A DNA stretch of 64,000 bases from Pseudonocardia hierapolitana (GTDB taxonomy: Bacteria > Actinomycetota > Actinomycetes > Mycobacteriales > Pseudonocardiaceae). The DNA is taken from positions 6,634,001-6,698,000 of the forward strand of contig NZ_VIWU01000001.1 in assembly GCF_007994075.1 (NCBI RefSeq). Reading direction: 5' to 3'. The position numbers and the translations under genes are program-made. Below, piece after piece: positions 1-64,000 of the stretch. Below the pieces are notes generated by a model. It saw only the letters and a program-made list of their open reading frames with translations. It made no database searches and was not told where the DNA came from. Every line of letters starts with the position of its first letter. Within the stretch, counting starts at the first letter, position 1.

Positions 1-514
1 AGCGCAGCGCGCAGCTGGCCATGCTGGCCAGCGCGTCCGGGATCGTCTCCGGTACGCGTACCCGGCCCGATCCCGGCAGCACGTAGGAGTGGCGGGCGAA
101 CCCGCCCATCAGGTACGGCCACTCCTGCATCGAGACGTGGCCGTACGCGGTGCGCTTCAGGCACATCGCGGGCCGCTTGCGCGTGCACATCTCGCAGCGC
201 CCGCAGAACGAGTGCGTCCAGATCACGCGGTCGCCGACCCGCAGGTCCTGGCCGACGGAGTCGACGTCCGCGCCCTCGCCGATCGCGACGATCCGCCCGA
301 CCATCTCGTGCCCGAGGATCAGGGGCAGCCGGATGTCGAGGGCCAAGGAGCCTTCCCAGCAGTGCACGTCCGTGCCGCACAGCGAGCACGCCACGACCTC
401 GACGAGCAGGCCGCCCGCCTCGACCGTGGGCGGCACCGGCACCTCCTCGATGCCGATCGGCTCGCCGAACGCGCGGACGACCGCCGCGAGCGTGCGGTCG
501 GGAATCGTCGTCAT
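1..514 (-). CDS. Zinc-dependent alcohol dehydrogenase, MDR family (C-terminus outside window)
   Basis: This is the N-terminal 171 residues of a medium-chain zinc alcohol dehydrogenase; the rest lies beyond the window edge. The catalytic-zinc motif CSLCGTD is at about residues 43-49 and GHE at 68-70. Four structural-zinc cysteines lie at 104, 107, 110 and 118 (CGRCEMC then C). Such enzymes oxidise an alcohol to an aldehyde or ketone with NAD(P)+; the substrate cannot be told. The ATG at 514 follows the transporter stop by 14 nt, so it is probably the third gene of an operon with the transporter and the CoA transferase. The family is certain, the role open. Confidence 0.9.
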   Translation of the reverse strand, partial: MTTIPDRTLAAVVRAFGEPIGIEEVPVPPTVEAGGLLVEVVACSLCGTDVHCWEGSLALDIRLPLILGHEMVGRIVAIGEGADVDSVGQDLRVGDRVIWTHSFCGRCEMCTRKRPAMCLKRTAYGHVSMQEWPYLMGGFARHSYVLPGSGRVRVPETIPDALASMASCALR

Positions 515-528
515 CCGCTGGATCTCCT

Positions 529-1857
529 TCACAACGCGGTGGGCGCGCCGGCCGCGGGTGCCGGCGTCGTCGTGCGGGTGCGGACCCGGCCCCACAGTGT
601 GATGACCAGGACTGTCACCAGGCACAGTCCGATGATGTAGAGCGCGACGGGCCAGGGTTCGCCGCCCGAGCGCAGCATCAGGGCGGCGGCGATGAGCGGG
701 GTGAACCCGCCGATGAGCGCCGCGCCGAGCTGGTAGCCGAGCGATGCGCCGCTGTAGCGGACGCGCGCGTCGAACAGCTCGGAGAAGTACTGGGTCTGGG
801 CGCCGTACATCGAGGCGTGGCCGACGGCGAGCCCGACGACCAGCGCGACCCACAGCGCACCGGAGGAACCGGTGCCGACGAGCCAGAAGAACGGGAAGGC
901 GAACACCGCCATGAACGCGGCGCCGAAGACGTACACCGGCCTGCGGCCGACGCGGTCGGCGAGCACGCCGAACAGGCCCACGGTGCCGATCGCGACGAGG
1001 CTCGCGACGAGCACGCCGTTCAGCGCGACGCTCTGGCCAGGCCCGGACTCGCGGTTCGCGAGGGTGAGGGCGAACACCGTGATCAGGTAGAACGTGCCGG
1101 TCTCGGCCGCCTTGGCGCCGAAGGTGACGAAGACGCTGCGTCCACTCGTGCGCAGAGCCTCGACGATCGGGACCTTGACCGGTTCCTGGGCCTGCGCGGC
1201 GGCGCGGGTGAACTCCGGTGACTCCGTGATCGACCGCCGCAGGTACAGCCCGACGACCACGAGCACGAAGCCGAGCAGGAACGGGACGCGCCAGCCCCAG
1301 GAACGGAACTGGTCCTCCGGGAGGAGCAGGAACGCGCCGAGCACGAGGTTCGACACGACGATCCCCGCGTAGACGCCCATCTGCGGCCAGGTGCCGTAGA
1401 AGGCGCGGCGGCCCTCGGGGGCGTGCTCGACCGTCATGATCGCCGCCCCGCCCCACTCCCCGCCGTGGGCGAGGCCCTGCAGGAGGCGCAGCGTGACGAG
1501 CAGGACCGGAGCGGCCATGCCGATGGTCTCGTAGGTGGGCAGCAGGCCGATCCCGACGGTCGCGGCACCCATCAGCCCCAGCGTGGCGATCAGCACCGAC
1601 TTGCGCCCGACCCGGTCCCCGAAGTGTCCGGCGATCACCCCACCCAGCGGGCGGGCGACGAAGCCGACACCGAAGGTGGCCAGGGCGAGCAGGGTGCCGA
1701 CCGCCGGGTCCGTGCTGTGGAAGAACAGCGAACCGAAGATCGTGGCCGAGAGCGCCCCGTAGAGGTAGAAGTCGTAGTACTCGAGCATCGTGCCGATGCC
1801 GCTGGCGAGGGCGACGCGGCGGACCTGCCGCGGCTCCGGTGGGGTGGTTGTCGACAT
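529..1857 (-). CDS. MFS transporter, metabolite:H+ symporter (MHS) type
   Basis: A 442-residue membrane protein with about 12 hydrophobic segments. It opens with the MHS signature around residues 16-45 (GTMLEYYDFYLYG) and carries the MFS loop motif GDRVGRKS after the second segment. MHS members such as ShiA, KgtP and ProP import organic acids or compatible solutes with protons. I chose the ATG at 1857 because the MHS N-terminus begins there and AGGAAGAGGA lies just upstream; the frame stays open further but that extension has no similarity to the family. It sits between a CoA transferase and an alcohol dehydrogenase with short gaps, so it probably imports an acid or alcohol that those enzymes process. 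Confidence 0.92.
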   Translation of the reverse strand: MSTTTPPEPRQVRRVALASGIGTMLEYYDFYLYGALSATIFGSLFFHSTDPAVGTLLALATFGVGFVARPLGGVIAGHFGDRVGRKSVLIATLGLMGAATVGIGLLPTYETIGMAAPVLLVTLRLLQGLAHGGEWGGAAIMTVEHAPEGRRAFYGTWPQMGVYAGIVVSNLVLGAFLLLPEDQFRSWGWRVPFLLGFVLVVVGLYLRRSITESPEFTRAAAQAQEPVKVPIVEALRTSGRSVFVTFGAKAAETGTFYLITVFALTLANRESGPGQSVALNGVLVASLVAIGTVGLFGVLADRVGRRPVYVFGAAFMAVFAFPFFWLVGTGSSGALWVALVVGLAVGHASMYGAQTQYFSELFDARVRYSGASLGYQLGAALIGGFTPLIAAALMLRSGGEPWPVALYIIGLCLVTVLVITLWGRVRTRTTTPAPAAGAPTAL

Positions 1858-1897
1858 CCGGGGGTTGTCCTCTTCCTTGAGATGCGATGCCGTTCGG

Positions 1898-3178
1898 TCA
1901 GCTCGTGCGGACGGACGGGGCGTCCGGGGCGGGTTCGGGCGACGGGACCTCCGGCCGGGTGCCGCTGGGCCCGACGACGCTCTCGGACACGAGCCGTGCG
2001 AGCTCGTCGGGCGGGCACCCCAGCAGGTCGCGCAGGATCTCGTCGTTGTGCTCGCCCAGCAGCGGCCCGGGGGTGCGGATGCGGCCAGGGGTGCGGGTGA
2101 GGTTCGCGATGAGGCCCTGCATCCGCAGGGGGCCCAGTGCGGGGTGCTCGACGGTGGTGATGCTGCCCCGCTCGTCGAAGTGCGGATCCGTGGCGATGTC
2201 GGCGATCGAGTAGACCGGCCCGACGGTGGCGCCTGCGGCCTCGAACGTCGCGAGGACCTCGTCGTTGTCGCGGTCGGCGACCCAGCTCGCGATGGCCTCG
2301 TCGATCTCGTCGCGGTGGGCGATGCGCCCGGTGATCTCGTCGAACCACGGTGCGTCGGCGAGGTCGTCGCGTCCGACCGCGCGCAGGATCCGCCGCCCGG
2401 TGGCGGTGGTCGCACCCGACAGCGCGACCCAGCGCCCGTCCCGCGTGCGGTAGCACTCGCGCGGCACGTTGAAGGCGGTGCGGCTGCCCTGGCGGCTCGG
2501 CACGATGCCGAGCTGGTCGTGGGCGGTGGTCTGGGCGCCGAGGATCCAGAACAGCGGTTCGTAGATCGACAGGTCGACGACCTGCCCCTCGCCCGTGCGT
2601 TCGGCGTGGCGCAGGGCCGTCATCGTCGCGAACGCGCCTGCGAGGGCGGCGACGCCGTCGGCGAGCGGCCACTGGGGGAGCACCGGCGGCCCGTCCGCCT
2701 GCCCGTTGGTGTCGGCGAAGCCGGAGATCGCCTCTGCGAGGGTGCCGAAGCCGGGCCGCGTCCGGTACGGGCCGGTCTGGCCGAACCCGGAGACGCGCAC
2801 GACCACGAGCCGCGGGTTGACCCGCAACAGGTCGTCGGGGGCGAGACCCCAGCGTTCGAGCGTGCCCGGCCGGAAGCTCTCGACGAAGACGTCGGTCTCG
2901 GCCAGCAGCTGCCGCAGCAGGTCCGCGCCGCGCGGATCGGACAGTGCGAGCGTGATCGCGCGCTTGTTGCGCCCGACGAGGGCCCACCACAGCGACTCGC
3001 CGTCCTTGTGCCACGCCCAGGAACGCAGGCCGTCGCCGCGCGGGTGCTCGACCTTGACAACGTCAGCGCCGAAGTCCCCGAGGAGGGTCGCGATCATCGG
3101 GCCGGCGTAGATCGTCGCCGCGTCGACGACCCGCACTCCGGAGAGCGGGAGCTCGGAGGCCTCAGTCGTGTCAAACAT
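1898..3178 (-). CDS. CaiB/BaiF family (family III) CoA transferase
   Basis: A 426-residue protein with the family III layout: an N-terminal CoA-binding half (GVRVVDAATIYAGPMIATLL), then PLADGVAALAG, whose Asp (about residue 174) aligns with the nucleophile forming the acyl-anhydride intermediate in formyl-CoA transferase. The enzyme would move CoA from an acyl-CoA donor to a carboxylic acid, activating a substrate for catabolism. The ATG at 3178 is preferred over the upstream start at 3232 because the conserved domain follows at once. A -10-like TAGATT ends 7 nt before it, suggesting a leaderless mRNA. It leads the operon with the MHS transporter and zinc dehydrogenase. The acid substrate is unknown. 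Confidence 0.9.
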   Translation of the reverse strand: MFDTTEASELPLSGVRVVDAATIYAGPMIATLLGDFGADVVKVEHPRGDGLRSWAWHKDGESLWWALVGRNKRAITLALSDPRGADLLRQLLAETDVFVESFRPGTLERWGLAPDDLLRVNPRLVVVRVSGFGQTGPYRTRPGFGTLAEAISGFADTNGQADGPPVLPQWPLADGVAALAGAFATMTALRHAERTGEGQVVDLSIYEPLFWILGAQTTAHDQLGIVPSRQGSRTAFNVPRECYRTRDGRWVALSGATTATGRRILRAVGRDDLADAPWFDEITGRIAHRDEIDEAIASWVADRDNDEVLATFEAAGATVGPVYSIADIATDPHFDERGSITTVEHPALGPLRMQGLIANLTRTPGRIRTPGPLLGEHNDEILRDLLGCPPDELARLVSESVVGPSGTRPEVPSPEPAPDAPSVRTS

Positions 3179-3191
3179 TTGATAAAATCTA
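3171..3191 (-). promoter_or_regulatory. Leaderless promoter and inverted-repeat operator of the CoA transferase operon
   Basis: On the minus strand TAGATT (3191-3186) is a -10-like hexamer 7 nt before the ATG. The 12-bp inverted repeat TCAAA-CA-TTTGA (3171-3182) covers the start codon and presumed transcription start. A repressor bound there would block initiation. No regulator gene is adjacent, so the binding protein is unknown. Confidence 0.45.
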
Positions 3192-3359
3192 GATCGTCGC
3201 TCCGATCGGATGCAACCCCTCCCTCCGAACACCTCCCGGAGACCTTCCTGTGAGTCCCGCGGCTGCGGGGCCCGCGGGGCGAGCTCGGAGCCGTGGATTC
3301 ACAGGGTTCGCACAGAAGCTCCCAGGAACCGGCCGGAGCGGGTCGCCACGATCCCGGCT

Positions 3360-4011
3360 GTGGCGAGCATCGAAGTGAGAAAGCTGACCAAGCGGTACGG
3401 GCCCCGGACCGTGGTGGACGACCTGTCGTTCACCGTCTCCGCCGGGCAGGTCACCGGGTTCCTCGGTCCCAACGGCGCCGGCAAGTCCACCACGATGCGG
3501 ATGATCATGGTCTGGCCGCCGCGAGTGGGGGCTCGGTCACGATCGGCGGCCGGCGCTACCGGGACCTGCCCGTGCCGCTGGCCGAGGTGGGTGCGCTGCT
3601 GGACGCCGGTGCGGTGCACGGTGGCCGGACGGCGTACGACCACCTGCTCGCGCTGGCCGCGAGCAACGGCCTTCCGCGCCGCCGGGTCGCCGAGGTGCTG
3701 GCCCGTACCGGCATGGACGGGGTGGCCCGCCGCCGTGCCGGGGAGTTCTCGCTCGGCATGCGGCAGCGGCTCGGGATCGCGGCGACGCTGCTCGGCGACC
3801 CGCGGGTGCTGATCTTCGACGAGCCGGTGAACGGCCTCGACCCGGAGGGCATCCGCTGGATCCGGGACTTCATGCGGTCGCTCGCCCGCGAGGGCCGGGC
3901 GGTGCTCGTCTCCAGCCACCTCATGAGCGAGATGGCGCAGACCGCCGACCACCTGGTGGTCATCGGGCGCGGCCGGCTGATCGCCGACACGGGCATGAGC
4001 GAGTTCATGCG
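3360..4011 (+). pseudogene. ABC transporter ATP-binding protein, frameshifted and truncated
   Basis: From the GTG at 3360 one frame encodes an ABC ATPase N-terminus with a Walker A motif (GPNGAGKST, about 3469-3495). Just after MRMIM, near 3510, homology moves to the next frame, as expected if one G were lost from a GGG run. The second frame continues through the signature-like FSLGMRQRLG, Walker B (VLIFDEPVNGLD) and the switch-His region (VLVSSHLMSE). Homology stops at MSEFMR near 4010, where a sequence from another gene begins. The intact family is about 300 residues and works with a membrane permease, which is absent. With an early frameshift and a lost tail, this is almost surely non-functional unless the frameshift is a sequencing error. 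Confidence 0.85.
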
Positions 4012-4140
4012 CGGTCGCTGGCCCGTGCCCACGACGGGGACGTCGAACTGGAGACGGCGCTGGGGGAGGGCGCCTGCTTCCGGCTGCCCTTGCCCCTGCT
4101 GCACCACCCGGCGAACGGGTCCGGGCGTTCATGGTCGTGA
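4012..4140 (+). pseudogene. C-terminal remnant of a sensor histidine kinase
   Basis: Immediately after the ABC ATPase breakpoint, in another frame, the sequence reads RSLARAHDGDVELETALGEG and then CFRLPLPL before a stop. This is the end of a HATPase_c domain (the usual ending is ARAHGGD...GxGTxFRLxLP). Only about 40 residues survive. A deletion probably joined an ABC transporter gene to a two-component gene. From 4110 to 4219 a further short open stretch in a third frame is not recognisable. Confidence 0.6.
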
Positions 4141-4223
4141 CGACGGCCATGGACGACCGGGGCGTCGCGTGGCCGAAGGCGCTCGTGGTCGCCGCCGCCG
4201 AGCGGACCCTTGATCGGCAAGGG

Positions 4224-4235
4224 TGATGATCATCA
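4224..4235. promoter_or_regulatory. 12-bp perfect palindrome at the start of the DUF480-methyltransferase gene
   Basis: TGATGATCATCA is its own reverse complement. It overlaps the likely ribosome-binding stretch (AAGGGTGAT) and the first candidate start codons of the next gene. It could be an autoregulatory operator or chance; nothing else here tells which. Confidence 0.3.
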
Positions 4236-5470
4236 TGCTGGGGGAGTACTACGCTCCCGGCGTGGCCGAGTCACGACCGCAGTTGTCCGCCGTCGAGCAG
4301 CGGGTGCTCGGTGCGCTGTTGGAGAAGCAACGCACGGTCCCGGCGAGCTACCCGCTCACCCTCAACTCCTTGCGCACCGCCTGCAACCAGGCGAGCAGCC
4401 GTGATCCGGTCACCGACTACGACGACTCGCTGCTGCAGGCGACGCTGAAGGAGCTCAGGGACCGCGAGCTGGTCCGCCCGGTGTGGACCGGCGCGGGATC
4501 CCGGGTCGTGAAGTTCCACCAGCGGCTCGAGGAGCACGTCGGGATCGGCGAGCCCGAAGTGGCGGTGCTGACCGTGTTGTTGCTGCGTGGGCCGCAGACC
4601 CCCGGCGAGCTGCGGAGCCGGGCCGCGCGGCTGCATCCGTTCGAGGATCGCACCGAGGTGGAGGCCACGCTCCGCGGGCTCGCAGCGCGGTCAGAGCCCC
4701 TGGTCGTCGAGTTGGAACGCAGGCCGGGTCAGCAGGATCGCCGGTGGGCTCATCTGCTCGGCCCGCTGCCGGAGGCGACACCCCCACCCGCGCCCGTCGA
4801 TCGGGACGTCGTCATCGCCGCGGGCGCCGATGTCCGCGACGCCCGTGTGCTCGCCGGGTACGACGCCGCCGCGGCGGGCTACGCGCGGGAACTGTCGGCC
4901 GAGCTGGAGCACAAACCGTTCGACTGCTGGCTGCTCGACCGCATCGCCCGCGACGCGGACGGCGGACCGGTCGCGGACGTCGGTACCGGGCCGGGACACG
5001 TTGCCGCCCGGCTCGCGGCGTCCGGGGCCTCTGTGGTCGGCGTCGACCTGTCGCCCGCGATGATCGACCAGGCCAGGAACCTGTTCCCGGATCTGGAGTT
5101 CGAGGTCGGCGACCTGACGAACCTGCTGAGACCGCGCGCCGCCGCGGGATGGTCGGCGATCACCGCGTGGTACGCGTTCGTGCACATGGCCACCTCCGAG
5201 CTTCCGGCCGTGATCGCCGGGCTCGCCCGGGTGCTGGTCCCCGGCGGGCGGTTGGCGTTCGCGCTGCACGCAGGTGAGGAGGTGCGCCACGTCGACGAGC
5301 TCTTCGGTGCGCCCGTCGACCTGGAATTCGTGCTGCACGACCCTTCCGAGGTGGTGGACGCCGTCCGCGCCGCCGGACTGGTGGACATCGAGTGGTACCT
5401 GCGTTCCCCACTCCGTGACGTCGAGACGCCCACCGACCGCCTCTACGTCGTAGCGCGGCGACCTCTCTGA
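4235..5470 (+). CDS. YceH/DUF480 domain fused to SAM-dependent methyltransferase
   Basis: A two-domain protein of about 411 residues. The first 170 residues match YceH/DUF480 (LSAVEQRVLGALLEKQRTVP, then YPLTLNSLRTACNQ), a paired winged-helix fold. The C-terminal half is a class I methyltransferase with motif I VADVGTGPGHVAARL and VDLSPAMIDQA. This domain order is known in actinobacteria, but its substrate is not. Starts at 4223, 4226, 4235 and 4262 share the frame; 4235 has AAGGGTGA at good spacing, while the conserved region begins only after 4262. It is a single-gene unit convergent with the flavoprotein operon downstream. Confidence 0.82.
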   Translation: MLGEYYAPGVAESRPQLSAVEQRVLGALLEKQRTVPASYPLTLNSLRTACNQASSRDPVTDYDDSLLQATLKELRDRELVRPVWTGAGSRVVKFHQRLEEHVGIGEPEVAVLTVLLLRGPQTPGELRSRAARLHPFEDRTEVEATLRGLAARSEPLVVELERRPGQQDRRWAHLLGPLPEATPPPAPVDRDVVIAAGADVRDARVLAGYDAAAAGYARELSAELEHKPFDCWLLDRIARDADGGPVADVGTGPGHVAARLAASGASVVGVDLSPAMIDQARNLFPDLEFEVGDLTNLLRPRAAAGWSAITAWYAFVHMATSELPAVIAGLARVLVPGGRLAFALHAGEEVRHVDELFGAPVDLEFVLHDPSEVVDAVRAAGLVDIEWYLRSPLRDVETPTDRLYVVARRPL

Positions 5471-5548
5471 TCGCCGCTCCGTCGGTTTCCGCACGGACTG
5501 GGCAGGGCGGTCGATGGGGAGGACCGAGCGGGGTGGCGAGCGGTTGTG

Positions 5549-7015
5549 TCATGCGGGTCGTTCGTAGGTTTCAAGGAGTCGAAGCCAGACCTCGCTGAGG
5601 GTGGGGAAGGCGGGGACGGCGTGCCAGAGCCGATCGAGGGGGACTTCGGCGGTGATGGCGATGGTGGCGGCATGGAGGAGTTCGGCGACGTCGGGGCCGA
5701 CGAGGGTGAATCCGACGATGACCTTCCGGTCCTCGTCGACGACCATGCGGGCGTGTCCGTCGTAGCCGTCGGCGTGCAGGGCGGCTCCGGCGACGGCGCC
5801 GAGGTCGTGGTCGACGATGCGCACGCGCAGGCCGGCTTCGGTGGCGGCGGCCGCGGTCAGTCCGACGGAGGCGACTTCGGGTTCGGTGAACACGACCTGG
5901 GGCACGGCGCGTTCGTCGGCGGTGACCGCGTGCCGACCCCATGCCCGGTCGTCGACGTGCGCCCCGCGGGCGCGGGCGACGATGAGGTCGCCGACGGCGC
6001 GGGCCTGGTACTTGCCCTGGTGGGTGAGCAGCACCCGGCGGTTGACGTCCCCGGCGGCGTAGAGCCAGCCGTCCCCGACCGGACCGCCGTGGGCGTCGAG
6101 GACACGCAGGGTGTCATCGACGGTCAGCCAGGCACCCGGTGTCAGACCGACAGCCTCCAGGCCCAGGTCGGTGGTGTTGGGGCGGCGCCCGATGGCCACG
6201 AGGAGCTCGTCGGCTTCGACCTGTTCACCGTCGGCGAGGGTGATGTGCACGGTTCCGGTGTCGTCGCGGCGCACGGCGTGGGCTTCGGCGCCCACCCGGA
6301 TCGACACCCCGGTCTTCTCCAGGGTTTCGGTGACCCGTTCACCGGCGAACGGCTCGGCGGTGGGGAGTACCCCGTCGCGGGCCAGCACGGTCACGACGGA
6401 GCCGAGGCCGGCGTAGGCGGTGGCCATCTCCATGGCCACCACACCGCCACCGATGACGGCCAACCGGGCCGGGACGGTGTGGGCGGTGGCGGCTTCCCGG
6501 CTGGTCCACGGTGCCGCGGCCGCCATCCCGGGGACGTCGGGGACGAGTGCGCTGGTCCCGGTGGCGACGACCACGGCGTGGCGTGCGGTCAACGTGACCG
6601 TGCCGTTGCCGTCGCCGGTGCTGTCGGGCACGTCGACGGTGCGGGGGCCGCTGATGCGCCCCTGTCCTCGGTAGAGGGTGATCCCGGCCTGCTGCAGCCA
6701 GGACACCTGTCCGTCGTCCTTCCAGTGCGAGGCGAAGTTGTCGCGCCGGTGCAGCACCGCCGCGGTGTCCAGGCCGCCGGTCACCGCTTCCCGTGCGCCG
6801 GGCAGTCGCTGAGCCGCCCGTACCGCCGCGGTGCTGCGCAACAGCGCCTTGGTGGGCATGCACGCCCAGTAGGAGCATTCACCGCCGACCAGTTCCCGCT
6901 CGACGATGGCCACGCTCAACCCGCCCTGCACCGCGCGGTCGGCGACGTTCTCCCCGACCGGGCCCGCGCCGATCACGATGACGTCGAAGGCGGCGACATC
7001 AGAAGTGGTGGTCAT
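5549..7015 (-). CDS. FAD/NAD(P)-dependent disulfide oxidoreductase (dihydrolipoamide dehydrogenase-like)
   Basis: A 488-residue flavoprotein of the pyridine-nucleotide disulfide reductase family. It has the FAD fold GAGPVG at residues 16-21, the redox pair C47-x4-C52 (GECSYWACMPTK), an NAD(P) fold (VIGGGVVAMEMA) and a C-terminal dimerisation domain. The C-terminal catalytic His-Glu of true dihydrolipoamide dehydrogenases (HxHPTLSE) is altered: here PAFPTLSE has Phe at the His position. It is therefore unlikely to serve a 2-oxoacid dehydrogenase complex, and I give it no lpd symbol. It lies 1 nt after a small membrane protein gene in one operon behind a long palindromic operator. Confidence 0.88.
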   Translation of the reverse strand: MTTTSDVAAFDVIVIGAGPVGENVADRAVQGGLSVAIVERELVGGECSYWACMPTKALLRSTAAVRAAQRLPGAREAVTGGLDTAAVLHRRDNFASHWKDDGQVSWLQQAGITLYRGQGRISGPRTVDVPDSTGDGNGTVTLTARHAVVVATGTSALVPDVPGMAAAAPWTSREAATAHTVPARLAVIGGGVVAMEMATAYAGLGSVVTVLARDGVLPTAEPFAGERVTETLEKTGVSIRVGAEAHAVRRDDTGTVHITLADGEQVEADELLVAIGRRPNTTDLGLEAVGLTPGAWLTVDDTLRVLDAHGGPVGDGWLYAAGDVNRRVLLTHQGKYQARAVGDLIVARARGAHVDDRAWGRHAVTADERAVPQVVFTEPEVASVGLTAAAATEAGLRVRIVDHDLGAVAGAALHADGYDGHARMVVDEDRKVIVGFTLVGPDVAELLHAATIAITAEVPLDRLWHAVPAFPTLSEVWLRLLETYERPA

Positions 7016-7016
7016 G

Positions 7017-7574
7017 TCAGTTGCCCTTCGCAGCGCGGCCGAGGCGCAGGGCCGAGACGAGGAAGAAGATCCCGCCGAGCACGGCGTAGCCGGCGACCCT
7101 GCCCAGCGTCTGGCCGTCGGCGGCGGCCTGCACGAAGAACGAGGTGCCCGCGAGCACGGAGATGCCGCCGCTGGCGATCATCGCCCACTGGCCGCCCAGC
7201 TTGCGGCGCGTGAGGGCCACGACGAGCTGGACGATCCCCGCGACGACGGCCCATACGCCCCACACCCGCAGGACCGCAGGGATGCCGGAGGTGAGGGCGA
7301 CGATAAGGCCGATCGCGGCGAGCGAACTGATCGCGATGTTCACGTACAGGAGCCGGGCCGATCCGCTCGCCCCGGACGAGCGGGCATCGACGATCGCGGC
7401 GGCCACGTCGAACAACGGGTACAGCACGATCAGTGTCACGCTCACGGGCCCGACGCCCGACCCGACCGCGAACATCAAGGCGGCCCACACGATCGCGAAC
7501 CCGAAACGGACGAAATACAGATATCGAAGAACGGACGCGTTCCCCGTCGAACTCGACGCGGCAGCGGTGGTCAT
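7017..7574 (-). CDS. Small multi-pass membrane protein, HdeD/DUF308-like
   Basis: A 185-residue protein with about six hydrophobic segments and short polar loops, starting at an ATG behind AAGGATC. Its segment pattern resembles HdeD/DUF308 proteins, whose role in actinobacteria is unknown. It is the promoter-proximal partner of the flavoprotein gene, 1 nt apart, which suggests a shared redox or stress role. There are no catalytic motifs. Confidence 0.75.
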   Translation of the reverse strand: MTTAAASSSTGNASVLRYLYFVRFGFAIVWAALMFAVGSGVGPVSVTLIVLYPLFDVAAAIVDARSSGASGSARLLYVNIAISSLAAIGLIVALTSGIPAVLRVWGVWAVVAGIVQLVVALTRRKLGGQWAMIASGGISVLAGTSFFVQAAADGQTLGRVAGYAVLGGIFFLVSALRLGRAAKGN

Positions 7575-7684
7575 GGTTGATCCTTCCGAATGGTGCAGAT
7601 GAAGTGGGCAGTCGGATCGACTGGCGGGCGAGCGGCTCCGCGGAACACGGGCGAGACGATCCGCTTTGCTGGTGAGCCCTTCTC

Positions 7685-7718
7685 CGCTAGGTAGACGAAC
7701 TGGTTCGTCTACCTAGCG
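7685..7718. promoter_or_regulatory. 34-bp inverted repeat, probable TetR-type operator
   Basis: Two perfect 16-nt arms (CGCTAGGTAGACGAAC and its complement) flank a central TG. It lies 111 nt upstream of the membrane protein-flavoprotein operon and is the only strong element between that operon and the transporter at 8062. There is no T-run, so a terminator is unlikely. Arms this long and centred on GAAC-TG-GTTC are typical of TetR-family operators. No regulator gene adjoins. From 7719 to 7940 I see nothing else. Confidence 0.6.
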
Positions 7719-7946
7719 ATCACGGTTCCGCGCCGGGTCTGTCACCGCAAGGAAAAGTGATGCACGCCACTGCTCGCGCGACCGCGGCAGCGCCGTCGTC
7801 AGCGCTGGCCGCGCGGTGATCGACGCTGCGAGGACGGGCGCCGCGTTGCCCCGTCGCGCCTCGCCGTGAGGGCGCCGGCGGACGTCCCGTGACCGGCCGT
7901 CCGGGCTGGACCCGGTAAGGGGGTGGCCATCAACATTTCGATCTTG

Positions 7947-7966
7947 TAGAGTGAGCGTTCCATACA
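7947..7966 (+). promoter_or_regulatory. Shared promoter/operator element, copy A (AAHS transporter)
   Basis: TAGAGTGAGCGTTCCATACA is the first of three near-identical 20-mers in this window (others at 9747 and 19359). The left end is a -10-like box and GCGTTCCATACA would overlap the transcription start. It lies about 95 nt before the transporter ATG, so this unit has a 5' leader that copy B lacks. Confidence 0.6.
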
Positions 7967-8032
7967 GAGAGCGTATCGCTCGGTCGACGCCTTCTTCCAC
8001 ATCGGCTCACGGCCCGCGTGCGCGGGCCCGGG

Positions 8033-8048
8033 TCGCAACGTCGCAACG
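8033..8048 (+). repeat. Tandem TCGCAACG leader repeat of the AAHS transporter
   Basis: TCGCAACG occurs twice head-to-tail, 13 nt before the ATG. A near copy (TCGCAACGTTGCAACG) lies 17 nt before the PIG-L gene at 54840. Both leaders also share GCGTATCGCT further upstream. This suggests a common regulatory leader. Confidence 0.5.
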
Positions 8049-8061
8049 AAGCGAGGTTCGT

Positions 8062-9456
8062 ATGAGCGTCCTTGAGCAGGTCAAGAGCGCACCGATGAGT
8101 CGTGTCCAGGCCAGGGCGGTCGCCCTGTGTCTCGTGATCAACCTGGTCGACGGGTTCGACCTCCTGGTGACGTCCTTCGTCGGGCCGACGATCGCCCGTG
8201 AATGGGGCCTGTCACCGTCGCAGTTGGGGATCCTGCTCAGCAGTGGCCTGGCGGGCATGGCCGTCGGGGCGTTGTTCCTCGCCCCGCTGGCCGACCGAAT
8301 CGGTCGTCGTCGCCTGACGTTGGGCTGTCTCGCCCTGGCTTCGCTCGGCATGCTGGCCGCGGCCGTGGCGCAGGACCTCGGGCAGCTCGTGGTCTGCCGG
8401 CTCGTAACGGGCGCGGCGGTGGGGGCGATGGCGGCGAGCCTGCCGGTGCTGGCCTCGGAGTACGCCAACCACAGGCGGCGAGGGCTGGTCGTTGCGCTGA
8501 TCACCACCGGGTACGGCCTCGGCGCGATCATCGCCGGCGTCGCGACGAGCCTGCTGATGGGTCCGTACGGGTGGCGGGCGGTGTTCGTGCTCGGATGCGT
8601 CGCCACCGCGATCCTGTTCGCGGTGGGTGTGCGCTACCTGCCCGAGTCGATGGACTACCTCGTGATCTGCCGTCCTCGGAACGCTCTAGCCCGGTTGAAC
8701 CGGATTCTCGTCTCGATCGGTCACCCGCCGGTCGAGAGCTTGCCGCAGGCCGTGCCCGCTTCCCGGAAAGTGGCCCTCGACGCGGTCTTCCGCGGCCGCA
8801 ACGCACTGCGCACCGTGCTGGTCTGGATCGCGTTCACGGCGGCGCAGATGACGTTCTACTTCGCCAGCTCGTGGACGCCGGGCCTGCTGTTGCAGGCGGG
8901 GATGTCCGACCAGCAGGGCGTCAGCGGGGGCGTGCTGTTCAGCCTCGGCGGCGTCACGGGTGCGGTGCTGCTGGGGTTCCTCGCGATGCGTGTCGAGCCC
9001 CGGCGGCTCACGGCGGCCTACTTCCTCGGCGCCGCGATCGCACTGGTCCTCTTCTCGGTCTCCCTGGGGTCGCTGGCCGGCGCGCTGGTGGTGGCCGTGC
9101 TCGTGGGGCTCCTGCTCAACGGCTCGGTGTCGGGCATCAACGTCATCGTCCCGGTCCTCTACCCGGCCGGGGCACGGGCGACGGCGCTCGGACTGGCCGT
9201 CGCGGTGAGCAGGCTCGGTGCCGTGCTGGCGCCGTTGCTGGCGGGGTTCCTGCTGCAGGCAGGATGGACTCCCGGGTCGATGTTCCTGATCTTCGCCGGG
9301 CCGGCCGTGGTCGGTGCCGGCGCAACGCTGCTGCTCGCCCGCGAGTCGCTTCCCCGTGCGACCGAGGGGGGTCCGTCGGCTCCCTCCGGCCCGTCCGGAG
9401 TCGCCCAGGAAGCGGCGACGCAAGGCGTGTCATCCCAGGTCGGGAGGGACTCGTGA
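8062..9456 (+). CDS. MFS transporter, aromatic acid:H+ symporter (AAHS) type
   Basis: A 464-residue protein with 12 predicted membrane segments. The first helix holds DGFDLL (the AAHS D-G-x-D signature), followed by the loop motif PLADRIGRRRL. AAHS members such as PcaK, BenK and MhpT import benzoates, hydroxybenzoates and related acids. I start at the ATG at 8062, where family similarity begins; weak GCGAGG precedes it. The stop overlaps the next start (GTGA), coupling it to a truncated isochorismatase gene. Placement before the hydrolase-hydroxylase-HyuAB unit and a shared promoter box suggest it imports the substrate of that pathway. The substrate itself is not evident. Confidence 0.9.
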   Translation: MSVLEQVKSAPMSRVQARAVALCLVINLVDGFDLLVTSFVGPTIAREWGLSPSQLGILLSSGLAGMAVGALFLAPLADRIGRRRLTLGCLALASLGMLAAAVAQDLGQLVVCRLVTGAAVGAMAASLPVLASEYANHRRRGLVVALITTGYGLGAIIAGVATSLLMGPYGWRAVFVLGCVATAILFAVGVRYLPESMDYLVICRPRNALARLNRILVSIGHPPVESLPQAVPASRKVALDAVFRGRNALRTVLVWIAFTAAQMTFYFASSWTPGLLLQAGMSDQQGVSGGVLFSLGGVTGAVLLGFLAMRVEPRRLTAAYFLGAAIALVLFSVSLGSLAGALVVAVLVGLLLNGSVSGINVIVPVLYPAGARATALGLAVAVSRLGAVLAPLLAGFLLQAGWTPGSMFLIFAGPAVVGAGATLLLARESLPRATEGGPSAPSGPSGVAQEAATQGVSSQVGRDS

Positions 9457-9710
9457 ACGCACCCGTGGTCGACGTCGGTCGCACGGCGGTGCTCGTCGTC
9501 GACATGCAGAACGACTTCGTGGAGGTGGGGGCGCCGCTGGAGTTCCCGGAGGGCCGCCGCATGCTCCCGGCCACCCAGAAGGTCCTGGACGCAGCGCGCC
9601 TGCGCGGGATGGCGGTCATCTACGCCGCGCATGTCCACCGCGCCGACGCGGTCGGACCTGGGCATCCATCGGACCTGTATCCGCCGCTCGCGGCGGGCGA
9701 GCTGCCCTGA
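9453..9710 (+). pseudogene. Isochorismatase-like hydrolase, truncated after about 85 residues
   Basis: The GTG overlaps the transporter stop by 4 nt. The product begins like the cysteine-hydrolase/isochorismatase family: TAVLVVDMQNDFVEVG holds the first catalytic Asp, and an AAHVHRADAVGPGH region follows. It then ends after LYPPLAAGELP, where normal members run to about 180-220 residues with the catalytic Lys and Cys. Both later catalytic residues are therefore missing. The next promoter starts 36 nt after the stop, so the rest was probably lost by deletion. It may still be translated but should not be an active amidase. Confidence 0.8.
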
Positions 9711-9746
9711 GCTGGCGCGACCGTCGTCGGTGAACACAGGATCTGT

Positions 9747-9766
9747 TATAGCGTGCGTTCCATACA
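9747..9766 (+). promoter_or_regulatory. Shared promoter/operator element, copy B (hydrolase-hydroxylase-HyuAB operon)
   Basis: TATAGCGTGCGTTCCATACA, preceded by TGT (an extended -10 pattern). It shares 17 of 20 positions with copy A. The Shine-Dalgarno AGGAGG begins on its last base, so the leader is very short and any protein bound to the GCGTTCCATACA half would cover the start site. Confidence 0.65.
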
Positions 9767-9776
9767 GGAGGTGAAG

Positions 9777-10559
9777 GTGGCAAGCGTCTCGGAGGATGCC
9801 GGCCGGGGTCCGGTCCTCGTCCTGCTCCACGGCGGCGGACCGGGTGTCGACGCCGCGAGCAACTGGGCGACGGTGCGCTCCCGGCTCTCGTCCGGGTTCC
9901 GCTGCCTCGCTCCCGACCTGCTCGGCTTCGGCACGCAGATCGCGGGAGGGGAGGCCGGCGTCGGCGGGCTCCGCGGGCCGGCCGCCTGGGCCCGGGCCCG
10001 GGCAAGACAGGTGGTACGCCTGCTCGATGATCACGGGCTGCGGCGCGTGCACCTCGTCGGCAACTCGGCCGCGGGCGGTGCCGCCGCGCTGGCTCTGATG
10101 GCCGCGGCGCCCGGCCGGGTCGAGCGCGCCGTCCTGATGGGCGGCGCAGGCACCGGGCCGCTGCCCGGCACCGTCCCCTTCTACGACGAGCCCACGAGGG
10201 AGTCCATGCGCGCCGCCCTCGCCCGCCTGGTCGCCGACGAGCGCGCCCACGGCGAGCTCCTCGACGACCTCGCGGCCCGCCGGCTGGAGCAGGCTCTGCG
10301 CCCCGGCGCCGAGGCCGCCTTCCGGTCCATGTTCGACGACGTCGCCGACGCGCCGCGCGTCGACCCCGCGACCGTGCGCACCCCGGTCCTCGCCCTGCAC
10401 GGGGAGCGCGACCAGGTGAGCCCGGTCGACGTCTCGAGGCGTCTGGTCGACGCTCTGCCCTGCGGGCGCCTCGAGGTCGTGGCGGGGGCCGGTCACTGGA
10501 TCCACGTCGACCGACCGGACGAGTTCTGCACCCTCGTGGGGGAGTTCCTGAGCGCATGA
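9777..10559 (+). CDS. Alpha/beta hydrolase, C-C bond (meta-cleavage product) hydrolase type
   Basis: A 260-residue alpha/beta hydrolase. The oxyanion region LLHGGGPGVDAASNW is typical of meta-cleavage product hydrolases (MhpC, BphD, HsaD). The nucleophile elbow is GNSAAG and the C-terminal His lies in GAGHWIHVDRP. An unusual Ala-rich elbow replaces the common GNSMGG. The start is GTG at 9777, 5 nt after AGGAGG. It overlaps the hydroxylase gene by ATGA. Together with an aromatic hydroxylase and HyuAB it could cleave a C-C bond in a diketone or ring-fission product; the exact substrate is unknown. Confidence 0.85.
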   Translation: MASVSEDAGRGPVLVLLHGGGPGVDAASNWATVRSRLSSGFRCLAPDLLGFGTQIAGGEAGVGGLRGPAAWARARARQVVRLLDDHGLRRVHLVGNSAAGGAAALALMAAAPGRVERAVLMGGAGTGPLPGTVPFYDEPTRESMRAALARLVADERAHGELLDDLAARRLEQALRPGAEAAFRSMFDDVADAPRVDPATVRTPVLALHGERDQVSPVDVSRRLVDALPCGRLEVVAGAGHWIHVDRPDEFCTLVGEFLSA

Positions 10560-12196
10560 ACGACGAAGCCGGCAGTCACGAGAACCGCGTCGGTGTCCTC
10601 GTCGTCGGCGCCGGGCCCACGGGCTTGACCCTCGCCATCGACCTCGCGCGGCGCGGTGTGCCGTGCCACGTCGTGGAGGCGACGACCGAGCGGCCCGTGA
10701 ACCCTAGGTGCAACACGACGTCCGCGCGGTCGATGGAGATCTTCCGGCGGCTCGGGATCGCCGACGAGATCCGGCGCTCCGGCCTGCCCGAGGACCACCC
10801 GAGCTCGGTCCAGTACCGGACGACGCTGCGCGGCGAGGAGATCTTCCGCCTCGACCTGCCGTCCGCCGCCGAGGTGCTGGCCGGGGTCGGCAGGGACTCC
10901 TGGCCCACCCCGGAGCCGCAGCACCGGATCTCGCAGCTGTTCCTGGAACCCATCCTGGAGCGGCACGCGCGCGAGCTCCCCGGGCTGACCCTCGAACGCG
11001 GTACCCGGCTGATCGAGCTGCGCCGGCACGTGGACCACGTCGAGGCGGTCGTCGAGTCCGGCGAGCACGAGGGCGCCACGCGGGTTCTGCGTTGCGACCA
11101 CGTGGTCGGCTGCGACGGCCCCCACAGCGCGGTCCGGCGGCAGCTCGGGATCCGCTACCAGGGTGTGGACGCGATCCGGAAGTTCGTCTCGACGTTCGTG
11201 CGCTCGCCCGAGCTGGGGCGGCTGGCCGCACGCGACCGGGCGTGGACGTACTGGACCTACGGCCGCAGCCTCGCATCACTGATCGCCATCGACGGGGACG
11301 AGCTGTGGCTCCACCACGTCGCCTTCGACCCCGACCACGACACCGACGGCGAGGACCCCGAGCGACTGCTGCGAGAGGCCGTCGGCGGCCCCGTCGAGCA
11401 CGAGGTCCTCGGCGTGGTGCGCTGGACCGGGCGCCAGCTGGTGGCCGAGCGGTACCGGGACGGGCGGGTGTTCCTGGCCGGCGACGCCGCCCACCTCTGG
11501 ATCCCCGTCGGCGGGTTCGGGATGAACGCCGGCATCCAGGACGCGGCCACCCTGGGCTGGATGCTGGCGGCGGTGCACCACGGCTGGGCGCCGCCGGACC
11601 TGCTGGCCGCCTACGAGTCCGAACGCAAGCCGGTGGGGGAGCAGTTCGCCGGCGCGGTGGCCTCGGCCGCGCGGGCGTCCCTCGCGGAGGTCTCGCCCGA
11701 CATCCACCTGGCCGGCCCGGAGGGCGAGCGCGCCCGCGCGGCGCTCGCCGACCGGCTCGCGGTGACCGAGCCGCACCGGTACTCGCCCGACGGCTTCAGC
11801 TTCGGCTACCACTACGCGGGCTCGCCGCTGGTGGTCGGAGGCGAGGAGCAGCCGGTCATCAGCATGGGCGACTACCAGGAGCGGGCGCGGGTGGGCTTCC
11901 GGCTGCCGCACGCCTGGCTCCCCGACGGCCGGTCCGTGCTCGACGTGCTCGGACCCGACTTCACCCTGCTGCGGACCGACACCGGCGTCGACGTCGAGTC
12001 GTGGATCGAGGCGGCCGGCGAGCAGAAGGTTCCCCTCACCGTGGTCGATCTGCCCGCAGGTCTGCCCGACCGGTATCCGGCCGCGCTCCTGCTCGTGCGC
12101 CCGGACCAGCACGTGGCCTGGATGGGCGGCGCGGACGGCCGGCCCGACGAGTTGCTGCAGACAGTCACCGGGCGCGGGGCCGCCCACCAGCGGTAA
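10556..12196 (+). CDS. FAD-dependent aromatic monooxygenase (phenol/MhpA-type hydroxylase)
   Basis: A 546-residue class A flavoprotein monooxygenase. It shows GAGPTG at residues 18-23, the NAD(P)H/FAD DG motif (GCDGPHSAVRR) and the second FAD motif GDAAHLWIPVGGFGMN. A C-terminal thioredoxin-like extension follows, as in PheA, TfdB and MhpA. Such enzymes hydroxylate a phenolic ring with NAD(P)H and O2, often making the catechol that an extradiol dioxygenase opens. It overlaps the upstream hydrolase by 4 nt and lies 19 nt before HyuA, so the three are one transcript. The natural substrate is not evident. Confidence 0.9.
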   Translation: MNDEAGSHENRVGVLVVGAGPTGLTLAIDLARRGVPCHVVEATTERPVNPRCNTTSARSMEIFRRLGIADEIRRSGLPEDHPSSVQYRTTLRGEEIFRLDLPSAAEVLAGVGRDSWPTPEPQHRISQLFLEPILERHARELPGLTLERGTRLIELRRHVDHVEAVVESGEHEGATRVLRCDHVVGCDGPHSAVRRQLGIRYQGVDAIRKFVSTFVRSPELGRLAARDRAWTYWTYGRSLASLIAIDGDELWLHHVAFDPDHDTDGEDPERLLREAVGGPVEHEVLGVVRWTGRQLVAERYRDGRVFLAGDAAHLWIPVGGFGMNAGIQDAATLGWMLAAVHHGWAPPDLLAAYESERKPVGEQFAGAVASAARASLAEVSPDIHLAGPEGERARAALADRLAVTEPHRYSPDGFSFGYHYAGSPLVVGGEEQPVISMGDYQERARVGFRLPHAWLPDGRSVLDVLGPDFTLLRTDTGVDVESWIEAAGEQKVPLTVVDLPAGLPDRYPAALLLVRPDQHVAWMGGADGRPDELLQTVTGRGAAHQR

Positions 12197-12215
12197 GAAC
12201 CCACCAGGAGAGCAC

Positions 12216-14318
12216 ATGCCATACGCACTGGGCATCGACGTCGGCGGGACGTTCACCGACGCCGTCGCCTCCGACGGCGCCGGCCGGATCGTCTCGGCCA
12301 AGACGCCGACGACCCCGCCGCAGCGCGAGGTCGGCGTCATGCGTGCGATCGAGGAGCTCGCCGCCGAGCTGGGCATCGGCGTCGGTGAGCTGCTCGCGCA
12401 GACCGACTACATCGCGCACGGCACCACGGCCTCGATCAACGCGCTGGTCCAGGGGACGGTCGCCGACGTCGGGCTGATCGCCACCAAGGGGCACCGGGAC
12501 TCGATCTACATCATGAACGCCGAGGGCCGCACCCTCGGCCGCTCGGCCCACGAGATCCAGGACACCCTCCGGCAGCGCAAGCCCGCGCCGCTGATCCCGA
12601 AGTACCGCGCGCTGGAGGTCACCGAGCGGATCGACCACGCCGGCACGGTCCTGGTCCCGCTCGACGAGGACGAGGTCCGCAGCGTCGCGCGGACCCTGGT
12701 GGAGCAGGGCGTCGAGGCGATCGCGGTGTGCCTGCTGTGGTCGTTCAAGAACGGCGCCCACGAGCGGCGGGTCCGCGAGCTGATCCACGAGATCGCCCCC
12801 GAGATGTACGTGACGCTCTCCTGCGAGGTCAGCCCGCGCATCCGCGAGTTCGCGCGGGCCTCCACGACGATCATGAACGCACAGGTCGGGCCCCGCCTGC
12901 GCACTTACCTGACCCCATTGCAGGAGCAGCTGGAGGAGGGTGGGCTCAAGGGCCCGCTGCTGGTCATGCAGAGCGAGGGCGGCACCATCACGGCCGACCG
13001 GGCGCCCGAGCACGCCATCACGACGGTCGGGTCCGTCCTGTCCGGCGGCGTCATCGGCGGTCAGCGGCTGGCCGAGCAGCTCGGGCACCGCAACGTCATC
13101 ACCACCGACGTCGGCGGCACGACCTTCCTCGCGGGCCTGATCGTCGACGGGGCGCCGGTCATGGCGCCGGGCTCCATCGTCAACCAGTTCCCGATCAACG
13201 CCGCGACCATCCGGGTGCACACGATCGGTTCCGGCGGCGGCGCGCTGGCGGCGGTGGACGCAGGCGGGAACCTCCGGCTGGGCCCGCAGAGCGCCGAGGC
13301 GGTCCCCGGCCCCGCCTGCTACGCAGCCGGCGGCACGCGGCCCACCAACACCGACGCGAACCTGGTGCTCGGCATCCTGAGCGAGCGGGGACTCCTCGGC
13401 GGGCGCAAGCCGCTGCGGCTGGACCTGGCCCGCGAGGCGATCCGCGAGCACGTGGCGCAGCCGCTCGGGCTCACCGTCGAAGAAGCCGCGATCGCCATCC
13501 ACGAGGTGCAGAACGCGCAGGCGGGAGACCTCCTGCGCCGCGCCGTCGTGCAGGCGGGCTACGACCCCCGCGACTTCGTCGCCTACGCCTTCGGGGGCGC
13601 CGGCCCCGCCCACTGCGCCGGCTACTGCCAGGACCTCGGAGTGAGCGAGGTAGTCGTGCCGCTCGGGCCCGTCGCGTCCGCGTTCTCGGCATACGGGCTC
13701 GCGGCCTCGGACGTCGCCCTGAGCGCCGAGCTGTCCGATCCGTCGTCCTTCCCGGTCGACCACACCGTGCTCGAGTCCCACTACGCCCGGCTCGAGGCCG
13801 ACCTCGAGCGCGCCCTCGACCAGCAGAAGGTCAAGTTCCACGACGTGACGCTGCAGCGCGAGATCGACCTGCGCTACTCCATGCAGGTCAACGAGCTCGC
13901 GGTCACCCTCCCGGACACGGGGTTCACCCACCGCACCGGCGACGAGATCCTCGAGCGCTTCGAAGAACAGTACGAGCGCATCAACGGCTCCGGAGCCGGC
14001 TACCGCGAAGCAGGCGTGCAGGCGATCACCTACCGCATGCGGGCCAAGGCGTCCCTCGGCTTCCCCGTCGTGCTGCCGGATCTCGGGCGGGCCGACGGCC
14101 CCGACCCGGCCGGCGCACTCCTCGAGGAACGCGCCGTCTGCCTCGATTCCCAGATCGGCTTCGTGCCCACCCCCGTGTACGACTACGCCCGGCTCCGCGC
14201 GGGCCACGAGATCACCGGGCCTGCGATCGTCGACGTGCCGACCACCGTGGTCGTGGTCCCCGCCGGTGTGACCGGCCGCGTCGACCGCCTCGGCAACCTC
14301 GTGCTGCGCTACCGATGA
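12216..14318 (+). CDS. HyuA-type hydantoinase/oxoprolinase, acetone carboxylase beta-like subunit
   Basis: A 700-residue protein with an N-terminal ASKHA-type phosphate-binding start (GIDVGGTFTDAV), the hydantoinase/oxoprolinase core (VITTDVGGTTFLAGL, HTIGSGGGALAAVD) and the late AFGGAGPAHC motif. The family covers ATP-dependent 5-oxoprolinases, N-methylhydantoinases and the ATP-hydrolysing subunit of acetone and acetophenone carboxylases. It begins at an ATG behind AGGAGAG and precedes HyuB by 28 nt. In a cluster with an aromatic hydroxylase and a C-C hydrolase, a carboxylase role on a ketone is more likely than hydantoin hydrolysis, but that is inference. Confidence 0.88.
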   Translation: MPYALGIDVGGTFTDAVASDGAGRIVSAKTPTTPPQREVGVMRAIEELAAELGIGVGELLAQTDYIAHGTTASINALVQGTVADVGLIATKGHRDSIYIMNAEGRTLGRSAHEIQDTLRQRKPAPLIPKYRALEVTERIDHAGTVLVPLDEDEVRSVARTLVEQGVEAIAVCLLWSFKNGAHERRVRELIHEIAPEMYVTLSCEVSPRIREFARASTTIMNAQVGPRLRTYLTPLQEQLEEGGLKGPLLVMQSEGGTITADRAPEHAITTVGSVLSGGVIGGQRLAEQLGHRNVITTDVGGTTFLAGLIVDGAPVMAPGSIVNQFPINAATIRVHTIGSGGGALAAVDAGGNLRLGPQSAEAVPGPACYAAGGTRPTNTDANLVLGILSERGLLGGRKPLRLDLAREAIREHVAQPLGLTVEEAAIAIHEVQNAQAGDLLRRAVVQAGYDPRDFVAYAFGGAGPAHCAGYCQDLGVSEVVVPLGPVASAFSAYGLAASDVALSAELSDPSSFPVDHTVLESHYARLEADLERALDQQKVKFHDVTLQREIDLRYSMQVNELAVTLPDTGFTHRTGDEILERFEEQYERINGSGAGYREAGVQAITYRMRAKASLGFPVVLPDLGRADGPDPAGALLEERAVCLDSQIGFVPTPVYDYARLRAGHEITGPAIVDVPTTVVVVPAGVTGRVDRLGNLVLRYR

Positions 14319-14346
14319 GGACGGGCTACCAGTGAGGACGACTCCC

Positions 14347-16671
14347 ATGGCATCGACGATTCCCGGGGCGGACGAGTTCACCAGCCGCCCCCTCCCTCGC
14401 GCCGAGCTGCTGGCGCAGATCTCGCCCGCGTTGCCGCTGCACGAGATCGACGACGAGCAGGCCGAGCAGGTCGACGCCCTGACCTACGAGGTCGTCCGGC
14501 ACCGGCTCTGGGCGATCACCCAGGAGATGGGGGAGACGCTGCGGCGGATGTCGGGCTCGCACGTCGTCACGGAGTCGAACGACTTCAACTTCTCCATCTG
14601 CGACGAGCTCGGCGAGCAGGTCCAGGTCGGCACCTACAACATCGGCCTCATCGGCTCGATGGACCTCGCGATCACCTGGACGCTGCGCCACCGCAGCGAC
14701 AACCCGGGGATCGAAGAGGGCGACATGTTCCTGTGCAACGACCCGTGGATCGGCGGCGGGCTGCACCAGAACGACGCGGCGATCCTGGCTCCGATCTTCC
14801 ACGAGGGCAGGCTCTTCGGCTGGACGACGGCCATCGCCCACCAGGTCGACCTGGGCGGCCCGCGCCCGGGCTCGTTCAGCCCCTCTGCCCAGGACGTGTT
14901 CGGTGAGGCGCTCCCCACCCCACCGATCAAGGTCGTCCGGGGTGGGGTGCTGCAGCGCGACGTCGCCGACGCGTGGGTGCGCCGCTCTCGGCTCCCGCAC
15001 ATGGTGGGGCTGGACCTGCGAGCGAAAATCGCGGCGAACAAGGGCGCGGCGGAGCAGATCCTCCGTCTCATCGCCAAGTACGGCGTCGACACCGTCAAGG
15101 CGGTGATGCGCCGCATGATGGACGACGCCGAGCGCCGCCTGCGGGCGAAGCTCGCGGCCCTGCCCGAGGGCACCTGGACCGCGGTGGGCTACCAGGAGCA
15201 GTCGCAGACCGGCGACCGCGGTCTGCACGCGATCAAGGTGGCGATGACGAAGGAGCGGGACCGGCTGGTCTTCGACTTCCGCGGGACCGCCGAGCAGACC
15301 GGGATCATCAACTGCCCGTACCCGGGCCTGCGCGCCGGGATCGTCTTCACCATGCTGCCGCTGCTGGCGGGCGACATCCCGTGGGCGGCGGGCGGGCTCA
15401 TGCGCTGCTTCGAGATCATCACCGACGAGGGCACCATCACCAACGCCTCGTTCCCGGCCGCGGTGGGCAAGGGTCCCTTCGGACCGGCGTGGGGCGCGGG
15501 CAACCTCGTCGCCGAGGTGCTCGCCAAGATGCTCGACGCCGAACCCGCGCACCGCACCGACGTGCAGTCGATCTGCAACGGCACCACCGACCTGTGCGTG
15601 GTGTCCGGTGTGGACGTTCGCGGCGGCGGCAGCAAGGGGTTCGTCACGCCGGTCTTCGACGTCATGGCCGGTGGCTACGGCGCCCAGGTGCACCACGACG
15701 GGGTCGACACCGGCGGCCGGCTCATCATCCCCTCCGCGCGGGCCCCTGACGTCGAGATGACCGAGTACCTCTACCCGCTCGTCGCGCTGTGGCGCCGCGA
15801 GCAGACCGACTCGGGCGGGCCGGGTCGGCAGCGGGGTGGGATGAGCGGTTCGGTCTGCTATGTCCAGCACCCGGACCAGCACGGCACGATGTCGCTGGTC
15901 GTGTCCGGTACCGGCAAGGTCGCCAACCAGAACGTCGGCCTCACGGGCGGCTACCCGGGCAACTCCCAGCTCGACCTGGTCGTGCGCGGCGTCGACGTGC
16001 CCCGGCTCGCCGGCGCGACGGCCGTTCCCGCCGCCCTGGACGAGCTCGGCGGCGAGATCGAGGTCCTGCCCTGCGAGGGGGAGTCGATTCTCGGGCCCGG
16101 GGACGCGCTGTTCCTGCACTGGCAGGCAGGCGGGGGCTACGGCGATCCGCTGCTGCGTCCCGCGGAGAGCGTGCGCGACGACGTGCTGCAGGTGCGGGTC
16201 TCGGCCGCCGCCGCGCGCGACGTCTACGGCGTCGTCCTCCTGGAGAACGGCGAGGTGGACGAGACCGCGACCGACCAGACTCGCGAGAAGATCCGGCGCC
16301 GACGCGCGGTGGAGTCGGGTCTGCCCGACGCGTGGCTCGCGCCGATCGTCGAGCCGGACCTCGTCGGTTCGCGACGCCTCGACGACAACCTCGCCGTCCT
16401 GGACACGCCGGCGGGGCGGACCGTCACTTGCACCCACTGCGGCACGGAGATCGGGCGCCTGGACGGCGGAGACTTGGTGGCGGCGCTCGCCCGCCGCGAC
16501 GCCCCGCCCACCGATGCCGGACCCCACATCTGGCGTGACCCGTCGGTCTACGTCGATGCCGAGGTGGTGTTCCGGCAGCTCTTCTGCCCGGGCTGCCTGA
16601 CGGCCGTCTACTCCCGGGTCACCCCGGTCGACCATCCGCTGCCCGATGACGACTACCGGAGCTGGGCGTGA
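14347..16671 (+). CDS. HyuB-type subunit with C-terminal acetone-carboxylase-gamma-like zinc domain
   Basis: A 774-residue protein. Residues 30 to about 620 match HyuB/acetone carboxylase alpha (RRMSGSHVVTESNDFNFSIC; MFLCNDPWIGGGLHQND; WQAGGGYGDPLLR). The last 90 residues carry two cysteine pairs, C695-x2-C698 (CTHCG) and C747-x2-C750 (CPGC). They resemble the small zinc-binding gamma subunit of acetone/acetophenone carboxylases, here fused to the large subunit. The ATG at 14347 has GAGGA 8 nt upstream; a GTG at 14332 is possible. The fused gamma domain argues for carboxylase rather than hydantoinase chemistry. It ends the operon. Confidence 0.87.
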   Translation: MASTIPGADEFTSRPLPRAELLAQISPALPLHEIDDEQAEQVDALTYEVVRHRLWAITQEMGETLRRMSGSHVVTESNDFNFSICDELGEQVQVGTYNIGLIGSMDLAITWTLRHRSDNPGIEEGDMFLCNDPWIGGGLHQNDAAILAPIFHEGRLFGWTTAIAHQVDLGGPRPGSFSPSAQDVFGEALPTPPIKVVRGGVLQRDVADAWVRRSRLPHMVGLDLRAKIAANKGAAEQILRLIAKYGVDTVKAVMRRMMDDAERRLRAKLAALPEGTWTAVGYQEQSQTGDRGLHAIKVAMTKERDRLVFDFRGTAEQTGIINCPYPGLRAGIVFTMLPLLAGDIPWAAGGLMRCFEIITDEGTITNASFPAAVGKGPFGPAWGAGNLVAEVLAKMLDAEPAHRTDVQSICNGTTDLCVVSGVDVRGGGSKGFVTPVFDVMAGGYGAQVHHDGVDTGGRLIIPSARAPDVEMTEYLYPLVALWRREQTDSGGPGRQRGGMSGSVCYVQHPDQHGTMSLVVSGTGKVANQNVGLTGGYPGNSQLDLVVRGVDVPRLAGATAVPAALDELGGEIEVLPCEGESILGPGDALFLHWQAGGGYGDPLLRPAESVRDDVLQVRVSAAAARDVYGVVLLENGEVDETATDQTREKIRRRRAVESGLPDAWLAPIVEPDLVGSRRLDDNLAVLDTPAGRTVTCTHCGTEIGRLDGGDLVAALARRDAPPTDAGPHIWRDPSVYVDAEVVFRQLFCPGCLTAVYSRVTPVDHPLPDDDYRSWA

Positions 16672-16825
16672 TGCCCGGGAGGACGGTCGCCTCGTTCGAC
16701 CCGCCGGCCGGCGCTCCGGTGTCGAGGCGGCGGGACCCGGGGGAGCGGTCGCAGCACGTGGCACGAACCGCGGAGCATCAGGCAGGGGCGGCGTTCCTGC
16801 GCGGAGCCGTACCTATCATGGCTCC

Positions 16826-17443
16826 GTGGTGAGGGAACCGGGCTCGACATCGTCCACTGTCGGCGCGAGCAGCCGCGACCTCATCCTGGACGCGGCTCGA
16901 GACCTCATCACGAAGAACGGCTACGACGGCATGGCCGTCTCGGACCTGTGCGCGCAGTCCGGGCTGCCGGCCAGTTCGGTCTACTACCACTTCGGCAACA
17001 AGCTCGGTGTCCTGGCCGCGCTGTTGGAGCGCACCTTCGACGAGTTGCACGCGTTGTTCCCGAACCCGTCCTCGTTCGACGGTCTCGAGCCGATCGATCG
17101 CCTCGAGGCGTGGTTCACGGCGGCGTGCGACTCCCTCGATCGGCGCCCGGACTACCTTCGTCTCCTGCTGGCCGTCAGCGTCGGCCCGCACAAGGACTCC
17201 GAGACGGTGGGCGCCACCGTCCGGCGCATCCGCGACTCTGCGCACGCGTCCTGGGTGGACGCCCTCACCCCCGTCCTCGCGCCGCACGGAGACGAGGACG
17301 GCAAGGCCATGGTCGAGCAGCTGGCCGTCCTCGGGCGGGCCATGACCGACGGGCTGTCGGTGGCCAACAGCCTCGACGGGGCCACGTACAGCTCGAACGT
17401 TGCCCCGTTCGTCGCCCTGATCCGCGGATTGGTGCGACAGTGA
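16826..17443 (+). CDS. TetR/AcrR family regulator
   Basis: A 205-residue TetR protein. The N-terminal helix-turn-helix covers about residues 15-60 (ILDAARDLITKNGYDGMAVS, then GLPASSVYYHFGNK), and the ligand domain is variable. There is no Shine-Dalgarno. TATCAT ends 6 nt before the GTG at 16826, so the mRNA is probably leaderless. It follows HyuB by about 150 nt on the same strand with its own promoter and may be the regulator of the shared promoter boxes. That is untested: no copy of the box lies in its own promoter. Confidence 0.87.
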   Translation: MVREPGSTSSTVGASSRDLILDAARDLITKNGYDGMAVSDLCAQSGLPASSVYYHFGNKLGVLAALLERTFDELHALFPNPSSFDGLEPIDRLEAWFTAACDSLDRRPDYLRLLLAVSVGPHKDSETVGATVRRIRDSAHASWVDALTPVLAPHGDEDGKAMVEQLAVLGRAMTDGLSVANSLDGATYSSNVAPFVALIRGLVRQ

Positions 17444-17520
17444 GGCGGCCCGGGGCAGTGACGGGTACGTGACGTGCGCCGGACCGCAGTAATCGGCTCG
17501 ACGGAGGACCACCGGGGAAC

Positions 17521-18537
17521 TCAGGCCGCGGCGCGTGCGGCGAGAGGCCGGCGACGCAGGCTCGGGTCCTGGATGGCCGGCGGCTGGTAGGCCTGGTCGA
17601 GCGCACCGATGTCGCTGCCGGGCGGGACGATCTCGTCGATGCGGTCGAGCACGTCGTCGGAGAGGGTGACGTCGAGGCCGGCGAGCAGGTCGTCGAGGTG
17701 CGCTTCGGTCCGCGCGCCGAGGAGCGCGCAGGTGACGCCGGGGTGGCTGATGGTGAACGCCATCGCGAGGTGGGTCATGGGCAGGCCCGCCTCCGCGGCG
17801 AGCGGGACGAGCTGCTCGACCACGTCGAGCCGGTGCTCGTCGGTGAGGTGCCGGACCAGGCCGGCGCGGCGCAGGTCGTTCTGGTCGCGGCGGGCGCGTC
17901 CGGTGAGCAGCCCTTGCCCGAGCGGGCCCCAGACCAGGGTGCCCATACCGAATCGCTGGGCGGTGGGCAGGACCTCGCGTTCGACGCCGCGGTTGAGGAT
18001 GGAGTAGGCGGGCTGCTCGGTGTGGAACCGCGCGAGGCCGCGCCGCTCGGCCACCCACCGGGCCTCGATGATGTCGGCGGCCGAGGAGTGGGAGGCGCCG
18101 ATCGCGCGGACCTTGCCGCTGCGGATCAGGTCGGTCAGCGCGGCGAGGGTCTCCTCGATGTCGGTGTCGGGGTCGGGGCGGTGCAGCTGGTAGAGGTCGA
18201 TGTGGTCGGTCTGCAGCCGTCGCAGCGAGTTCTCGACGGCGGTGACGATCCAGCGTCGCGAGGCACCCTGGTGGTTCGGGTCCTGCCCGGTGGGACGGCT
18301 GAACTTGGTGGCGAGCACGACGTCGTCGCGGCGGCCCTTCAGCGCCTCGCCGACCACCTCCTCGGAGTCGCCGTAGGCGTCGGCGGTGTCGATGACGTTG
18401 ATGCCGGCGTCGATGGCCTTGTGGATGATCCGGGCGGAGTCCCCGGGGTCGTTGCCCATGGACGTCGCGAACATCAGCGCGCCGAGGGCGTAGGGGCTGA
18501 CCTTGATGCCGGTCCGGCCGAGGGTGCGGTACTGCAC
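17521..18537 (-). CDS. Aldo/keto reductase
   Basis: A 338-residue (beta/alpha)8 aldo/keto reductase. It has the strand GVNVIDTADAYGDSEE-type motif (here INVIDTADAYGDS, with catalytic Asp and Tyr), Lys in VLATKFS, His in LYQLHRPDP and the NADP-binding tail region GARTEAHLDD. It reduces aldehydes or ketones with NADPH. The GTG at 18537 has AAGGAGAG 5 nt upstream. It is divergent from a TetR gene with paired palindromes between them, so it is very likely the repressor's target. Confidence 0.9.
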   Translation of the reverse strand: MQYRTLGRTGIKVSPYALGALMFATSMGNDPGDSARIIHKAIDAGINVIDTADAYGDSEEVVGEALKGRRDDVVLATKFSRPTGQDPNHQGASRRWIVTAVENSLRRLQTDHIDLYQLHRPDPDTDIEETLAALTDLIRSGKVRAIGASHSSAADIIEARWVAERRGLARFHTEQPAYSILNRGVEREVLPTAQRFGMGTLVWGPLGQGLLTGRARRDQNDLRRAGLVRHLTDEHRLDVVEQLVPLAAEAGLPMTHLAMAFTISHPGVTCALLGARTEAHLDDLLAGLDVTLSDDVLDRIDEIVPPGSDIGALDQAYQPPAIQDPSLRRRPLAARAAA

Positions 18538-18583
18538 GGATCTCTCCTTCGTGCTGGTCGGCGCGGCCGGGGATGCCGTACCG

Positions 18584-18629
18584 TAAGCGGAATAACTTTC
18601 CGGAACTATACGGAATGGCATTCCGCTTA
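18584..18629. promoter_or_regulatory. Paired TetR operators between the aldo/keto reductase and TetR genes
   Basis: Two 15-bp palindromes of the form CGGAA-N5-TTCCG lie at 18588-18602 (CGGAATAACTTTCCG) and 18611-18625 (CGGAATGGCATTCCG). Outer arms TAAGCGGAAT (18584) and ATTCCGCTTA (ending 18629) are also complementary. The symmetry and divergent context fit autoregulation by the TetR gene at 18649. Confidence 0.7.
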
Positions 18630-18648
18630 TGCAAGCCGAGGTGGTGGA

Positions 18649-19242
18649 GTGACGCAGGACACGACGCCGGCGCCGCGCCGGCGGCGCGCCGACGCGCGGC
18701 GCAACGTCGACGCGCTGCTCGAGGCCGCGCGGACCGTCTTCGACGCCTCCGGGGTGGACGCGCCGGCGAAGGAGATCACCGACCTGGCCGGTGTCGGGGT
18801 CGGCACGCTGTACCGGCACTTCCCGCAGCGCTCGGACCTGGTGAAGGCCGTGGTGGAGAGCGGGATCGACGCCGTCGCCGAGGCCGGCCCGGCACTGGCT
18901 GCCGCGTTCGAGCCGGCGGAGGCGCTCGAACGGTGGATCGACCGGTACGTCGAGCTGCTCGGCACCAAACGGGGGCTCGCCTCGGCGCTGCACGCGGGCG
19001 ACCCGGCGTTCGCCGGGCTGCCCGACTACTTCATGCAACGGCTCGGACCCACCCTCTCGGCGCTGCTCGACGCCGGCGTGGCCGCGGGGGCGATCCGCGG
19101 CGACATCGGCGCCGAGGACCTCCTGTACGCCGTCGCCCAGCTGTGCCGGCCCGTGCCCGGACGCGGGCCCGAGCACGGGCGGCGGATGGTCGGAGTCCTG
19201 GTCGACGGCCTGCGCTGTGGAGGCGGGCAACAGCGGCCGTGA
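18649..19242 (+). CDS. TetR/AcrR family regulator, divergent from the aldo/keto reductase
   Basis: A 197-residue TetR protein with an Arg-rich start (PRRRRADARRN) and the helix-turn-helix EITDLAGVGVGTLYRHFPQRSDL at about residues 38-60. The C-terminal half is a SbtR-like ligand domain. The GTG at 18649 follows GAGG by 7 nt. Paired palindromes in the intergenic region make it the probable repressor of the reductase and of itself. The ligand may be an aldehyde or quinone substrate of the reductase, which is inference. Confidence 0.88.
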   Translation: MTQDTTPAPRRRRADARRNVDALLEAARTVFDASGVDAPAKEITDLAGVGVGTLYRHFPQRSDLVKAVVESGIDAVAEAGPALAAAFEPAEALERWIDRYVELLGTKRGLASALHAGDPAFAGLPDYFMQRLGPTLSALLDAGVAAGAIRGDIGAEDLLYAVAQLCRPVPGRGPEHGRRMVGVLVDGLRCGGGQQRP

Positions 19243-19358
19243 GGAGATAGGTCAACCCCAGCGCCGTGCCCGTGTCCGAACCGCGGGCATCGGCGGCACA
19301 TCTGCGCGATCGCGCGTCGAGTCGGGGGCGGGCCATGTGATGACGCGACGCGGAGTCG

Positions 19359-19378
19359 TATAGTGAGCGTTACATACA
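19359..19378 (+). promoter_or_regulatory. Shared promoter/operator element, copy C (hydrolase-extradiol operon)
   Basis: TATAGTGAGCGTTACATACA matches copy A at 18 of 20 positions. It has a TATAGT -10 box and lies 20 nt before the hydrolase start. It links the extradiol unit to the two upstream catabolic units. Confidence 0.65.
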
Positions 19379-19398
19379 CGACGGATGGAGGCGCCAGG

Positions 19399-20217
19399 GT
19401 GACGACCATGGTGGATGTCGGGGACGCCGAACTGGCCTACACCGAGTTCGGTACGGGCAGTCCGGTCGTGTGGCTGCACGGTTCGGGGCCGGGTGCCACC
19501 GGCATGAGCAACTTCGGGGCGAACCTGTCGGCCTTCGCGGCCTACCGGAACGTGGTGGTGGACCTTCCGGGTTGGGGCCGTTCGCCACGGTCCGCGACGG
19601 ACGAGCCGTTGATCTTCCACGCGGCGGAACGCGTGTGCCGCGCGATGACGGCGCTCGGGATCGACCGAGCCCATCTGGTGGGCAACTCCTACGGCGGCGG
19701 CGTCGCGATGCGGATCGCCGTGGCCCATCCGGAGCGGGTGGATCGACTGGTTCTGATGGCGCCCGGCGGCGTTCTCCCTGAGGATGCGCCGCCGTGGCCG
19801 GTGGGGCTGGAGCACCTCTTCGGCTACATGGCGGCCGAGAAGCCCTCACGGGAGGCGATGGCACAGTTCGTCCGTCTGATGGTGTACGACGAGTCGTTGG
19901 CGACCGATGCGCTGATCGACGAGCGGTACGAGTCGAGCCTGCGGGCTCATCCCGAGCTGCCGATCCCTCCGAACTTCGGCGACCTCACGCCCGACCTGGC
20001 GCGGATCGGTGCACCCACGCTGCTCGTGTGGGGCCGGGAGGACCAGACCGTGCCGCTGACGTGGGCGTCGACGATCCTGCGCGGCATCCCCGACGCGGAG
20101 CTGCGCGTTCTTCCCCGATGCCGGCACTGGGTGCAGTACGAGCGTGCGCCGGAGTTCAACCACATCGTTCGAGAGTTCCTGCAGGGCGGAGCCGCGGCCG
20201 CCACGTCGGAGGGATGA
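19399..20217 (+). CDS. Alpha/beta hydrolase, meta-cleavage product hydrolase type
   Basis: A 272-residue hydrolase with the oxyanion loop VVWLHGSGPGATGMSNFG, the nucleophile elbow GNSYGGG, an acid in WGREDQTVP and the catalytic His in RCRHWVQYERAPEFN. This is the BphD/HsaD/TodF pattern: hydrolysis of the vinylogous diketone made by extradiol ring cleavage, giving a dienoate and an acid. The GTG at 19399 follows GGAGG by 7 nt. The extradiol dioxygenase gene starts 7 nt after its stop, which supports this pairing directly. Confidence 0.9.
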   Translation: MTTMVDVGDAELAYTEFGTGSPVVWLHGSGPGATGMSNFGANLSAFAAYRNVVVDLPGWGRSPRSATDEPLIFHAAERVCRAMTALGIDRAHLVGNSYGGGVAMRIAVAHPERVDRLVLMAPGGVLPEDAPPWPVGLEHLFGYMAAEKPSREAMAQFVRLMVYDESLATDALIDERYESSLRAHPELPIPPNFGDLTPDLARIGAPTLLVWGREDQTVPLTWASTILRGIPDAELRVLPRCRHWVQYERAPEFNHIVREFLQGGAAAATSEG

Positions 20218-20224
20218 GGCCGTC

Positions 20225-21094
20225 ATGGGCATCTGCAAGCTGGGCTACGTCGGTCTCGAGGTCACCGACGTCGACGCGTGGGTGGATCTGTTCGGGCGCA
20301 CGCTGGGTGTCGGGGTCACGCCCGCCAAGATCGGTACGCAGGAGGTGGCCCTGCTCGAGCTCGACGAGTTCAAGTACCGCCTCGCGCTGCATCCGTCCGC
20401 GCAGGACCGCCCGCGGGAGGTGGGGTGGATCGTCGATTCCCCGCGCGAGCTCGACAGGCTCACCCAGCGGCTGACCGACGCCGGCTTCGCTGTCGGGGAG
20501 GGATCCGCGGACGAGGTCGAGCTGCGCGGTGCCACCCGGCTCCGCTGGTTCACCGACCCCGTCGGCTACCGGGTGGAGTTGGCGGTCGGTGAGGCCAAGG
20601 TGCGGACCGGTCCGGCCCGCCCGGCCGATGCGCGACCCGGGGTCACCGGTCTCGGGCACATCGTGCTGGCCGGTCCGGAGCTCGCCGAGCTCCGTGAGCT
20701 CTACGAGTCCGTGCTCGAGTTCAGGCTGACCGACTACCGCGCTCCCGGCCTGTACTTCCTGCGCTGCAACGCCACTCACCACAGCATCGCGCTGGCGCGC
20801 GCGGACACCCCGTCCATCCACCACCTCGAGATCGAGCACGGCTCGATCGACGACGTCGGGCGCGCTCACGACCGGGCCCTGGCCAACGGCGTGCCGATCT
20901 CGATCAGCCTCGGCCGGCACATGAACGACAAGGCCATCTCGTTCTACGTCAGGAACCCCAGCGGGTTCCACCTCGAGATCGGATGCGGTGGCATCGAGGT
21001 GGGCGAGGGGTGGATCCCCCACGATTTCGGGACGTCGGACGTCTGGGGTCACCGGCACGCGGACGCCAATCCCTTCGCGTCCCCCGCATCGTGA
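20225..21094 (+). CDS. Extradiol ring-cleavage dioxygenase, type I (VOC, two-domain)
   Basis: A 289-residue two-module VOC protein like BphC/HsaC. Candidate Fe(II) ligands are H145 (GLGHIVL), H200 (IHHLEIE) and E251 (FHLEIG). Second-shell H232 (GRHMND) and Y241 (FYVRNPSG) sit at the spacing of the 2,3-dihydroxybiphenyl dioxygenases. It would open a catechol next to one hydroxyl using O2. It lies in an operon with the C-C hydrolase upstream and a very small gene downstream. The catechol side chain cannot be deduced. Confidence 0.92.
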   Translation: MGICKLGYVGLEVTDVDAWVDLFGRTLGVGVTPAKIGTQEVALLELDEFKYRLALHPSAQDRPREVGWIVDSPRELDRLTQRLTDAGFAVGEGSADEVELRGATRLRWFTDPVGYRVELAVGEAKVRTGPARPADARPGVTGLGHIVLAGPELAELRELYESVLEFRLTDYRAPGLYFLRCNATHHSIALARADTPSIHHLEIEHGSIDDVGRAHDRALANGVPISISLGRHMNDKAISFYVRNPSGFHLEIGCGGIEVGEGWIPHDFGTSDVWGHRHADANPFASPAS

Positions 21095-21192
21095 CCAGCC
21101 AACCGCCGGACCTCTTCGGATGCACCGTGCTGGACTACCGGGACTGGCTCGTCGCGGAGTTGGAGGCACTCGGCGAGCCGGTCGACCCGTGA
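21091..21192 (+). CDS. Small open reading frame (33 aa) coupled to the extradiol dioxygenase
   Basis: The GTG overlaps the dioxygenase stop as GTGA, the usual coupling arrangement. The 33-residue product includes LFGCTVLDYRDWLVAELEAL and ends GEPVDP. I recognise no family. It may be a true small protein of the operon or the surviving N-terminus of a deleted gene. The nearby serine hydrolase gene runs the other way. Confidence 0.4.
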   Translation: MTSQPPDLFGCTVLDYRDWLVAELEALGEPVDP

Positions 21193-21208
21193 GCCACGCC
21201 GATGTCAC

Positions 21209-22669
21209 CTACGCGAGGTCGGGCTGTGTCATCAGCGGCGACCTCACGTGCAGTTCCAGGCTGGGGCCGGTCAGGGGCACGGTGCTCCACGTCGCCACCG
21301 CTGTCCCTGCCCCGGCGTCGACCACCAGCCGAACCCGGTGTGGCGTGGTGATGACGTAGAGGTCGGCGACGAACCTGTCGCCCTGCCAGGCACCGGTCGC
21401 GACGACGGGGCGGCCGAGCGGCGAGCTCTCCCGCCATTCGCCGTGACCGACCGCGACCTCGAAGGACGACGATCCGAGTTGGAGGAGCCAGCCGCCGTCC
21501 ACCGGGTCGACGATCACTGAAGTCCCGTCTGGCAGGGCCGAATCCTCGGCCGAGGCGTCGATCCTCGTCGCCCCGGAATGGGACGCGGCAGCCGAACCCG
21601 ACACCCCCGGGAGCGACAGCCGCCGCAGCCGCTCGGCGAGGATCTCGTCGTCCCGGGAGCCGTCGTCCCCGGCGGCCCTCGGCTCGTCCACGTCGGGCAG
21701 CAGGCACTCCCAGATCGCGTCGAGCACGACCTGTGCCGGCGAGTCCGCGTTCGGGTGGCCGCTGGTCACAGCGACCACGAGATCGTGCGACGGGACGACC
21801 ACGCATTGCTGGCCGAAGGACCCGTTTCCGTGGAAACCGTGCCGCGACATCCAGAACTGGTACCCGTAACCGCACAGGAAGTCGGGGTTTCCGGCTCCGT
21901 CCGCGGGAGGCAGGGTCTCGACGTGCCGCCTGGTCGCGAGCTCCACCCATTCGCGCGGGACGAGCTGCCGCTCGCCCCAGCGGCCACCCCGCAGCAGCAG
22001 CTCACCGAACGCGGCGACGGCCTCGGTCGTGAGGTGCAGCCCGTGGAACCCGAAGGCGGCACCGCTCGCCACCCGGTCCCACTCGGCGTGATCGATACCC
22101 ATGGGCTCGAAGAGGCGCTCGTCGAGGAACTCGGGGAGGCCGCGGCCCGTGACCCGTTCCAGCATTCGCGCAAGGACGAAGGTGGTCGGATTGTCGTAGG
22201 CGTGCCGTGTCCCCTCGGCCTCGGGAAACGGTACGCGCAGGAATCCCTTGACCAGGTCGCCCGGTTCCAGTCGCCATGCCTCGTCGAGGCTGTCCGTGCC
22301 GTGTCCGGCTGTCATGGACAGCAGGTGGTGGACGGTGATGCGGCGTCCCTGCTCGGAGACGTCGGCCGGCACGTGGTCGGGCAGTATGTCCACCACCCGG
22401 TCATCCAGTGAGAGCAGCCCGTCGGCGATCGCCAGCCCCACGGCGACCGAGGTGAACGATTTGGTCACCGAGTAGAGCAGGTGCGGGCGTTCGGCCGAGT
22501 AGGGCGCCCACCAGCCTTCGGCGACGACGTGACCGTGGCGTACCACCATGATGGAGTGACATTCGACCGATTTCGCTTCCAGTCGGTCCAGCAGCGCGGC
22601 AACCGCGCGGGACGACATCCCCGCGGCGGCCGGTTTCGACCGCGGCAGTAGGGCGCGCTGAGAAGGCAC
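21209..22669 (-). CDS. Serine hydrolase, beta-lactamase/class C esterase family
   Basis: A 486-residue protein with the beta-lactamase-like SxxK motif (S67-V-T-K70) and Y158-D-N160. A C-terminal extension of about 130 residues looks like the accessory domain of some esterases and D-aminopeptidases. There is no signal peptide, so it is probably cytoplasmic. A GTG start with TAGCGT about 7 nt upstream suggests a leaderless mRNA. Family members hydrolyse esters or D-amino-acid amides; the substrate is unknown. It is convergent with the extradiol operon. Confidence 0.85.
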   Translation of the reverse strand: MPSQRALLPRSKPAAAGMSSRAVAALLDRLEAKSVECHSIMVVRHGHVVAEGWWAPYSAERPHLLYSVTKSFTSVAVGLAIADGLLSLDDRVVDILPDHVPADVSEQGRRITVHHLLSMTAGHGTDSLDEAWRLEPGDLVKGFLRVPFPEAEGTRHAYDNPTTFVLARMLERVTGRGLPEFLDERLFEPMGIDHAEWDRVASGAAFGFHGLHLTTEAVAAFGELLLRGGRWGERQLVPREWVELATRRHVETLPPADGAGNPDFLCGYGYQFWMSRHGFHGNGSFGQQCVVVPSHDLVVAVTSGHPNADSPAQVVLDAIWECLLPDVDEPRAAGDDGSRDDEILAERLRRLSLPGVSGSAAASHSGATRIDASAEDSALPDGTSVIVDPVDGGWLLQLGSSSFEVAVGHGEWRESSPLGRPVVATGAWQGDRFVADLYVITTPHRVRLVVDAGAGTAVATWSTVPLTGPSLELHVRSPLMTQPDLA

Positions 22670-22725
22670 CCGAGAACGCTAACAAGCCGCCCGATCGATT
22701 TACCGACATTAACGATGGCCTCGTC

Positions 22726-23411
22726 TCACCGCGAGAAGCTCCCGACGAGGTCGAGGGTCCGCGCTCGGTCGGCGGAGGTCCCGAGAGGGGAGACGACGAC
22801 GTCGGTGGCTCCGGCGTCGCGGAATCGGGCCAAGGCGTTGGTGATGGTCGTCTCGTCGCCGATGACGACGGTGTCGGCCGGGCTCGAGAGCCCCGCACGC
22901 CCGAGGGATGCGTGGTACGCGGGCATGTCACCGACCGCGGCGAAGTCACGAGCGAGGTTCTCGCGGGCACGGTCGGGTTCGGTGCTCAGCATCGTGATCA
23001 CCTGGACCACGATGCGGATGTCGGTTCCGACGCGAGGCGCGACGTGCTCGGCGATCAGTTCGGGTGTGACCCACGTCGTCACGACCCCGTCGGTGAGCTC
23101 CCGGGCCAGTTCGAGCATGCGTGGCCCCAGTGCCGCCATCAGCAGCCTGGGGGGCGGGGCGGTGACGTCGAGCTTCGTGTCGACGGTGAAGAACTCTCCC
23201 GAGTGCCGCACGTGTTCGCCGTTCAGCAAGGGGCGTAGGACGGTCAGGTACTCGCGGGTGTGCCGAACGGGCGAGGTGTAGGGGATGCCGAGCTGGTCCT
23301 GGATGTACCAGGCATGACTCGGCCCTACTCCCAGCGTCAGCCCTCCACCGGTCGCGGCCTGCACGGTGAGGGCCTCGGTCGCGGTCGTCACCGGGTGGCG
23401 GGGATAGGCCG
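22726..23411 (-). pseudogene. LLM-class F420-dependent oxidoreductase, N-terminus missing
   Basis: From YPRHPVTTATEAL to the C-terminus this matches luciferase-like F420-dependent oxidoreductases (LTLGVGPSHAWYI, VRHTREYLTVLRPLL, AALGPRMLELAREL). The first 60-70 residues of the family, which form the first strands of the barrel, are absent. The frame stays open upstream to 23508 but that stretch looks unlike the family. A deletion near 23410 probably removed the promoter and N-terminus. An inactive remnant is most likely. Confidence 0.75.
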
Positions 23412-23846
23412 GTGAGTAGCTTTCGGGCACCGAGCCGGCCGATGCTGGGCCTGCACGGCCCCGATCCGGCCTGTGCGGTGGGGCGAAGGGTGCAGGCGGC
23501 GCTGGCATCCCTCGACAGCCGGGTGGCCGGCGCGATCACCGCCGAGCTCGAACAGCTCACGCTGCACGACCTTCTCGTCGCGGAGCCGTCGCCGGCTCGA
23601 CCAGGGGTCTGAGCTCCCCCCGGAGTGCCGCGTCGGCGTTCCTGCGGCGTGCTGAGAACCGGGGCGCCGTCGAGGGACAACGCGAGTGCGGCGGTGCGGA
23701 CTGCGGGAGCGACCCGTCTCCGGCGCCGGGGCGAGCCGCACCCGAGCGACCCTGTGGAAGGATCGGGTGCGGCAGCTCTCCGACTGCGCTCGCCCGATCC
23801 CAGCGCTCGCGACGAGTCGGAGACCGTATGGCGGAGAAGAGGACGG
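23412..23846. other. Gene-poor stretch with a possible short remnant
   Basis: No convincing gene. On the plus strand 23412-23612 is open and encodes a helical tail (RVAGAITAELEQLTLHDLL) that could be the end of a lost regulator, but I cannot assign it. The promoter of the dehydratase gene must lie in the last part; GAGAAGAGGA precedes its ATG. Confidence 0.4.
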
Positions 23847-25631
23847 ATGGGCACGACAGGGGGTCAGGACGTGTGGCGGCCTGGGCAGGACTGCCAGGCT
23901 GTGGCGACTGCACGGGCGTTGGGCCAGGACGTCGACCGGATCCACGGTGCGCCCTGGGGTGTCGTCGGCACCCTCGGTGACAGCGTGTGCTACATCGGCG
24001 TCAGCGACAAGGTCGACGCCATCCAGGCCGCCATGGGACGGCGGATCGGCGAGCGGGACCTTCCGGTCCGGCTGCTGGCACCGAACTACTCCGGCGGCAT
24101 CTCCGACGGCCAGCGCAACGGCACGCCGCAGATGCGCTACTCGCTGATCGGTCGCGAGACGACCAACGACGGCCTGTCGCTGCACTTCGAGGGCAGCGAC
24201 ATCCGGGGCGTCATCGCGGTGGTGGCCTGCGACAAGCCGCCGGTCGGCACCGCCGCTGCGATCATGGAGCGCAATGTCCCCGCCGTCGTGCTCTCCGACG
24301 GCTCGATCCGCCCGGGCACGGATCCCGAGACGGGGGAGACGATCGACCTGGTCAGCTGCTTCCAGGTGGCGGGCGACCCGGACCCGGCGAAGCGGGAGCG
24401 CTGGGCGCGCAACGCCTGCCCCGGGTACGGCAGCTGCGGGGGGATGTTCACCTACAACACCATGCAGTCGTTCATCGCCCTGCTGGGCCTCGAACCGCTG
24501 CACATGGTCTCGCCCGCGTCCGAGGACCCGCGGCGGGTGGAGGTGTTCCCCGAGCAGCTCGTGGACTGCCTCGAGATCATGACCCAGCGCGGCATCACGC
24601 CGCGCGACCTGGCCACGCCTGCTGCGTTCCGCAACGCCACCATCGTGGCCATCGCGATGGGCGGCTCGACCAACGTGGTCCTGCACGCGCCCGAGATCGC
24701 CCGCGCAGCGGGCATCGACTTCTGGACAGAGGTCATGTCGCAGAAGGAGTTCAACCAGCTGTCCCGCAGCGTGCCGGTGCTGGTGAACGCCCGCCCGTTC
24801 GGCCGGTACAGCATGGTGGACATCGACGCCGTCGGGGGCGTGCAGGTCGTGGTGAAGGAGCTGCTCGACGGCGGCGTCCTCGACGGCTCGACGCTGACGT
24901 GCACGGGGGAGACCCTGGCGGAGCAGGTCGCACGGCTCGACCCGCCCGCGCCGGACGGAGAGGTCGTCTTCCGGATGGCGGAGCCGTTCAAGAAGACCGG
25001 CGGGTTGCGCATGCTGTCGGGCAACATCGCGCCGGACGGCGGGGCGGTGATCAAGCTAGCCGGCGTGGAGACCGGGATCGTCGACAACCGGTTCGTCGGC
25101 CGCGCGCGGGTGTTCGACAGCGAGCAGGACCTGCTGCGGGCACTGATCGACACGCCGGACGTCTTCGCCGACCAGGACATGGTCGTCATCCGCTACGAGG
25201 GCCCGCGGGGTGCGCCCGGCATGCCCGAGATGCTGGACCCGACCTCACGCATCACGGCCCTGTGCCGGCAGAAGGGCATCTCCGTCGCGCTGATGACGGA
25301 CGCGCGCTTCTCGGGAGGGTCGGTCGGTCTGGTCATCGGCCACGTCGGATCGGAGGCGGCACTCGGCGGCCCGATCGCCCTGATCGAGGACGGCGACACG
25401 ATCACCATCGACCTCGACCACGACACCCTCGACTGCACCGAGCTGGCCGACCCGGAGATCTTCCGGTCGCGCGAGCAGAGGTGGCGTGCCGAGGCGGCCG
25501 CCAACGGCGGCCAGCACCCGCTGGTGCGCCCGGTCACCGCACGGCTGCTCCGCCGCATGCGGGCCGCCGCGTCGTCGGCGATCGAGGGGGCCGGGATGGC
25601 CGAGCCTGCGGCCGGCCCCGTCCCGGTGTGA
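23847..25631 (+). CDS. IlvD/Edd family dehydratase
   Basis: A 594-residue member of the dihydroxy-acid/6-phosphogluconate dehydratase family. C48, C128 (ACDKPPVGT) and C197 (CPGYGSCGGM) are spaced like the three Fe-S ligands of IlvD. SGGSVGLVIGHV near the end matches the conserved C-terminal motif (usually SG.S.G..IGHV.PEA). The N-terminus is atypical and no other branched-chain synthesis gene is nearby, so a sugar-acid or other dihydroxy acid is as likely a substrate as dihydroxyisovalerate. The ATG at 23847 follows GAGAAGAGGA. It is a single-gene unit. Confidence 0.85.
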   Translation: MGTTGGQDVWRPGQDCQAVATARALGQDVDRIHGAPWGVVGTLGDSVCYIGVSDKVDAIQAAMGRRIGERDLPVRLLAPNYSGGISDGQRNGTPQMRYSLIGRETTNDGLSLHFEGSDIRGVIAVVACDKPPVGTAAAIMERNVPAVVLSDGSIRPGTDPETGETIDLVSCFQVAGDPDPAKRERWARNACPGYGSCGGMFTYNTMQSFIALLGLEPLHMVSPASEDPRRVEVFPEQLVDCLEIMTQRGITPRDLATPAAFRNATIVAIAMGGSTNVVLHAPEIARAAGIDFWTEVMSQKEFNQLSRSVPVLVNARPFGRYSMVDIDAVGGVQVVVKELLDGGVLDGSTLTCTGETLAEQVARLDPPAPDGEVVFRMAEPFKKTGGLRMLSGNIAPDGGAVIKLAGVETGIVDNRFVGRARVFDSEQDLLRALIDTPDVFADQDMVVIRYEGPRGAPGMPEMLDPTSRITALCRQKGISVALMTDARFSGGSVGLVIGHVGSEAALGGPIALIEDGDTITIDLDHDTLDCTELADPEIFRSREQRWRAEAAANGGQHPLVRPVTARLLRRMRAAASSAIEGAGMAEPAAGPVPV

Positions 25632-25692
25632 CGTCACGGCGTCGCCGCCCGGAGCGGGCGGCGACGCACGTCACCGCACCACGAGGACGGGG

Positions 25693-26461
25693 TCAGGCCG
25701 AGTCCTCGCCGCGCTCGAAGACGACCTCGCCGCCGATCACCGTCGCCGTGACGTGCAGGTCCCTGATCCCGGCCGGGTCGATCGCGAGGATGTCCTCGCT
25801 CAGCGCGACGAAGTCCGCGAGCCGTCCGGGGGTGATCCGGCCGAGGTCGGCCTCGCGGCTGACCGCGTACGCCGATCCGTAGGTGTAGGCGGTGAGCGCC
25901 TCCGCCACGCTCACGCGTTCGGCGGGCGCGAAGTCCTGCCCTCCACCGGTGACCCGGTTGACGAGATCGTGGATCGAGACGAGCGGGTTCGCGTCCGAGA
26001 CAGGGGAGTCGGTGGAGCCGGGGACGATCATGCCGGCGTCGAGCAGGGAGCGCATGCGGTACGTGCCCGCCGAGCGCTCCGGGCCGATCGCCTCGAGGAT
26101 GCCGTCGCCGAAGTCGGAGATGAACACCCCCTGCGGGACGGGGATGACGCCCAGGTCGGCACACCGCCGCACCTGCTCGTCGGAGGCGATCGCGAAGTGC
26201 TCGATGCGGTGGCGCACCTCGCGCGGGTGGCGGCGCTGGGCCTCGGCGATCGCGTCGAGGACGTGGTCGATCGCCCGGTCGCCGATCGCGTGCGTGGCGA
26301 CCGTCCAGCCCGCCATGTGGTACGCGACGAGGGCGGCGTGCAGCTCCTCCGGGGTGAGCTGCAGGACGCCCAGGTTGTCCGGCTCGCCGCAGTAGCACTC
26401 GTGGACCGCCGCGGAGCGGCCGATGAGCGAGCCGTCGGAGACGATCTTCACGGGCCCGACG
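25693..26461 (-). pseudogene. YtcJ-type amidohydrolase, C-terminal half only
   Basis: Starting at VGPVKIVSDGSLIGR the sequence is a clear amidohydrolase 3 (YtcJ-like): THAIGDRAID, HRIEHF, PGSTDSPVSDANP and a C-terminal GRLADFVAL stretch. The family runs to about 530-550 residues, so the N-terminal half with the HxH metal site is gone. At 26461 the homology breaks and a fragment of a different enzyme begins in another frame. Non-functional. Confidence 0.8.
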
Positions 26462-26469
26462 CGCAGGCG

Positions 26470-26590
26470 GTGAGCGGAGTGGCGTCCTGCCATGCGGTGT
26501 GGACGGCGACGAACGCGTTCGCCGCACCCGGCCCGCGGGTCACCATGGCGACGCCCGGGGTGCCGGTGAGCTTGCCCCTCCAGCCGTTGG
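26470..26590 (-). pseudogene. Fragment of a thiamine-diphosphate enzyme N-terminal domain
   Basis: About 37 residues (GKLTGTPGVAMVTRGPGAAN then AFVAVHTAWQDATPL) match the TPP-binding N-terminal domain of acetolactate-synthase-like enzymes (GKLTGxPGVxxVTRGPGATN). Nothing on either side belongs to that family. It abuts the amidohydrolase remnant. Confidence 0.65.
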
Positions 26591-26753
26591 TGCGGAGGGG
26601 TTGAGGCTCGCGGTCCGGGTGGCGCGGCCGGCGGCGGCAGCCTCGCCTGGGTCGACGGCCACGGTCGCGTCGATGTGTGCATCGTGCGGGGCCTGCGTCA
26701 TGCCGGGCAGATCGCAGGCGGGCGGACGCTGCCGCGGCGCGATTCGGACATGG

Positions 26754-26873
26754 CACAGTGAGGCCCTCTACGGCCAGAAGGCCTTCACCTCAGCCGACGC
26801 GCGCGAAGGTCTTGCCGCCTTCGCCGAACGCCGCCGACCGGAGTTCCCGTCCCGCCGCACCGTCACCGGTTGA
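26754..26873 (+). pseudogene. C-terminal remnant of an enoyl-CoA hydratase
   Basis: SEALYGQKAFTSADAREGLA followed by AFAERRRPEF looks like the end of a crotonase-family protein (S.DAREG..AF.EKR.P.F). The rest of the gene is missing. It lies opposite in strand to the other two remnants here. Confidence 0.55.
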
Positions 26874-26882
26874 CGACGGTCC

Positions 26883-27755
26883 CTAGCGGACGAGTCTGCC
26901 TGCGACCATCGCCAGCGGGGCCCATGCGGCGCGACCCCGTCCGACCACGGCGAACGCCCGGAGCAGCACTACGGGCTCGCGCAAGGGGAGCAGGCGCACG
27001 CCGGAGCGCATCGGCATCCCCTCGGGCAGCAGGCCCACTCCGAGTCCTGCGGCGATGAGGTCCTGGACCAGGTCGAGGCTGTCGGCGCGATGCGCGATCC
27101 GGGGTGTGAAACCGGCGAGTGCGGCCAGTGCGGCGACCACCCGCTCGTCGGCGTCGTTGCGGGAGTTCACGATCCAGCCGTCATCGCGATATCGGTCCAC
27201 TCCCGCGGCGGCGGGCAGGCCTCCTACGGCGGACTCGGCAGGCACCCCGAGGCCCCAACGCGCCTTCCACAGCGGAGTGACCTCGAACCGATCGTCGAAG
27301 GTCCGCGGCGAGAGCGCGTAGTCGTAGACGAGGGCGAGGTCGACCGCGTCCTCGGCGAGCAGGTCCAGTGCCTCGGCGGGCTCGTGCTCCGCGATCAGCA
27401 TCCGCACCCGGGTGCTCTCCAACGAGGCCAGTAGTGGGAGCAGCGACCGCCGGATCGCCGTCGCGAACCCGGCGACCCGTACGGTGCCTTCGGGCTCGGC
27501 GGCCGGGTCCAGGTCCGAGCGGGCCGCATCCACCGCGGCGAGGATCGTGAGGGCGTGGTCGGCCAGCCGCCGTCCGGCGGGAGTGAGCCGGACCCGGCGC
27601 CCCACCGGCTCGAGCAGCACGGTTCCGGTCTCCCGCGCGAGCGCGGCGATCTGCTGCGAGACCGTCGATGTGGTGACACCCATCTCGTCGGCCACCTCGC
27701 GCATCGAGCCGAGCCGGGCCAGCGCCACCAGTAGCTCGAGGCGCCGGGTTTCCAT
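26883..27755 (-). CDS. LysR-type transcriptional regulator
   Basis: A 290-residue LysR regulator: winged helix-turn-helix in the first 60 residues (LGSMREVADEMGVTTSTVSQ) and a LysR substrate-binding domain from about residue 90. It is divergent from the EamA transporter with 73 nt between starts. A 15-bp palindrome TTCATGA-A-TCATGAA touches its own ATG, a T-N11-A site as expected for LysR proteins. It probably controls itself and the exporter. Confidence 0.9.
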   Translation of the reverse strand: METRRLELLVALARLGSMREVADEMGVTTSTVSQQIAALARETGTVLLEPVGRRVRLTPAGRRLADHALTILAAVDAARSDLDPAAEPEGTVRVAGFATAIRRSLLPLLASLESTRVRMLIAEHEPAEALDLLAEDAVDLALVYDYALSPRTFDDRFEVTPLWKARWGLGVPAESAVGGLPAAAGVDRYRDDGWIVNSRNDADERVVAALAALAGFTPRIAHRADSLDLVQDLIAAGLGVGLLPEGMPMRSGVRLLPLREPVVLLRAFAVVGRGRAAWAPLAMVAGRLVR

Positions 27756-27769
27756 TCATGAATCATGAA
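27755..27769. promoter_or_regulatory. LysR-type T-N11-A palindrome
   Basis: TTCATGAATCATGAA is a perfect 7-1-7 inverted repeat between the LysR gene and the EamA transporter, touching the LysR start codon. Position and symmetry fit the recognition site of the adjacent regulator. Confidence 0.65.
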
Positions 27770-27828
27770 CGATATGTGCGGTGAAGTCACGTGGACGCGA
27801 ACGGTCGGTGTGGCTTGTACTAGGGGTC

Positions 27829-28713
27829 ATGCGCTCCGGCCCTCGCCTCGGCACCGTGCTCGCGGTCGCCGCCATGCTCTGCGTCCAGCTCGGTCTCGCC
27901 GTGTCCGTCGGTCTCATCGACCGCCTCGGCGCCGAAGGCACGGCGTGGCTCCGGCTCGCGTTCGCCGGGCTCCTGCTGGCGGTCCTCGTCCGGCCGCCGC
28001 TGGGGGAGTTCACCCGCCGCGGCCTGCTGACCTGTGCCCTCCTCGGAGTGGTGACGGCGGGCCTCACCTTCCTGTTCATGGCGGCCGTCGCTCGGATCCC
28101 GCTCGGCACCGCGAGCGCACTGGAGTTCCTCGGCCCGCTCGGTGTCGCGATCGCGCGGGGCCGCGGACGGGTGCGTCTGTGGGCGCTCGTCGCCGCGGCC
28201 GGCGTGCTGCTGCTCACCGAGCCGTGGCACGGCGGAGCCGATCTCGTCGGCGTCGGGTTCGCGCTGGCCGCTGCCGTCTGCTGGGCCGGATACATCGTGC
28301 TGACCCAGAAGGTCGGTGACGAGGCGACCGGCCTGCGTGGCCTCGCGGTCTCGATGCCGGTCGCGGCCGTGACCGCCACCGTGGTCGTCGCACTGACGGA
28401 TGCGTCGGCGGTGCTCGACGCTCTCGACCTGCAGCTGTTGCTCGTCGGGCTCGGACTCGCCGTGCTGCTCCCAGTGGTGCCGTTCAGCCTGGAGATGCTC
28501 GCGCTGCGTCGCCTCACCACAGCGGCGTTCGGCACGCTCATGGCGCTCGAGCCGGCGATCGCGCTGGCCGTGGGGCTGGTCGCACTGCACCAGGTCCCGG
28601 GCTGGAGCGCCGTCGTCGGGATCGGGTTCGTGATCGCCGCCGGCATCGGCGCCGAGCGCACCGGCGCCCGCGCCGTCGTCGGGAACGCGGAGCCGGCGCC
28701 GAGCGCACCCTGA
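27829..28713 (+). CDS. EamA/DMT family transporter
   Basis: A 294-residue protein with ten hydrophobic segments and the two-fold EamA repeat ([12 protein letters not shown] in the first half; a second repeat from about residue 140 with [10 protein letters not shown]). Such proteins, like RhtA and YdcZ relatives, usually export amino acids or metabolites. The ATG at 27829 has only weak upstream pairing. The divergent LysR regulator is the likely controller. The solute is unknown. Confidence 0.88.
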
Positions 28714-28964
28714 CTGCCCGCCGGCCGACGTGCTGAGAGGTCGATCCGGAACATCCGGCGCCGCTGTCGGGCAGCGAAGGACCGCCGCCCGGATTTGAAG
28801 CAGATCCAGGCCGGGCCAGCGGTCACCCGCGACAGGGCGCATCGATGGGGGGATGACTGTTGCCGGGTGAACCGAGTGATCGGCTGATGATGTACGGAGG
28901 CTCTGCACGTTCGGGCCGGCCGGAGACATGACCGCCGCCTCAGAAGCCGCCGAGGACATGGAGG

Positions 28965-29175
28965 CCGCCGTTGCGGTCATCGGAATGGCTGCCCGGATAC
29001 CCGGCGTCGCGGCGGTGATCTCGGCCGCGAGCCGGGTCAGGGTCGCGGTGTCGGGCCCGGCGATCCGGGTGATCGCCCGGACCTTCGAGTAGGGGAGCTG
29101 CCCGGCAGCGAACGCCTCACGGATGCGCGGCAGGTTGCGCAGGGCGTGCGCCACCCGCAGACGCTCGGCGCGGCG
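28965..29175 (-). pseudogene. DUF222/13E12-type HNH endonuclease remnant
   Basis: RLRVAHALRNLPRIREAFAA, then GQLPYSKVRAITRIAGPDT, matches the DUF222 domain of the actinobacterial 13E12 repeat family, which carries an HNH nuclease C-terminus. Only about 65 residues remain, with no HNH motif. The rest of 28714-29292 holds no gene I can support. These genes are multi-copy in actinobacteria and often degenerate. Confidence 0.6.
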
Positions 29176-29292
29176 CACGGGCGGCCGAGGTGCTGCACCG
29201 TGGCCGCCCATCGCAGCGCGCTCGCCGGCCGCGCGGAGAGCTGAACCAGCGGCGGCGAATCGGTTCCGCCTGAGCGCCCCTAGGCTCTCCAG

Positions 29293-30150
29293 GTGCTGAT
29301 GCCCGAGGTGGCCACGGTCGGACCGGCGGGGCTGGGCGCGCGCTCCTGGCGCGGTGGGGGTGGCCGGCCGGTGCTGTTGGTGCACGGTCTGTCGTCCAAC
29401 GCCCAGCTGTGGGACGGCGTCGCCGCGCGGCTCGCCGAGGCGGGTCACCCGGTGGTCGCGGTGGACCTGCGCGGTCATGGTTCGTCCGAGGACGTCCCGG
29501 ACACGGACACCGACGACCTCGACGCGGCTCCGACCGACCCCACACGGTTGGCGGCCGAGGACCTCGCCGCGGTCTGCGCGGACCTCGGATGGAGCGCGCC
29601 CGTCGTCGCGGGGCACGCGTGGGGCGGCAACATCGCGCTCCAGCTCGCCGCCGACCGTCCCGGGCTCGTGCACGGGCTCGCGCTCGTCGACGGTGGGTGG
29701 TTGCACCTCGGTGACCAGTTCCCCGACCTCGACGCGGCGTGGTCGGTGCTGGCGCCGCCGCGGTTCGACGGCGTGACCTCGGCGGCGGTGCGCGCCAGCT
29801 TGCACGCAGGTCACCCGGACTGGTCGGACGCGGCCGTCGAGGGGGTGCTGGGCAACCTCCGCGAGCGGGCCGACGGCAGCGTGACGCCGCGACTGGAGCG
29901 CGAGCGGCATCGCGCGATCATCGGCAGCCTGCTCCGGCACCGGCCACGGACCCTCTACCCGTTGGTGCGGTGCCGCGTGCTGCTGCTCGCGGCGACCGGC
30001 GACGCCACCCCTGCCCGGAAGCGCGAACAGCTCACCGAAGCGGCCACCGCCCTGGCGAACGCGGAGCTCGTGGAGTTCCACGGCGGCGACCACGATCTCC
30101 ACGCGCACCGGCCGGTACGGGTGGCCGAGGAGATCGCCCGGCTGGCGTGA
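29293..30150 (+). CDS. Alpha/beta hydrolase lacking the usual nucleophile
   Basis: A 285-residue alpha/beta hydrolase fold protein (VLLVHGLSSNAQLWDG; VDLRGHGSS; GGDHDLHAHRP). At the nucleophile elbow the sequence is GHAWGGN, with Ala109 where the family has Ser or Asp. Unless another residue substitutes, hydrolysis by the standard triad is impossible; it may be a non-enzymatic or decaying member. The GTG at 29293 follows TAGGCT by 6 nt, suggesting a leaderless mRNA. It stands alone between a remnant and the cold-shock gene. Confidence 0.82.
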   Translation: MLMPEVATVGPAGLGARSWRGGGGRPVLLVHGLSSNAQLWDGVAARLAEAGHPVVAVDLRGHGSSEDVPDTDTDDLDAAPTDPTRLAAEDLAAVCADLGWSAPVVAGHAWGGNIALQLAADRPGLVHGLALVDGGWLHLGDQFPDLDAAWSVLAPPRFDGVTSAAVRASLHAGHPDWSDAAVEGVLGNLRERADGSVTPRLERERHRAIIGSLLRHRPRTLYPLVRCRVLLLAATGDATPARKREQLTEAATALANAELVEFHGGDHDLHAHRPVRVAEEIARLA

Positions 30151-30288
30151 TGGCCACCCGGCTACGCGTCACCCAGGCCCCGCGGGCCGTGGCGGCGTCG
30201 CTGGTCGTCCCGCGTGCGAGGGACGGGACGTGCCCCTGCCACCGTGAGGTGGCACGATCGTCGTCGCAAGCACGCACTAGGAGGAAAT

Positions 30289-30492
30289 ATGCCTGAGGGC
30301 ACCGTGAAGTGGTTCAACGGGGAAAAGGGTTTCGGCTTCATCGCCCCCGACGACGGCGGGAAGGACGTTTTCGTTCACTACTCGGCCATCCAGGGCAGCG
30401 GGTTCAAGTCGTTGGAGGAGGGCCAGCGGGTCTCCTTCGAGACCAGCCAGGGCCAGAAGGGGCCGCAGGCCGACAGCGTCCGCGTCATCTGA
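30289..30492 (+). CDS. Cold-shock domain protein (CspA family)
   Basis: A 67-residue single cold-shock domain with both RNA-binding motifs, KGFGFI and VFVHYSAI. It starts at an ATG behind a strong AGGAGG, typical of abundantly made proteins. Its role is RNA chaperoning, in the cold or generally. Length and sequence are normal. There is no operon partner. Confidence 0.96.
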
Positions 30493-30599
30493 CCATGACA
30501 CGGCCGGCCCAGTAGTCCTCGAAGGCTCTGGGCGACCCTCTCGGCTCCGAGGCGATGCCAAGCCGGTGGCAACGCCTTCCGGCGTCACCACCTGACGAG

Positions 30600-30785
30600 G
30601 GGTCGGCTCGTAGCCGGGCGTCTCCGGGTCCGGGAACTTCGTCTCGTCGTGGTTCCCCGATCCGAGCAGCAGCAGGAGCGGCGCCCCTTTCGGCAGGCGG
30701 GCGCCGCCGAAGTCGGTCTCGCGGTTCGTGATGCGCACGAGGCTGCCGTGCAGGGCGTCGCGGCGCAGCGACTCCTCACCCCGCC
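30600..30785 (-). pseudogene. Cytochrome P450 fragment
   Basis: EESLRRDALHGSLVRITNRE followed by GARLPKGAPLLLLLGSGNHD and FPDPE matches the P450 stretch from after the ExxR helix to the PERF region. Both the oxygen-binding helix and the haem-Cys loop are absent. It lies in the 355-nt gap between the cold-shock gene and the esterase, which holds no other gene. Confidence 0.6.
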
Positions 30786-30848
30786 CGACGCATTCGCGCC
30801 GCGGGCGGACGACGAGCTGGTCCCGATCGTGCGCACCATGGGGATCCC

Positions 30849-31619
30849 CTACCACCTCGTCCGCGACGCGCTGGCGCTGCGCCACGCGCTCTCGAGTAGA
30901 AGTCCCGCGAGCTCAGCAGGCCGTGTGATCATGCAGTCGTGTCCGCTGTTCAGCTCGTGGATCCGGGTCGGCTCGCCGTCGGGCCGCAACGCGGGAACGG
31001 GCCGGCGGATGAGCCCCTCGGGTTCGTTGCCGACACAGAGGATGTAGGTGCGGGGAATCGATTCCTGCGCGGGGTTGTCCATCTCGGCGGGCTGCTCGAA
31101 GCAGAGGACCGACTCGTCGCCGAGCGTGGTCGTGAGCCATGCGACGTCGTCGGGGTCGGTGACGCCGAACAGGCCGAGCGGTGCGGGGAGCTCCGGCAGC
31201 GGCGGGATGCGCCACGGTTCGTCGTCACCGGCGGCCCCGTCGATCATCATCTGGGTGACGGGCATGACGTCGATGGCGTTCTCGCCGTGCGTCGGCACCA
31301 TCGCATCGACGTACACCAGGCCGGCGAGGCGTTCCGGGACGCGGTTCGCCACGGTCGAGATCACCATCCCGGCGTAGCTGTGGCCGACGAGTACGACGTC
31401 GTGCAGGTCCTCCTCGAGGACGAGACCGACGACGTCGTCGACGTGCGTGGTCAGCCCGACCTCGGGGCTCAGCAGGTGTGCCTTGTCGCCGTGACCGGTC
31501 AGTGACGGTGCGAAGACACGGTGCCCCCGTGCCTCGAGCAGCGGAGCGACGCGGTTCCACACCTGCCCGTCGTGCCACGCGCCGTGGACGAGGACGTAGG
31601 TGCTGTGCCGGGTGGGCAT
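30849..31619 (-). CDS. Alpha/beta hydrolase, EstC/salicylate-esterase type
   Basis: A 256-residue protein of the plant-esterase-like alpha/beta hydrolase group: YVLVHGAWHDGQVWNRV, nucleophile elbow GHSYAGM, and His in SGHDCMITRP. Members hydrolyse small esters. The ATG at 31619 has AAGGAA 5 nt upstream. It is divergent from an HxlR regulator 94 nt away, probably its controller. The last dozen residues (SASASRTRW) look unlike the family and may come from a neighbouring deletion. Confidence 0.88.
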   Translation of the reverse strand: MPTRHSTYVLVHGAWHDGQVWNRVAPLLEARGHRVFAPSLTGHGDKAHLLSPEVGLTTHVDDVVGLVLEEDLHDVVLVGHSYAGMVISTVANRVPERLAGLVYVDAMVPTHGENAIDVMPVTQMMIDGAAGDDEPWRIPPLPELPAPLGLFGVTDPDDVAWLTTTLGDESVLCFEQPAEMDNPAQESIPRTYILCVGNEPEGLIRRPVPALRPDGEPTRIHELNSGHDCMITRPAELAGLLLESAWRSASASRTRW

Positions 31620-31700
31620 GGCAGTTCCTTCCGATGGGAGGGGCGCTCGGCGTCGGCCGGCGAGGCGCGCCGGTGGCGCGCTCAGCACGACGCTAGGGAG

Positions 31701-31720
31701 CCGATAGGTACCGATGGGTA
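31701..31720. promoter_or_regulatory. Tandem 10-bp repeat at the HxlR start
   Basis: CCGATAGGTA and CCGATGGGTA stand head-to-tail, the second covering the HxlR ATG. It may be a regulator-binding site between the divergent esterase and HxlR genes. Confidence 0.35.
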
Positions 31721-32121
31721 ACGTTCGGCTCGTGAGCCTTCGCCCCGGCACCGTCTTCCTCACCGACTGCCCGGCCCGGTTGGCGATCGAGATCATCGCG
31801 ACCAAGTGGACCGTGGTCACGATCTTCGCCCTGAGCAAGGGCCCGTTGCGCCACGGCGAGCTCGTCGAGCTGATCGGCGGCGTCTCACGCAAGGTGCTGA
31901 CGCAGACGCTCCGCCGACTGCAGGACAGCGGTCTCGTCGAGCGCCGTGTCTATGCCGAGGCGCCACCGCGGGTCGAGTACAGCCTGACCGAGCTCGGTCG
32001 CTCCCTCGAGGAGCCCATCGCGATGCTGACCGAGTGGGCGAGGACGAACGGTGAAGCGGTCGTCGGCTTCCAGGAGTCCCGGATCGACGCCGCCGACGCG
32101 TCTCCTCGTCCGCCGAACTGA
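31714..32121 (+). CDS. HxlR family transcriptional regulator
   Basis: A 135-residue winged-helix protein of the HxlR type: CPARLAIEIIATKWTVVTIF (with the conserved Cys), GPLRHGELVELIGGVSRKVL, then RRLQDSGLVERR. These regulators sense electrophiles or oxidants, often through the N-terminal Cys. It is divergent from the esterase gene. A GTG at 31732 is an alternative start. A hairpin follows its stop. Confidence 0.9.
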   Translation: MGNVRLVSLRPGTVFLTDCPARLAIEIIATKWTVVTIFALSKGPLRHGELVELIGGVSRKVLTQTLRRLQDSGLVERRVYAEAPPRVEYSLTELGRSLEEPIAMLTEWARTNGEAVVGFQESRIDAADASPRPPN

Positions 32122-32125
32122 CGCG

Positions 32126-32162
32126 TGACACCGGCGCCCACCCGTAGCGGCGCGCGGTGTCA
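32126..32162. terminator. Hairpin between convergent genes
   Basis: TGACACCG (32126-32133) pairs with CGGTGTCA (32155-32162), and GC-rich inner bases extend the stem. It lies between the convergent ends of the HxlR gene and the amidohydrolase remnant and includes the latter's stop codon. There is no T-run, which is common in high-GC actinobacteria. Confidence 0.55.
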
Positions 32163-32740
32163 GAGGTGGAGCAGGCGTTCTGCGTTGCCGTGCGCGATCT
32201 TGCTCCGATCGGCCTCGCTGATCGGAGCGTTGCGCAGGAACTCGGTGGCCGTGCCCATGTCCTCGAACGGGTAGTCGGTCCCGAAGAGGATGTGGTCGGA
32301 GCCGAGCGCGAGGAGCGCGCACAGCAGCGGTGGGGCGTCGCACACGCCGCTGGTGGTGATGTAGAGGTTGTGCCGCAGGTAGGCCGAGGGGTTGCCGCGG
32401 GAGAGTTCGATGCCGTGGTGGTCGTGGAAGGCCCAGCGCGAGTCCAGGCGCCAGAGCGCGTAGGGCAGGCCCTCGCCCATGTGGCCGAGCAGCAGCTTGG
32501 CCTCGGGGAAGTCGTCGAAGACGCCACCGAAGACGAGCCGCAGCACGTGGGAGGCGGTGTCGGTGCCCCAGCTCCACATGGGCCCGGTGAGCTCCGGGTG
32601 CCCGGAGAGCACGTGCGGGGTGTCGACACCGTTGGCCGGTGCAGGTAGAGGGGCACGTCCAGGCCGGCGGCGTACTCCCAGACGACGCGTAGCGCGGGGT
32701 CGTCCACGGCGTACTGGTCGTGCGCCGGGCCTGCCCGCCG
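32160..32740 (-). pseudogene. Amidohydrolase (AMDH2/decarboxylase type), truncated and frameshifted
   Basis: The C-terminal part (ELTGPMWSWGTDTASHVLRL, KLLLGHMGEGLPY, HILFGTDYPFEDMG) is an amidohydrolase 2 protein of the ACMSD/gamma-resorcylate decarboxylase type. Upstream homology (DDPALRVVWEYAAGLDVPLY then LH) lies in another frame. The two join if one C is restored in the CACC-GGCC stretch near 32645. Nothing of the family precedes about 32740, so the metal-binding N-terminus is also lost. Non-functional. Confidence 0.8.
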
Positions 32741-32835
32741 GCAGGTTCCGCACCCGTCCCTCCCCGCGAGCGAATCCTCGCCCAGTCCCAGTGAGATGGT
32801 CGAACTTCCGGGTCCGGCGAGGCCGGTGGAGGTGG

Positions 32836-33468
32836 TCAGAGCATCGGCCCGATGATCAAGCTCGCTCCCACCACGACGTCGAGCGCTCCGCACCACTCCG
32901 CGAACGAGCGTGCAACAGCACGGTTCCTGGCCAGGTGCCAGTAGTCCCACACCCCGTGAGCGAGCCAACCTGCAGCCACGAGGTATCGGGCGAGGTCGGG
33001 AGAAGCCAGCAAACCGGCCACCGCGAGTGCACCGAAGCCGACCATCCCGGCCACTTGCAGCCGAAACTCGTGGTCTCGGTGCCGTCCGTGCCCGGTACCC
33101 CAGATCGTCGCCGCCAGTGCCACGGCGAGGATGACCACGGTGGGTTCGACCCAGTCCTGCACTCCCAGGCCGACGACCAGGGCGAGGCAGACGAACAGCA
33201 CGGGCCAGGTCGCGCTGCGCCGGCGCAGCAACACCACGGCCACGTAGAGCAAGGGCAGGATCGGCAGTGTGCCGGCGTAGCCCCGTGTGGTCTCATCGGT
33301 CACTTCGCCGATCAGCGCGTCCGCGCCAGCGGCGACGCCGAGGGCGGTGGGCCATCGGCGCGTCACCGCCAGCGCGACATCCGCCGGGCTCACCCGAAAC
33401 CGACTGTGCTCGACTCCGCCCGCGCGACGGTGGTCCCCGTCCTCGACAGGGCTCGAGAGAAGTGTCAT
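32836..33468 (-). CDS. Multi-pass membrane protein of unknown function
   Basis: A 210-residue protein with about six hydrophobic segments from residue 35 onward and a WLAHGVWDYWHLARN stretch near the end. I do not recognise a family. The start at 33468 is preferred over 33534 because the extra residues are Arg- and Cys-rich and unlike a membrane protein N-terminus. Upstream pairing is weak. Neighbours are a pseudogene and a reductase-like gene, so context gives no hint. Confidence 0.6.
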   Translation of the reverse strand: MTLLSSPVEDGDHRRAGGVEHSRFRVSPADVALAVTRRWPTALGVAAGADALIGEVTDETTRGYAGTLPILPLLYVAVVLLRRRSATWPVLFVCLALVVGLGVQDWVEPTVVILAVALAATIWGTGHGRHRDHEFRLQVAGMVGFGALAVAGLLASPDLARYLVAAGWLAHGVWDYWHLARNRAVARSFAEWCGALDVVVGASLIIGPML

Positions 33469-33871
33469 GTTCCCGAGCTTGGAGACGACGCCGCGCAGAC
33501 CACAGGTGCGTGTTGTCACGATCCGCCCGTGCATTCTTCATGAGTGGCTGCCTTCGCTCTCCGTCGCCGATGGCAAGATCCAGGCGAATGCTGTCCAAGC
33601 GTCTTCTTCATATCCGGGGTCGGATGAGAAAGGGTCGGCGCGGCACAGACCCGAGCGAGGCAAGCATCCAGAACCGGCGTCGGCGAATCCGATCTTCGCT
33701 CCGGTACGGGGTCGCCGCCGACCACCCCGCAGCCGGAGCAGGAGCGTCAGGAACTCCGGTGGCCGGAAGCCGAGCCGCGGGATGCCGTGCCGAGCCCGAC
33801 CGCCTTCACCCGATGCGCTCTGTGCCCCGATGCGGTCGAGGGTGCGTCGACCTCGTACGAAAGGACATCCG
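33469..33871. other. Intergenic region without a recognisable gene
   Basis: About 400 nt between divergent genes. Reading frames here have no family resemblance. Only the Shine-Dalgarno GAAAGGA of the next gene (33859-33865) stands out. Confidence 0.5.
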
Positions 33872-34516
33872 ATGAAGCTCATCGTGCACGAGTTCGTCAG
33901 CCTCGACGGCGTGATGCAGAGCCCCGGCTCCCCCGAGGAGGACGCCGGCGGCGGTTTCGACCGGGGTGGATGGCAGGTGCCCTTCACCGTGGACGAGGAT
34001 TTCGGCCGGATCGTCGGAGGCTGGTTCGACCACGCCGACGAGTTCCTCCTCGGCCGGTCGACGTACGAGATGATCCGCGGCTTCTGGTCCCACGTCACCG
34101 ACCCCGGTGACGTCGTGGCCGCGAAGCTGAACGGTCTGCCGAAGCACGTCGTCTCGTCGACGCTCACCGACCCGGGCTGGAAGAACGTCTCGGTGATCTC
34201 CGCCGAGCCCGTCGGGGCCGTGAAGGCGCTCAAGGACCGTCCGGGCCGCGAACTGCAGGTGCACGGGAGCTGGCAGCTCGCCCGGACGCTGCACGATGCC
34301 GGACTGGTCGACGAGTACCGCTTGCTGGTGTGCCCCGTCGTCATCGGTATCGGCAAGCGGCTGTTCGACGCGGACTCAGCACCGTCGGGATTCACGCTCG
34401 TCGACAGCGCGGTGACGAGCACGGGCGCGATCCACCAGGTGCTGCGTCCGACGGCACTCCGGATCGGCGCGCACGTGGTGGAGGACGGAAAGGACGCCAG
34501 GAAGCTGACGGACTAA
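33872..34516 (+). CDS. Dihydrofolate reductase/RibD C-terminal family protein
   Basis: A 214-residue protein with the short DHFR-like fold of the YyaP/RibD-C group: KLIVHEFVSLDGVMQSPG at the N-terminus, LLGRSTYEMIRGFW, and LQVHGSWQLARTLHDAGLVD near the NADPH site. Substrates of most members are unknown. The ATG at 33872 has GAAAGGA at good spacing. It is convergent with alkB. Confidence 0.9.
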   Translation: MKLIVHEFVSLDGVMQSPGSPEEDAGGGFDRGGWQVPFTVDEDFGRIVGGWFDHADEFLLGRSTYEMIRGFWSHVTDPGDVVAAKLNGLPKHVVSSTLTDPGWKNVSVISAEPVGAVKALKDRPGRELQVHGSWQLARTLHDAGLVDEYRLLVCPVVIGIGKRLFDADSAPSGFTLVDSAVTSTGAIHQVLRPTALRIGAHVVEDGKDARKLTD

Positions 34517-34538
34517 GACGGTATGGAGCTCCGGGTCG

Positions 34539-35198
34539 TCAGCGGAGCCCGGAGACGCGCAGCGTGATGTTGAGCCGGCCGCCCGCCAGCCCGGTGTCGG
34601 GCACCACGCGGTCGGGCAGCAGCTTGGGCACACCGTGGTAGGCCAGCCGGCTCTCGCCGCCGAACACGACCAGGTCGCCGGAGAGCAGCTCGACGTCGGT
34701 CCACGGCCGCCCGCGGCTCTCCGTGTTCCCGAACCGGAACACGCACGCCGCCCCGATGCTGAACGACACGACGGGGTCGGGCGCGTGCTCGTCGCTGTCG
34801 CGGTGCAGCCCCATCTTCGCGCCCTCGCCGTAATGGTTGATCAGCGCGATGTCGGGCCGGTAGTCGAGGGCCCGCTCCGGGGCGCCGTAGGCGGCGGCGA
34901 CGGCCTCGCGCCCCAGATCCCCGAGCCACTCGGGGAACGGGGCCACCGGCGACCCGTCCTGGTCGTCCCGGGTGCGGGAGTAGCGGTACGGGTACCAGTG
35001 CCAGCCCAGGCACACGCTCCGCACCGACATCCGGGTGCCGTTCGGCATCACGGCCGCGCGGATCCCCGGCCCCTCGCTCGCCCACTCCCGGCAGGCACGC
35101 ACGAGCTGCCGCTGCCGGTCCAGGGCGAGCCAGTCCGGCACGTGCACCGCGCCGGGGGCGAGCACCCGCCGTTCCCGGGGGACGAGCGCGGCCGTCAT
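34539..35198 (-). CDS. alkB: Alpha-ketoglutarate-dependent DNA/RNA dealkylase AlkB
   Basis: A 219-residue protein, close to the 216 of E. coli AlkB. The Fe(II) ligands H132-x-D134 (GLHRDSDE) and H188 (LAYHGV) and the 2-oxoglutarate-binding R208-x-N210 with R214 (RLNITLR) all match at the expected positions. It removes methyl groups from 1-methyladenine and 3-methylcytosine by oxidation. It is a single gene, not joined to ada, convergent with the DHFR-like gene. Confidence 0.95.
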   Translation of the reverse strand: MTAALVPRERRVLAPGAVHVPDWLALDRQRQLVRACREWASEGPGIRAAVMPNGTRMSVRSVCLGWHWYPYRYSRTRDDQDGSPVAPFPEWLGDLGREAVAAAYGAPERALDYRPDIALINHYGEGAKMGLHRDSDEHAPDPVVSFSIGAACVFRFGNTESRGRPWTDVELLSGDLVVFGGESRLAYHGVPKLLPDRVVPDTGLAGGRLNITLRVSGLR

Positions 35199-35232
35199 GG
35201 CTCCAGTGTGCCGCTCCCCGCGGATCTTGCAG

Positions 35233-35841
35233 CTATTCGGTGACGTGGCTGCGCGGTTCCGCGAGTCGGGTGATCGCTGCGCGACCGACGATCAGCACCA
35301 CTCCGATGGCGAGGCCGCCGACGGCGAGCAGCCACGGGCGCCTGGCCAGGTCCTCGGAGAACCGCGTCCCGGCGAGGAACCCGATGCCGACCAGGACGCC
35401 CGACCGCACGATCGTGGCGGGGACCACCCAGGTGAGGAAGCGCCGGAGGCCCACCCCGGCCAGCCCTGCCGCGAGGAACGCCGGCACCGCGCCGAGGTCG
35501 ACGAGCTTGGCGGAGACGACGACCTGTGGCAGATGCGCGCGGACCTGGACGGTCAGCGCCTCGCGGCGCTCGTCGGTGAGCCCGAGGCGCACCAGCATCC
35601 GCCGCGATCGGCCCTGGGCGCCGTGCCGGCCCAGCGCGTAGAGGAGCGTGTCCGCGAGGACGTCGGCCGAGACGGCGGCCAGCCACACACTCCACCACGA
35701 CAGCACGCCCACGCCGGCGAGGGCAGCGGCCGTGACCGTCACGACCGGGCCTTCCAGCAGGGCGCCGACCACGACCAGGAGCACAGCCCGCAGCGGATCG
35801 TCGGCCAGCGCCGTGAGGACCGCGGCCGCGGTGGCCGTCAC
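35233..35841 (-). CDS. VTT/DedA-like membrane protein
   Basis: A 202-residue membrane protein with the VTT/DedA features: an early acidic re-entrant loop (VGALLEGPVVTV) and a later conserved AGLAGVGLRRFLTWVVPA stretch with arginines. DedA relatives move lipid carriers or lipids across the membrane. The GTG overlaps the P-type ATPase stop as GTGA, so it is translationally coupled and probably serves the same stress response. Confidence 0.8.
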   Translation of the reverse strand: MTATAAAVLTALADDPLRAVLLVVVGALLEGPVVTVTAAALAGVGVLSWWSVWLAAVSADVLADTLLYALGRHGAQGRSRRMLVRLGLTDERREALTVQVRAHLPQVVVSAKLVDLGAVPAFLAAGLAGVGLRRFLTWVVPATIVRSGVLVGIGFLAGTRFSEDLARRPWLLAVGGLAIGVVLIVGRAAITRLAEPRSHVTE

Positions 35842-38426
35842 CGCGTGACCGGGTCGGCGGCACGTCGCGGCTGCCGCGGCGCGAGGCCGGCCAGCCGGTC
35901 GGCGGCACGGCAGCGGAAGACGACCGCGAGCGCCACGTACCAGACGAGTGCCGCGGGCACCGCGATCGCGAACAGCTCGGGCACGACCGCGAGGCCGAAG
36001 GAGGACGCGAGCACGGGCACCGCCGCCACGATCAGGAACGTCACCGCGAGCAGGGCGGCGAGCCAGGCGGGCCGCCGGTCGGGGACCGGTGCGGTCCACG
36101 TCGCGAAGAACCGGTGTGGCGGCTTCAGGAAGAGCAGCAGCACGAACGACGACAGCGTGGTGAACGCGGACATGCCGGTCTGGGCACCGAGGGTGGCCGC
36201 GGCCTCGACGAACCCGGGTTCGCTGCGGGCCACGCCGGTGCCGGCCTCGAACCTCGCGAGCTCCTCCGCGGAGATCGCGCCCGCACGGAGCCTGGCGGGG
36301 AGCCAGGCGTGGAGCAGGGCGTAGACGAGCGTGCCGAACGTCGCGGTGACGACCGCGACGGGGGCGACGAAGCGGGCGAGCGTGCGGAGGAGGTGCGGGT
36401 CGGGAGCGGTCGGGCGCGCCCACATCGTCAGGCACAGCGCCGGAATCCCCACCGTCAGCGCGGTCAGGCCGCCCTGGGCGGGGGTGTAGGGGAACGCGAG
36501 CCCCAGCGCCGTGGTGATCAGGATGACCAGTGCCTGCACGGCGAGCCGGGGCAGGAACACGTACAACGAGGTCGACAGCCCGTCGATGATCCGACGGCCC
36601 TCGGTGCGGGCGGGCAGCAACGCGGCGAACGAGTCGTCGACCAGCACGATGTCGGCGACGTCGCGGGTGACCGGGCTGCCCGAGCGCATCGCGACGCCGA
36701 TGTGCGCCCGCTTAAGCGCGCGAGCGTCGTTGACGCCGTCGCCCAGCATCGCGACGTGGTGCCCGCGGCGGCGCAGCGCGGCGACGACCCGCTCCTTCTG
36801 CTCCGGCGTGACCCGCCCGTACACGGTGGTGCGTTCCACCAGCTCGTCGAGCGCGTCGTCGTCGAGGGTGTCGAGGACCGGACCGGCGACCGGGGTGCCG
36901 GCCGCGATCCCGGCCAGGTTCGCCAGCGCCGCGACCGTGCGTGGGTCGTCGCCGGAGAGCACCGTGATCGCCACCCCCTTCTCGCGGAAGCGGCGCACGC
37001 TCTCCACGACCTCGCCGCGCAGCTCGTCGACGAGTACGACCAGCGCCACCGGCGCCAAGGCGGGTAGCGCGGGCCGGCCGTCGTCGCCGCGCAGCGGCGC
37101 ACCGCGGCGCGTGGCACGTGCCAGCAGCAGGACCCGCAGCCCGCGGTTCGCGCGGTCCGCGACGACCTCGTCGTCGATCCCCCAGCCGTCGATCTCAGGG
37201 CGCAGGTGCGGAGCGACCACCTCCGGCGCGCCGAGGACCCACGCCGCTCCGTCCCGGGTGACCTGCCCGGACCAGCGGAGCGAGGAGGTGAAGGCGATCT
37301 CGTCGCGCAGCGGCCACGCATCGCCGGGGACCGCGGCGGCCAGTGCGGTGCAGGTCAGGTTCGCATCTGTCACCGAGGCCGCGTACCGGCCGAGCACGGC
37401 CCGCACGTCGTCGCATCTGTTCCCGCCGAGCGGCAGGATCTCCGACACCGTCAGCCGACCGGTCGTCAGCGTGCCGGTCTTGTCGGTGCAGACGACGTCG
37501 ACGTGGCTGAGCGACTCGACCGCGTTCACCTGCTGCACCAGGGCGCCGCGCTGCGCGATGCGGGCTGCGCCCCGGACGTAGGCGACGGCGACGAGGAAGA
37601 ACAGGCCGTAGGGCACCAGGCCGACGAGCACCGCGGTGATCTGCACGATGGCGAGGAACGACTCTGCCCGGAGGACGGCCTGCCCCAGCACGATCCCGCT
37701 GAGGGCGAGGGTGAGGGTGATGGTCAGGCGAACGACGCTGTCGATCTGGCGCTGCAGCGGGGTCCGCTCGGTGGTGAGCTTGCGCGCCTCCATGGTGAGC
37801 CGGCCGGCGTGACTCCGTGCGCCGAGGAGATCGGCGCGCTGCCACCCGTTCCCCGCGACGCAGTGGCTGCCCGACAGCAGGGTCTCACCGACGCCGCGGG
37901 GAACCGGGTCCGGCTCGCCGGTCAGCAGCGACTCGTCGGCCTCGACGTGCCCCGCGACCACCGGCCCGTCGACGACGACCTGCCTGCCGGCGCGAACGCG
38001 CACCAGGTCGCCACGGACGACCTCCGCCGCGGGGACGACGATCTCGGCGCCGTCGCGGAGCACCTGGACGGCGGCGTCGTCCAGCAGGGAGAGCCGATCC
38101 AGCTTGCGCTTGGCGCGGCACTCCTGCGCCGCCCCGATCAGCGCGTTGGCCAGGCCGACCCCGACGCTGGTGAGGGCGTCGGCGGGGCGGTCCAGCACGA
38201 GCAGCACGACACCGATCGAGAACAGGATCGTGGTGTAGGTGGACAGGACGTGCGTCCGCACGATCGCCGCGTAGCTGCGCGACGTGCCCGTCACCGGTGC
38301 GTTGGTGGCACCTGCACGGTGTTGCTCGGCCACCTGGGCGGCGGTCAACCCGGTGGCGGGGGCGCTCGTCGTGGCCTGCCGGGTGGGGGAGACCTCGAGA
38401 GGGGGAGCGGGGGCGGGCACGGGCAC
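35838..38426 (-). CDS. P-type cation-transporting ATPase (CtpE-like)
   Basis: An 862-residue P-type ATPase. It has TGE at 169-171, the phosphorylated D315 in CTDKTGTLT, the hinge GDGVNDARALKRA and C-terminal membrane segments. The fourth helix reads LVPYGLFFLVAVAY: the usual PEGL, whose Glu binds the ion, is PYGL here, so the ion may differ from classical Ca/Mg pumps. The GTG follows AGGAG by 5 nt. It lies 18 nt after a sensor kinase gene and overlaps a VTT gene. The regulator, kinase, pump and VTT protein form one unit. The ion is unknown. Confidence 0.88.
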   Translation of the reverse strand: MPVPAPAPPLEVSPTRQATTSAPATGLTAAQVAEQHRAGATNAPVTGTSRSYAAIVRTHVLSTYTTILFSIGVVLLVLDRPADALTSVGVGLANALIGAAQECRAKRKLDRLSLLDDAAVQVLRDGAEIVVPAAEVVRGDLVRVRAGRQVVVDGPVVAGHVEADESLLTGEPDPVPRGVGETLLSGSHCVAGNGWQRADLLGARSHAGRLTMEARKLTTERTPLQRQIDSVVRLTITLTLALSGIVLGQAVLRAESFLAIVQITAVLVGLVPYGLFFLVAVAYVRGAARIAQRGALVQQVNAVESLSHVDVVCTDKTGTLTTGRLTVSEILPLGGNRCDDVRAVLGRYAASVTDANLTCTALAAAVPGDAWPLRDEIAFTSSLRWSGQVTRDGAAWVLGAPEVVAPHLRPEIDGWGIDDEVVADRANRGLRVLLLARATRRGAPLRGDDGRPALPALAPVALVVLVDELRGEVVESVRRFREKGVAITVLSGDDPRTVAALANLAGIAAGTPVAGPVLDTLDDDALDELVERTTVYGRVTPEQKERVVAALRRRGHHVAMLGDGVNDARALKRAHIGVAMRSGSPVTRDVADIVLVDDSFAALLPARTEGRRIIDGLSTSLYVFLPRLAVQALVILITTALGLAFPYTPAQGGLTALTVGIPALCLTMWARPTAPDPHLLRTLARFVAPVAVVTATFGTLVYALLHAWLPARLRAGAISAEELARFEAGTGVARSEPGFVEAAATLGAQTGMSAFTTLSSFVLLLFLKPPHRFFATWTAPVPDRRPAWLAALLAVTFLIVAAVPVLASSFGLAVVPELFAIAVPAALVWYVALAVVFRCRAADRLAGLAPRQPRRAADPVTR

Positions 38427-38444
38427 TCCTGGACGGTGCGGGGA

Positions 38445-39878
38445 TCAGCTCCCCACCACTGTCTCGGGCACCGGTGAACCAGGATCATGATGCGGGACGG
38501 AGTCCGGTAAGAGGCGGTCCGCGCCGATCGTGATCCCGATCGTGGCGCCGCCGCCCGGCCGGTTGCGGGCGAACGTCGTGCCGTCGTGCGCCTCGGCGAC
38601 GTCGGCGACGATGGCCAGCCCGAGTCCCGAGCCGGGCAGCGATCGCGCGGTGCCCGCCCGGTAGAACCGGTCGAAGACCCGGTCGACGTCGCCTGCCGCG
38701 AGCCCGGGTCCGCGGTCGGAGACCGTGATCGTGCCCCGGTGCACACCGACGTCGATCGGCCCGGTGGCGCGGACGTCGAACTTGGCCGCGTTCTCGAGCA
38801 GGTTCCCGACCGCACGTTCCAGGGCGTGGCGTCGCCCGCGTGCCCGGGTGCCGTCGGACGCGATCCTGATCTCCCGCCCGGTCCGCCGCCGGGTCCGGTC
38901 GGCGGCAGCTCGGACGACCGCGGCCAGATCGACGTCGTCGTCCTCCTCGTCGGTGCGACGGGCCAACGCCAGGGTGATCAGCTCTTCGACGAGGTGGGAC
39001 AGCTCCCGGGTCTCGCCCTCGACGTCGGCGAGCAGTCGCCCGCGCGACCTCGGGTCGAGCCGGTCGAGGTGGCGCAGGACGCTGGCGTTGGTGCGCAGGC
39101 TCGTCAGCGGGGTGCGGAGCTCGTGCGCGGCGTCCTGGATCAGCCGCTCCTGTGCCTCTCGCGACGCTGCGAGCCTGCGCAGCATCGTGTTGAACGAGGA
39201 CGACAGCCGGGCCACCTCGTCGCGTCCCTCCACCGGCACCTCACCGGCCCCCGGTCCGGCGGCGCTGACGTCCTCGGCGATCGTGGTCAGCCGGACCAGC
39301 CGCCGGGCGATCCGGCGCGCCAGTAGCCAGCCGAGCCCCGCCGCGACCACCGTCACCAGCAGGGCGAGAAGGGTGACCTCCTTCGCGAGCCCGCTCAGCA
39401 CCTGGCGGGACAGGTTGATGTCGATGCCGACCTGCACCGCTCCGCGCCCCCCGCCGAGCGCTGTGGTCAGCACCCGGTAGGCCACGCCGTGGCTGGCGTC
39501 GCCGACGGCCACCTCGGTGGTGCTCGTCGCGCCCCGCACGGTGCCGGAGGCCAGCGCGCGGTCCGCGGGCCCGACGGGGAGGGTCACCGGCCGCCCACCG
39601 AGAGGCGTGACGGTGCCATAGGGTGCGATGCGCTGCGCGATCAGCGGCCGGGACCGGTCACCGCCCCCGTCCGGCGAGCCATCGGGGAGGTCGGCGACCG
39701 GGGTGTGGAGCACTTCTTCGTACCCGTCGACGACCGCGATCGCGGCGGTCTGCAGGGCGCGGTCCACCTCGCCGGTGACGCGCTCGACCGCGGAGTAGAA
39801 CGCGAGTACCCCGACCGTTGCGGCGACGGCGGCGGCGACCGCGGCGAAGGCCAGCGCGAGCCGGGTCCCGAGGTTCAC
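38445..39878 (-). CDS. Sensor histidine kinase (MprB/EnvZ type)
   Basis: A 477-residue membrane kinase. A transmembrane segment at about residues 7-30 is followed by an extracellular sensor to about 165, a second membrane segment (165-187), HAMP (190-240), the H-box with H252 (DAAHELRTPLTSLR), the N-box (NLLENAAKF) and G-boxes (DRGPGLA, GSGLGLAIV). The GTG overlaps the response-regulator stop as GTGA. It would phosphorylate the adjacent regulator in response to an envelope or ion signal and control the pump encoded downstream. Confidence 0.93.
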   Translation of the reverse strand: MNLGTRLALAFAAVAAAVAATVGVLAFYSAVERVTGEVDRALQTAAIAVVDGYEEVLHTPVADLPDGSPDGGGDRSRPLIAQRIAPYGTVTPLGGRPVTLPVGPADRALASGTVRGATSTTEVAVGDASHGVAYRVLTTALGGGRGAVQVGIDINLSRQVLSGLAKEVTLLALLVTVVAAGLGWLLARRIARRLVRLTTIAEDVSAAGPGAGEVPVEGRDEVARLSSSFNTMLRRLAASREAQERLIQDAAHELRTPLTSLRTNASVLRHLDRLDPRSRGRLLADVEGETRELSHLVEELITLALARRTDEEDDDVDLAAVVRAAADRTRRRTGREIRIASDGTRARGRRHALERAVGNLLENAAKFDVRATGPIDVGVHRGTITVSDRGPGLAAGDVDRVFDRFYRAGTARSLPGSGLGLAIVADVAEAHDGTTFARNRPGGGATIGITIGADRLLPDSVPHHDPGSPVPETVVGS

Positions 39879-40561
39879 GCCCGGCGCACCGTGTAGCCGA
39901 CCCCGCGGATCGTGTGGATCACGGGCGGGGCGCCCGCGGCGGCCAGCTTGCGCCGCACGTACCCGATGTAGACGGCCAGGTTCTTCGAGTCGGCACCGAA
40001 GTCGTAGCCCCAGATCCGCTCGTAGACCTGTGTGTGGTCGAGCACGACCCCCGCGTTGCGCATGAGCAGTTCGAGCAGGTCGAACTCGGTCTTGGTCAGG
40101 GTCAGCTCGGTGGCCGCCCACCAGACGCGCCGGGCTGCCGGATCGAGCCGCAGGTCTCCGACCGACAGCGTGGGCTCGCGGTCGCCGTCGGCCGGGGCGG
40201 CCCGGCGCAGTAGCGCCCGCAGCCGGGCCAGGAGCTCGTCGAGCTCGAAGGGCTTCGGCAGGTAGTCGTCGGCGCCTGCGTCGAGACCGGCCACCCGATC
40301 CGGCGTCTCGACCCGCGCTGTGAGCATCAGCACCGGGATCCGGCTCCCGTCCGCGCGCAGGACCCGGCAGACCCCGAACCCGTCGAGGCCGGGCATCGTC
40401 ACGTCCAGGACGAGCACGTCGAAACCTTCACGACGGGTACGGGTCAGCGCCTGCACGCCGTCGTCGACCCCGACCACGCGGTGTCCCTCGAGCTCCAGCG
40501 CGCGGCCCAGTGACTCGCGGATCGCGCGGTCGTCGTCGGCGACGAGCACGGTGTAGGCCAT
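39875..40561 (-). CDS. OmpR-family response regulator (MprA type)
   Basis: A 228-residue protein with a receiver domain (DDD at 9-11, phospho-acceptor D53 in VLDVTMPG, K in LPKPF) and an OmpR winged helix ending RGVGYTVRRA. It overlaps the kinase gene and starts only 5 nt after the TetR stop, so all may be co-transcribed. Confidence 0.95.
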   Translation of the reverse strand: MAYTVLVADDDRAIRESLGRALELEGHRVVGVDDGVQALTRTRREGFDVLVLDVTMPGLDGFGVCRVLRADGSRIPVLMLTARVETPDRVAGLDAGADDYLPKPFELDELLARLRALLRRAAPADGDREPTLSVGDLRLDPAARRVWWAATELTLTKTEFDLLELLMRNAGVVLDHTQVYERIWGYDFGADSKNLAVYIGYVRRKLAAAGAPPVIHTIRGVGYTVRRA

Positions 40562-40566
40562 GGCCG

Positions 40567-41214
40567 TCAGCTGCCGAGCCGGGCTGCGAGCCCGTCGAGA
40601 ACCATGCCGAGATGCCGTTCGAACCGCTGGTCACCGTCGTCGCGCAGGTGCCCGGCAGCTTTGACCAGTTCGGCGTCCTCGCCCAGCCAGGCGTCGCGCC
40701 CGGTGAGCGAGTACCGCCCCGGGTCGGTCTCTGCTGACTGCCCCCGCTCCTGTTCCTCGATGACGAAGCCGACCACGAACGCGGTGACCAGATCGGTGGC
40801 GTCGTCCGCCTCGGCGAGGGTGAATCCGGCCGCGGTCAAACGTGCGAGCCAGGGCTCCTTCGCCCGCACCACGTCGGGGTCGGAGATGCGCGTGCCGCTG
40901 AAGATGCGGGCGCCGTCGCGGTGGAGCAGGTACTCCGAGCGCAGGACGCGGGCGTAGGCGGCGAGGTCGTTCCGCCAACCGGAGCCGGCAGGGATCTGCG
41001 ACAGGGCGCCGGTGACGCGGCGCATGACGACGGTGCTCATCTCGTCGAGCAGCTCCTGCTTGTTGCGGACGTGCCAGTACAGCGCGGGGGCCTGCACGTC
41101 GAGCCGAGCGGCGAGCGCACGGACGGTGAGGCCGTCCATGCCCTTCTCGTCGAGCAGTTCGAGTGCCGCCGCCACGATCCGTTCCCGGGAGATGCCTTTC
41201 GCCACGCTTGACAC
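40567..41214 (-). CDS. TetR-class repressor with TetR_C domain
   Basis: A 215-residue repressor of the classical TetR subgroup: helix-turn-helix GLTVRALAARLDVQAPALYW with HVRNKQEL, then a TetR_C ligand domain. It is divergent from a quinone oxidoreductase-FAD monooxygenase pair with two TTAAC-type operators in the 60-bp gap. Downstream it abuts the response regulator by 5 nt. The GTG at 41214 has another in-frame GTG 9 nt later. The ligand may be a polyketide- or tetracycline-like compound, given the monooxygenase; that is inference. Confidence 0.9.
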   Translation of the reverse strand: MSSVAKGISRERIVAAALELLDEKGMDGLTVRALAARLDVQAPALYWHVRNKQELLDEMSTVVMRRVTGALSQIPAGSGWRNDLAAYARVLRSEYLLHRDGARIFSGTRISDPDVVRAKEPWLARLTAAGFTLAEADDATDLVTAFVVGFVIEEQERGQSAETDPGRYSLTGRDAWLGEDAELVKAAGHLRDDGDQRFERHLGMVLDGLAARLGS

Positions 41215-41215
41215 T

Positions 41216-41264
41216 TTAACAATGTTCAGGGACGGTGGGTATCAAACCTGCTGAACTTAGTTAA
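41216..41264. promoter_or_regulatory. Two TetR operators in inverted orientation
   Basis: TTAACAATGTTCA (41216-41228) and TGAACTTAGTTAA (41252-41264) each contain AAC-N3-GTT and are near-inverted copies of each other. One abuts the TetR start; the other touches the AAGGAG of the oxidoreductase gene. This is the classic divergent tetR-tetA arrangement. Confidence 0.75.
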
Positions 41265-41274
41265 GGAGACTCTG

Positions 41275-42231
41275 ATGCGCGCTGCAGTCGTCGGCACCCC
41301 GGACGCGGCACCCGTCTACGCGGACTTCCCGGACCCGGAGCAGCGGCCCGGCCGGGAGCCGCTGCGGCTCGTGGGTGCGGGTCTGCACCACGTCGTCCGC
41401 GGGCTGGCCTCCGGCCGCCACTACGGCAGCAACGGGGCGTACCCGCTCGTGCCGGGGGTCGACGCCGTGGCCCGGACCGAGGACGGGCGCCTGGTCTACA
41501 CCGGCCTCCCCAGGCCGCCGTGGGGCACGATGGCCGAACGCCTGGTCACGCCGTTCGAGGTGGAGCTGCCCGCCGGGGCCGATCCGCTCGCGGTCGCCGC
41601 CGGCATGAACCCCGGCATGTCGGGCTGGATGCCGCTGATCGCCCGGCGCGAGGAGGTGGGCGCGCTCGGCACCGTGCTCGTCCTCGGGGCGACCGGCATG
41701 TCGGGCAGCCTGGCCGTGCGGGCGGCGCTGGCCCTCGGGGCGCACCGGGTCATCGCGGCCGGGCGCGACCCCGAGGCGCTGGAGCGGTTGCGCGGTCTCG
41801 GCGCCGTCACCGTTCCGCTCGCGCACGCCGAACCCGCCGCATGGGCGGCCGCCCTCGGCGCTGCCCTCGCCGAAGCGCCGCCCCCACTCGTGCTCGACTT
41901 CGTGTGGGGCCGCGTTGCCGAGGCCGCCTTCGCCGCGCTGGGAGGCGGCGGCGTGGACGAGAGCGCCGACATCGACTACGTGCAGATCGGGTCGCTCGCC
42001 GGAACCGACGCGGCGCTGCCCGCTGCGCTGCTGCGCAGCCGGCGGATCCGGGTGACCGGAAGTGGCACCGGGTCGGTCTCGAAGGCGCAGATGATCGCCG
42101 AGATTCCCGACGTCCTCGCCCGTTTCGCCGACGGGACCTTCGACGCGCCGTACACCGCCTACCCGCTCAGCCGCATCGGCGAGGCATGGGCGCACCAGGG
42201 GCGCACCCGCGCCGTCGTCGTCCCGGACTGA
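41275..42231 (+). CDS. Quinone oxidoreductase-like MDR family protein
   Basis: A 318-residue MDR protein without zinc ligands, with GATGMSGSLAVRAALALGA as the NADP-binding fold. Related enzymes reduce quinones or enones, or serve as trans-enoyl reductases. It starts behind AAGGAG within the TetR operator region and precedes a FAD monooxygenase by 34 nt, suggesting a two-gene detoxification operon controlled by the divergent repressor. Confidence 0.88.
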   Translation: MRAAVVGTPDAAPVYADFPDPEQRPGREPLRLVGAGLHHVVRGLASGRHYGSNGAYPLVPGVDAVARTEDGRLVYTGLPRPPWGTMAERLVTPFEVELPAGADPLAVAAGMNPGMSGWMPLIARREEVGALGTVLVLGATGMSGSLAVRAALALGAHRVIAAGRDPEALERLRGLGAVTVPLAHAEPAAWAAALGAALAEAPPPLVLDFVWGRVAEAAFAALGGGGVDESADIDYVQIGSLAGTDAALPAALLRSRRIRVTGSGTGSVSKAQMIAEIPDVLARFADGTFDAPYTAYPLSRIGEAWAHQGRTRAVVVPD

Positions 42232-42265
42232 TCGGGCCCGACCGAGGAAGAACGAGGAGGGCATC

Positions 42266-43468
42266 GTGCAGGAGCGAGCGTTGGTCGTGGGGTCGGGGAT
42301 CGCCGGCATGGCCGCGGCGATCGGGCTCCGGCAGGCCGGATGGACGCCGGTGATCGTCGAGCGGGCGCCCGAGCGCCGACGGGGTGGCTACTTCGTCGGA
42401 CTGATGCCGGAGGGGCGGCAGGCGGCGGTCGATCTGGGCGTCGACGGCCACCTGCACACGCGCAACCCGCCGGACGGTGGGAAGGCCTGGTCGCTGACCC
42501 GACGCGGGGACCGTGAGCCGGGTGTGGGGTTCCTGCACCAGCCGGGCGATCCCGCAGCAGTGCTCCGCGGTGACATCGAAGCCGCGCTCTGGCAGGGCAT
42601 CTCCGGGGACGGGACGGCTGGCGGGCGGGTCGACGTGCGGTTCGCGACCGGGCCCGTCGCGATCGACGACACCGGCGGCGAGGTGCAGGTGCTGCTCGAG
42701 GACGCCGGCACCGGCGCGCAGTACTGCGAGGGCTTCGACCTGGTGGTCGGCGCGGACGGGCTGAGGTCGGGCGTGCGCCGGATGGTCTTCGGCCCGCACG
42801 AGGACTACATGACGACGTGGAACGCGATGATCTGCGCGTTCCAGCTCCAGGAGCAGGTGCCGTCCTTCGCCGCGGCGGACAGCATCATCAGCGCCCGCGC
42901 GGGCCGTGCCGTGTGGGTGTTCGGCTTGGCCGATCGGGCCCCGACCGTCCTGCTGACCTACCGCACCGATGACGTCGCGGGCCAGTTCACCGGATCCCCG
43001 ATCCAGCGCCTGCGCACCGTCTTCTCCGGGATGGACGACCCGGCGGTGCGCCACGCGCTGGACGCCGTGGAGCAGGCTCCCGAGTTCCTGTTCGACTCGG
43101 TGCACCAGGTGAGGATGCCGCGGTGGAGCAACGGACGGGTCGTGCTGCTGGGCGATGCGGCGTGGTGTCCGAACCTCTACTCGGGAATGGGGGCGACCTC
43201 CGCTCTCCTGGGTGGTGCCGAGCTGGGCAGGGCGCTGCGCGAGAACCCGGACGAACTGGAGGCCGCACTGGCCGCGTGGGAGTCGCGGTTGCGTCCGTTC
43301 ATCAGGAAGCACCAGCGGATCGCACGGTTGAAGCAGCAGATGTTCGTGCCGTCGAGCCGCCCCGCGGAGGCACTTCGCTCGGTGGTGCTGCGGCTCGCCA
43401 TCAAGGCGCGGAACCGCAGGCGGGCGAAGGCTCGCTCCGGGACTTCGCTCGAGATCGAGCCCGCGTGA
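42266..43468 (+). CDS. FAD-dependent monooxygenase (TetX/PHBH fold)
   Basis: A 400-residue class A flavoprotein monooxygenase: GSGIAGMAAAIGL at the N-terminus, DLVVGADGLRSGVRR, and GDAAWCPNLYSGMGATSALLG as the second FAD motif. The GTG follows GAGGAGG. Members hydroxylate tetracyclines, rifamycins, angucyclines or simple aromatics. Lying behind a tetR-like control region it may inactivate a toxic polyketide or quinone, but the substrate is unproven. Confidence 0.88.
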   Translation: MQERALVVGSGIAGMAAAIGLRQAGWTPVIVERAPERRRGGYFVGLMPEGRQAAVDLGVDGHLHTRNPPDGGKAWSLTRRGDREPGVGFLHQPGDPAAVLRGDIEAALWQGISGDGTAGGRVDVRFATGPVAIDDTGGEVQVLLEDAGTGAQYCEGFDLVVGADGLRSGVRRMVFGPHEDYMTTWNAMICAFQLQEQVPSFAAADSIISARAGRAVWVFGLADRAPTVLLTYRTDDVAGQFTGSPIQRLRTVFSGMDDPAVRHALDAVEQAPEFLFDSVHQVRMPRWSNGRVVLLGDAAWCPNLYSGMGATSALLGGAELGRALRENPDELEAALAAWESRLRPFIRKHQRIARLKQQMFVPSSRPAEALRSVVLRLAIKARNRRRAKARSGTSLEIEPA

Positions 43469-43599
43469 CCTGCGAGCGCCGACGGCCCGTCGCCACGACT
43501 GCCGGTGCGCTCGGACTTCTTCAACATGCTGCCGACCACCTCCTCGACTCTCTCGGCGAAGGTGGACACCGTGATCACCGGCCGGTGGATCACCTGCCG

Positions 43600-45750
43600 T
43601 CACCGCTCGGCGATGTCCAGGACGACCTTCGACAGCGGGCATCCCACGCACGTCAGGACGTACCCGTCGGCCTTCTGCCGCGGCGTCAGGCAGTTCGGCC
43701 CGTTCGTCGCGACCTCCCCGCTGCGGAGCTTCACCATGCAGTCCCCGCAGTTGCCGACCGTGCACGAGTACGGCATCGGCAGCCCCGCCGCGAGCCCGGC
43801 GTCGAGGAGCGTCTGGCCGGGCTCGACCACCACCGAGCCGACCTCGCGCGTCCCGTGCTCGACGATCATCTGCTGCGGCGCGGTGGCCGTGGCGGTCGGG
43901 TCGGCTCCGCTGGTGTAGCGCTCCTGGTGCACGCGGTCGTCCGGCACGCCGAGCCCGGTCAGGACGCCCCGGACCGTGTCCATCAGCGCCTCGGGTCCGC
44001 ACACGTAGTACCGGGCGTCCTCTGCCGGCCGCAGCTCGGTGAGCCAGCTGTGGACGCCCGCGGTGTCGAGCCGCCCGCGCTCCTGGGTCAGGACGTGCGT
44101 GACCGACAACCGCTCCGGGTTCTCGTTCTCCAGCCGGAGGAGCTCGTCGGCGAAGATGACCTCCTCCTCGCTGCGGTTGCTGTAGAGCAGCGCGATCCAG
44201 CCGGCGGCCGGCGCCGCCAGCAAGGTGCGGATCATGCTCATCATCGGCGTGCCACCGCTGCCCGCGGCGATCAGGACGACGTCGTGCGCCGCCGCATCGA
44301 CGTGGAACGCCCCGGACGGACCGCGCAGCCACAGTCGGTCGCCGGCGCGCAGGTTCCGGTGGACGTGGGTCGAGAACCGGCCGCCTTCGACGTGCTTGAC
44401 CGTGACCTCCAGCCGCGATGCCCCGGGCGCCGACGACGCGGAGTAGGCACGCCGCACCGGTCGGCCGTCGAAGTCCGCGACCAGCGTGAAGAACTGCCCG
44501 GCCCGGAAGTCGAAGGAACCCGGGCGCTCGGCGTCTTCCAGCACGAGGGTGACCGCGCTGGGCGTCTCCCGGCGCACCTCGGCGATCCGCACCTCCCGCA
44601 ACGGGTTCACCGCCGCGGGATCGACGGCGGGACCCTTCGGTCGCCTGCCGCGGCGTGAGCCGACCTCGACGTCCTCGTAGCCCTCCTTCCGCAGCCCGGA
44701 CCGGTAGGCGCGGTCCGTCACCAGCCGCAACACCCGGGTGATCCCGGGGATCCCCGCGACGACCTCGAGCACGCGACCGAGCAGGCCGTTCCCGGCTTCG
44801 GCCGTGTTCGCTGCGAGGTGGTCCCCGGCCAGGGCGATCAGGTCCGGCGTCGCGCCGGTCTCGAGATGCGCGGCCGCGGTCCACACCCGCGACCGGGTCA
44901 CGGCGTCGCTGGCGGTGACCTCGGCGTGTTCGACGTCGATGAGCAGCGCCGCGTGCGGGGGAGTCCCGCGCAACGCCATCGTCTCCAGCAGCGCGGGATC
45001 GTCGGTGATTGAGCCCCGCCCTCTGACGTGCAGCACACCGGTCCGCCCCGGGACGAGGGCGGCGAACGAGAGCCGGTCGTCCTGGAGGAGGTTGCGGAGG
45101 CTGTCCGCGCGCTTGTTGCCCTTGCGGTCCGGGATGACGAGCGTCCGGCCGTCGAGGATCCGCGCAACGGTCTGCCGGTCCCCGCGCGGACTGGTGTCAC
45201 TGCCGCCCGTCCCGTCCCAGGTGGACAGGGCGAGGAACGGGGCGGCGGCGAGGAACTCGGCGACGCCGGGTCCGCACAGCGGGCCCTCGCCCTCGACCGC
45301 GGGCGCAGGCTCGGTGGGAGCGGGTGGCTGCCACAGGCGCGAGCGGATGACGGCCTGCGCGCAGTGCACGTACGCCTCTTCGACGTCGACGAACGTCTCG
45401 GCACCCTTCCGCCTGGCCACGGAACCGTTGACGCGCAACGTCTCCCCGACGCCCGGCAGGAGGAAGACGAACGACACCGGGCCGTGCGCCTCGCCATCGG
45501 GCAGGGTGAACGACATCAGCGTGGGCGAGTGGACGCGTACGAATCCCGGTCTGCCGCCGATGAACGTCGTGCGGCTGACGCCGTCGGCGTCGCGGTAGCC
45601 GAAACCCGCGAGCGGGGAATGCGCCAGTACCGTCCGGCAGCCCTCGTCGAGGGCGCTGATCTGCTTCAGCATGATCATCGACGGCGGCCGTCCCAGTGCC
45701 CCCTCGATCTCGTCGACCGTCGTCATGCGGTGGAGTGCGCTCGACTGCAT
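43600..45750 (-). CDS. Four-module redox protein: two FMN split barrels, FNR reductase, 2Fe-2S ferredoxin
   Basis: A 716-residue fusion. Residues 1-145 and about 165-330 each resemble a pyridoxamine-oxidase-like FMN split barrel (FLALSTWDGTGGSDTSPRGD in the second). Residues 400-620 are a ferredoxin-NADP reductase-like unit with RRAYSASSAPG (FAD) and AAGSGGTPMMSMIR (NAD). The last 85 residues are a plant-type ferredoxin with C663-x4-C668-x2-C671 and C701. Electrons could flow NAD(P)H-FAD-2Fe-2S and then to the barrels. The ATG at 45750 has GAGGGGG. It lies 11 nt after a siderophore-interacting protein gene in one operon. Confidence 0.85.
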   Translation of the reverse strand: MQSSALHRMTTVDEIEGALGRPPSMIMLKQISALDEGCRTVLAHSPLAGFGYRDADGVSRTTFIGGRPGFVRVHSPTLMSFTLPDGEAHGPVSFVFLLPGVGETLRVNGSVARRKGAETFVDVEEAYVHCAQAVIRSRLWQPPAPTEPAPAVEGEGPLCGPGVAEFLAAAPFLALSTWDGTGGSDTSPRGDRQTVARILDGRTLVIPDRKGNKRADSLRNLLQDDRLSFAALVPGRTGVLHVRGRGSITDDPALLETMALRGTPPHAALLIDVEHAEVTASDAVTRSRVWTAAAHLETGATPDLIALAGDHLAANTAEAGNGLLGRVLEVVAGIPGITRVLRLVTDRAYRSGLRKEGYEDVEVGSRRGRRPKGPAVDPAAVNPLREVRIAEVRRETPSAVTLVLEDAERPGSFDFRAGQFFTLVADFDGRPVRRAYSASSAPGASRLEVTVKHVEGGRFSTHVHRNLRAGDRLWLRGPSGAFHVDAAAHDVVLIAAGSGGTPMMSMIRTLLAAPAAGWIALLYSNRSEEEVIFADELLRLENENPERLSVTHVLTQERGRLDTAGVHSWLTELRPAEDARYYVCGPEALMDTVRGVLTGLGVPDDRVHQERYTSGADPTATATAPQQMIVEHGTREVGSVVVEPGQTLLDAGLAAGLPMPYSCTVGNCGDCMVKLRSGEVATNGPNCLTPRQKADGYVLTCVGCPLSKVVLDIAER

Positions 45751-45761
45751 CGGAATCCCCC

Positions 45762-46565
45762 TCAGCCCGGTGCGGACCAGCCGTGCCGCCAGTAACCCGC
45801 GAACGAGATGTCCGCCTTCGGCACGCCGCGGTCGTTGACCAGGTGCCGCCGCACCGACGTGGCCAGCCGGGACTCGCCCGCGATCCACGCGTAGACGCGG
45901 CCGGGCGGCATCGCCGCGTGGCGAACCGCTTCCAGCACGACGGCTCCCGGTCGCTGCTCCGGGACGTCGTCGCGGCTGAACCAGTGGATTCGCACCCCGG
46001 GCGGCGCCACCACGTCACGCGCGTCGGCCGAGGTCGGCACCTCCAGGTAGACCTCTGCGGTCAGCGACGGCGGCGCCTGGTCGACGATCGCCAGGATGGC
46101 CGGCAGCGCGGTCTCGTCGCCGACGAGCAGTTGCGACTGCGCGTACTCCGGCGGCCGGTACGTGGTGCCCATGTCGAAGATGCCTGCCGGGTCCCCCGGC
46201 CGCACCCGGCGCACCCACGACGACATGGGGGAGTCGCCGTGCAGGGCGAACTCGATGTCGATCTCGTCCTCGGCGGGCCGGGCGCGGCGGATCGTCATGT
46301 TCCGGACCTGCGGGCGGACCGACTTCGGCATCAGCAGCACCTGGGCCATCCACGCCTCGTTCGACGCGGTCGGCATCCGCAGCGCGGTCTGGCCCTCGCG
46401 CGGGAAGAACAGCCGGACGGTCTGGTCGCCGCCGGCCACGATCAGGTCCTGCAGCGCCGGCCCGCCGAGGGTGAGGCTCGCGAAGCTCGGCGTCAGCGAC
46501 TCGCGGCGGCGCACCTCGAGCGTGATCATCGTGCGCGCCTGGGGCAGCCGCAGCTTCGGGATCAC
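45762..46565 (-). CDS. Siderophore-interacting protein (FAD-binding ferric reductase)
   Basis: A 267-residue SIP-family flavoprotein. It has an FAD-binding barrel (MTIRRARPAEDEIDIEFALH) and a SIP C-terminal domain (LVGDETALPAILAIV; YAWIAGESRLATSVRRHL). The family reduces ferric siderophores with NAD(P)H. It is co-transcribed with the split-barrel/ferredoxin fusion and divergent from a TetR gene with palindromes between. No siderophore genes are near, so the substrate may differ. Confidence 0.9.
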   Translation of the reverse strand: MIPKLRLPQARTMITLEVRRRESLTPSFASLTLGGPALQDLIVAGGDQTVRLFFPREGQTALRMPTASNEAWMAQVLLMPKSVRPQVRNMTIRRARPAEDEIDIEFALHGDSPMSSWVRRVRPGDPAGIFDMGTTYRPPEYAQSQLLVGDETALPAILAIVDQAPPSLTAEVYLEVPTSADARDVVAPPGVRIHWFSRDDVPEQRPGAVVLEAVRHAAMPPGRVYAWIAGESRLATSVRRHLVNDRGVPKADISFAGYWRHGWSAPG

Positions 46566-46593
46566 GAGACGGCACCGGTCGACTTGTTTTCGC

Positions 46594-46624
46594 AGCTCAT
46601 AGCGCTATTGTGAGCTTTAGCTCA
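46594..46624. promoter_or_regulatory. Nested palindromes between the siderophore-interacting protein and TetR genes
   Basis: TGAGCT-TT-AGCTCA is a perfect 14-bp palindrome (46611-46624). ATAGCGCTAT (46599-46608) is another, and AGCTCA at 46594 pairs with TGAGCT at 46611. These are likely operators of the adjacent TetR protein. Confidence 0.65.
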
Positions 46625-46666
46625 GGTATTTGCTACTCGCTTTTGCCGCCTCCGAGGAGGACCGGG

Positions 46667-47287
46667 ATGCCGTCGGCGAACCGCCGCTTGGAGCCACGTC
46701 GGAAGCCTCGTCAGGTGCGCGCCGAGCTCACGCGCGAGCGCATCCTCACCGCGGCTGCTCACGTTTTCGCCGAGCACGGCTACGCCGCCGGCACCACCAA
46801 CCGCATCGCCGAGCGCGCCCGCATCTCCATCGGCTCGCTGTACCAGTACTTCCCGAACAAGGACGCCATCCTCGCCGAGCTCCTGATCCAGCACATCGAC
46901 CGCGGCACCTGGACCGACGTCGACGAGCTCGACCTCTCGCCCGGGACGCTGGAGGCGACGGTCCGGGCGTTCATCCGCGACGCGATCGACAACCACAGCG
47001 ACGATCCCCGGCTGCTCCGGGTGATGATCGAGGAGGCGCCGGTCTCCCAGGAGCTGCTCGACACGATCGACCGGCACGGGAAGCTGCGCACGGCCCAGGT
47101 CCGCGACGTCATCGGCCGACACCCCGACATCCGCGTGGGCGACCCCGACGTCGCCGCGGAGATCATCCTGTTCACCGTGGAGATGAACACGCACAAGTTC
47201 ATGGCGGCCCCGCGGACCATCCCCGTCGAGACGTTCGAGAACGAGCTGGTCGCCATGGTGACCCGCTACCTGCGCGGGGATCAGTAG
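46667..47287 (+). CDS. TetR/AcrR family regulator
   Basis: A 206-residue TetR protein with an Arg-rich arm, helix-turn-helix (NRIAERARISIGSLYQYFPNKDA) and a C-terminal ligand domain. The ATG at 46667 follows GAGGAGG by 6 nt. It is divergent from the siderophore-interacting protein/redox-fusion operon and very likely represses it through the palindromes at 46594-46624. Confidence 0.9.
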   Translation: MPSANRRLEPRRKPRQVRAELTRERILTAAAHVFAEHGYAAGTTNRIAERARISIGSLYQYFPNKDAILAELLIQHIDRGTWTDVDELDLSPGTLEATVRAFIRDAIDNHSDDPRLLRVMIEEAPVSQELLDTIDRHGKLRTAQVRDVIGRHPDIRVGDPDVAAEIILFTVEMNTHKFMAAPRTIPVETFENELVAMVTRYLRGDQ

Positions 47288-47413
47288 CCCTGATCCGCTT
47301 TGTCCACCGGAGCTCCTCCTGCGGCCGGACCGTGCGGAGGCGGCATCTGCCCATCCCGGTCCTGCCGCCGGGCAGCGCCGCATGGAGGACGCGCCCGGCG
47401 GAGACCAACCGCG

Positions 47414-47869
47414 CTAACGGGGTCCGCCCAGCGGGGTGAGCAGGACGATCGGGATCTCGCGGTCGGTCTTCTGGGCGTAGTCGTCGTAGAGCGGGAAGAT
47501 GTCCACCATCTGGGCCCAGAGCGCCGGGCGCTCGGCCGAGGACGCGACGCGGGCGCGTGCGGTGAACCGGCGGGTGCCGACCTGCACCCCGACGCCGGGG
47601 TCCGCCTCGAGGTTCATGAACCATGCCGGGTCCTGCTCGGAACCGCCCTTGGAGGCGACGACGACGTACTCGTCGCCCGAGGTGCCGTAGATCAGGCAGG
47701 TGCGGCGAGGCGTACCGGTCCGGCGTCCGGTCGTGGCGAGCACGAGGGTGCGCACGCCGTTGTTCTCATGACCTTCTGTGCCGCCCGAGCCCAGGTACGT
47801 GCGGGTGTGCTCGGCGACCCAGTCCCACTGCGAGTCGGTGGCGCGGTCGAGGTCCTCGGCGATGGCCAT
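47414..47869 (-). CDS. Deazaflavin (F420)-dependent nitroreductase family protein
   Basis: A 151-residue split-barrel protein of the Ddn family: TLVLATTGRRTGTPRRTCLI, then YVVVASKGGSEQDPAWFMNL and NLEADPGVGVQVG. These bind F420H2 and reduce quinones or nitro compounds. The ATG at 47869 follows AAGGAC. It stands alone, convergent with the TetR gene. Confidence 0.9.
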   Translation of the reverse strand: MAIAEDLDRATDSQWDWVAEHTRTYLGSGGTEGHENNGVRTLVLATTGRRTGTPRRTCLIYGTSGDEYVVVASKGGSEQDPAWFMNLEADPGVGVQVGTRRFTARARVASSAERPALWAQMVDIFPLYDDYAQKTDREIPIVLLTPLGGPR

Positions 47870-47995
47870 GGCGGCTGTCCTTCCGGTACGTGGGGTGGTG
47901 CGGCCACGCCGGCCGCATCTGCCCCTGGGACGGAGCTGTCCAGCCGGTCTCGACATCCCGCCCACATCTTTCGTGGAGAACCTCACGCCGCTGCC

Positions 47996-48277
47996 TCATT
48001 GCGGCCCCGATGCCTTGTGTTCTCGCATCTCGAGTTCGGTGAAGGCGTCGATCATCGCGTTCCAGATCTGGGACACGACGTCGGGATCCACTCCTACCTC
48101 CGCGGCACGGGTGCGCAACCGCTCGATCATCTGTCTGCGACGATCCGGCGCGCGAACGCCCTCCTCGTCGCGCTTGTAGGCCGCTGCACGGGCGACCTGC
48201 CGCTGGCGGAGGGCCAGTAGCTCGATGATCCGATCGTCGAGTCGGTCGATCTCATGACGGACGTCGGCAAGTGACAT
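47996..48277 (-). CDS. Chorismate mutase (AroQ class)
   Basis: A 93-residue AroQ domain: IDRLDDRIIELLALRQRQVA, then AAYKR, with R and K residues placed as in the chorismate-binding site, and a final helix with Q in VSQIWNAMIDAF. The ATG at 48277 has AGGAG; a longer start at 48310 is possible. It converts chorismate to prephenate or, as in PchB relatives, acts as a lyase. It is not linked to aromatic amino acid genes. Confidence 0.88.
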   Translation of the reverse strand: MSLADVRHEIDRLDDRIIELLALRQRQVARAAAYKRDEEGVRAPDRRRQMIERLRTRAAEVGVDPDVVSQIWNAMIDAFTELEMREHKASGPQ

Positions 48278-48421
48278 CGGCACGCTCCTGGCTTCCGTTG
48301 TGCCCGGCACGTCGGCGATCTTATGGAAGCAGTGGCCGTGAGCAGCACGTCAGTGCGGACGCGGTAGCGATGAGATGCTGCTCGGATCGATCATGACGGC
48401 GGTGCGGCGTCCGCTGACCGG

Positions 48422-48874
48422 TCAGGGCGTGAGGTCCAGCACGGCCTGCATGGTCCGCAGGTCGACGGGCAGCGAGATGTGCTCGTGCGTGATCCGCCAC
48501 CCGTGCTCGGTCCTGCGGAGGCAGACGGTCGAGCGCAGCCACAGGCTGCGGTCCTCGACCTGCTCGTGCGTCGCGCTCTCGGTGTCGAGCGGCCCGGTGT
48601 CGTGGTGGATCATGTGCGCGAACGCGACGTCCCCGCTCACCGCGACCTGCTGGTGGACGGTCGTGAGGCCGATCGGGCCCTCGTACTCGTCGAACCAGCG
48701 CTGGAAGTTCCGGCGCACCGGGTCGGTCCCCGTGAAGTGCAGCGGGGGTACGACGTCGAAGTAGACGACGTCGGGGGAGTAGAGCGCCATCAGCCGGTCG
48801 ATGTCCTTGGCGCGGCAGGCCTCGACCCGCTCGTCCAGCAGCGCGCCGACCTCGTCCTCGGGCGTGTTTCCCAT
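48422..48874 (-). CDS. SnoaL/NTF2-like protein
   Basis: A 150-residue cone-shaped NTF2-fold protein (ACRAKDIDRLMALYSPDVVY; LRRTEHGWRITHEHISLPVD). Members act as isomerases, cyclases or simple ligand binders. It lies 9 nt after the WrbA-like gene in the same operon; the function is unknown. Confidence 0.85.
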   Translation of the reverse strand: MGNTPEDEVGALLDERVEACRAKDIDRLMALYSPDVVYFDVVPPLHFTGTDPVRRNFQRWFDEYEGPIGLTTVHQQVAVSGDVAFAHMIHHDTGPLDTESATHEQVEDRSLWLRSTVCLRRTEHGWRITHEHISLPVDLRTMQAVLDLTP

Positions 48875-48883
48875 GTCCGTCCC

Positions 48884-49492
48884 CTACGCCGCGCGGCCGG
48901 CCTTGAGCGCGGCCGCGGTCTCGACCGCCCGCCGGCCCTGGTAGCGGGCCGCCTCCACGGCGACCTCACCGGGCGGGCCGTCCCCGGCCACGTGGGAGGC
49001 GCCGTAGGGGTTGCCCGACCGGAACTGGACGGGGTCGGTGTAGCCGGGGGGCACGATGATCCCGCCCCAGTGGTAGAAGACGTTGCTCAGCGCCAGGATC
49101 GTGGACTCCTGCCCGCCGTGGGCGGTGTTGCTGGCGGTGAACGCCGAGAACACCTTCCCGGCGAGCCCGCCCGCGAACCACAGCGGACCTGTCGTGTCGA
49201 TGAAGGCCTTGAGCTGCGCGGCCGGGTTGCCGAAGCGGGTGGGGGTGCCGAACAGCACCACGTCGGCCCACCCCAGGTCGTCGAGGGCGGCCACGGGCAC
49301 GTCGGCGGAATCCTGCAGGTGCTGCACCCATGCCGGGTTGGCGTCGATCGCCGCCTGCGGCGCGGTCTCGGCGATCCTGCGCAGCCGCACCTCGGCGCCT
49401 GCCTTCTCCGCGCCCTCCGCCACGGCTCGCGCCAGTGCGTGCACGGTGCCGGTGGCGCTGTAGTAGACGATCGCGGCGTTGACGGGTTCCAC
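48884..49492 (-). CDS. wrbA: NAD(P)H:quinone oxidoreductase, WrbA type
   Basis: A 202-residue flavodoxin-fold protein with the FMN phosphate loop YYSATGTVHALA, the middle loop FGTPTRFGNPAAQLK and the aromatic region HWGGIIVPPGYTDP typical of WrbA. It reduces quinones by two electrons. The GTG at 49492 with AAGGAGA 6 nt upstream is preferred over 49522. It is divergent from the PaiB-like gene. Confidence 0.92.
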   Translation of the reverse strand: MEPVNAAIVYYSATGTVHALARAVAEGAEKAGAEVRLRRIAETAPQAAIDANPAWVQHLQDSADVPVAALDDLGWADVVLFGTPTRFGNPAAQLKAFIDTTGPLWFAGGLAGKVFSAFTASNTAHGGQESTILALSNVFYHWGGIIVPPGYTDPVQFRSGNPYGASHVAGDGPPGEVAVEAARYQGRRAVETAAALKAGRAA

Positions 49493-49568
49493 GCGTCGGT
49501 CTCCTTCGGGGATGGTGGTCACCTCTGCAGGTCCGACGAGGCAGCACCTCGGAATGTGAGGCGACCAC

Positions 49569-50186
49569 GTGCGCCGCGAGCTCGACCCCTACCGCATCGA
49601 CGTGGAGGCCGCGGCGCTCGTGGCCGCGCATCCGCTGGCCACGCTCGTCACGCCGTTCGGCGACACGATCCACATCTCGCACCTCCCGCTGCTGTTGCAG
49701 GCGCAGGCGGGGGAGCGCGCGGTGGTCGTCGGGCACCTGTCGCGCGCCAACCCGCACGGGGAGGCGCTCGGGGCGGGCGCGCCCACCGTCGCGGTCTTCC
49801 ACGGGCCGCATGCCTACATCTCCGCGTCCTGGTACGAGGGGCGCGAGATGGCTCCCACCTGGGGTTATCAGGCCGTCCACGCGCACGGCACCCCGGCGCT
49901 CTCGCCGGACGATGCGCACACCCTCCGGTGCGTCCGGATGCTCGTGGAGCACATGGAGCGGGGGCGGCCCGGACAGTGGCGGGTGGACGAGCTCGGTGAG
50001 GCGGGTGTGGCGCGGCGGGTGCCGCGGATCGTCGGCTTCGAGATCCCGGTCGCGCGGGCGGAGACGCGATGGATGCTCGGCGAGGGGGAGCGGCCCAGCG
50101 ATCTCACCGCCGCCATCGCGCACCTGCGGGCCGAGCAGCCCGGGCTCGTCGCCGCCATCGCCGCCGCGAACTACCTGGCGCCCTGA
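49569..50186 (+). CDS. FMN-binding PaiB-like protein
   Basis: A 205-residue PaiB family split-barrel protein: ATLVTPFGDTIHISHLPLLL, GPHAYISASWYEGREMAPTW, then YQAVHAHGTP. PaiB of Bacillus is a negative regulator of protease genes, though biochemical proof in actinobacteria is lacking. The GTG at 49569 has only weak upstream pairing. It is divergent from wrbA. Confidence 0.9.
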   Translation: MRRELDPYRIDVEAAALVAAHPLATLVTPFGDTIHISHLPLLLQAQAGERAVVVGHLSRANPHGEALGAGAPTVAVFHGPHAYISASWYEGREMAPTWGYQAVHAHGTPALSPDDAHTLRCVRMLVEHMERGRPGQWRVDELGEAGVARRVPRIVGFEIPVARAETRWMLGEGERPSDLTAAIAHLRAEQPGLVAAIAAANYLAP

Positions 50187-50312
50187 CCGCGGCGGCGGGC
50201 GTCGGTCTTTCCGTCCTGTGACCCGGCGTCGTGCCACCCGGTCGGTGATCGTGGGTGGGCGACGTGCGAGCCGGGTATCGGCGCGATGCCGTCCACGCCT
50301 AGGTTTGGCCGG

Positions 50313-51512
50313 GTGAGAGCGATGCTGCTGGAGAACATCCACCCGGTCGCGGCAGCGGCGTTCCGGCGTGCGGGCTTCGAGGTCGACGTGCGTTCGGGCT
50401 CGCTGAGCGAGGACGAGCTGGCCGCCGAGCTGCCGGGGGTGTCGGTGCTCGGGATCCGCTCGAACACGACCGTCACGCCTGCGGTGCTCGATGCCGGGAA
50501 GGACCTCCTGGCGGTGGGGTGCTTCTGCATCGGGACCAACCAGGTGGACCTGGAGGCTGCGGCCGACCGGGGCCTGGCGGTGTTCAACGCGCCGTACTCC
50601 AACACCCGCAGCGTCGTCGAGCTGGTTCTGGGCGAGATCGTCGCCCTGGCCCGCAGGCTCACGGAGAAGACCCAGCGGATGCACGAGGGTGTGTGGGACA
50701 AGTCGGCGAAGGGCAGCCACGAGGTCCGCGCTCGCACGCTGGGCATCGTCGGCTACGGCAACATCGGCACCCAGCTGTCCAACGTCGCCGAGGCCGTCGG
50801 CATGCGGGTGATCTTCTTCGACACCGCCGACCGGTTGGCGCACGGCAACGCGCGTCGGGTCGGGTCGTTGGAGGAGCTGCTGGCCGAGGCGGACGTGGTG
50901 AGCATCCACGTCGACGGCAGGCCCGGCAACGCGGGGCTCTTCGGGGCCGAGCGGTTCGCGATGATGAAGCCGGGGGCGGTGTTCATCAACGCCTCCCGCG
51001 GAATGGTGGTCGACGACGCCGCGTTGCGTGACCACATCCTGTCCGGGCACCTGTCCGGCGCCGCCATCGACGTCTTCCCGCTCGAGCCGAAGGCGCAAGG
51101 CGACCCGTTCGACTCGCCGTTGCGGGGCCTCGACAACGTCATCCTCACCCCGCACGTCGGCGGCTCGACGCAGGAGGCGCAGGAGGAGATCGGGCACTTC
51201 GTCGCGAACAAGCTGCTCGGGTTCGTCGAGGGGGGAAGTACGGCGCTCTCGGTCAACCTGCCGCAGGTGTCCGCACCGCACCCGCAGGGCGCGTTCAGGA
51301 TGGGGTATCTGCACGAGAACCTGCCCGGCGTGCTGGCCGGGATCAACCGGGTGCTCGCAGACGCCGGCGTGAACGTGGTCGGCCAGTCGTTGTCGACCCG
51401 CGCTGGACACGGGTACGTCCTCACCGACACCGACACCGTGCTGCCGGACGCCACCCTGTCCGCCCTGCGTCAGTCGCCGCAGGCGGTCTGGCTGCGGTCC
51501 TGGCGGCTCTGA
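50313..51512 (+). CDS. serA: D-3-phosphoglycerate dehydrogenase (short form with ACT domain)
   Basis: A 399-residue D-2-hydroxyacid dehydrogenase: NAD fold GIVGYGNIGTQ, catalytic Arg in NASRGMVVDD, Glu in VFPLEP and His in TPHVGGST. A C-terminal ACT domain (ENLPGVLAGINRVLADAGVN) follows, as in E. coli SerA. It makes 3-phosphohydroxypyruvate for serine synthesis and is probably inhibited by serine. TAGGTT ends 7 nt before the GTG, so the mRNA is probably leaderless. Length is close to the E. coli form and shorter than the 530-residue actinobacterial type. Confidence 0.88.
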   Translation: MRAMLLENIHPVAAAAFRRAGFEVDVRSGSLSEDELAAELPGVSVLGIRSNTTVTPAVLDAGKDLLAVGCFCIGTNQVDLEAAADRGLAVFNAPYSNTRSVVELVLGEIVALARRLTEKTQRMHEGVWDKSAKGSHEVRARTLGIVGYGNIGTQLSNVAEAVGMRVIFFDTADRLAHGNARRVGSLEELLAEADVVSIHVDGRPGNAGLFGAERFAMMKPGAVFINASRGMVVDDAALRDHILSGHLSGAAIDVFPLEPKAQGDPFDSPLRGLDNVILTPHVGGSTQEAQEEIGHFVANKLLGFVEGGSTALSVNLPQVSAPHPQGAFRMGYLHENLPGVLAGINRVLADAGVNVVGQSLSTRAGHGYVLTDTDTVLPDATLSALRQSPQAVWLRSWRL

Positions 51513-51559
51513 CGAGGAACCGGTCGACGGCGCCGGGCCGGCACAGCCGGATCGCCAGG

Positions 51560-51740
51560 CGGTGCCCGGTTGATTGCGGCGGCGAGGACGGAGTCGAGGA
51601 GCCCCGGGAACAGGGCCGGCCCTCGCAGCGCGAGCTCTACCACCACTTCGGCGGCAAGGGCGAGCTGTTCACCGCGGTGTGGGAGCGCTACCGCGACGAG
51701 CAGCACGCCATCGCCGCCACGGCGAGATATGCAACACGGC
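51560..51740 (+). pseudogene. TetR-family regulator remnant
   Basis: LIAAART in one frame, then ELYHHFGGKGELFTAVWERY in another, are the first and third helices of a TetR DNA-binding domain with the middle deleted. The ligand domain is missing. It precedes a damaged epoxide hydrolase gene. Confidence 0.65.
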
Positions 51741-51788
51741 GCGGGTGTTGGTGGTTCCCTTGCCCGAAGCGTCCGGACGGCCGCTCGC

Positions 51789-52701
51789 ATGACGTCGCCA
51801 CAGACCTGGCGGGTCAACGGCGTCGATCTCGCCGTGCAGGTGCGTGGCGAAGGGCCGCTGGTCGTGCTCGCGCACGGCTTCCCCGACCTCTCGATCACCT
51901 GGCGGCACCAGGTGCCCGCCCTGGTCGCCGCGGGATTCCGGGTCGTCGCCGTCGACATGCGGGGGTACGGCCGGAGCGCCCGGCCGGCCTACGCCCTGCG
52001 CGAGATCGCCCTCGACCTCGTCGGACTGCTCGAGCACGAAGGCGCGACGACCGCCCACTTCGTCGGCCACGACTGGGGCGCCGCGCGCGTCTGGCAGGTC
52101 GGCGTCGACCACCCGGAGGCGGTCGCCTCGCTGACCGGTCTCAGCGTGCCCCACGTCCTCCCGGCCCCCGCTCCACCGACGGACATCCTGCGCGCCCGCT
52201 GGGGCGAGCAGTTCTACCAGATCCGCTTCCAGGAGCCCGGTCCGTCCGAGGCGATGCTGGAGCACGACGTGGCACGCACGTTGGCCGCGATCCTCCGTGA
52301 CCGCTACGAGCTGATAGAAGGATCGGAGCCGGTGAGCCCGCCGGCCTGGTTGCCGCGGGAGCTCTTCGCGCAGTACGTCGACCGATTCCGGGAAACGGGA
52401 TTCGCGGGCGGGCTCGGCTACTACCGCAACATCGACGACAACTGGCGAGAGGCGTGCACCCGCCTCGACCACGTGATCCGCAGGCCCTCCCTCTTCATCA
52501 CCGGTGGCGAGGACCCCGTCACGACCTTCATGCGCGTGGACACGACCGAGCGGACGTTCGCCGACCTCCGCACCGTGGTCGTGGAGGGGGCCGGGCACTG
52601 GGGTCCACCAGCAGGCCCCCGACATCGTGAACCGCGAGCTGCTCGGGCACCTCCAGCGGTCCGAGGACCTCATTGGCGAGTCCGCACGAGCTCGAGCATG
52701 A
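51789..52701 (+). pseudogene. Epoxide hydrolase-like alpha/beta hydrolase with a late frameshift
   Basis: An alpha/beta hydrolase with Asp nucleophile in GHDWGAARVW, the oxyanion segment HGFPDLSITW and His in GAGHW, the epoxide hydrolase pattern. After GAGHW (near 52602) the family C-terminus (VHQQAPDIVNRELLGHLQ) continues in the next frame; removing one G from GGGG restores it and ends the protein at 52701. As written, the frame runs on to 52727 with an unrelated tail. The triad is intact, so a functional protein with an altered tail, or a sequencing error, remains possible. Confidence 0.7.
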
Positions 52702-52727
52702 ACGTGTGCGTGGGTGCGGCGTCGTGA

Positions 52728-52802
52728 TCAGGCGCCGGCGGCGACGTCGAGGATCCACATGACGCCGAAGCGGTCGGTGAGCATGCCGAAGGCGGGTGCC
52801 CA
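52728..52802 (-). pseudogene. C-terminal remnant of a PhnB/VOC-type protein
   Basis: FGMLTDRFGVMWILDVAAGA before a stop is the usual end of PhnB-like glyoxalase-fold proteins (FGMLTDRFGVxWMV). Nothing upstream on that strand continues the family. Confidence 0.6.
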
Positions 52803-52805
52803 CCG

Positions 52806-53020
52806 CGCCGGTGCTGGCCCTGCCCGCCGCCGAGGTGATCCCCTTCGCCGGTGATGCTGTCGTGGAGGCACTGGACGAGCACCGCTGTGGTGTGACGGCC
52901 GGCTCCTGGTCGTGGCCCGGCCTCGCGGCCGTACTGGCCCGCTTCGACGCCGACATCGAGGTCGTGGGCCCGCCGGAGCTCCGCGCCGCGTTCGCCGAGC
53001 AGTGCTGCCCGGGCCGCTCG
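52806..53020 (+). pseudogene. C-terminal remnant of a WYL-domain regulator
   Basis: VEALDEHRCGVTAGSWSWPG, then FDADIEVVGPPELRAAFAEQ, match the end of YafY/WYL-domain regulators. The helix-turn-helix and WYL core are missing. WYL and VOC genes often neighbour each other, so one deletion may have removed most of both. Confidence 0.65.
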
Positions 53021-53063
53021 GGCTGCAGGGGGCCGCTCGTGACCGCACCCCGATCGGGCCGCC

Positions 53064-54635
53064 TCAGGATCGACCGGCGGCGGTGGGCGAGGGCTGCGCC
53101 GAACCGCCCTGCGATGCCGTCCCCGCCATGAGCTTCACGAGTTCGGCCCGATCGGCGGCGGACGGATGGCCCCAGCCGCGTTCGTAGCCGTAGATCTCGT
53201 GCAGCGGCGTGCCCACGGTCTGGCCGGTGAGGATCTCGACGTCGTCCGTGCTGATCAGGGCGGGGTGCTCGACACCGGTGGCCTCTGCCACCTTCAGGAG
53301 GTCGCGGCGGAGGGTGCGGATGTAGTTCGCCGCCCGCACGGACTTCAGTTCCGGGTCGAGACCGTGGGCGAGCCAGCGGTTCTGCGTCGCCACGCCGGTC
53401 GGGCAGGTGTCGGTGTGGCACTTCTGGGCCTGGATGCAGCCGATCGCGAGCATCGCCTCGCGGGCGACGTAGACCAGGTCGACACCGAGCGCGAACGCGG
53501 TGACGGCGTTGTCGGGTAGCCCCAGCTTCCCCGCGCCGGCGAACACGACCTGCTCGTGCAACCCCCGCTCGGCGAACGTCCGGTAGACCCGGCTGAAGCC
53601 CATCCGGAACGGCAGGGCGACGGAGTCGGTGAAGACCAGCGGCGACGCCCCAGTGCCGCCCTCGCCGCCGTCGATGTTGACGAAGTCGACGCCGCGTCCG
53701 GTGTCGGCCATGAGCCGGGTCAGCTCGTCCCAGAACTCCATGTCACCGACGGCGGACTTGATGCCGACGGGGAGGCCGGTCTCCGCGGCGAGCATCTCCA
53801 CCCAGTCCAGCAGCTCGTCGGTGTCGGTGAACTCGGCGTGCCGGGACGGGCTCACGCAGTCGCGCCCCACGGGGACCCCGCGCGTGGTGGCGATCTCCGG
53901 GGAGACCTTGACACCGGGGAGCAGCCCGCCCAGCGAGGGCTTGGCGCCCTGGCTGAGCTTCACCTCCAGCGCGCGGATCGGGGCCGCCGCCACGACGTCC
54001 TTCAGCCGTGCGAGGTCGAATCGCCCGCGCTCGTCACGGCAGCCGAAGTAGCCGGTGCCGATCTGCCACACCAGCTCCCCGCCGAGCAGGTGGTAGGGCG
54101 AGACGCTGCCCTCGCCGGTGTTCTGCATGCACCCGGCGAGCGCCGCGCCCTTGTTCAGCGCCGCCACCGCGTTGCCCGAGAGCGACCCGAAGCTCATCCC
54201 GGAGATGTTCACGACCGAGTCCGGGCGGAACGCGCGTCTGCGCCCGCGGGCGGCACCGAGCACCTTGGCGCAGGGGAGCCACGCCTCTCGTCCCACGCGG
54301 GGACTCGACGCGGGCACGGCGCGGCCGAACGTCCGGTGCTTCACGATCACGTAGCCCGGCGTGTGCTCCACGTCGTTGTCGGTGCCGAAGCCGAAGTAGT
54401 TGTTCTCGAGCTTGGCCGAGGCGTACACCCAGCGTCGCTGGTCGCGGCTGAACGGGCGCTCCTCGTCGTTGCCCGCGACGATGTACTGCCGCAGCTCGGG
54501 CCCGATCCTCTCGACGAGGTAGCGGCCGTGCCCGATCACGGGGAAGTTGCGCAGCAACGCGTGCCGGCGCTGCACGAGGTCGTGCGCGGCGACCCCGGCT
54601 GCGGCGGCCAGTGGCAACACCCGACGCCACTTCAT
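53064..54635 (-). CDS. FMN-dependent glutamate synthase-like (GltS domain) membrane-anchored protein
   Basis: A 523-residue protein. The N-terminal 20 residues form a membrane-type helix; then comes a glutamate synthase/GOGAT FMN barrel (ISGMSFGSLSGNAVAALNKG, GVDFVNIDGGEGGTGASPLV, CHTDTCPTGVATQ with clustered cysteines). It lacks the glutaminase domain, so it is not a complete GltB. Homologues occur as stand-alone proteins of unknown role. A single-gene unit. Confidence 0.88.
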   Translation of the reverse strand: MKWRRVLPLAAAAGVAAHDLVQRRHALLRNFPVIGHGRYLVERIGPELRQYIVAGNDEERPFSRDQRRWVYASAKLENNYFGFGTDNDVEHTPGYVIVKHRTFGRAVPASSPRVGREAWLPCAKVLGAARGRRRAFRPDSVVNISGMSFGSLSGNAVAALNKGAALAGCMQNTGEGSVSPYHLLGGELVWQIGTGYFGCRDERGRFDLARLKDVVAAAPIRALEVKLSQGAKPSLGGLLPGVKVSPEIATTRGVPVGRDCVSPSRHAEFTDTDELLDWVEMLAAETGLPVGIKSAVGDMEFWDELTRLMADTGRGVDFVNIDGGEGGTGASPLVFTDSVALPFRMGFSRVYRTFAERGLHEQVVFAGAGKLGLPDNAVTAFALGVDLVYVAREAMLAIGCIQAQKCHTDTCPTGVATQNRWLAHGLDPELKSVRAANYIRTLRRDLLKVAEATGVEHPALISTDDVEILTGQTVGTPLHEIYGYERGWGHPSAADRAELVKLMAGTASQGGSAQPSPTAAGRS

Positions 54636-54783
54636 CTGCCAGAGTCTGCTCCGGTCGACCCGCTCACGCAGGACCTGGATGCCGGAGTCGACCTCCTACC
54701 GAAGGCCCTCGGTGTGGCCAGGACCTTGCTGAGGTTCGTCCGAGCTTGGTCATCGTTCCGTTGCAGGGTTCACTGAGCAGCGC

Positions 54784-54822
54784 GCGTATCGCTGGACTCG
54801 CCGTCGTCGCAACGTTGCAACG
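54784..54822 (+). promoter_or_regulatory. PIG-L gene leader resembling the AAHS transporter leader
   Basis: GCGTATCGCT (54784-54793) and TCGCAACGTTGCAACG (54807-54822) reproduce 7971-7980 and 8033-8048 before the transporter, and GTTC lies at a similar upstream place. GCAACGTTGC is itself a palindrome. The gap 54636-54839 holds no other gene. Confidence 0.5.
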
Positions 54823-54839
54823 GAAGGACGGTTCGCCCG

Positions 54840-55616
54840 ATGACCGAGCTGGTGCCTGCCCTGCCCGAGGAGTCCTTCCGGCGCGTGCTCTGCGTCGTCG
54901 CGCACCCGGATGACATGGAGTACGGCACGTCCACCGCCGTCGCGCGCTGGACCGCGGGCGGGATCGAAGTCGGCTACCTGCTGCTCACACGGGGGGAGGC
55001 AGGCATGCCGAACCCGCCCGAGGAGACCGCGCGCTTGCGCCTCGGCGAGCAACGGGCCGCGTGCGCGGCCGTGGGCGTCGAGCACCTCACCGTGCTCGAA
55101 CACCCCGACGGGATGCTCGTCTACGGCCTGGATCTGCGCCGCGACATCTGCCGGGAGATCCGCAGGTTCCAGCCGGACGTCGTGGTCACCTTCGGGTACG
55201 CGGTCGAGACGCCGATGGGCTACGACCAGGCCGACCATCGTGTCGCCGGTCTGGCCACCCTCGATGCGGTGCGCGATGCCGGCAACCGGTGGGTCTTCGC
55301 CGAGCAGGTCGACGACGAAGGACTCGAACCGTGCAGCGTGCGCTGGATCCTCGTCCCCGCGATCGCCGGCGATCCCGGCGTGACCCACGGTGTGGACGTC
55401 ACCGGCGAACCGCTGCGACGCGGCGTCGCGTCCTTGGAGGCGCACGCCGCATATCTGGCCGCGCTCCCGGACCATCCCGCGCCCGCGGACTTCATCCCGA
55501 TGTTCCTCGCGCTGAACGGCAAGGAGATGGGGGTCGAGCACGCGATGCTGTTCCGGGCCCGCGACCTGCAGGCGCCGCCGGCCCTCCTCACCGAGGACAC
55601 CGTCGCCGACTCCTGA
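54840..55616 (+). CDS. PIG-L family hydrolase/deacetylase
   Basis: A 258-residue LmbE/PIG-L protein with the zinc motif AHPDDMEYG (H and two D), a second His in QADHRVAGLATL, and TRGEAGMPN. Family members deacetylate GlcNAc compounds (MshB, Mca); some act in aromatic catabolism, such as GalB. It is single-copy here and not linked to mycothiol genes. The leader resembles that of the aromatic transporter at 8062, which hints at a catabolic role. Confidence 0.88.
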   Translation: MTELVPALPEESFRRVLCVVAHPDDMEYGTSTAVARWTAGGIEVGYLLLTRGEAGMPNPPEETARLRLGEQRAACAAVGVEHLTVLEHPDGMLVYGLDLRRDICREIRRFQPDVVVTFGYAVETPMGYDQADHRVAGLATLDAVRDAGNRWVFAEQVDDEGLEPCSVRWILVPAIAGDPGVTHGVDVTGEPLRRGVASLEAHAAYLAALPDHPAPADFIPMFLALNGKEMGVEHAMLFRARDLQAPPALLTEDTVADS

Positions 55617-55666
55617 CCAGGTCATGACGTCCGGCCGGGTGCGTCCAGATCACCTCGAGCCCGGCG

Positions 55667-56098
55667 CTACCCGAGCCCGAGTGCCTCGACCTCGCCGGAC
55701 GTCAACGTCTCCTCCGGCTCGACGCGGAGTGCCTGGGCGACGATGAGCGCGGCCAGCCGACGTTCGTCCGGGTCCAGGACGCGCATCGCCGTCGGGCTGT
55801 CGTTGTTCGGCCCGACGCGAACGTGGTCACAGCGGTCGGGGTCGGGTGCGCGGACCCGCGTGGCGCGAACGGCCCAGTGCGTCCGGCCGTTCCGAAGCTG
55901 TGGCTCGGCCAGAATCGTGGTCGTGCCGTCATCGGGGGTCTCGATCAGGCATCGCACTCCTGCCCGTTCCACGATCCACGCGACCAGGTTCATGTCGAGA
56001 TCCGCACCCGGGAGGGCGGTGGCTCGAGGTGGCGCGACGTCATGATGTCGGGCCTCACTGCGGCACCTCACCTGGTCCAGGCTCACGGACACACCCAT
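55667..56098 (-). CDS. Hypothetical protein, 143 aa
   Basis: I do not recognise the family. The ATG at 56098 lies 5 nt after GGAGG, a strong ribosome site; a second ATG at 55993 would give a 108-residue product. The C-terminal half is soluble with mixed strands and ends in an acidic stretch (EPEETLTSGEVEALGLG). It shows no membrane segments or metal motifs. It is convergent with the PIG-L gene. Confidence 0.55.
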   Translation of the reverse strand: MGVSVSLDQVRCRSEARHHDVAPPRATALPGADLDMNLVAWIVERAGVRCLIETPDDGTTTILAEPQLRNGRTHWAVRATRVRAPDPDRCDHVRVGPNNDSPTAMRVLDPDERRLAALIVAQALRVEPEETLTSGEVEALGLG

Positions 56099-56170
56099 CA
56101 CAGCCTCCGATCGAGCTCTGACTCGGATCGCCGGAAGCGCACGTCGGTCAGAGACGGTTCGAACCCGACG

Positions 56171-56216
56171 AGAAGGGCATGCAGACCGTCAAGGGGGTCG
56201 ATCTGCATGCCCTTCT
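56171..56216. repeat. Perfect 15-bp inverted repeat with 16-nt loop
   Basis: AGAAGGGCATGCAGA at 56171 is repeated as its exact complement at 56202-56216. It lies in the 289-nt gap between two minus-strand genes, with no other gene in the gap. It could be a terminator for the GreA-like gene, but no T-run follows. Confidence 0.7.
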
Positions 56217-56387
56217 GCCCCATCGGGCACCTTCCACGCTGCCTGTGCGTGGAGTTGCCGGCAGGGGTCCTCCTCGGCGAACTCGGCACCCGCTACGTTG
56301 CTGGAGCCCGGCAGCGGGTCCGCACCGCTCGTGCAGGCCGATCCCGGCCGTGCGCCTGGACTCGTATCGGCTGGGCCGTGCCCGGGT

Positions 56388-56885
56388 TCAGCCGGAGTGG
56401 GTGCCGTAGGGCACGGCCCGCTTCAGCGTCACGGTCATCACCCGACCGTCCGGCAGCTGGTACCGGCGTTGCTCACCCTCCCTCGCGCCGACGAGCGCCC
56501 TGCCGAGGGGCGAGTCCGGCGAGCAGATCTCGACGTCGGGGTAGACCTCTTTCTCCCGTTCAGCCAGTAGGAACGTCTCCTCGTCCCCGCCGTCGGCGAA
56601 GGAGACCGTGAGCACCATTCCCGGTTCGGCGATCCCGTCATCGGGGGGCACTCCGCCGACAATCGGGTCCTGCAGCATCTGCTGCAACTTCCGGATCCGA
56701 TGATCCCGCTCCCGCCGAACGGCGAACGGGTCCTCGCCCGAGCTGTCCCCGGCACCGTCGGCCACCCCCGACCGCCCGTCCGGAGGTGCTTCCCCGGCCC
56801 GCTCCTTGACGAGCCTCAGAAGCTCTTCCTGCAGCTGCTCGTAGCCATCCCGGGTCAACCAGACCTGTTGGCTGTCGGTCGTCAT
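56388..56885 (-). CDS. GreA/GreB-like transcription elongation factor
   Basis: A 165-residue protein. The N-terminal half has coiled-coil features (YEQLQEELLRLVKERAGE) and the C-terminal half is a GreA-type FKBP-like domain (SPDSPLGRALVGAREGEQRR). Its middle is shorter and more charged than in housekeeping GreA, so it is probably a Gre-like secondary-channel factor. The ATG at 56885 follows GAGGAG. It belongs to a neighbourhood of stress-type genes. Confidence 0.83.
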   Translation of the reverse strand: MTTDSQQVWLTRDGYEQLQEELLRLVKERAGEAPPDGRSGVADGAGDSSGEDPFAVRRERDHRIRKLQQMLQDPIVGGVPPDDGIAEPGMVLTVSFADGGDEETFLLAEREKEVYPDVEICSPDSPLGRALVGAREGEQRRYQLPDGRVMTVTLKRAVPYGTHSG

Positions 56886-57381
56886 CGTGCTCCTCGATCG
56901 GCGGTGGACGTTCGGTCGCGCTCCCGGCAAAGACCAGCCGACGCAGCGCGCCATGCCCGGATGAGAATGAGCACGGCCGGGTCCGGCCGTGCTCACGCAT
57001 CACGATACGACGACGTCGAGCACAAAAGGCCCGAATCGTCGGCATTGCTCGACGGCGATGCCGCGATGACTCAGCTGTTTCCGGCCACCGGCAATGGCGA
57101 CGTCGCGGAGTCTGCCGGGTTCGACCCCTGCGAAGTCCCGCCCGGCGAAATGCCCGCGCCGCGGGGACCGTCACGCGGGGTTCGATCGGGCGGGCTCGCC
57201 GGAAGCTCGGCGCGACCGTGCGCACAGTGCCGGAGCGGGATACGCGGGAGTCTCGGGTGCTGCGGGAAGCCCTTCTGGACGTGCACTCGCGCAGCCTTGC
57301 CGCACTGCGGCAACAACGCCCCTCCCAAGTTGGCCGGGGCCGGCTCCCGACGGCACCGCCCCGCCTCGGCAACGTGGTGGT
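56886..57381. other. Intergenic region without a recognisable gene
   Basis: About 500 nt between divergent genes. Several frames are open because of high GC, but none resembles a family and no ribosome-binding site is convincing. It presumably holds both promoters. Confidence 0.45.
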
Positions 57382-58689
57382 GTGTCGCATTTGCCCCACA
57401 CGGATCGCCCGTCCTGGCCGTGCCCGGTCGAGGAAGCCCACACCGAGCGTGGACGTCCGCACCGCATTGCGGTCATCGGTGCCGGCATGGTGGGGCTGGC
57501 CACCGCATGGTTCTTGCAGGAACGCGGGGTCGAGGTGACGATCTTCGAACGGCGCCGGGTCGCCGCGGGCTCCTCATGGGGAAATGCCGGGTGGCTCGCC
57601 CCGGCTCTCACGACCCCGCTGCCCGACCCGGCGGTGCTCCGCTACGGGATGCGTGCGGTCGCGGATCCCAGCTCGCCGGTGTACCTGCCGATCCGCGCCG
57701 ATCTGCGCTTGTGGCGGTTCCTCCTCGGCTTCGCCCGCCGATGCACCGCACGGCAATGGCGTCGGGCGATGGAGGCCTACGTGACGGTCAACGACCGCGC
57801 GCTGGATGCGTTCGACGAGCTCGGCGCCGGGGGAGTCGTCACACCCACGCACCGAGCAGATCCGTTCCTGCTGTGCTTTCCCCACGAGGCGGACCGGCGC
57901 GACCTGCTCGAGGAGTTCGAGACGATGCGCTCGGTCGGCCAGAAGGTCGACTTCGAGGTGCTCGACGGGGCAGCGGCTCGGCGCCTCGAGCCCGCGCTGA
58001 CCGAGCAGGTCGGCGCAGCGGTACGCCTGCACGGGCAGCGGTACATCAACCCTCCGGCATACGTCCGGGCCCTCGCCGACGCCGTCCGGGCGCGGGGCGC
58101 GACCATTCTCGAGGATCACGAGATCCGAGACGTGCGCGACGTCGGCGACCACGTGGCCGTGCACTCCGAGGAGAACGGACGCCGCTTCGACGCGGTCGTC
58201 GTCGCCACCGGGGCGTGGCTCGGCCGGCTCACGCGCCGATTCGGAATCCGCCGGCCGGTGCAGGCGGGACGCGGCTACAGCTTCAGCGTGCCGACCCGGC
58301 AGATGCCGGCAGGCCCGATCTACCTGCCTGCCCAGCGCGTGGCGTGCACGCCGCTGGGCGATCGGCTCCGGGTCGCCGGGATGATGGAGTTCCGGCGCCC
58401 GGACGAACCGTGGGATCCTCGCCGCGCCCGAGCCCTCGTCGACGCCGTTCGGCCGTTCCTGGGCGGGCTCGAACTGGGCGACCGCCACGACGACTGGGTC
58501 GGCTCACGCCCCTGCACCCCGGACGGCCTCCCTCTCATCGGTCGGACGACCTCCCCCCGGGTGTTCGCCGCGGGCGGCCATGGCATGTGGGGGATCGTGC
58601 TGGGCCCGCTCACCGGACAGTTACTGGCCGAGGCGATCACCACCGGCCGGACGCCCTCTGCACTGATCCCGTTCGACCCGTTGCGCTAG
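57382..58689 (+). CDS. FAD-dependent D-amino acid dehydrogenase-like oxidoreductase
   Basis: A DAO/DadA-type flavoprotein of about 435 residues: IAVIGAGMVGLATAWFLQER, GSSWGNAGWLAPAL (the DadA-like SxxNAG), and SRPCTPDGLPLIGRT with GGHGMWGIVLGPLTGQLLAE at the C-terminus. It oxidises D-amino or imino acids and passes electrons to the respiratory chain. The GTG at 57382 is the last suitable start before the domain; no good Shine-Dalgarno precedes it, so the start is uncertain. It is convergent with the universal stress gene. Confidence 0.85.
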   Translation: MSHLPHTDRPSWPCPVEEAHTERGRPHRIAVIGAGMVGLATAWFLQERGVEVTIFERRRVAAGSSWGNAGWLAPALTTPLPDPAVLRYGMRAVADPSSPVYLPIRADLRLWRFLLGFARRCTARQWRRAMEAYVTVNDRALDAFDELGAGGVVTPTHRADPFLLCFPHEADRRDLLEEFETMRSVGQKVDFEVLDGAAARRLEPALTEQVGAAVRLHGQRYINPPAYVRALADAVRARGATILEDHEIRDVRDVGDHVAVHSEENGRRFDAVVVATGAWLGRLTRRFGIRRPVQAGRGYSFSVPTRQMPAGPIYLPAQRVACTPLGDRLRVAGMMEFRRPDEPWDPRRARALVDAVRPFLGGLELGDRHDDWVGSRPCTPDGLPLIGRTTSPRVFAAGGHGMWGIVLGPLTGQLLAEAITTGRTPSALIPFDPLR

Positions 58690-58695
58690 CACTAG

Positions 58696-59640
58696 TCAGC
58701 GCCCCGTCGCGGCGCCGAAGCCGTAGCGGGCCCGGCGGGTGCTCGAGTGGCCCAGGCCGTGGCGAACCACCGCGATCGGGCCGCGGCCGTGGCGCAGCAC
58801 CGCCTGACTCACCGACCCGCGCACGGTTCCCGTCAACCGCCCTCGTCCTCGCGAACCGACGACGACCAAGGCCGCACCGCGGGACTCGGCGGCCACGGCG
58901 CGAGCGGGGTCACCGCGGACGAGCCTGGTGACGACCGGGACGTCGGGGTACCGGGCGTGCCACCGCTGGAGAGCGCGCTCGAGGGTCCTGCGCGCGGCGG
59001 CCTCGGCCATCGTCGAGGGGGCGTGAACCGCTTCCAGGTCCGCCGGAGGGTCCGGGTCCCAGGCGTGCACGGCGGCAAGAGGGACACCGCGTTGCTGGGC
59101 GGCCTGGAACGCGAACCCGATCGCAGGGCTGCATGCGGAGTCGCAATGGACGCCGACGACGACCCGCGGCGAGGCACCGGAACGATCCTCGGCTCGTTCG
59201 GCTCGGACGACGACGACTGGGCAGGGCGCGCACGCGGCAACCCGAACCGACACCGACCTGGCCAGCAGCGCGCGAAGACCATGAAGGCCGCGGCTGCCCA
59301 TGACGAGCAGCCGGGCGCGGCTCGCCTCGTCGAGCAGGGCCCATGTCGCGGATCCGCACAGCAGCCGCGTCGTCACCTCCAGGTCGGACGCCACGCATCG
59401 GGCGCGAGCCGCGTGGCCCTGCAATACGGACCGGGCTGCCGCTCCTGCCATGACGAGACTTTCGATCGGCGAGCCGACTCCGTAGGGATCCGCGGGAAGC
59501 AGCGGATGGATCGCGTGCACGATCCGCAGTGGACATCCGCGGGTCGCGGCCTCTGCAGCAGCCCAGTCCACGGCGTCGCTCGCGGAGCCGACGTGGTCGA
59601 CCCCCACGACGACGGGCCCCCGCGCCTCATCCGGCTTCAT
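58696..59640 (-). CDS. Tandem universal stress protein
   Basis: A 314-residue protein with two Usp domains. Each has the ATP-type loop (GSRGLHGLRALLARSVS; GSRGRGRLTGTVRGSVS) after a PVVVGVD or RVVVGVH start. Tandem Usp proteins are part of actinobacterial dormancy and hypoxia responses. The ATG overlaps the SPFH gene stop (ATGA), so both are on one transcript. Confidence 0.93.
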   Translation of the reverse strand: MKPDEARGPVVVGVDHVGSASDAVDWAAAEAATRGCPLRIVHAIHPLLPADPYGVGSPIESLVMAGAAARSVLQGHAARARCVASDLEVTTRLLCGSATWALLDEASRARLLVMGSRGLHGLRALLARSVSVRVAACAPCPVVVVRAERAEDRSGASPRVVVGVHCDSACSPAIGFAFQAAQQRGVPLAAVHAWDPDPPADLEAVHAPSTMAEAAARRTLERALQRWHARYPDVPVVTRLVRGDPARAVAAESRGAALVVVGSRGRGRLTGTVRGSVSQAVLRHGRGPIAVVRHGLGHSSTRRARYGFGAATGR

Positions 59641-60539
59641 GGCTGCACCGCCGCGTGCGTGGCCGCGGGAACGATCGGCTTCGCGGGTGCTGACGACTCG
59701 GCCGTGCCGGCGCCGTTGGTCTCCGGCCGTGTCATGGCCGGCGTGGGCTCGGGAACGGTCGCCGGGTCGCCGCTGCGGGCCTCGGCCGGGGTGGACCGTT
59801 CGAGGAAGCGCAGCAGCTCGACCGGGAAGGGCAGCACGAGCGTCGAGTTCTTCTCCGCGGCCACCTCGACCACCGTCTGCAGCAACCGCAACTGCAGCGC
59901 GGCCGGATGCTCGGCCATCACCTCGGCGGCCTGAGCGAGCTTCTGCGAGGCCTGCAGCTCACCCTCCGCGGTGATCACCCGGGACCGGCGCTCCCGCTCG
60001 GCCTCGGCCTGCCGTGACATCGACCGTTTCATCGAATCCGGCAGGACCACGTCCTTGATCTCCACGCGGTCGATGTGCACCCCCCACCCGACCGCCGGGT
60101 TGTCGATCATCAACTCGAGGCCCTGGTTGAGCCGTTCCCGATTGGACAGCAGGTCATCCAGCTCGCTCTTGCCGATGATCGAACGCAGCGACGCCTGTGC
60201 GACCTGCAGGATCGCCGAGCCGTAGTCCTGCACGTCGACGGCCACCCGCACCGGGTCGACGACCCGGTAGTAGACGACGGCGTCGACCCGGACGGTCACG
60301 TTGTCCCGGGTGATCCCGTCCTGGGAAGGCACCGGCAGCGTGACGATCTGCATGTTGACCTTCTCGAGCCGGTCGGCGACCGGGGCGATCAGCGCCAGCC
60401 CGGGGCCCCGGGTCTCGGGCAGGACCCGGCCGAAGCGGAACACGATGCCCCGCTCGTACTGGGTGACGATCCGGACGCTCGAGCCGACCAGCGCCAGGGC
60501 CGCGGCCACGACCGCGATCAGCACGACGATGGTGATCAT
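59637..60539 (-). CDS. SPFH/slipin (stomatin-like) membrane protein
   Basis: A 300-residue protein: one N-terminal membrane helix (about residues 3-22), an SPFH/band 7 domain (QYERGIVFRFGRVLPETRGP), a coiled-coil region rich in Glu/Arg (SRQAEAERERRSRVITAEGE) and a Pro/Ala-rich tail. Stomatin-like proteins scaffold membrane complexes or proteases. An NfeD partner is absent. It is coupled to the universal stress gene downstream. Confidence 0.92.
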   Translation of the reverse strand: MITIVVLIAVVAAALALVGSSVRIVTQYERGIVFRFGRVLPETRGPGLALIAPVADRLEKVNMQIVTLPVPSQDGITRDNVTVRVDAVVYYRVVDPVRVAVDVQDYGSAILQVAQASLRSIIGKSELDDLLSNRERLNQGLELMIDNPAVGWGVHIDRVEIKDVVLPDSMKRSMSRQAEAERERRSRVITAEGELQASQKLAQAAEVMAEHPAALQLRLLQTVVEVAAEKNSTLVLPFPVELLRFLERSTPAEARSGDPATVPEPTPAMTRPETNGAGTAESSAPAKPIVPAATHAAVQP

Positions 60540-60622
60540 CTTTGTCCTCCGCTTCCGTCCGTGGGATTCGGCCGTTCCGGTTCTCGACGATCAGCCGGCC
60601 GGCCCGGTCGGTGATCGGCCCG

Positions 60623-60901
60623 TCATGGGGGCGGCTGGTCCATCCGGCCTGCCCACCGCCACGTCAGCCAGATGAGCCCGGTCGCGGCGGCGAATGCCGC
60701 TGCTCCACCCAGCGACCCGGCGACCAGCACGAGTGCGCTGATCAGAAGCCCGGCAATCAGGAAGATCTTGATGCCCAGCCCGTCGGCGGGGTGGGGCAGG
60801 CGTTGCGCGCGAGCTTTGAAGTATCGAGCGAACTCCGGATCCTCGATCAGGAGTCGGCGTTCGACCTCGCGCAGCGTCTCCCGTTCACGGTCACTGAGCA
60901 C
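60623..60901 (-). CDS. DUF3040 family small membrane protein
   Basis: A 92-residue protein beginning LSDRERETLREVERRLLIED with PEFAR, the DUF3040 signature, followed by two membrane helices. The GTG at 60901 follows AGGAGGTG by 5 nt. It leads the SPFH-Usp genes by 83 nt and is divergent from a MarR gene with overlapping palindromes between, which may control all three. The role of DUF3040 is unknown. Confidence 0.85.
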   Translation of the reverse strand: MLSDRERETLREVERRLLIEDPEFARYFKARAQRLPHPADGLGIKIFLIAGLLISALVLVAGSLGGAAAFAAATGLIWLTWRWAGRMDQPPP

Positions 60902-60960
60902 GGTGCACCTCCTGATCAGCTCCTGCCTCGCGGCAGCCGGTTTCGTGATCAAGGATTTGT

Positions 60961-60993
60961 ATCGTAGCACGATGTATCGTGAGGCGATATAGT
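60961..60993. promoter_or_regulatory. Overlapping palindromes and -10 box of the MarR gene
   Basis: Three inverted repeats overlap: ATCGT-AGC-ACGAT (60961-60973), CACGAT-GT-ATCGTG (60968-60981) and TATCG-TGAGG-CGATA (60975-60989). They run into TATAGT (60988-60993), 6 nt before the GTG at 61000. This is the layout of MarR autoregulation. Confidence 0.7.
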
Positions 60994-60999
60994 TCGAAC

Positions 61000-61500
61000 G
61001 TGACGGAGCGAGATGGGGCGGATGAGTGGTGTCATGTGACCGTGGCGGCGGACGACGGGCAGGCAGGCTCCGGAGCGCTGACGAAGCAGGACTTCGAGGC
61101 GCTGGCCCGGTTCCGGTTCGGGATCCGCCGCTACCTGCGCTTCAGCGAGGAGACGGTGCGCAGCCACGGCCTGACGCCGCAGCAGTACCAGTTGCTGCTG
61201 GCGCTGAAGGGATTCCCCGGACGGGACTGGGCGACGGTGCGGGAGCTGGCCGACCGGCTGCAGCTGCGCCACCACAGCGTGGTCGAGCTGGTCAACCGGG
61301 CGCAGGGGCAGGGCCTGGTCGAGCGCGTGCCACATCCCGACGACGCGCGCGCGGTGCGGGTACAGCTGACCGCCGACGGGGAGCAGATCCTGGGCCGCCT
61401 CAGCGCTCTGCATCGCGACGAACTGCGCCGGATGGACTCCACGCTCGCGCTCCCCACCTGGCACGACGAACCGGTGACGAGCGACTCCGACGGAGCTTGA
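61000..61500 (+). CDS. MarR family regulator
   Basis: A 166-residue MarR protein: LTPQQYQLLLALKGFPGRDW, winged helix TVRELADRLQLRHHSVVELV, wing HPDDARAVRVQLT. The GTG at 61000 stands 6 nt after TATAGT, so translation is probably leaderless; 60979 is an alternative. It probably controls itself and the divergent DUF3040-SPFH-Usp genes. The ligand is unknown. Confidence 0.9.
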   Translation: MTERDGADEWCHVTVAADDGQAGSGALTKQDFEALARFRFGIRRYLRFSEETVRSHGLTPQQYQLLLALKGFPGRDWATVRELADRLQLRHHSVVELVNRAQGQGLVERVPHPDDARAVRVQLTADGEQILGRLSALHRDELRRMDSTLALPTWHDEPVTSDSDGA

Positions 61501-61780
61501 TCGATGCGCCCGGCCGAGGGGTGCTTGGTGGCTCCCGACCTCGGCTGTCGTCCGGTCGCTTTGCCGGGGCCCGGCAACACAACCTCAGCGTTCTCGGCCG
61601 ATGACATCCCCTGCCCCGCCGGCCCGGGGGCGCGCATGGTGGAAGCAGGTCAGGGCCCGCCGCCCGGGAGCGGTACCCGGCCGCGCCACCGCCCCGCGTC
61701 ATGGCCCGCATCTGCCGTAACGGCCCGTCCGTGCGGTGCCGGTGCCGTTCCGGCCGTTCTCCAGTCTCGTGGAGGTCAGC

Positions 61781-62200
61781 ATGGTTCAGTCGTCGCTCGC
61801 GTCGTCGCGGCGTCAGCACGCCGGCGCCCGCTGGTTGGTGCGGCAGCTACCCGCCTTGCGGGACGAGCTCGAGCGGCAACGTGACTTCCGCGAGGAGCAG
61901 CTCGCTCATCTCCTCGCCCACGACGAGAACGGGACGTCGTTGATCGGGTACGGCCCTCGAGCGACGGACGGGGACGCGGCTCGAGCGCTGCGTGAAGTCC
62001 GCGCCCTGCTCGTCAGCGGTGCCAGGCGGGCCCTGGCGGACATCGAGCTCGCGCTGGCCAGGATGAGCGAGGGCGGCTACGGCCGGTGTCGCGCCTGTGA
62101 CGCCGGCATCCCGATCGCCGTCCTCGCCGCGATCCCGACGACCACGTTGTGCCGGGTGTGCCAGCTGTCGGCCGAAGGTGTCACTTCGACCGGGTCCTGA
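61781..62200 (+). CDS. DksA/TraR-type zinc-finger protein
   Basis: A 139-residue protein with an N-terminal coiled coil and a C-terminal four-Cys zinc finger, C-x2-C-x17-C-x2-C (CRACD ... CRVC), the DksA/TraR signature. It has no DxxDxA acidic tip I can see, so it may bind RNA polymerase without full DksA activity. The ATG at 61781 lies 5 nt after GGAGG. The gap 61501-61780 holds no gene. Confidence 0.88.
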   Translation: MVQSSLASSRRQHAGARWLVRQLPALRDELERQRDFREEQLAHLLAHDENGTSLIGYGPRATDGDAARALREVRALLVSGARRALADIELALARMSEGGYGRCRACDAGIPIAVLAAIPTTTLCRVCQLSAEGVTSTGS

Positions 62201-62207
62201 CGGCGCC

Positions 62208-62239
62208 GGACGGCCCTTCTGCCAGTAAGGCGCCCGTCC
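62208..62239. terminator. Possible hairpin between convergent genes
   Basis: GGACGG (62208) pairs with CCGTCC (62234-62239), and CCCTT/AAGG extends the stem after a small bulge. It lies just after the DksA-like gene and before the end of the convergent SufR-like gene. There is no T-run. Confidence 0.4.
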
Positions 62240-62247
62240 TGAACGAT

Positions 62248-62943
62248 CTACGCCGGCGCGCGGGTCAGGGTCACGCAACACCTACCCGGCGCCGGATCCA
62301 ACCTCGCCTGCACGTCGGTGTGGCCCAGCTCGCCGAGCATGGCCCTGATGAGGTGGAGGTTCATGCCGCACACGAGGGCGGTGTGGTCCCGGGCCAGCGC
62401 ATGGAACGGGCAGTTCGCGAGCTCGAGCACGCCGTCCTGGGCGCGCGGTTCGTATCCGTGACCGGCGAGCGTCATGGCGACGTCGTCGAGCGGGGACGCA
62501 GCGGGGCTTCTGTCGCGTAGCTGTTCCTCCGCCCCGAGGCGACGTCCGCACTCGGTGGCCACTCGGTGCACCGCATCGAGGACGGGGGCCCCGTCGCGGG
62601 CGGCGGCCTCGACGGCGCCCGCCAGAATCCGCCCGGCCAGGTCGTAGTGCCGCGGCGGCAGCGTGACCGCGACCTCCCGGGCGGAACGCCGGTACAGCTT
62701 TGTCGGCCGTCCTGCGCCCGGGCCGCTCCGACCGGACAGCCGCCGGAACTCGGTGTCGAGCAGTCCTTCCTCCACCAGCTTGTCCAGGTGGAACTTCACG
62801 GTGTGCCGGGGCAGGCCGACGCCCTCCGCGGCTTGGTCCCGGCTCACCGGCTGGGGCTGCGCGGCGACGTAGAGGTAGAGCGCGCGGCGCGCCGGCTCGG
62901 CGAGCGCGCTGACCCCGCTGACCTGCGACACGAACTCGTCCAA
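62248..62943 (-). CDS. SufR-like Fe-S transcriptional regulator
   Basis: A 231-residue regulator: an ArsR/DeoR-like winged helix (VGLPRHTVKFHLDKLVEEGL) and a C-terminal domain with cysteines in NCPFHALARDHTALVCGMNL and GRCCV. The spacing C-x13-C-x29-C resembles the 4Fe-4S binding pattern of SufR. TTG at 62943 is the likely start: AAGGAG lies 7 nt upstream, whereas 62973 has no ribosome site. It is divergent from DoxX-FolE, with an inverted repeat copied near both starts. Confidence 0.8.
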   Translation of the reverse strand: MDEFVSQVSGVSALAEPARRALYLYVAAQPQPVSRDQAAEGVGLPRHTVKFHLDKLVEEGLLDTEFRRLSGRSGPGAGRPTKLYRRSAREVAVTLPPRHYDLAGRILAGAVEAAARDGAPVLDAVHRVATECGRRLGAEEQLRDRSPAASPLDDVAMTLAGHGYEPRAQDGVLELANCPFHALARDHTALVCGMNLHLIRAMLGELGHTDVQARLDPAPGRCCVTLTRAPA

Positions 62944-62955
62944 TGATCGACTCCT

Positions 62956-63021
62956 TCTAAAAGACACAGGCATTGACGTAACAGGCGGGACGCTCTAACG
63001 TCCACGCTATCGTCTTTTAGA
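62956..63021. promoter_or_regulatory. Inverted 10-bp repeats flanking the SufR-like/DoxX promoter
   Basis: TCTAAAAGAC (62956-62965) and its complement GTCTTTTAGA (63012-63021) lie 46 nt apart, one near each divergent start. They are the probable operators of the SufR-like regulator. Confidence 0.65.
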
Positions 63022-63035
63022 GCCTGGAGGAAATC

Positions 63036-63488
63036 ATGACCACCCACCGCGACACCCCGGCACCCCGTCCAGGCATCGACCCCGGCCCGGCCGCTCACCA
63101 GGCGTTCCTGCTGTTGCGCACCGTGTTCACCGTGGCGCCGGTGCTGTTCGGGCTGGACAAGTTCTTCGGGCTGCTCACCGACTGGGAGGGCTACCTCGCC
63201 CCGCAGATCGACGGTCTCGTACCCGGCACTGCCCACCAGGCGATGCTCGCGGTCGGCGTGGTGGAGATCCTTGCCGGTGTGCTCGTCGCGGTGTCGCCGC
63301 GCATCGGCGGGTACGTCGTGGCCGCCTGGTTGGCCGGCATCATCGTCAACCTGCTGCTCCTCGGCGGCTTCTACGACATCGCCCTGCGCGACTTCGGGCT
63401 GCTCGTCGGCGCGTTGGCCCTCGCACGCCTCGCCGCCGCGTTCGGTCACCGCGGTTCCTGGGTGCGTCACTGGGGGCGGACGTCGTGA
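63036..63488 (+). CDS. DoxX-like membrane protein
   Basis: A 150-residue protein with four hydrophobic segments ([40 protein letters not shown]), the DoxX/SURF4-like pattern. DoxX proteins take part in redox or thiol stress at the membrane. The ATG follows GGAGGAAATC. Its stop overlaps the GTP cyclohydrolase start as GTGA. Confidence 0.85.
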
Positions 63489-64000
63489 CCTCGCCGGCTC
63501 GCGCGTTCCCGCCGCCCACTCCGCTGCGGGTCGTTCCTCCCGTCGAGGGTGTCGACCTCGTCGGCGCCGAGCGTGCCGCGGCGGCCTTCCTGACCGCGCT
63601 CGGCGTAGCCACGGACGGCGGCGCGACCGCCGACACGCCCCGTCGGATGGCGCACGCCTACGCGGAGATGCTCAGCCCGCGGTCCTTCGACCTGACCACG
63701 TTCGCCAATGACGAGGACTACGACGAGCTGGTGCTGGCCCGCGGCATCCCGGTGCACTCGGTCTGCGAGCACCACATGCTCCCGTTCCTGGGCACCGCGC
63801 ACGTCGGGTACCTGCCGGGCCAGCGGATCCTGGGCCTGTCCAAGCTCGCGCGGGTGGTCGAGCTGTTCGCCCGCCGACCCCAGGTCCAGGAGCGGCTGAC
63901 CAAGCAGGTCGCCGACTGGCTGCAGACCCACCTGAAGCCACGCGGGGTCGGGGTGGTGATCGAGGCCGAGCACATGTGCATGACCCTGCGCGGCGTACGC
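63485..64000 (+). CDS. folE: GTP cyclohydrolase I (C-terminus outside window)
   Basis: The first 172 residues of Fol[15 protein letters not shown], then [20 protein letters not shown] (zinc Cys and His), and [12 protein letters not shown], the second zinc Cys region. It makes dihydroneopterin triphosphate from GTP. Being second in an operon with a DoxX protein and a SufR-like regulator, it is probably a paralogue expressed under redox or iron stress rather than the housekeeping folE. The end is cut by the window. Confidence 0.92.

Follow-up and report, generated by a model that had tools for sequence, protein, structure and literature searches.

A recurrent 20-bp promoter element and a co-inherited TetR-family protein point to a catabolic regulon in distant actinobacteria

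What controls a group of catabolic genes when the same short sequence stands in front of each unit? A first-pass annotation of the stretch of the Pseudonocardia hierapolitana genome analyzed here (64,000 nucleotides, referred to as the window) had described three 20-bp repeats with 16 invariant positions, each upstream of a catabolic unit. We confirmed all three boxes, all on the + strand, and found that they vary only at positions 3, 6, 8, and 14 (16/20 invariant). With up to three mismatches allowed, the pattern TANAGNGNGCGTTNCATACA occurs three times in the window, where 0.05 matches would be expected by chance, and none of 100 shuffled windows reached three. The same search of the whole 8.86-Mb genome gave five matches: the three boxes, with no mismatches, and two sites with three mismatches each, at 4.14 and 8.16 Mb. 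Since the reversed pattern also matches the genome five times, these two sites are at chance level. The genome held no stray copies of the kind the annotation had warned of, the three boxes being its only matches within two mismatches.

The boxes were also scored with a weight matrix built from 54 sites, all outside the window. Box 1 scored 39.2 bits, box 2 22.3 bits, and box 3 45.4 bits, with the runner-up place in the window at -5.6 bits; the corresponding chance expectations for the genome are 2e-6, 0.011, and 4e-8, in a matrix whose fixed positions are partly imposed because its sites were gathered by pattern. There is no doubt that boxes 1 and 3 are genuine. Box 2, clearly above chance too, is weaker than the other two: it deviates from the consensus at position 6 (C) and position 8 (T), no recognizable -35 was found upstream of it, and an internal location like its own, before hydrolase 1, was found in this genome only among the loci compared. 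The mechanically called start of hydrolase 1, GTG 9753, lies within box 2; we picked GTG 9777 because a ribosome site, AGGAGG, is present at 9766-9771.

Table 1. Predicted control elements and genes of the catabolic units, in window coordinates.
Feature	Coordinates	Strand	Basis and remarks
-35-like hexamer TGGCCA	7924..7929	+	17 bp before box 1; resembles TGGTCA/TAGCCA of other transporter promoters
Box 1, proposed promoter/operator of transporter operon	7947..7966	+	-10 TAGAGT; start site expected ~7959; orthologous promoters elsewhere
MFS transporter, aromatic acid/H+ symport type	8062..9456	+	Pfam MFS_1; TIGR00895 352 bits, below cut-off 418.55; start ATG 8062
Truncated isochorismatase-like gene, 85 aa	9453..9710	+	Pfam Isochorismatase, profile 1-52 of 175
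Box 2, weaker variant	9747..9766	+	-10 TATAGC; final base overlaps AGGAGG ribosome site
Alpha/beta hydrolase 1	9777..10559	+	Pfam Abhydrolase_6/_1
FAD-dependent aromatic hydroxylase	10556..12196	+	Pfam FAD_binding_3, Rng_hyd_C; NF004780 579 bits, above cut-off 445
HyuA, hydantoinase/oxoprolinase A	12216..14318	+	Pfam; caprolactamase alpha (CapA) 499 bits, below cut-off 1000
HyuB, hydantoinase/oxoprolinase B	14332..16671	+	Pfam; start possibly 14347
TetR1, proposed box-binding repressor	16826..17443	+	TetR family by Pfam TetR_N (PF00440), E 5.7e-12, 45.7 bits against cut-off 24; co-occurrence; alignment
Weak -35-like hexamer GTGATG	19337..19342	+	16 bp before box 3; TTGATG at same place in G030
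Box 3, proposed promoter/operator of hydrolase-2/dioxygenase unit	19359..19378	+	-10 TATAGT; start site expected ~19371
Alpha/beta hydrolase 2, meta-cleavage-product hydrolase type	19399..20217	+	Pfam; HsaD (NF045632) 238 bits, below cut-off 400; BphD (TIGR03343) 186 bits, below cut-off 462; start GTG 19399
Two-domain extradiol dioxygenase, BphC/HsaC type	20225..21094	+	Pfam Glyoxalase, BphC_D1 on 20144-21091; BphC (TIGR03213) 212 bits, below cut-off 366; HsaC (NF045631) 179 bits, below cut-off 450; PDB relatives BphC

The genes behind the boxes look made for degrading a ring-shaped compound (Table 1). The annotation had called these units aromatic in type; the units and their strand stand as described, and the word aromatic is read from the enzyme families only. 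We gave up naming a substrate from these families, as the models for CapA/B, ApcC, BphC, HsaC, BphD, and HsaD all scored below their cut-offs; for HyuAB, these include CapB of caprolactamase (211 of 1000 bits) and ApcC of acetophenone carboxylase (403 of 1500 bits). HsaC and HsaD are enzymes of steroid catabolism. Counterparts of the truncated isochorismatase-like gene are longer elsewhere, with 196 aa in G052 and 208 aa in L118.

Is the box confined to this genome? It also occurs in Streptomyces, Amycolatopsis, Lentzea, Kribbella, Nonomuraea, and Actinoplanes. A loose pattern scan of contigs returned at least 116 loci. Among the 116 listed, 13 match the tight pattern TANAGTGANCGYTMCATACA, a consensus read by eye before counting, exactly (11 actinobacterial genomes and one low-GC MAG), and nine more have one mismatch to it. 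Twelve loci from 11 genomes, with high G+C and a consensus-like box, were chosen by eye for follow-up of TetR1, and the other 104 were dropped; all twelve proved to be exact matches, and the thirteenth, in the MAG (L125, 37% GC), lies outside the set examined for TetR1. The pattern used to gather the sites partly dictates box positions 1-20, yet searches that tolerated mismatches still gave mostly exact sites: 8/8 in the class sample and 12/13 in Streptomyces at up to one mismatch, and 28/45 in a third search at up to two. A box match was found in 25 of 149 relatives, five of which carry the cluster. In the other 20 there are 23 sites: 22 differ from the tight pattern at three to five positions and were taken as chance matches, and the remaining one, in G117, has one mismatch and lies ~86 nt before an SDR gene. 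At the loci fetched, 41 of 57 distinct sites precede either transporter/isochorismatase/hydrolase-1 or hydrolase-2/dioxygenase units. This recurrence of the box before orthologous units in many genomes lends comparative support to the common regulon that the annotation had proposed.

The architecture of the sites suggests how the box might work. The annotation had seen a -10-like left end, and the predicted role of the first six bases as a -10 is borne out across the family: TTGACA-like hexamers upstream of box position 1 peak at spacings of 17 (21/57) and 16 bp (10/57). That an alternative sigma factor, and not a repressor, recognizes the box is most improbable. Every copy of the element does extend over the -10 and start region, and an ECF-sigma-like gene, identified by eye, adjoins a box in G008 (L150:6472-6930), but the -35 region is variable, with its TTGACA-like hexamers at 16-17 bp as in housekeeping promoters, and we saw by eye no ECF-sigma-like gene recurring in the other cluster maps.

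Could the boxes instead descend from a single promoter that was multiplied as the cluster was duplicated or transferred, with no dedicated regulator and conserved only as a strong core promoter? Promoter-plus-gene duplication does occur, as extra boxes before copies of the hydrolase 2 5' end in G008 and G540 show when read by eye. We nevertheless find this explanation very unlikely, given that conservation passes the -10 and continues to ~+8 while the spacer and flanks diverge, and that boxes also stand ahead of genes for ALDH, SDRs, a Zn-ADH, an FAD oxidase, and an ATPase-domain protein. A dedicated regulator is the preferred reading, although the box bears little symmetry. TetR-family proteins bind short (pseudo)palindromic operators that overlap the promoter, and the box does overlap the -10, but no clear palindrome was found over the 19 centers tried. 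The dyad expected for such an operator is weak, centered between positions 10 and 11, where 4.9/10 pairs match and permuted columns give 2.7 (uncorrected p 0.04, with two more of the 19 centers yielding similar p values).

Which protein would read the box? The annotation had reported no IclR-type gene in the block, and none appeared from reading the gene calls and running Pfam on selected regulators. It had also hinted at the TetR1 gene, a suggestion that gains weight from co-occurrence in both directions. Starting from the box, each of the 11 actinobacterial genomes tested encodes a single TetR1 orthologue (68-75% identity). Starting from the protein, TetR1 is present in 7/392 Streptomyces, and all three further TetR1-bearing Streptomyces, not reached before, have boxes with no mismatch; none of 56 TetR1-negative Streptomyces has a box at up to one mismatch. 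TetR1 and the box fall in the same three of 394 genomes in the class sample, and all five of the 149 relatives that encode TetR1 have cluster boxes. In addition, 26 of the 32 residues in the helix-turn-helix part of TetR1 (residues 32-63) are invariant or 90% conserved in 26 orthologues. Since the box and TetR1 recur together in distant soil actinobacteria, the box is most likely the docking site of TetR1.

It is unlikely, in our judgment, that another regulator, unlinked or global, binds the box while TetR1 is simply inherited along with the cluster and has other targets. HyuA (≥90% identity) and the dioxygenase (≥79%) occur in the same five relatives and in no others of the 149, and they follow the box just as closely as TetR1; co-occurrence therefore cannot separate TetR1 from the enzymes, and we infer the pairing. 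The box-like site of G117 also comes with no TetR1 found at 1e-30. However, Streptomyces aurantiacus (G534) has both TetR1 and boxes although they lie, perhaps far apart, on different contigs, and a global regulator should leave boxes in genomes that lack the cluster, whereas at up to one mismatch there are none in 391 of the 394 class genomes or in the 56 TetR1-negative Streptomyces. Two other regulators are recurrently linked to the cluster, and both have different motifs upstream. The motif [AC]CGTTC[TG]NT occurs in 12/15 upstream regions of a TetR, c2, versus 1/15 for TetR1 and 0/6 for an IclR, c7, which has GTTCCRTG-type palindromes in 3/6; both motifs were spotted by eye and then counted. 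The box itself lies upstream of c2 in 2/15 cases and of c7 in 1/6. Orthologues of c2 (≥60% identity) are absent from G000, G030, and G008, all of which have boxes. We therefore rejected c2 as the box binder on its motif and its absence from three box genomes, and c7 on its motif.

Taken together, we consider it probable that each box combines a promoter of the catabolic units with an operator bound by TetR1; binding, repression, release by an inducer, and start sites are predictions. Positions 1-6 (TAKAGT) would serve as the -10 of a housekeeping-type promoter, with transcription beginning near position 13, and the 20-21 bp element (G)TAKAGTGANCGYTMCATACA would be the operator. Without inducer, TetR1 would cover the -10 and start site and keep RNA polymerase from transcribing the transporter operon and the hydrolase-2/dioxygenase unit; in this genome, hydrolase 1 may be blocked in the same way. 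A pathway substrate or intermediate may then release TetR1. TetR1 would be expressed from its own separate, probably leaderless promoter (CTATCAT directly before the start), usually without autoregulation through the box, which lies within its own 250 nt upstream in 2/15 cases.

Why does this pairing matter? It would provide a likely operator for a TetR subfamily in which close homologues are numerous (172 proteins at E ≤1e-25, the best 120 of them listed). Box and TetR1 together offer a marker for locating the whole regulon of the pathway, and, with an operator that is short and restricted to few promoters, the pair could act as a substrate sensor if the pairing is true. Judged by titles and the start of abstracts, no paper on this regulon appeared among the matches listed by a literature search, and the box sequence strings returned unrelated papers only. 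We advance a broader proposal tentatively, at slightly less than even confidence: that a regulon not found in print spans distant actinobacterial genera and governs a meta-cleavage pathway likewise not found there, in which HyuAB, as an ATP-dependent hydantoinase-type ring opener, and the flavin hydroxylase feed the extradiol dioxygenase; that one 20-bp element combines the -10/start region with a nearly non-palindromic TetR operator; and that the extra copy here, after the truncated isochorismatase gene, splits one operon in two.

How does this system compare with known ones? The prediction of a new TetR/operator regulon of an ordinary, known kind is well supported. The best PDB sequence matches of TetR1, 5d18 and 6a4l, extend over almost all of the chain (E 4.1e-23 and 4.8e-23) at only ~85 bits. 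KstR, the TetR-type regulator of cholesterol catabolism, comes to mind since the genes predicted to be under box control include relatives of HsaC and HsaD, but TetR1 falls far below the KstR model NF033703, scoring 22.9 bits against a cut-off of 280. By description, the proposed role of TetR1 resembles that of two repressors tied to catabolic pathways: EdcR, which is located inside its estradiol gene cluster (PMC8700777), and PheR, which represses a phenanthrene catabolic cluster (PMC13273656). As described there, EdcR and PheR differ from the TetR1 system in belonging to other bacteria and other pathways.

The three 20-bp boxes proposed in the first-pass annotation, with 16 of 20 positions invariant, were all found where it had placed them. 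A search of the 8,856,958-base genome (G000; G numbers denote genomes and L numbers fetched loci) returned five matches, namely the three boxes and two sites with three mismatches, and the box pattern read backward as a control likewise returned five. Under a weight matrix built from 54 sites, all outside the window, with positions partly fixed by the collecting pattern, boxes 3, 1, and 2 scored 45.4, 39.2, and 22.3 bits, and the next-best place in the window scored -5.6 bits.

Features of the window (single coordinates are gene starts)
Feature	Position	Strand	Remark
Box 1	7947..7966	+	
MFS transporter	8062	+	
Isochorismatase-like gene	9453-9710	+	truncated to 85 aa
Box 2	9747..9766	+	
Hydrolase 1	9777	+	
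FAD hydroxylase	10556	+	
HyuA	12216	+	
HyuB	14332	+	
TetR1 (proposed repressor)	16826..17443	+	
Aldo/keto reductase	17521 to about 18550	-	between TetR1 and box 3
Second window TetR	18649-19242		between TetR1 and box 3
Box 3	19359..19378	+	
Hydrolase 2	19399	+	
Extradiol dioxygenase	20225	+	

The aldo/keto reductase and second TetR genes (17521-19242) look like a separate divergent pair. By eye, inverted repeats TAAGCGGAAT...ATTCCGCTTA lie between them and look like a predicted operator of the pair's own.

The proposal that the left end of the box is -10-like is borne out by its spacing. Measured from box position 1, TTGACA-like hexamers (at least 4/6 matching) occur at spacing 17 in 21 of 57 sites and at 16 in 10 of 57, and at any other spacing from 8 to 35 in 0 to 5 of 57. 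Because these hexamers concentrate 17 and 16 bp upstream, we take box positions 1-6 to be the -10 element. As -35-like hexamers, TGGCCA stands 17 bp before box 1 and a weak GTGATG 16 bp before box 3; no recognisable -35 was found upstream of box 2. Position 3 varies with promoter class, being G in 16/17 transporter promoters and T in 14/17 hydrolase 2 promoters. The transporter leader in the window (7967-8061, 95 nt) contains a GC-rich inverted repeat, seen by eye, and projected leaders after the box reach at least 80 nt in 14 of 17 transporter promoters.

Why does box 2 lie inside a unit? The window isochorismatase-like gene ends after 85 codons, 36 bases before box 2. Full isochorismatase genes are present in G052 and L118; G008 retains the 3' part only, and in G030 and G086 the corresponding place has no such gene. 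Hydrolase 1 heads its unit in G339 and G534 and there has a box in front of it. The internal position is seen only in the window, since none of the other cluster maps compared has a box separating hydrolase 1 from a transporter or isochorismatase gene upstream of it. Judged from this arrangement, box 2 could bring the genes from hydrolase 1 to HyuB back under regulated expression.

The box recurs in diverse actinobacteria. Among 149 relatives, mismatch-free boxes occur in G008 (4 sites), which belongs to the window's genus, G030 (2), and G052 (2), and G086 has 4 sites with 1-2 mismatches to the 16 invariant window positions. The matches listed in a public pattern scan include copies in Kribbella, Actinoplanes, Streptomyces (three species and one further), Lentzea (two), Amycolatopsis (two), and Nonomuraea (one). 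The gene following the 57 boxes (distinct boxes in fetched loci, including the window's three; not all sites found by the box search) is the transporter in 17, hydrolase 2 in 17, hydrolase 1 in 4, isochorismatase in 2, dioxygenase in 1, another gene in 14, a doubtful reading frame in 1, and without assignment in 1; some of these names rest on reading frames that start with a few hydrolase 2 codons and, by eye, resemble truncated copies. The other genes include aldehyde dehydrogenase, SDRs, Zn-ADH, FAD-linked oxidase, a maleylpyruvate-isomerase-like protein, and, in two genomes, a small ATPase-domain protein. At L151:4386, L151:4967, and L227:1061 the box is followed by a few hydrolase 2 codons and then unrelated sequence; by eye, these look like truncated promoter-plus-gene copies. 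An exact match to the family consensus (tight pattern) in L125, a 37% GC MAG and not a high-GC actinobacterium, may be due to chance.

Which regulator accompanies the box? Of the 394 class genomes, only three encode a TetR1 orthologue (E 1e-40 or better), and the same three are the only ones with a box (at most one mismatch; Fisher p 1e-7, uncorrected for kinship). Five of the 149 relatives encode TetR1 (E 1e-30 or better), all with cluster boxes. A sixth box genome by the tight pattern (at most one mismatch), G117, is TetR1-negative at 1e-30, and p is 1e-8 with it counted as a box genome; its box (L158:10169) has one mismatch and an SDR gene start about 86 nt downstream. Seven of 392 Streptomyces encode TetR1. 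The three newly reached (G765, G852, G887) all have exact boxes; of the other four, G339 and G365 belong to the class sample, and G574 and G763 share the coordinates of G534 and G539, respectively, two of the genomes reached via the box. No box with up to one mismatch was found in the 56 TetR1-negative Streptomyces tested. All 11 genomes reached via the box encode TetR1; G536 is not independent because its coordinates are identical to those of G339. Altogether, 20 distinct genomes, with duplicates merged by coordinates, have both TetR1 and the box.

HyuA and dioxygenase orthologues are restricted to the same five relatives as TetR1. The cluster therefore moves as one block, and what marks out TetR1 is solely that it is the regulator these genomes have in common. 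Two rivals are linked to the clusters. The first, c2, is a second TetR often encoded nearby, with orthologues of at least 60% identity in 14 of 17 box genomes; they are missing from the other three, G000 (best 44%), G030 (best-scoring match 39%), and G008 (53%). The box lies upstream of c2 in 2/15 regions. A different motif, [AC]CGTTC[TG]NT, precedes c2 in 12/15 cases, compared with 1/15 for TetR1 and 0/6 for c7, and c2 is perhaps autoregulated. Motifs of the ACGTTCTAT type were seen upstream of the c2 genes in L214, L217, L221, L224, and L228. The second rival, c7, is an IclR encoded divergently from a hydratase-like gene of the FAA-hydrolase family (L216:4465-5299, L220, L231). A GTTCCRTG...CGGAAC palindrome precedes it in 3/6 regions, and GTTCCAT in boxes 1 and 2 resembles half of this palindrome, but position 14 is A in box 3, as in 43 of 47 family sites. 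The box itself occurs upstream of c7 in 1/6, in intergenic space shared with a hydrolase 2 promoter.

TetR1 has the box upstream in 2/15 regions. A CTATCAT-type -10 stands just before its start in 12/15 (in the window, 16800-16826, CCTATCATGG), and from this adjoining position its promoter appears leaderless. Among the matches listed, Pseudonocardia alaniniphila has the best annotated TetR1 relative, at 85% identity.
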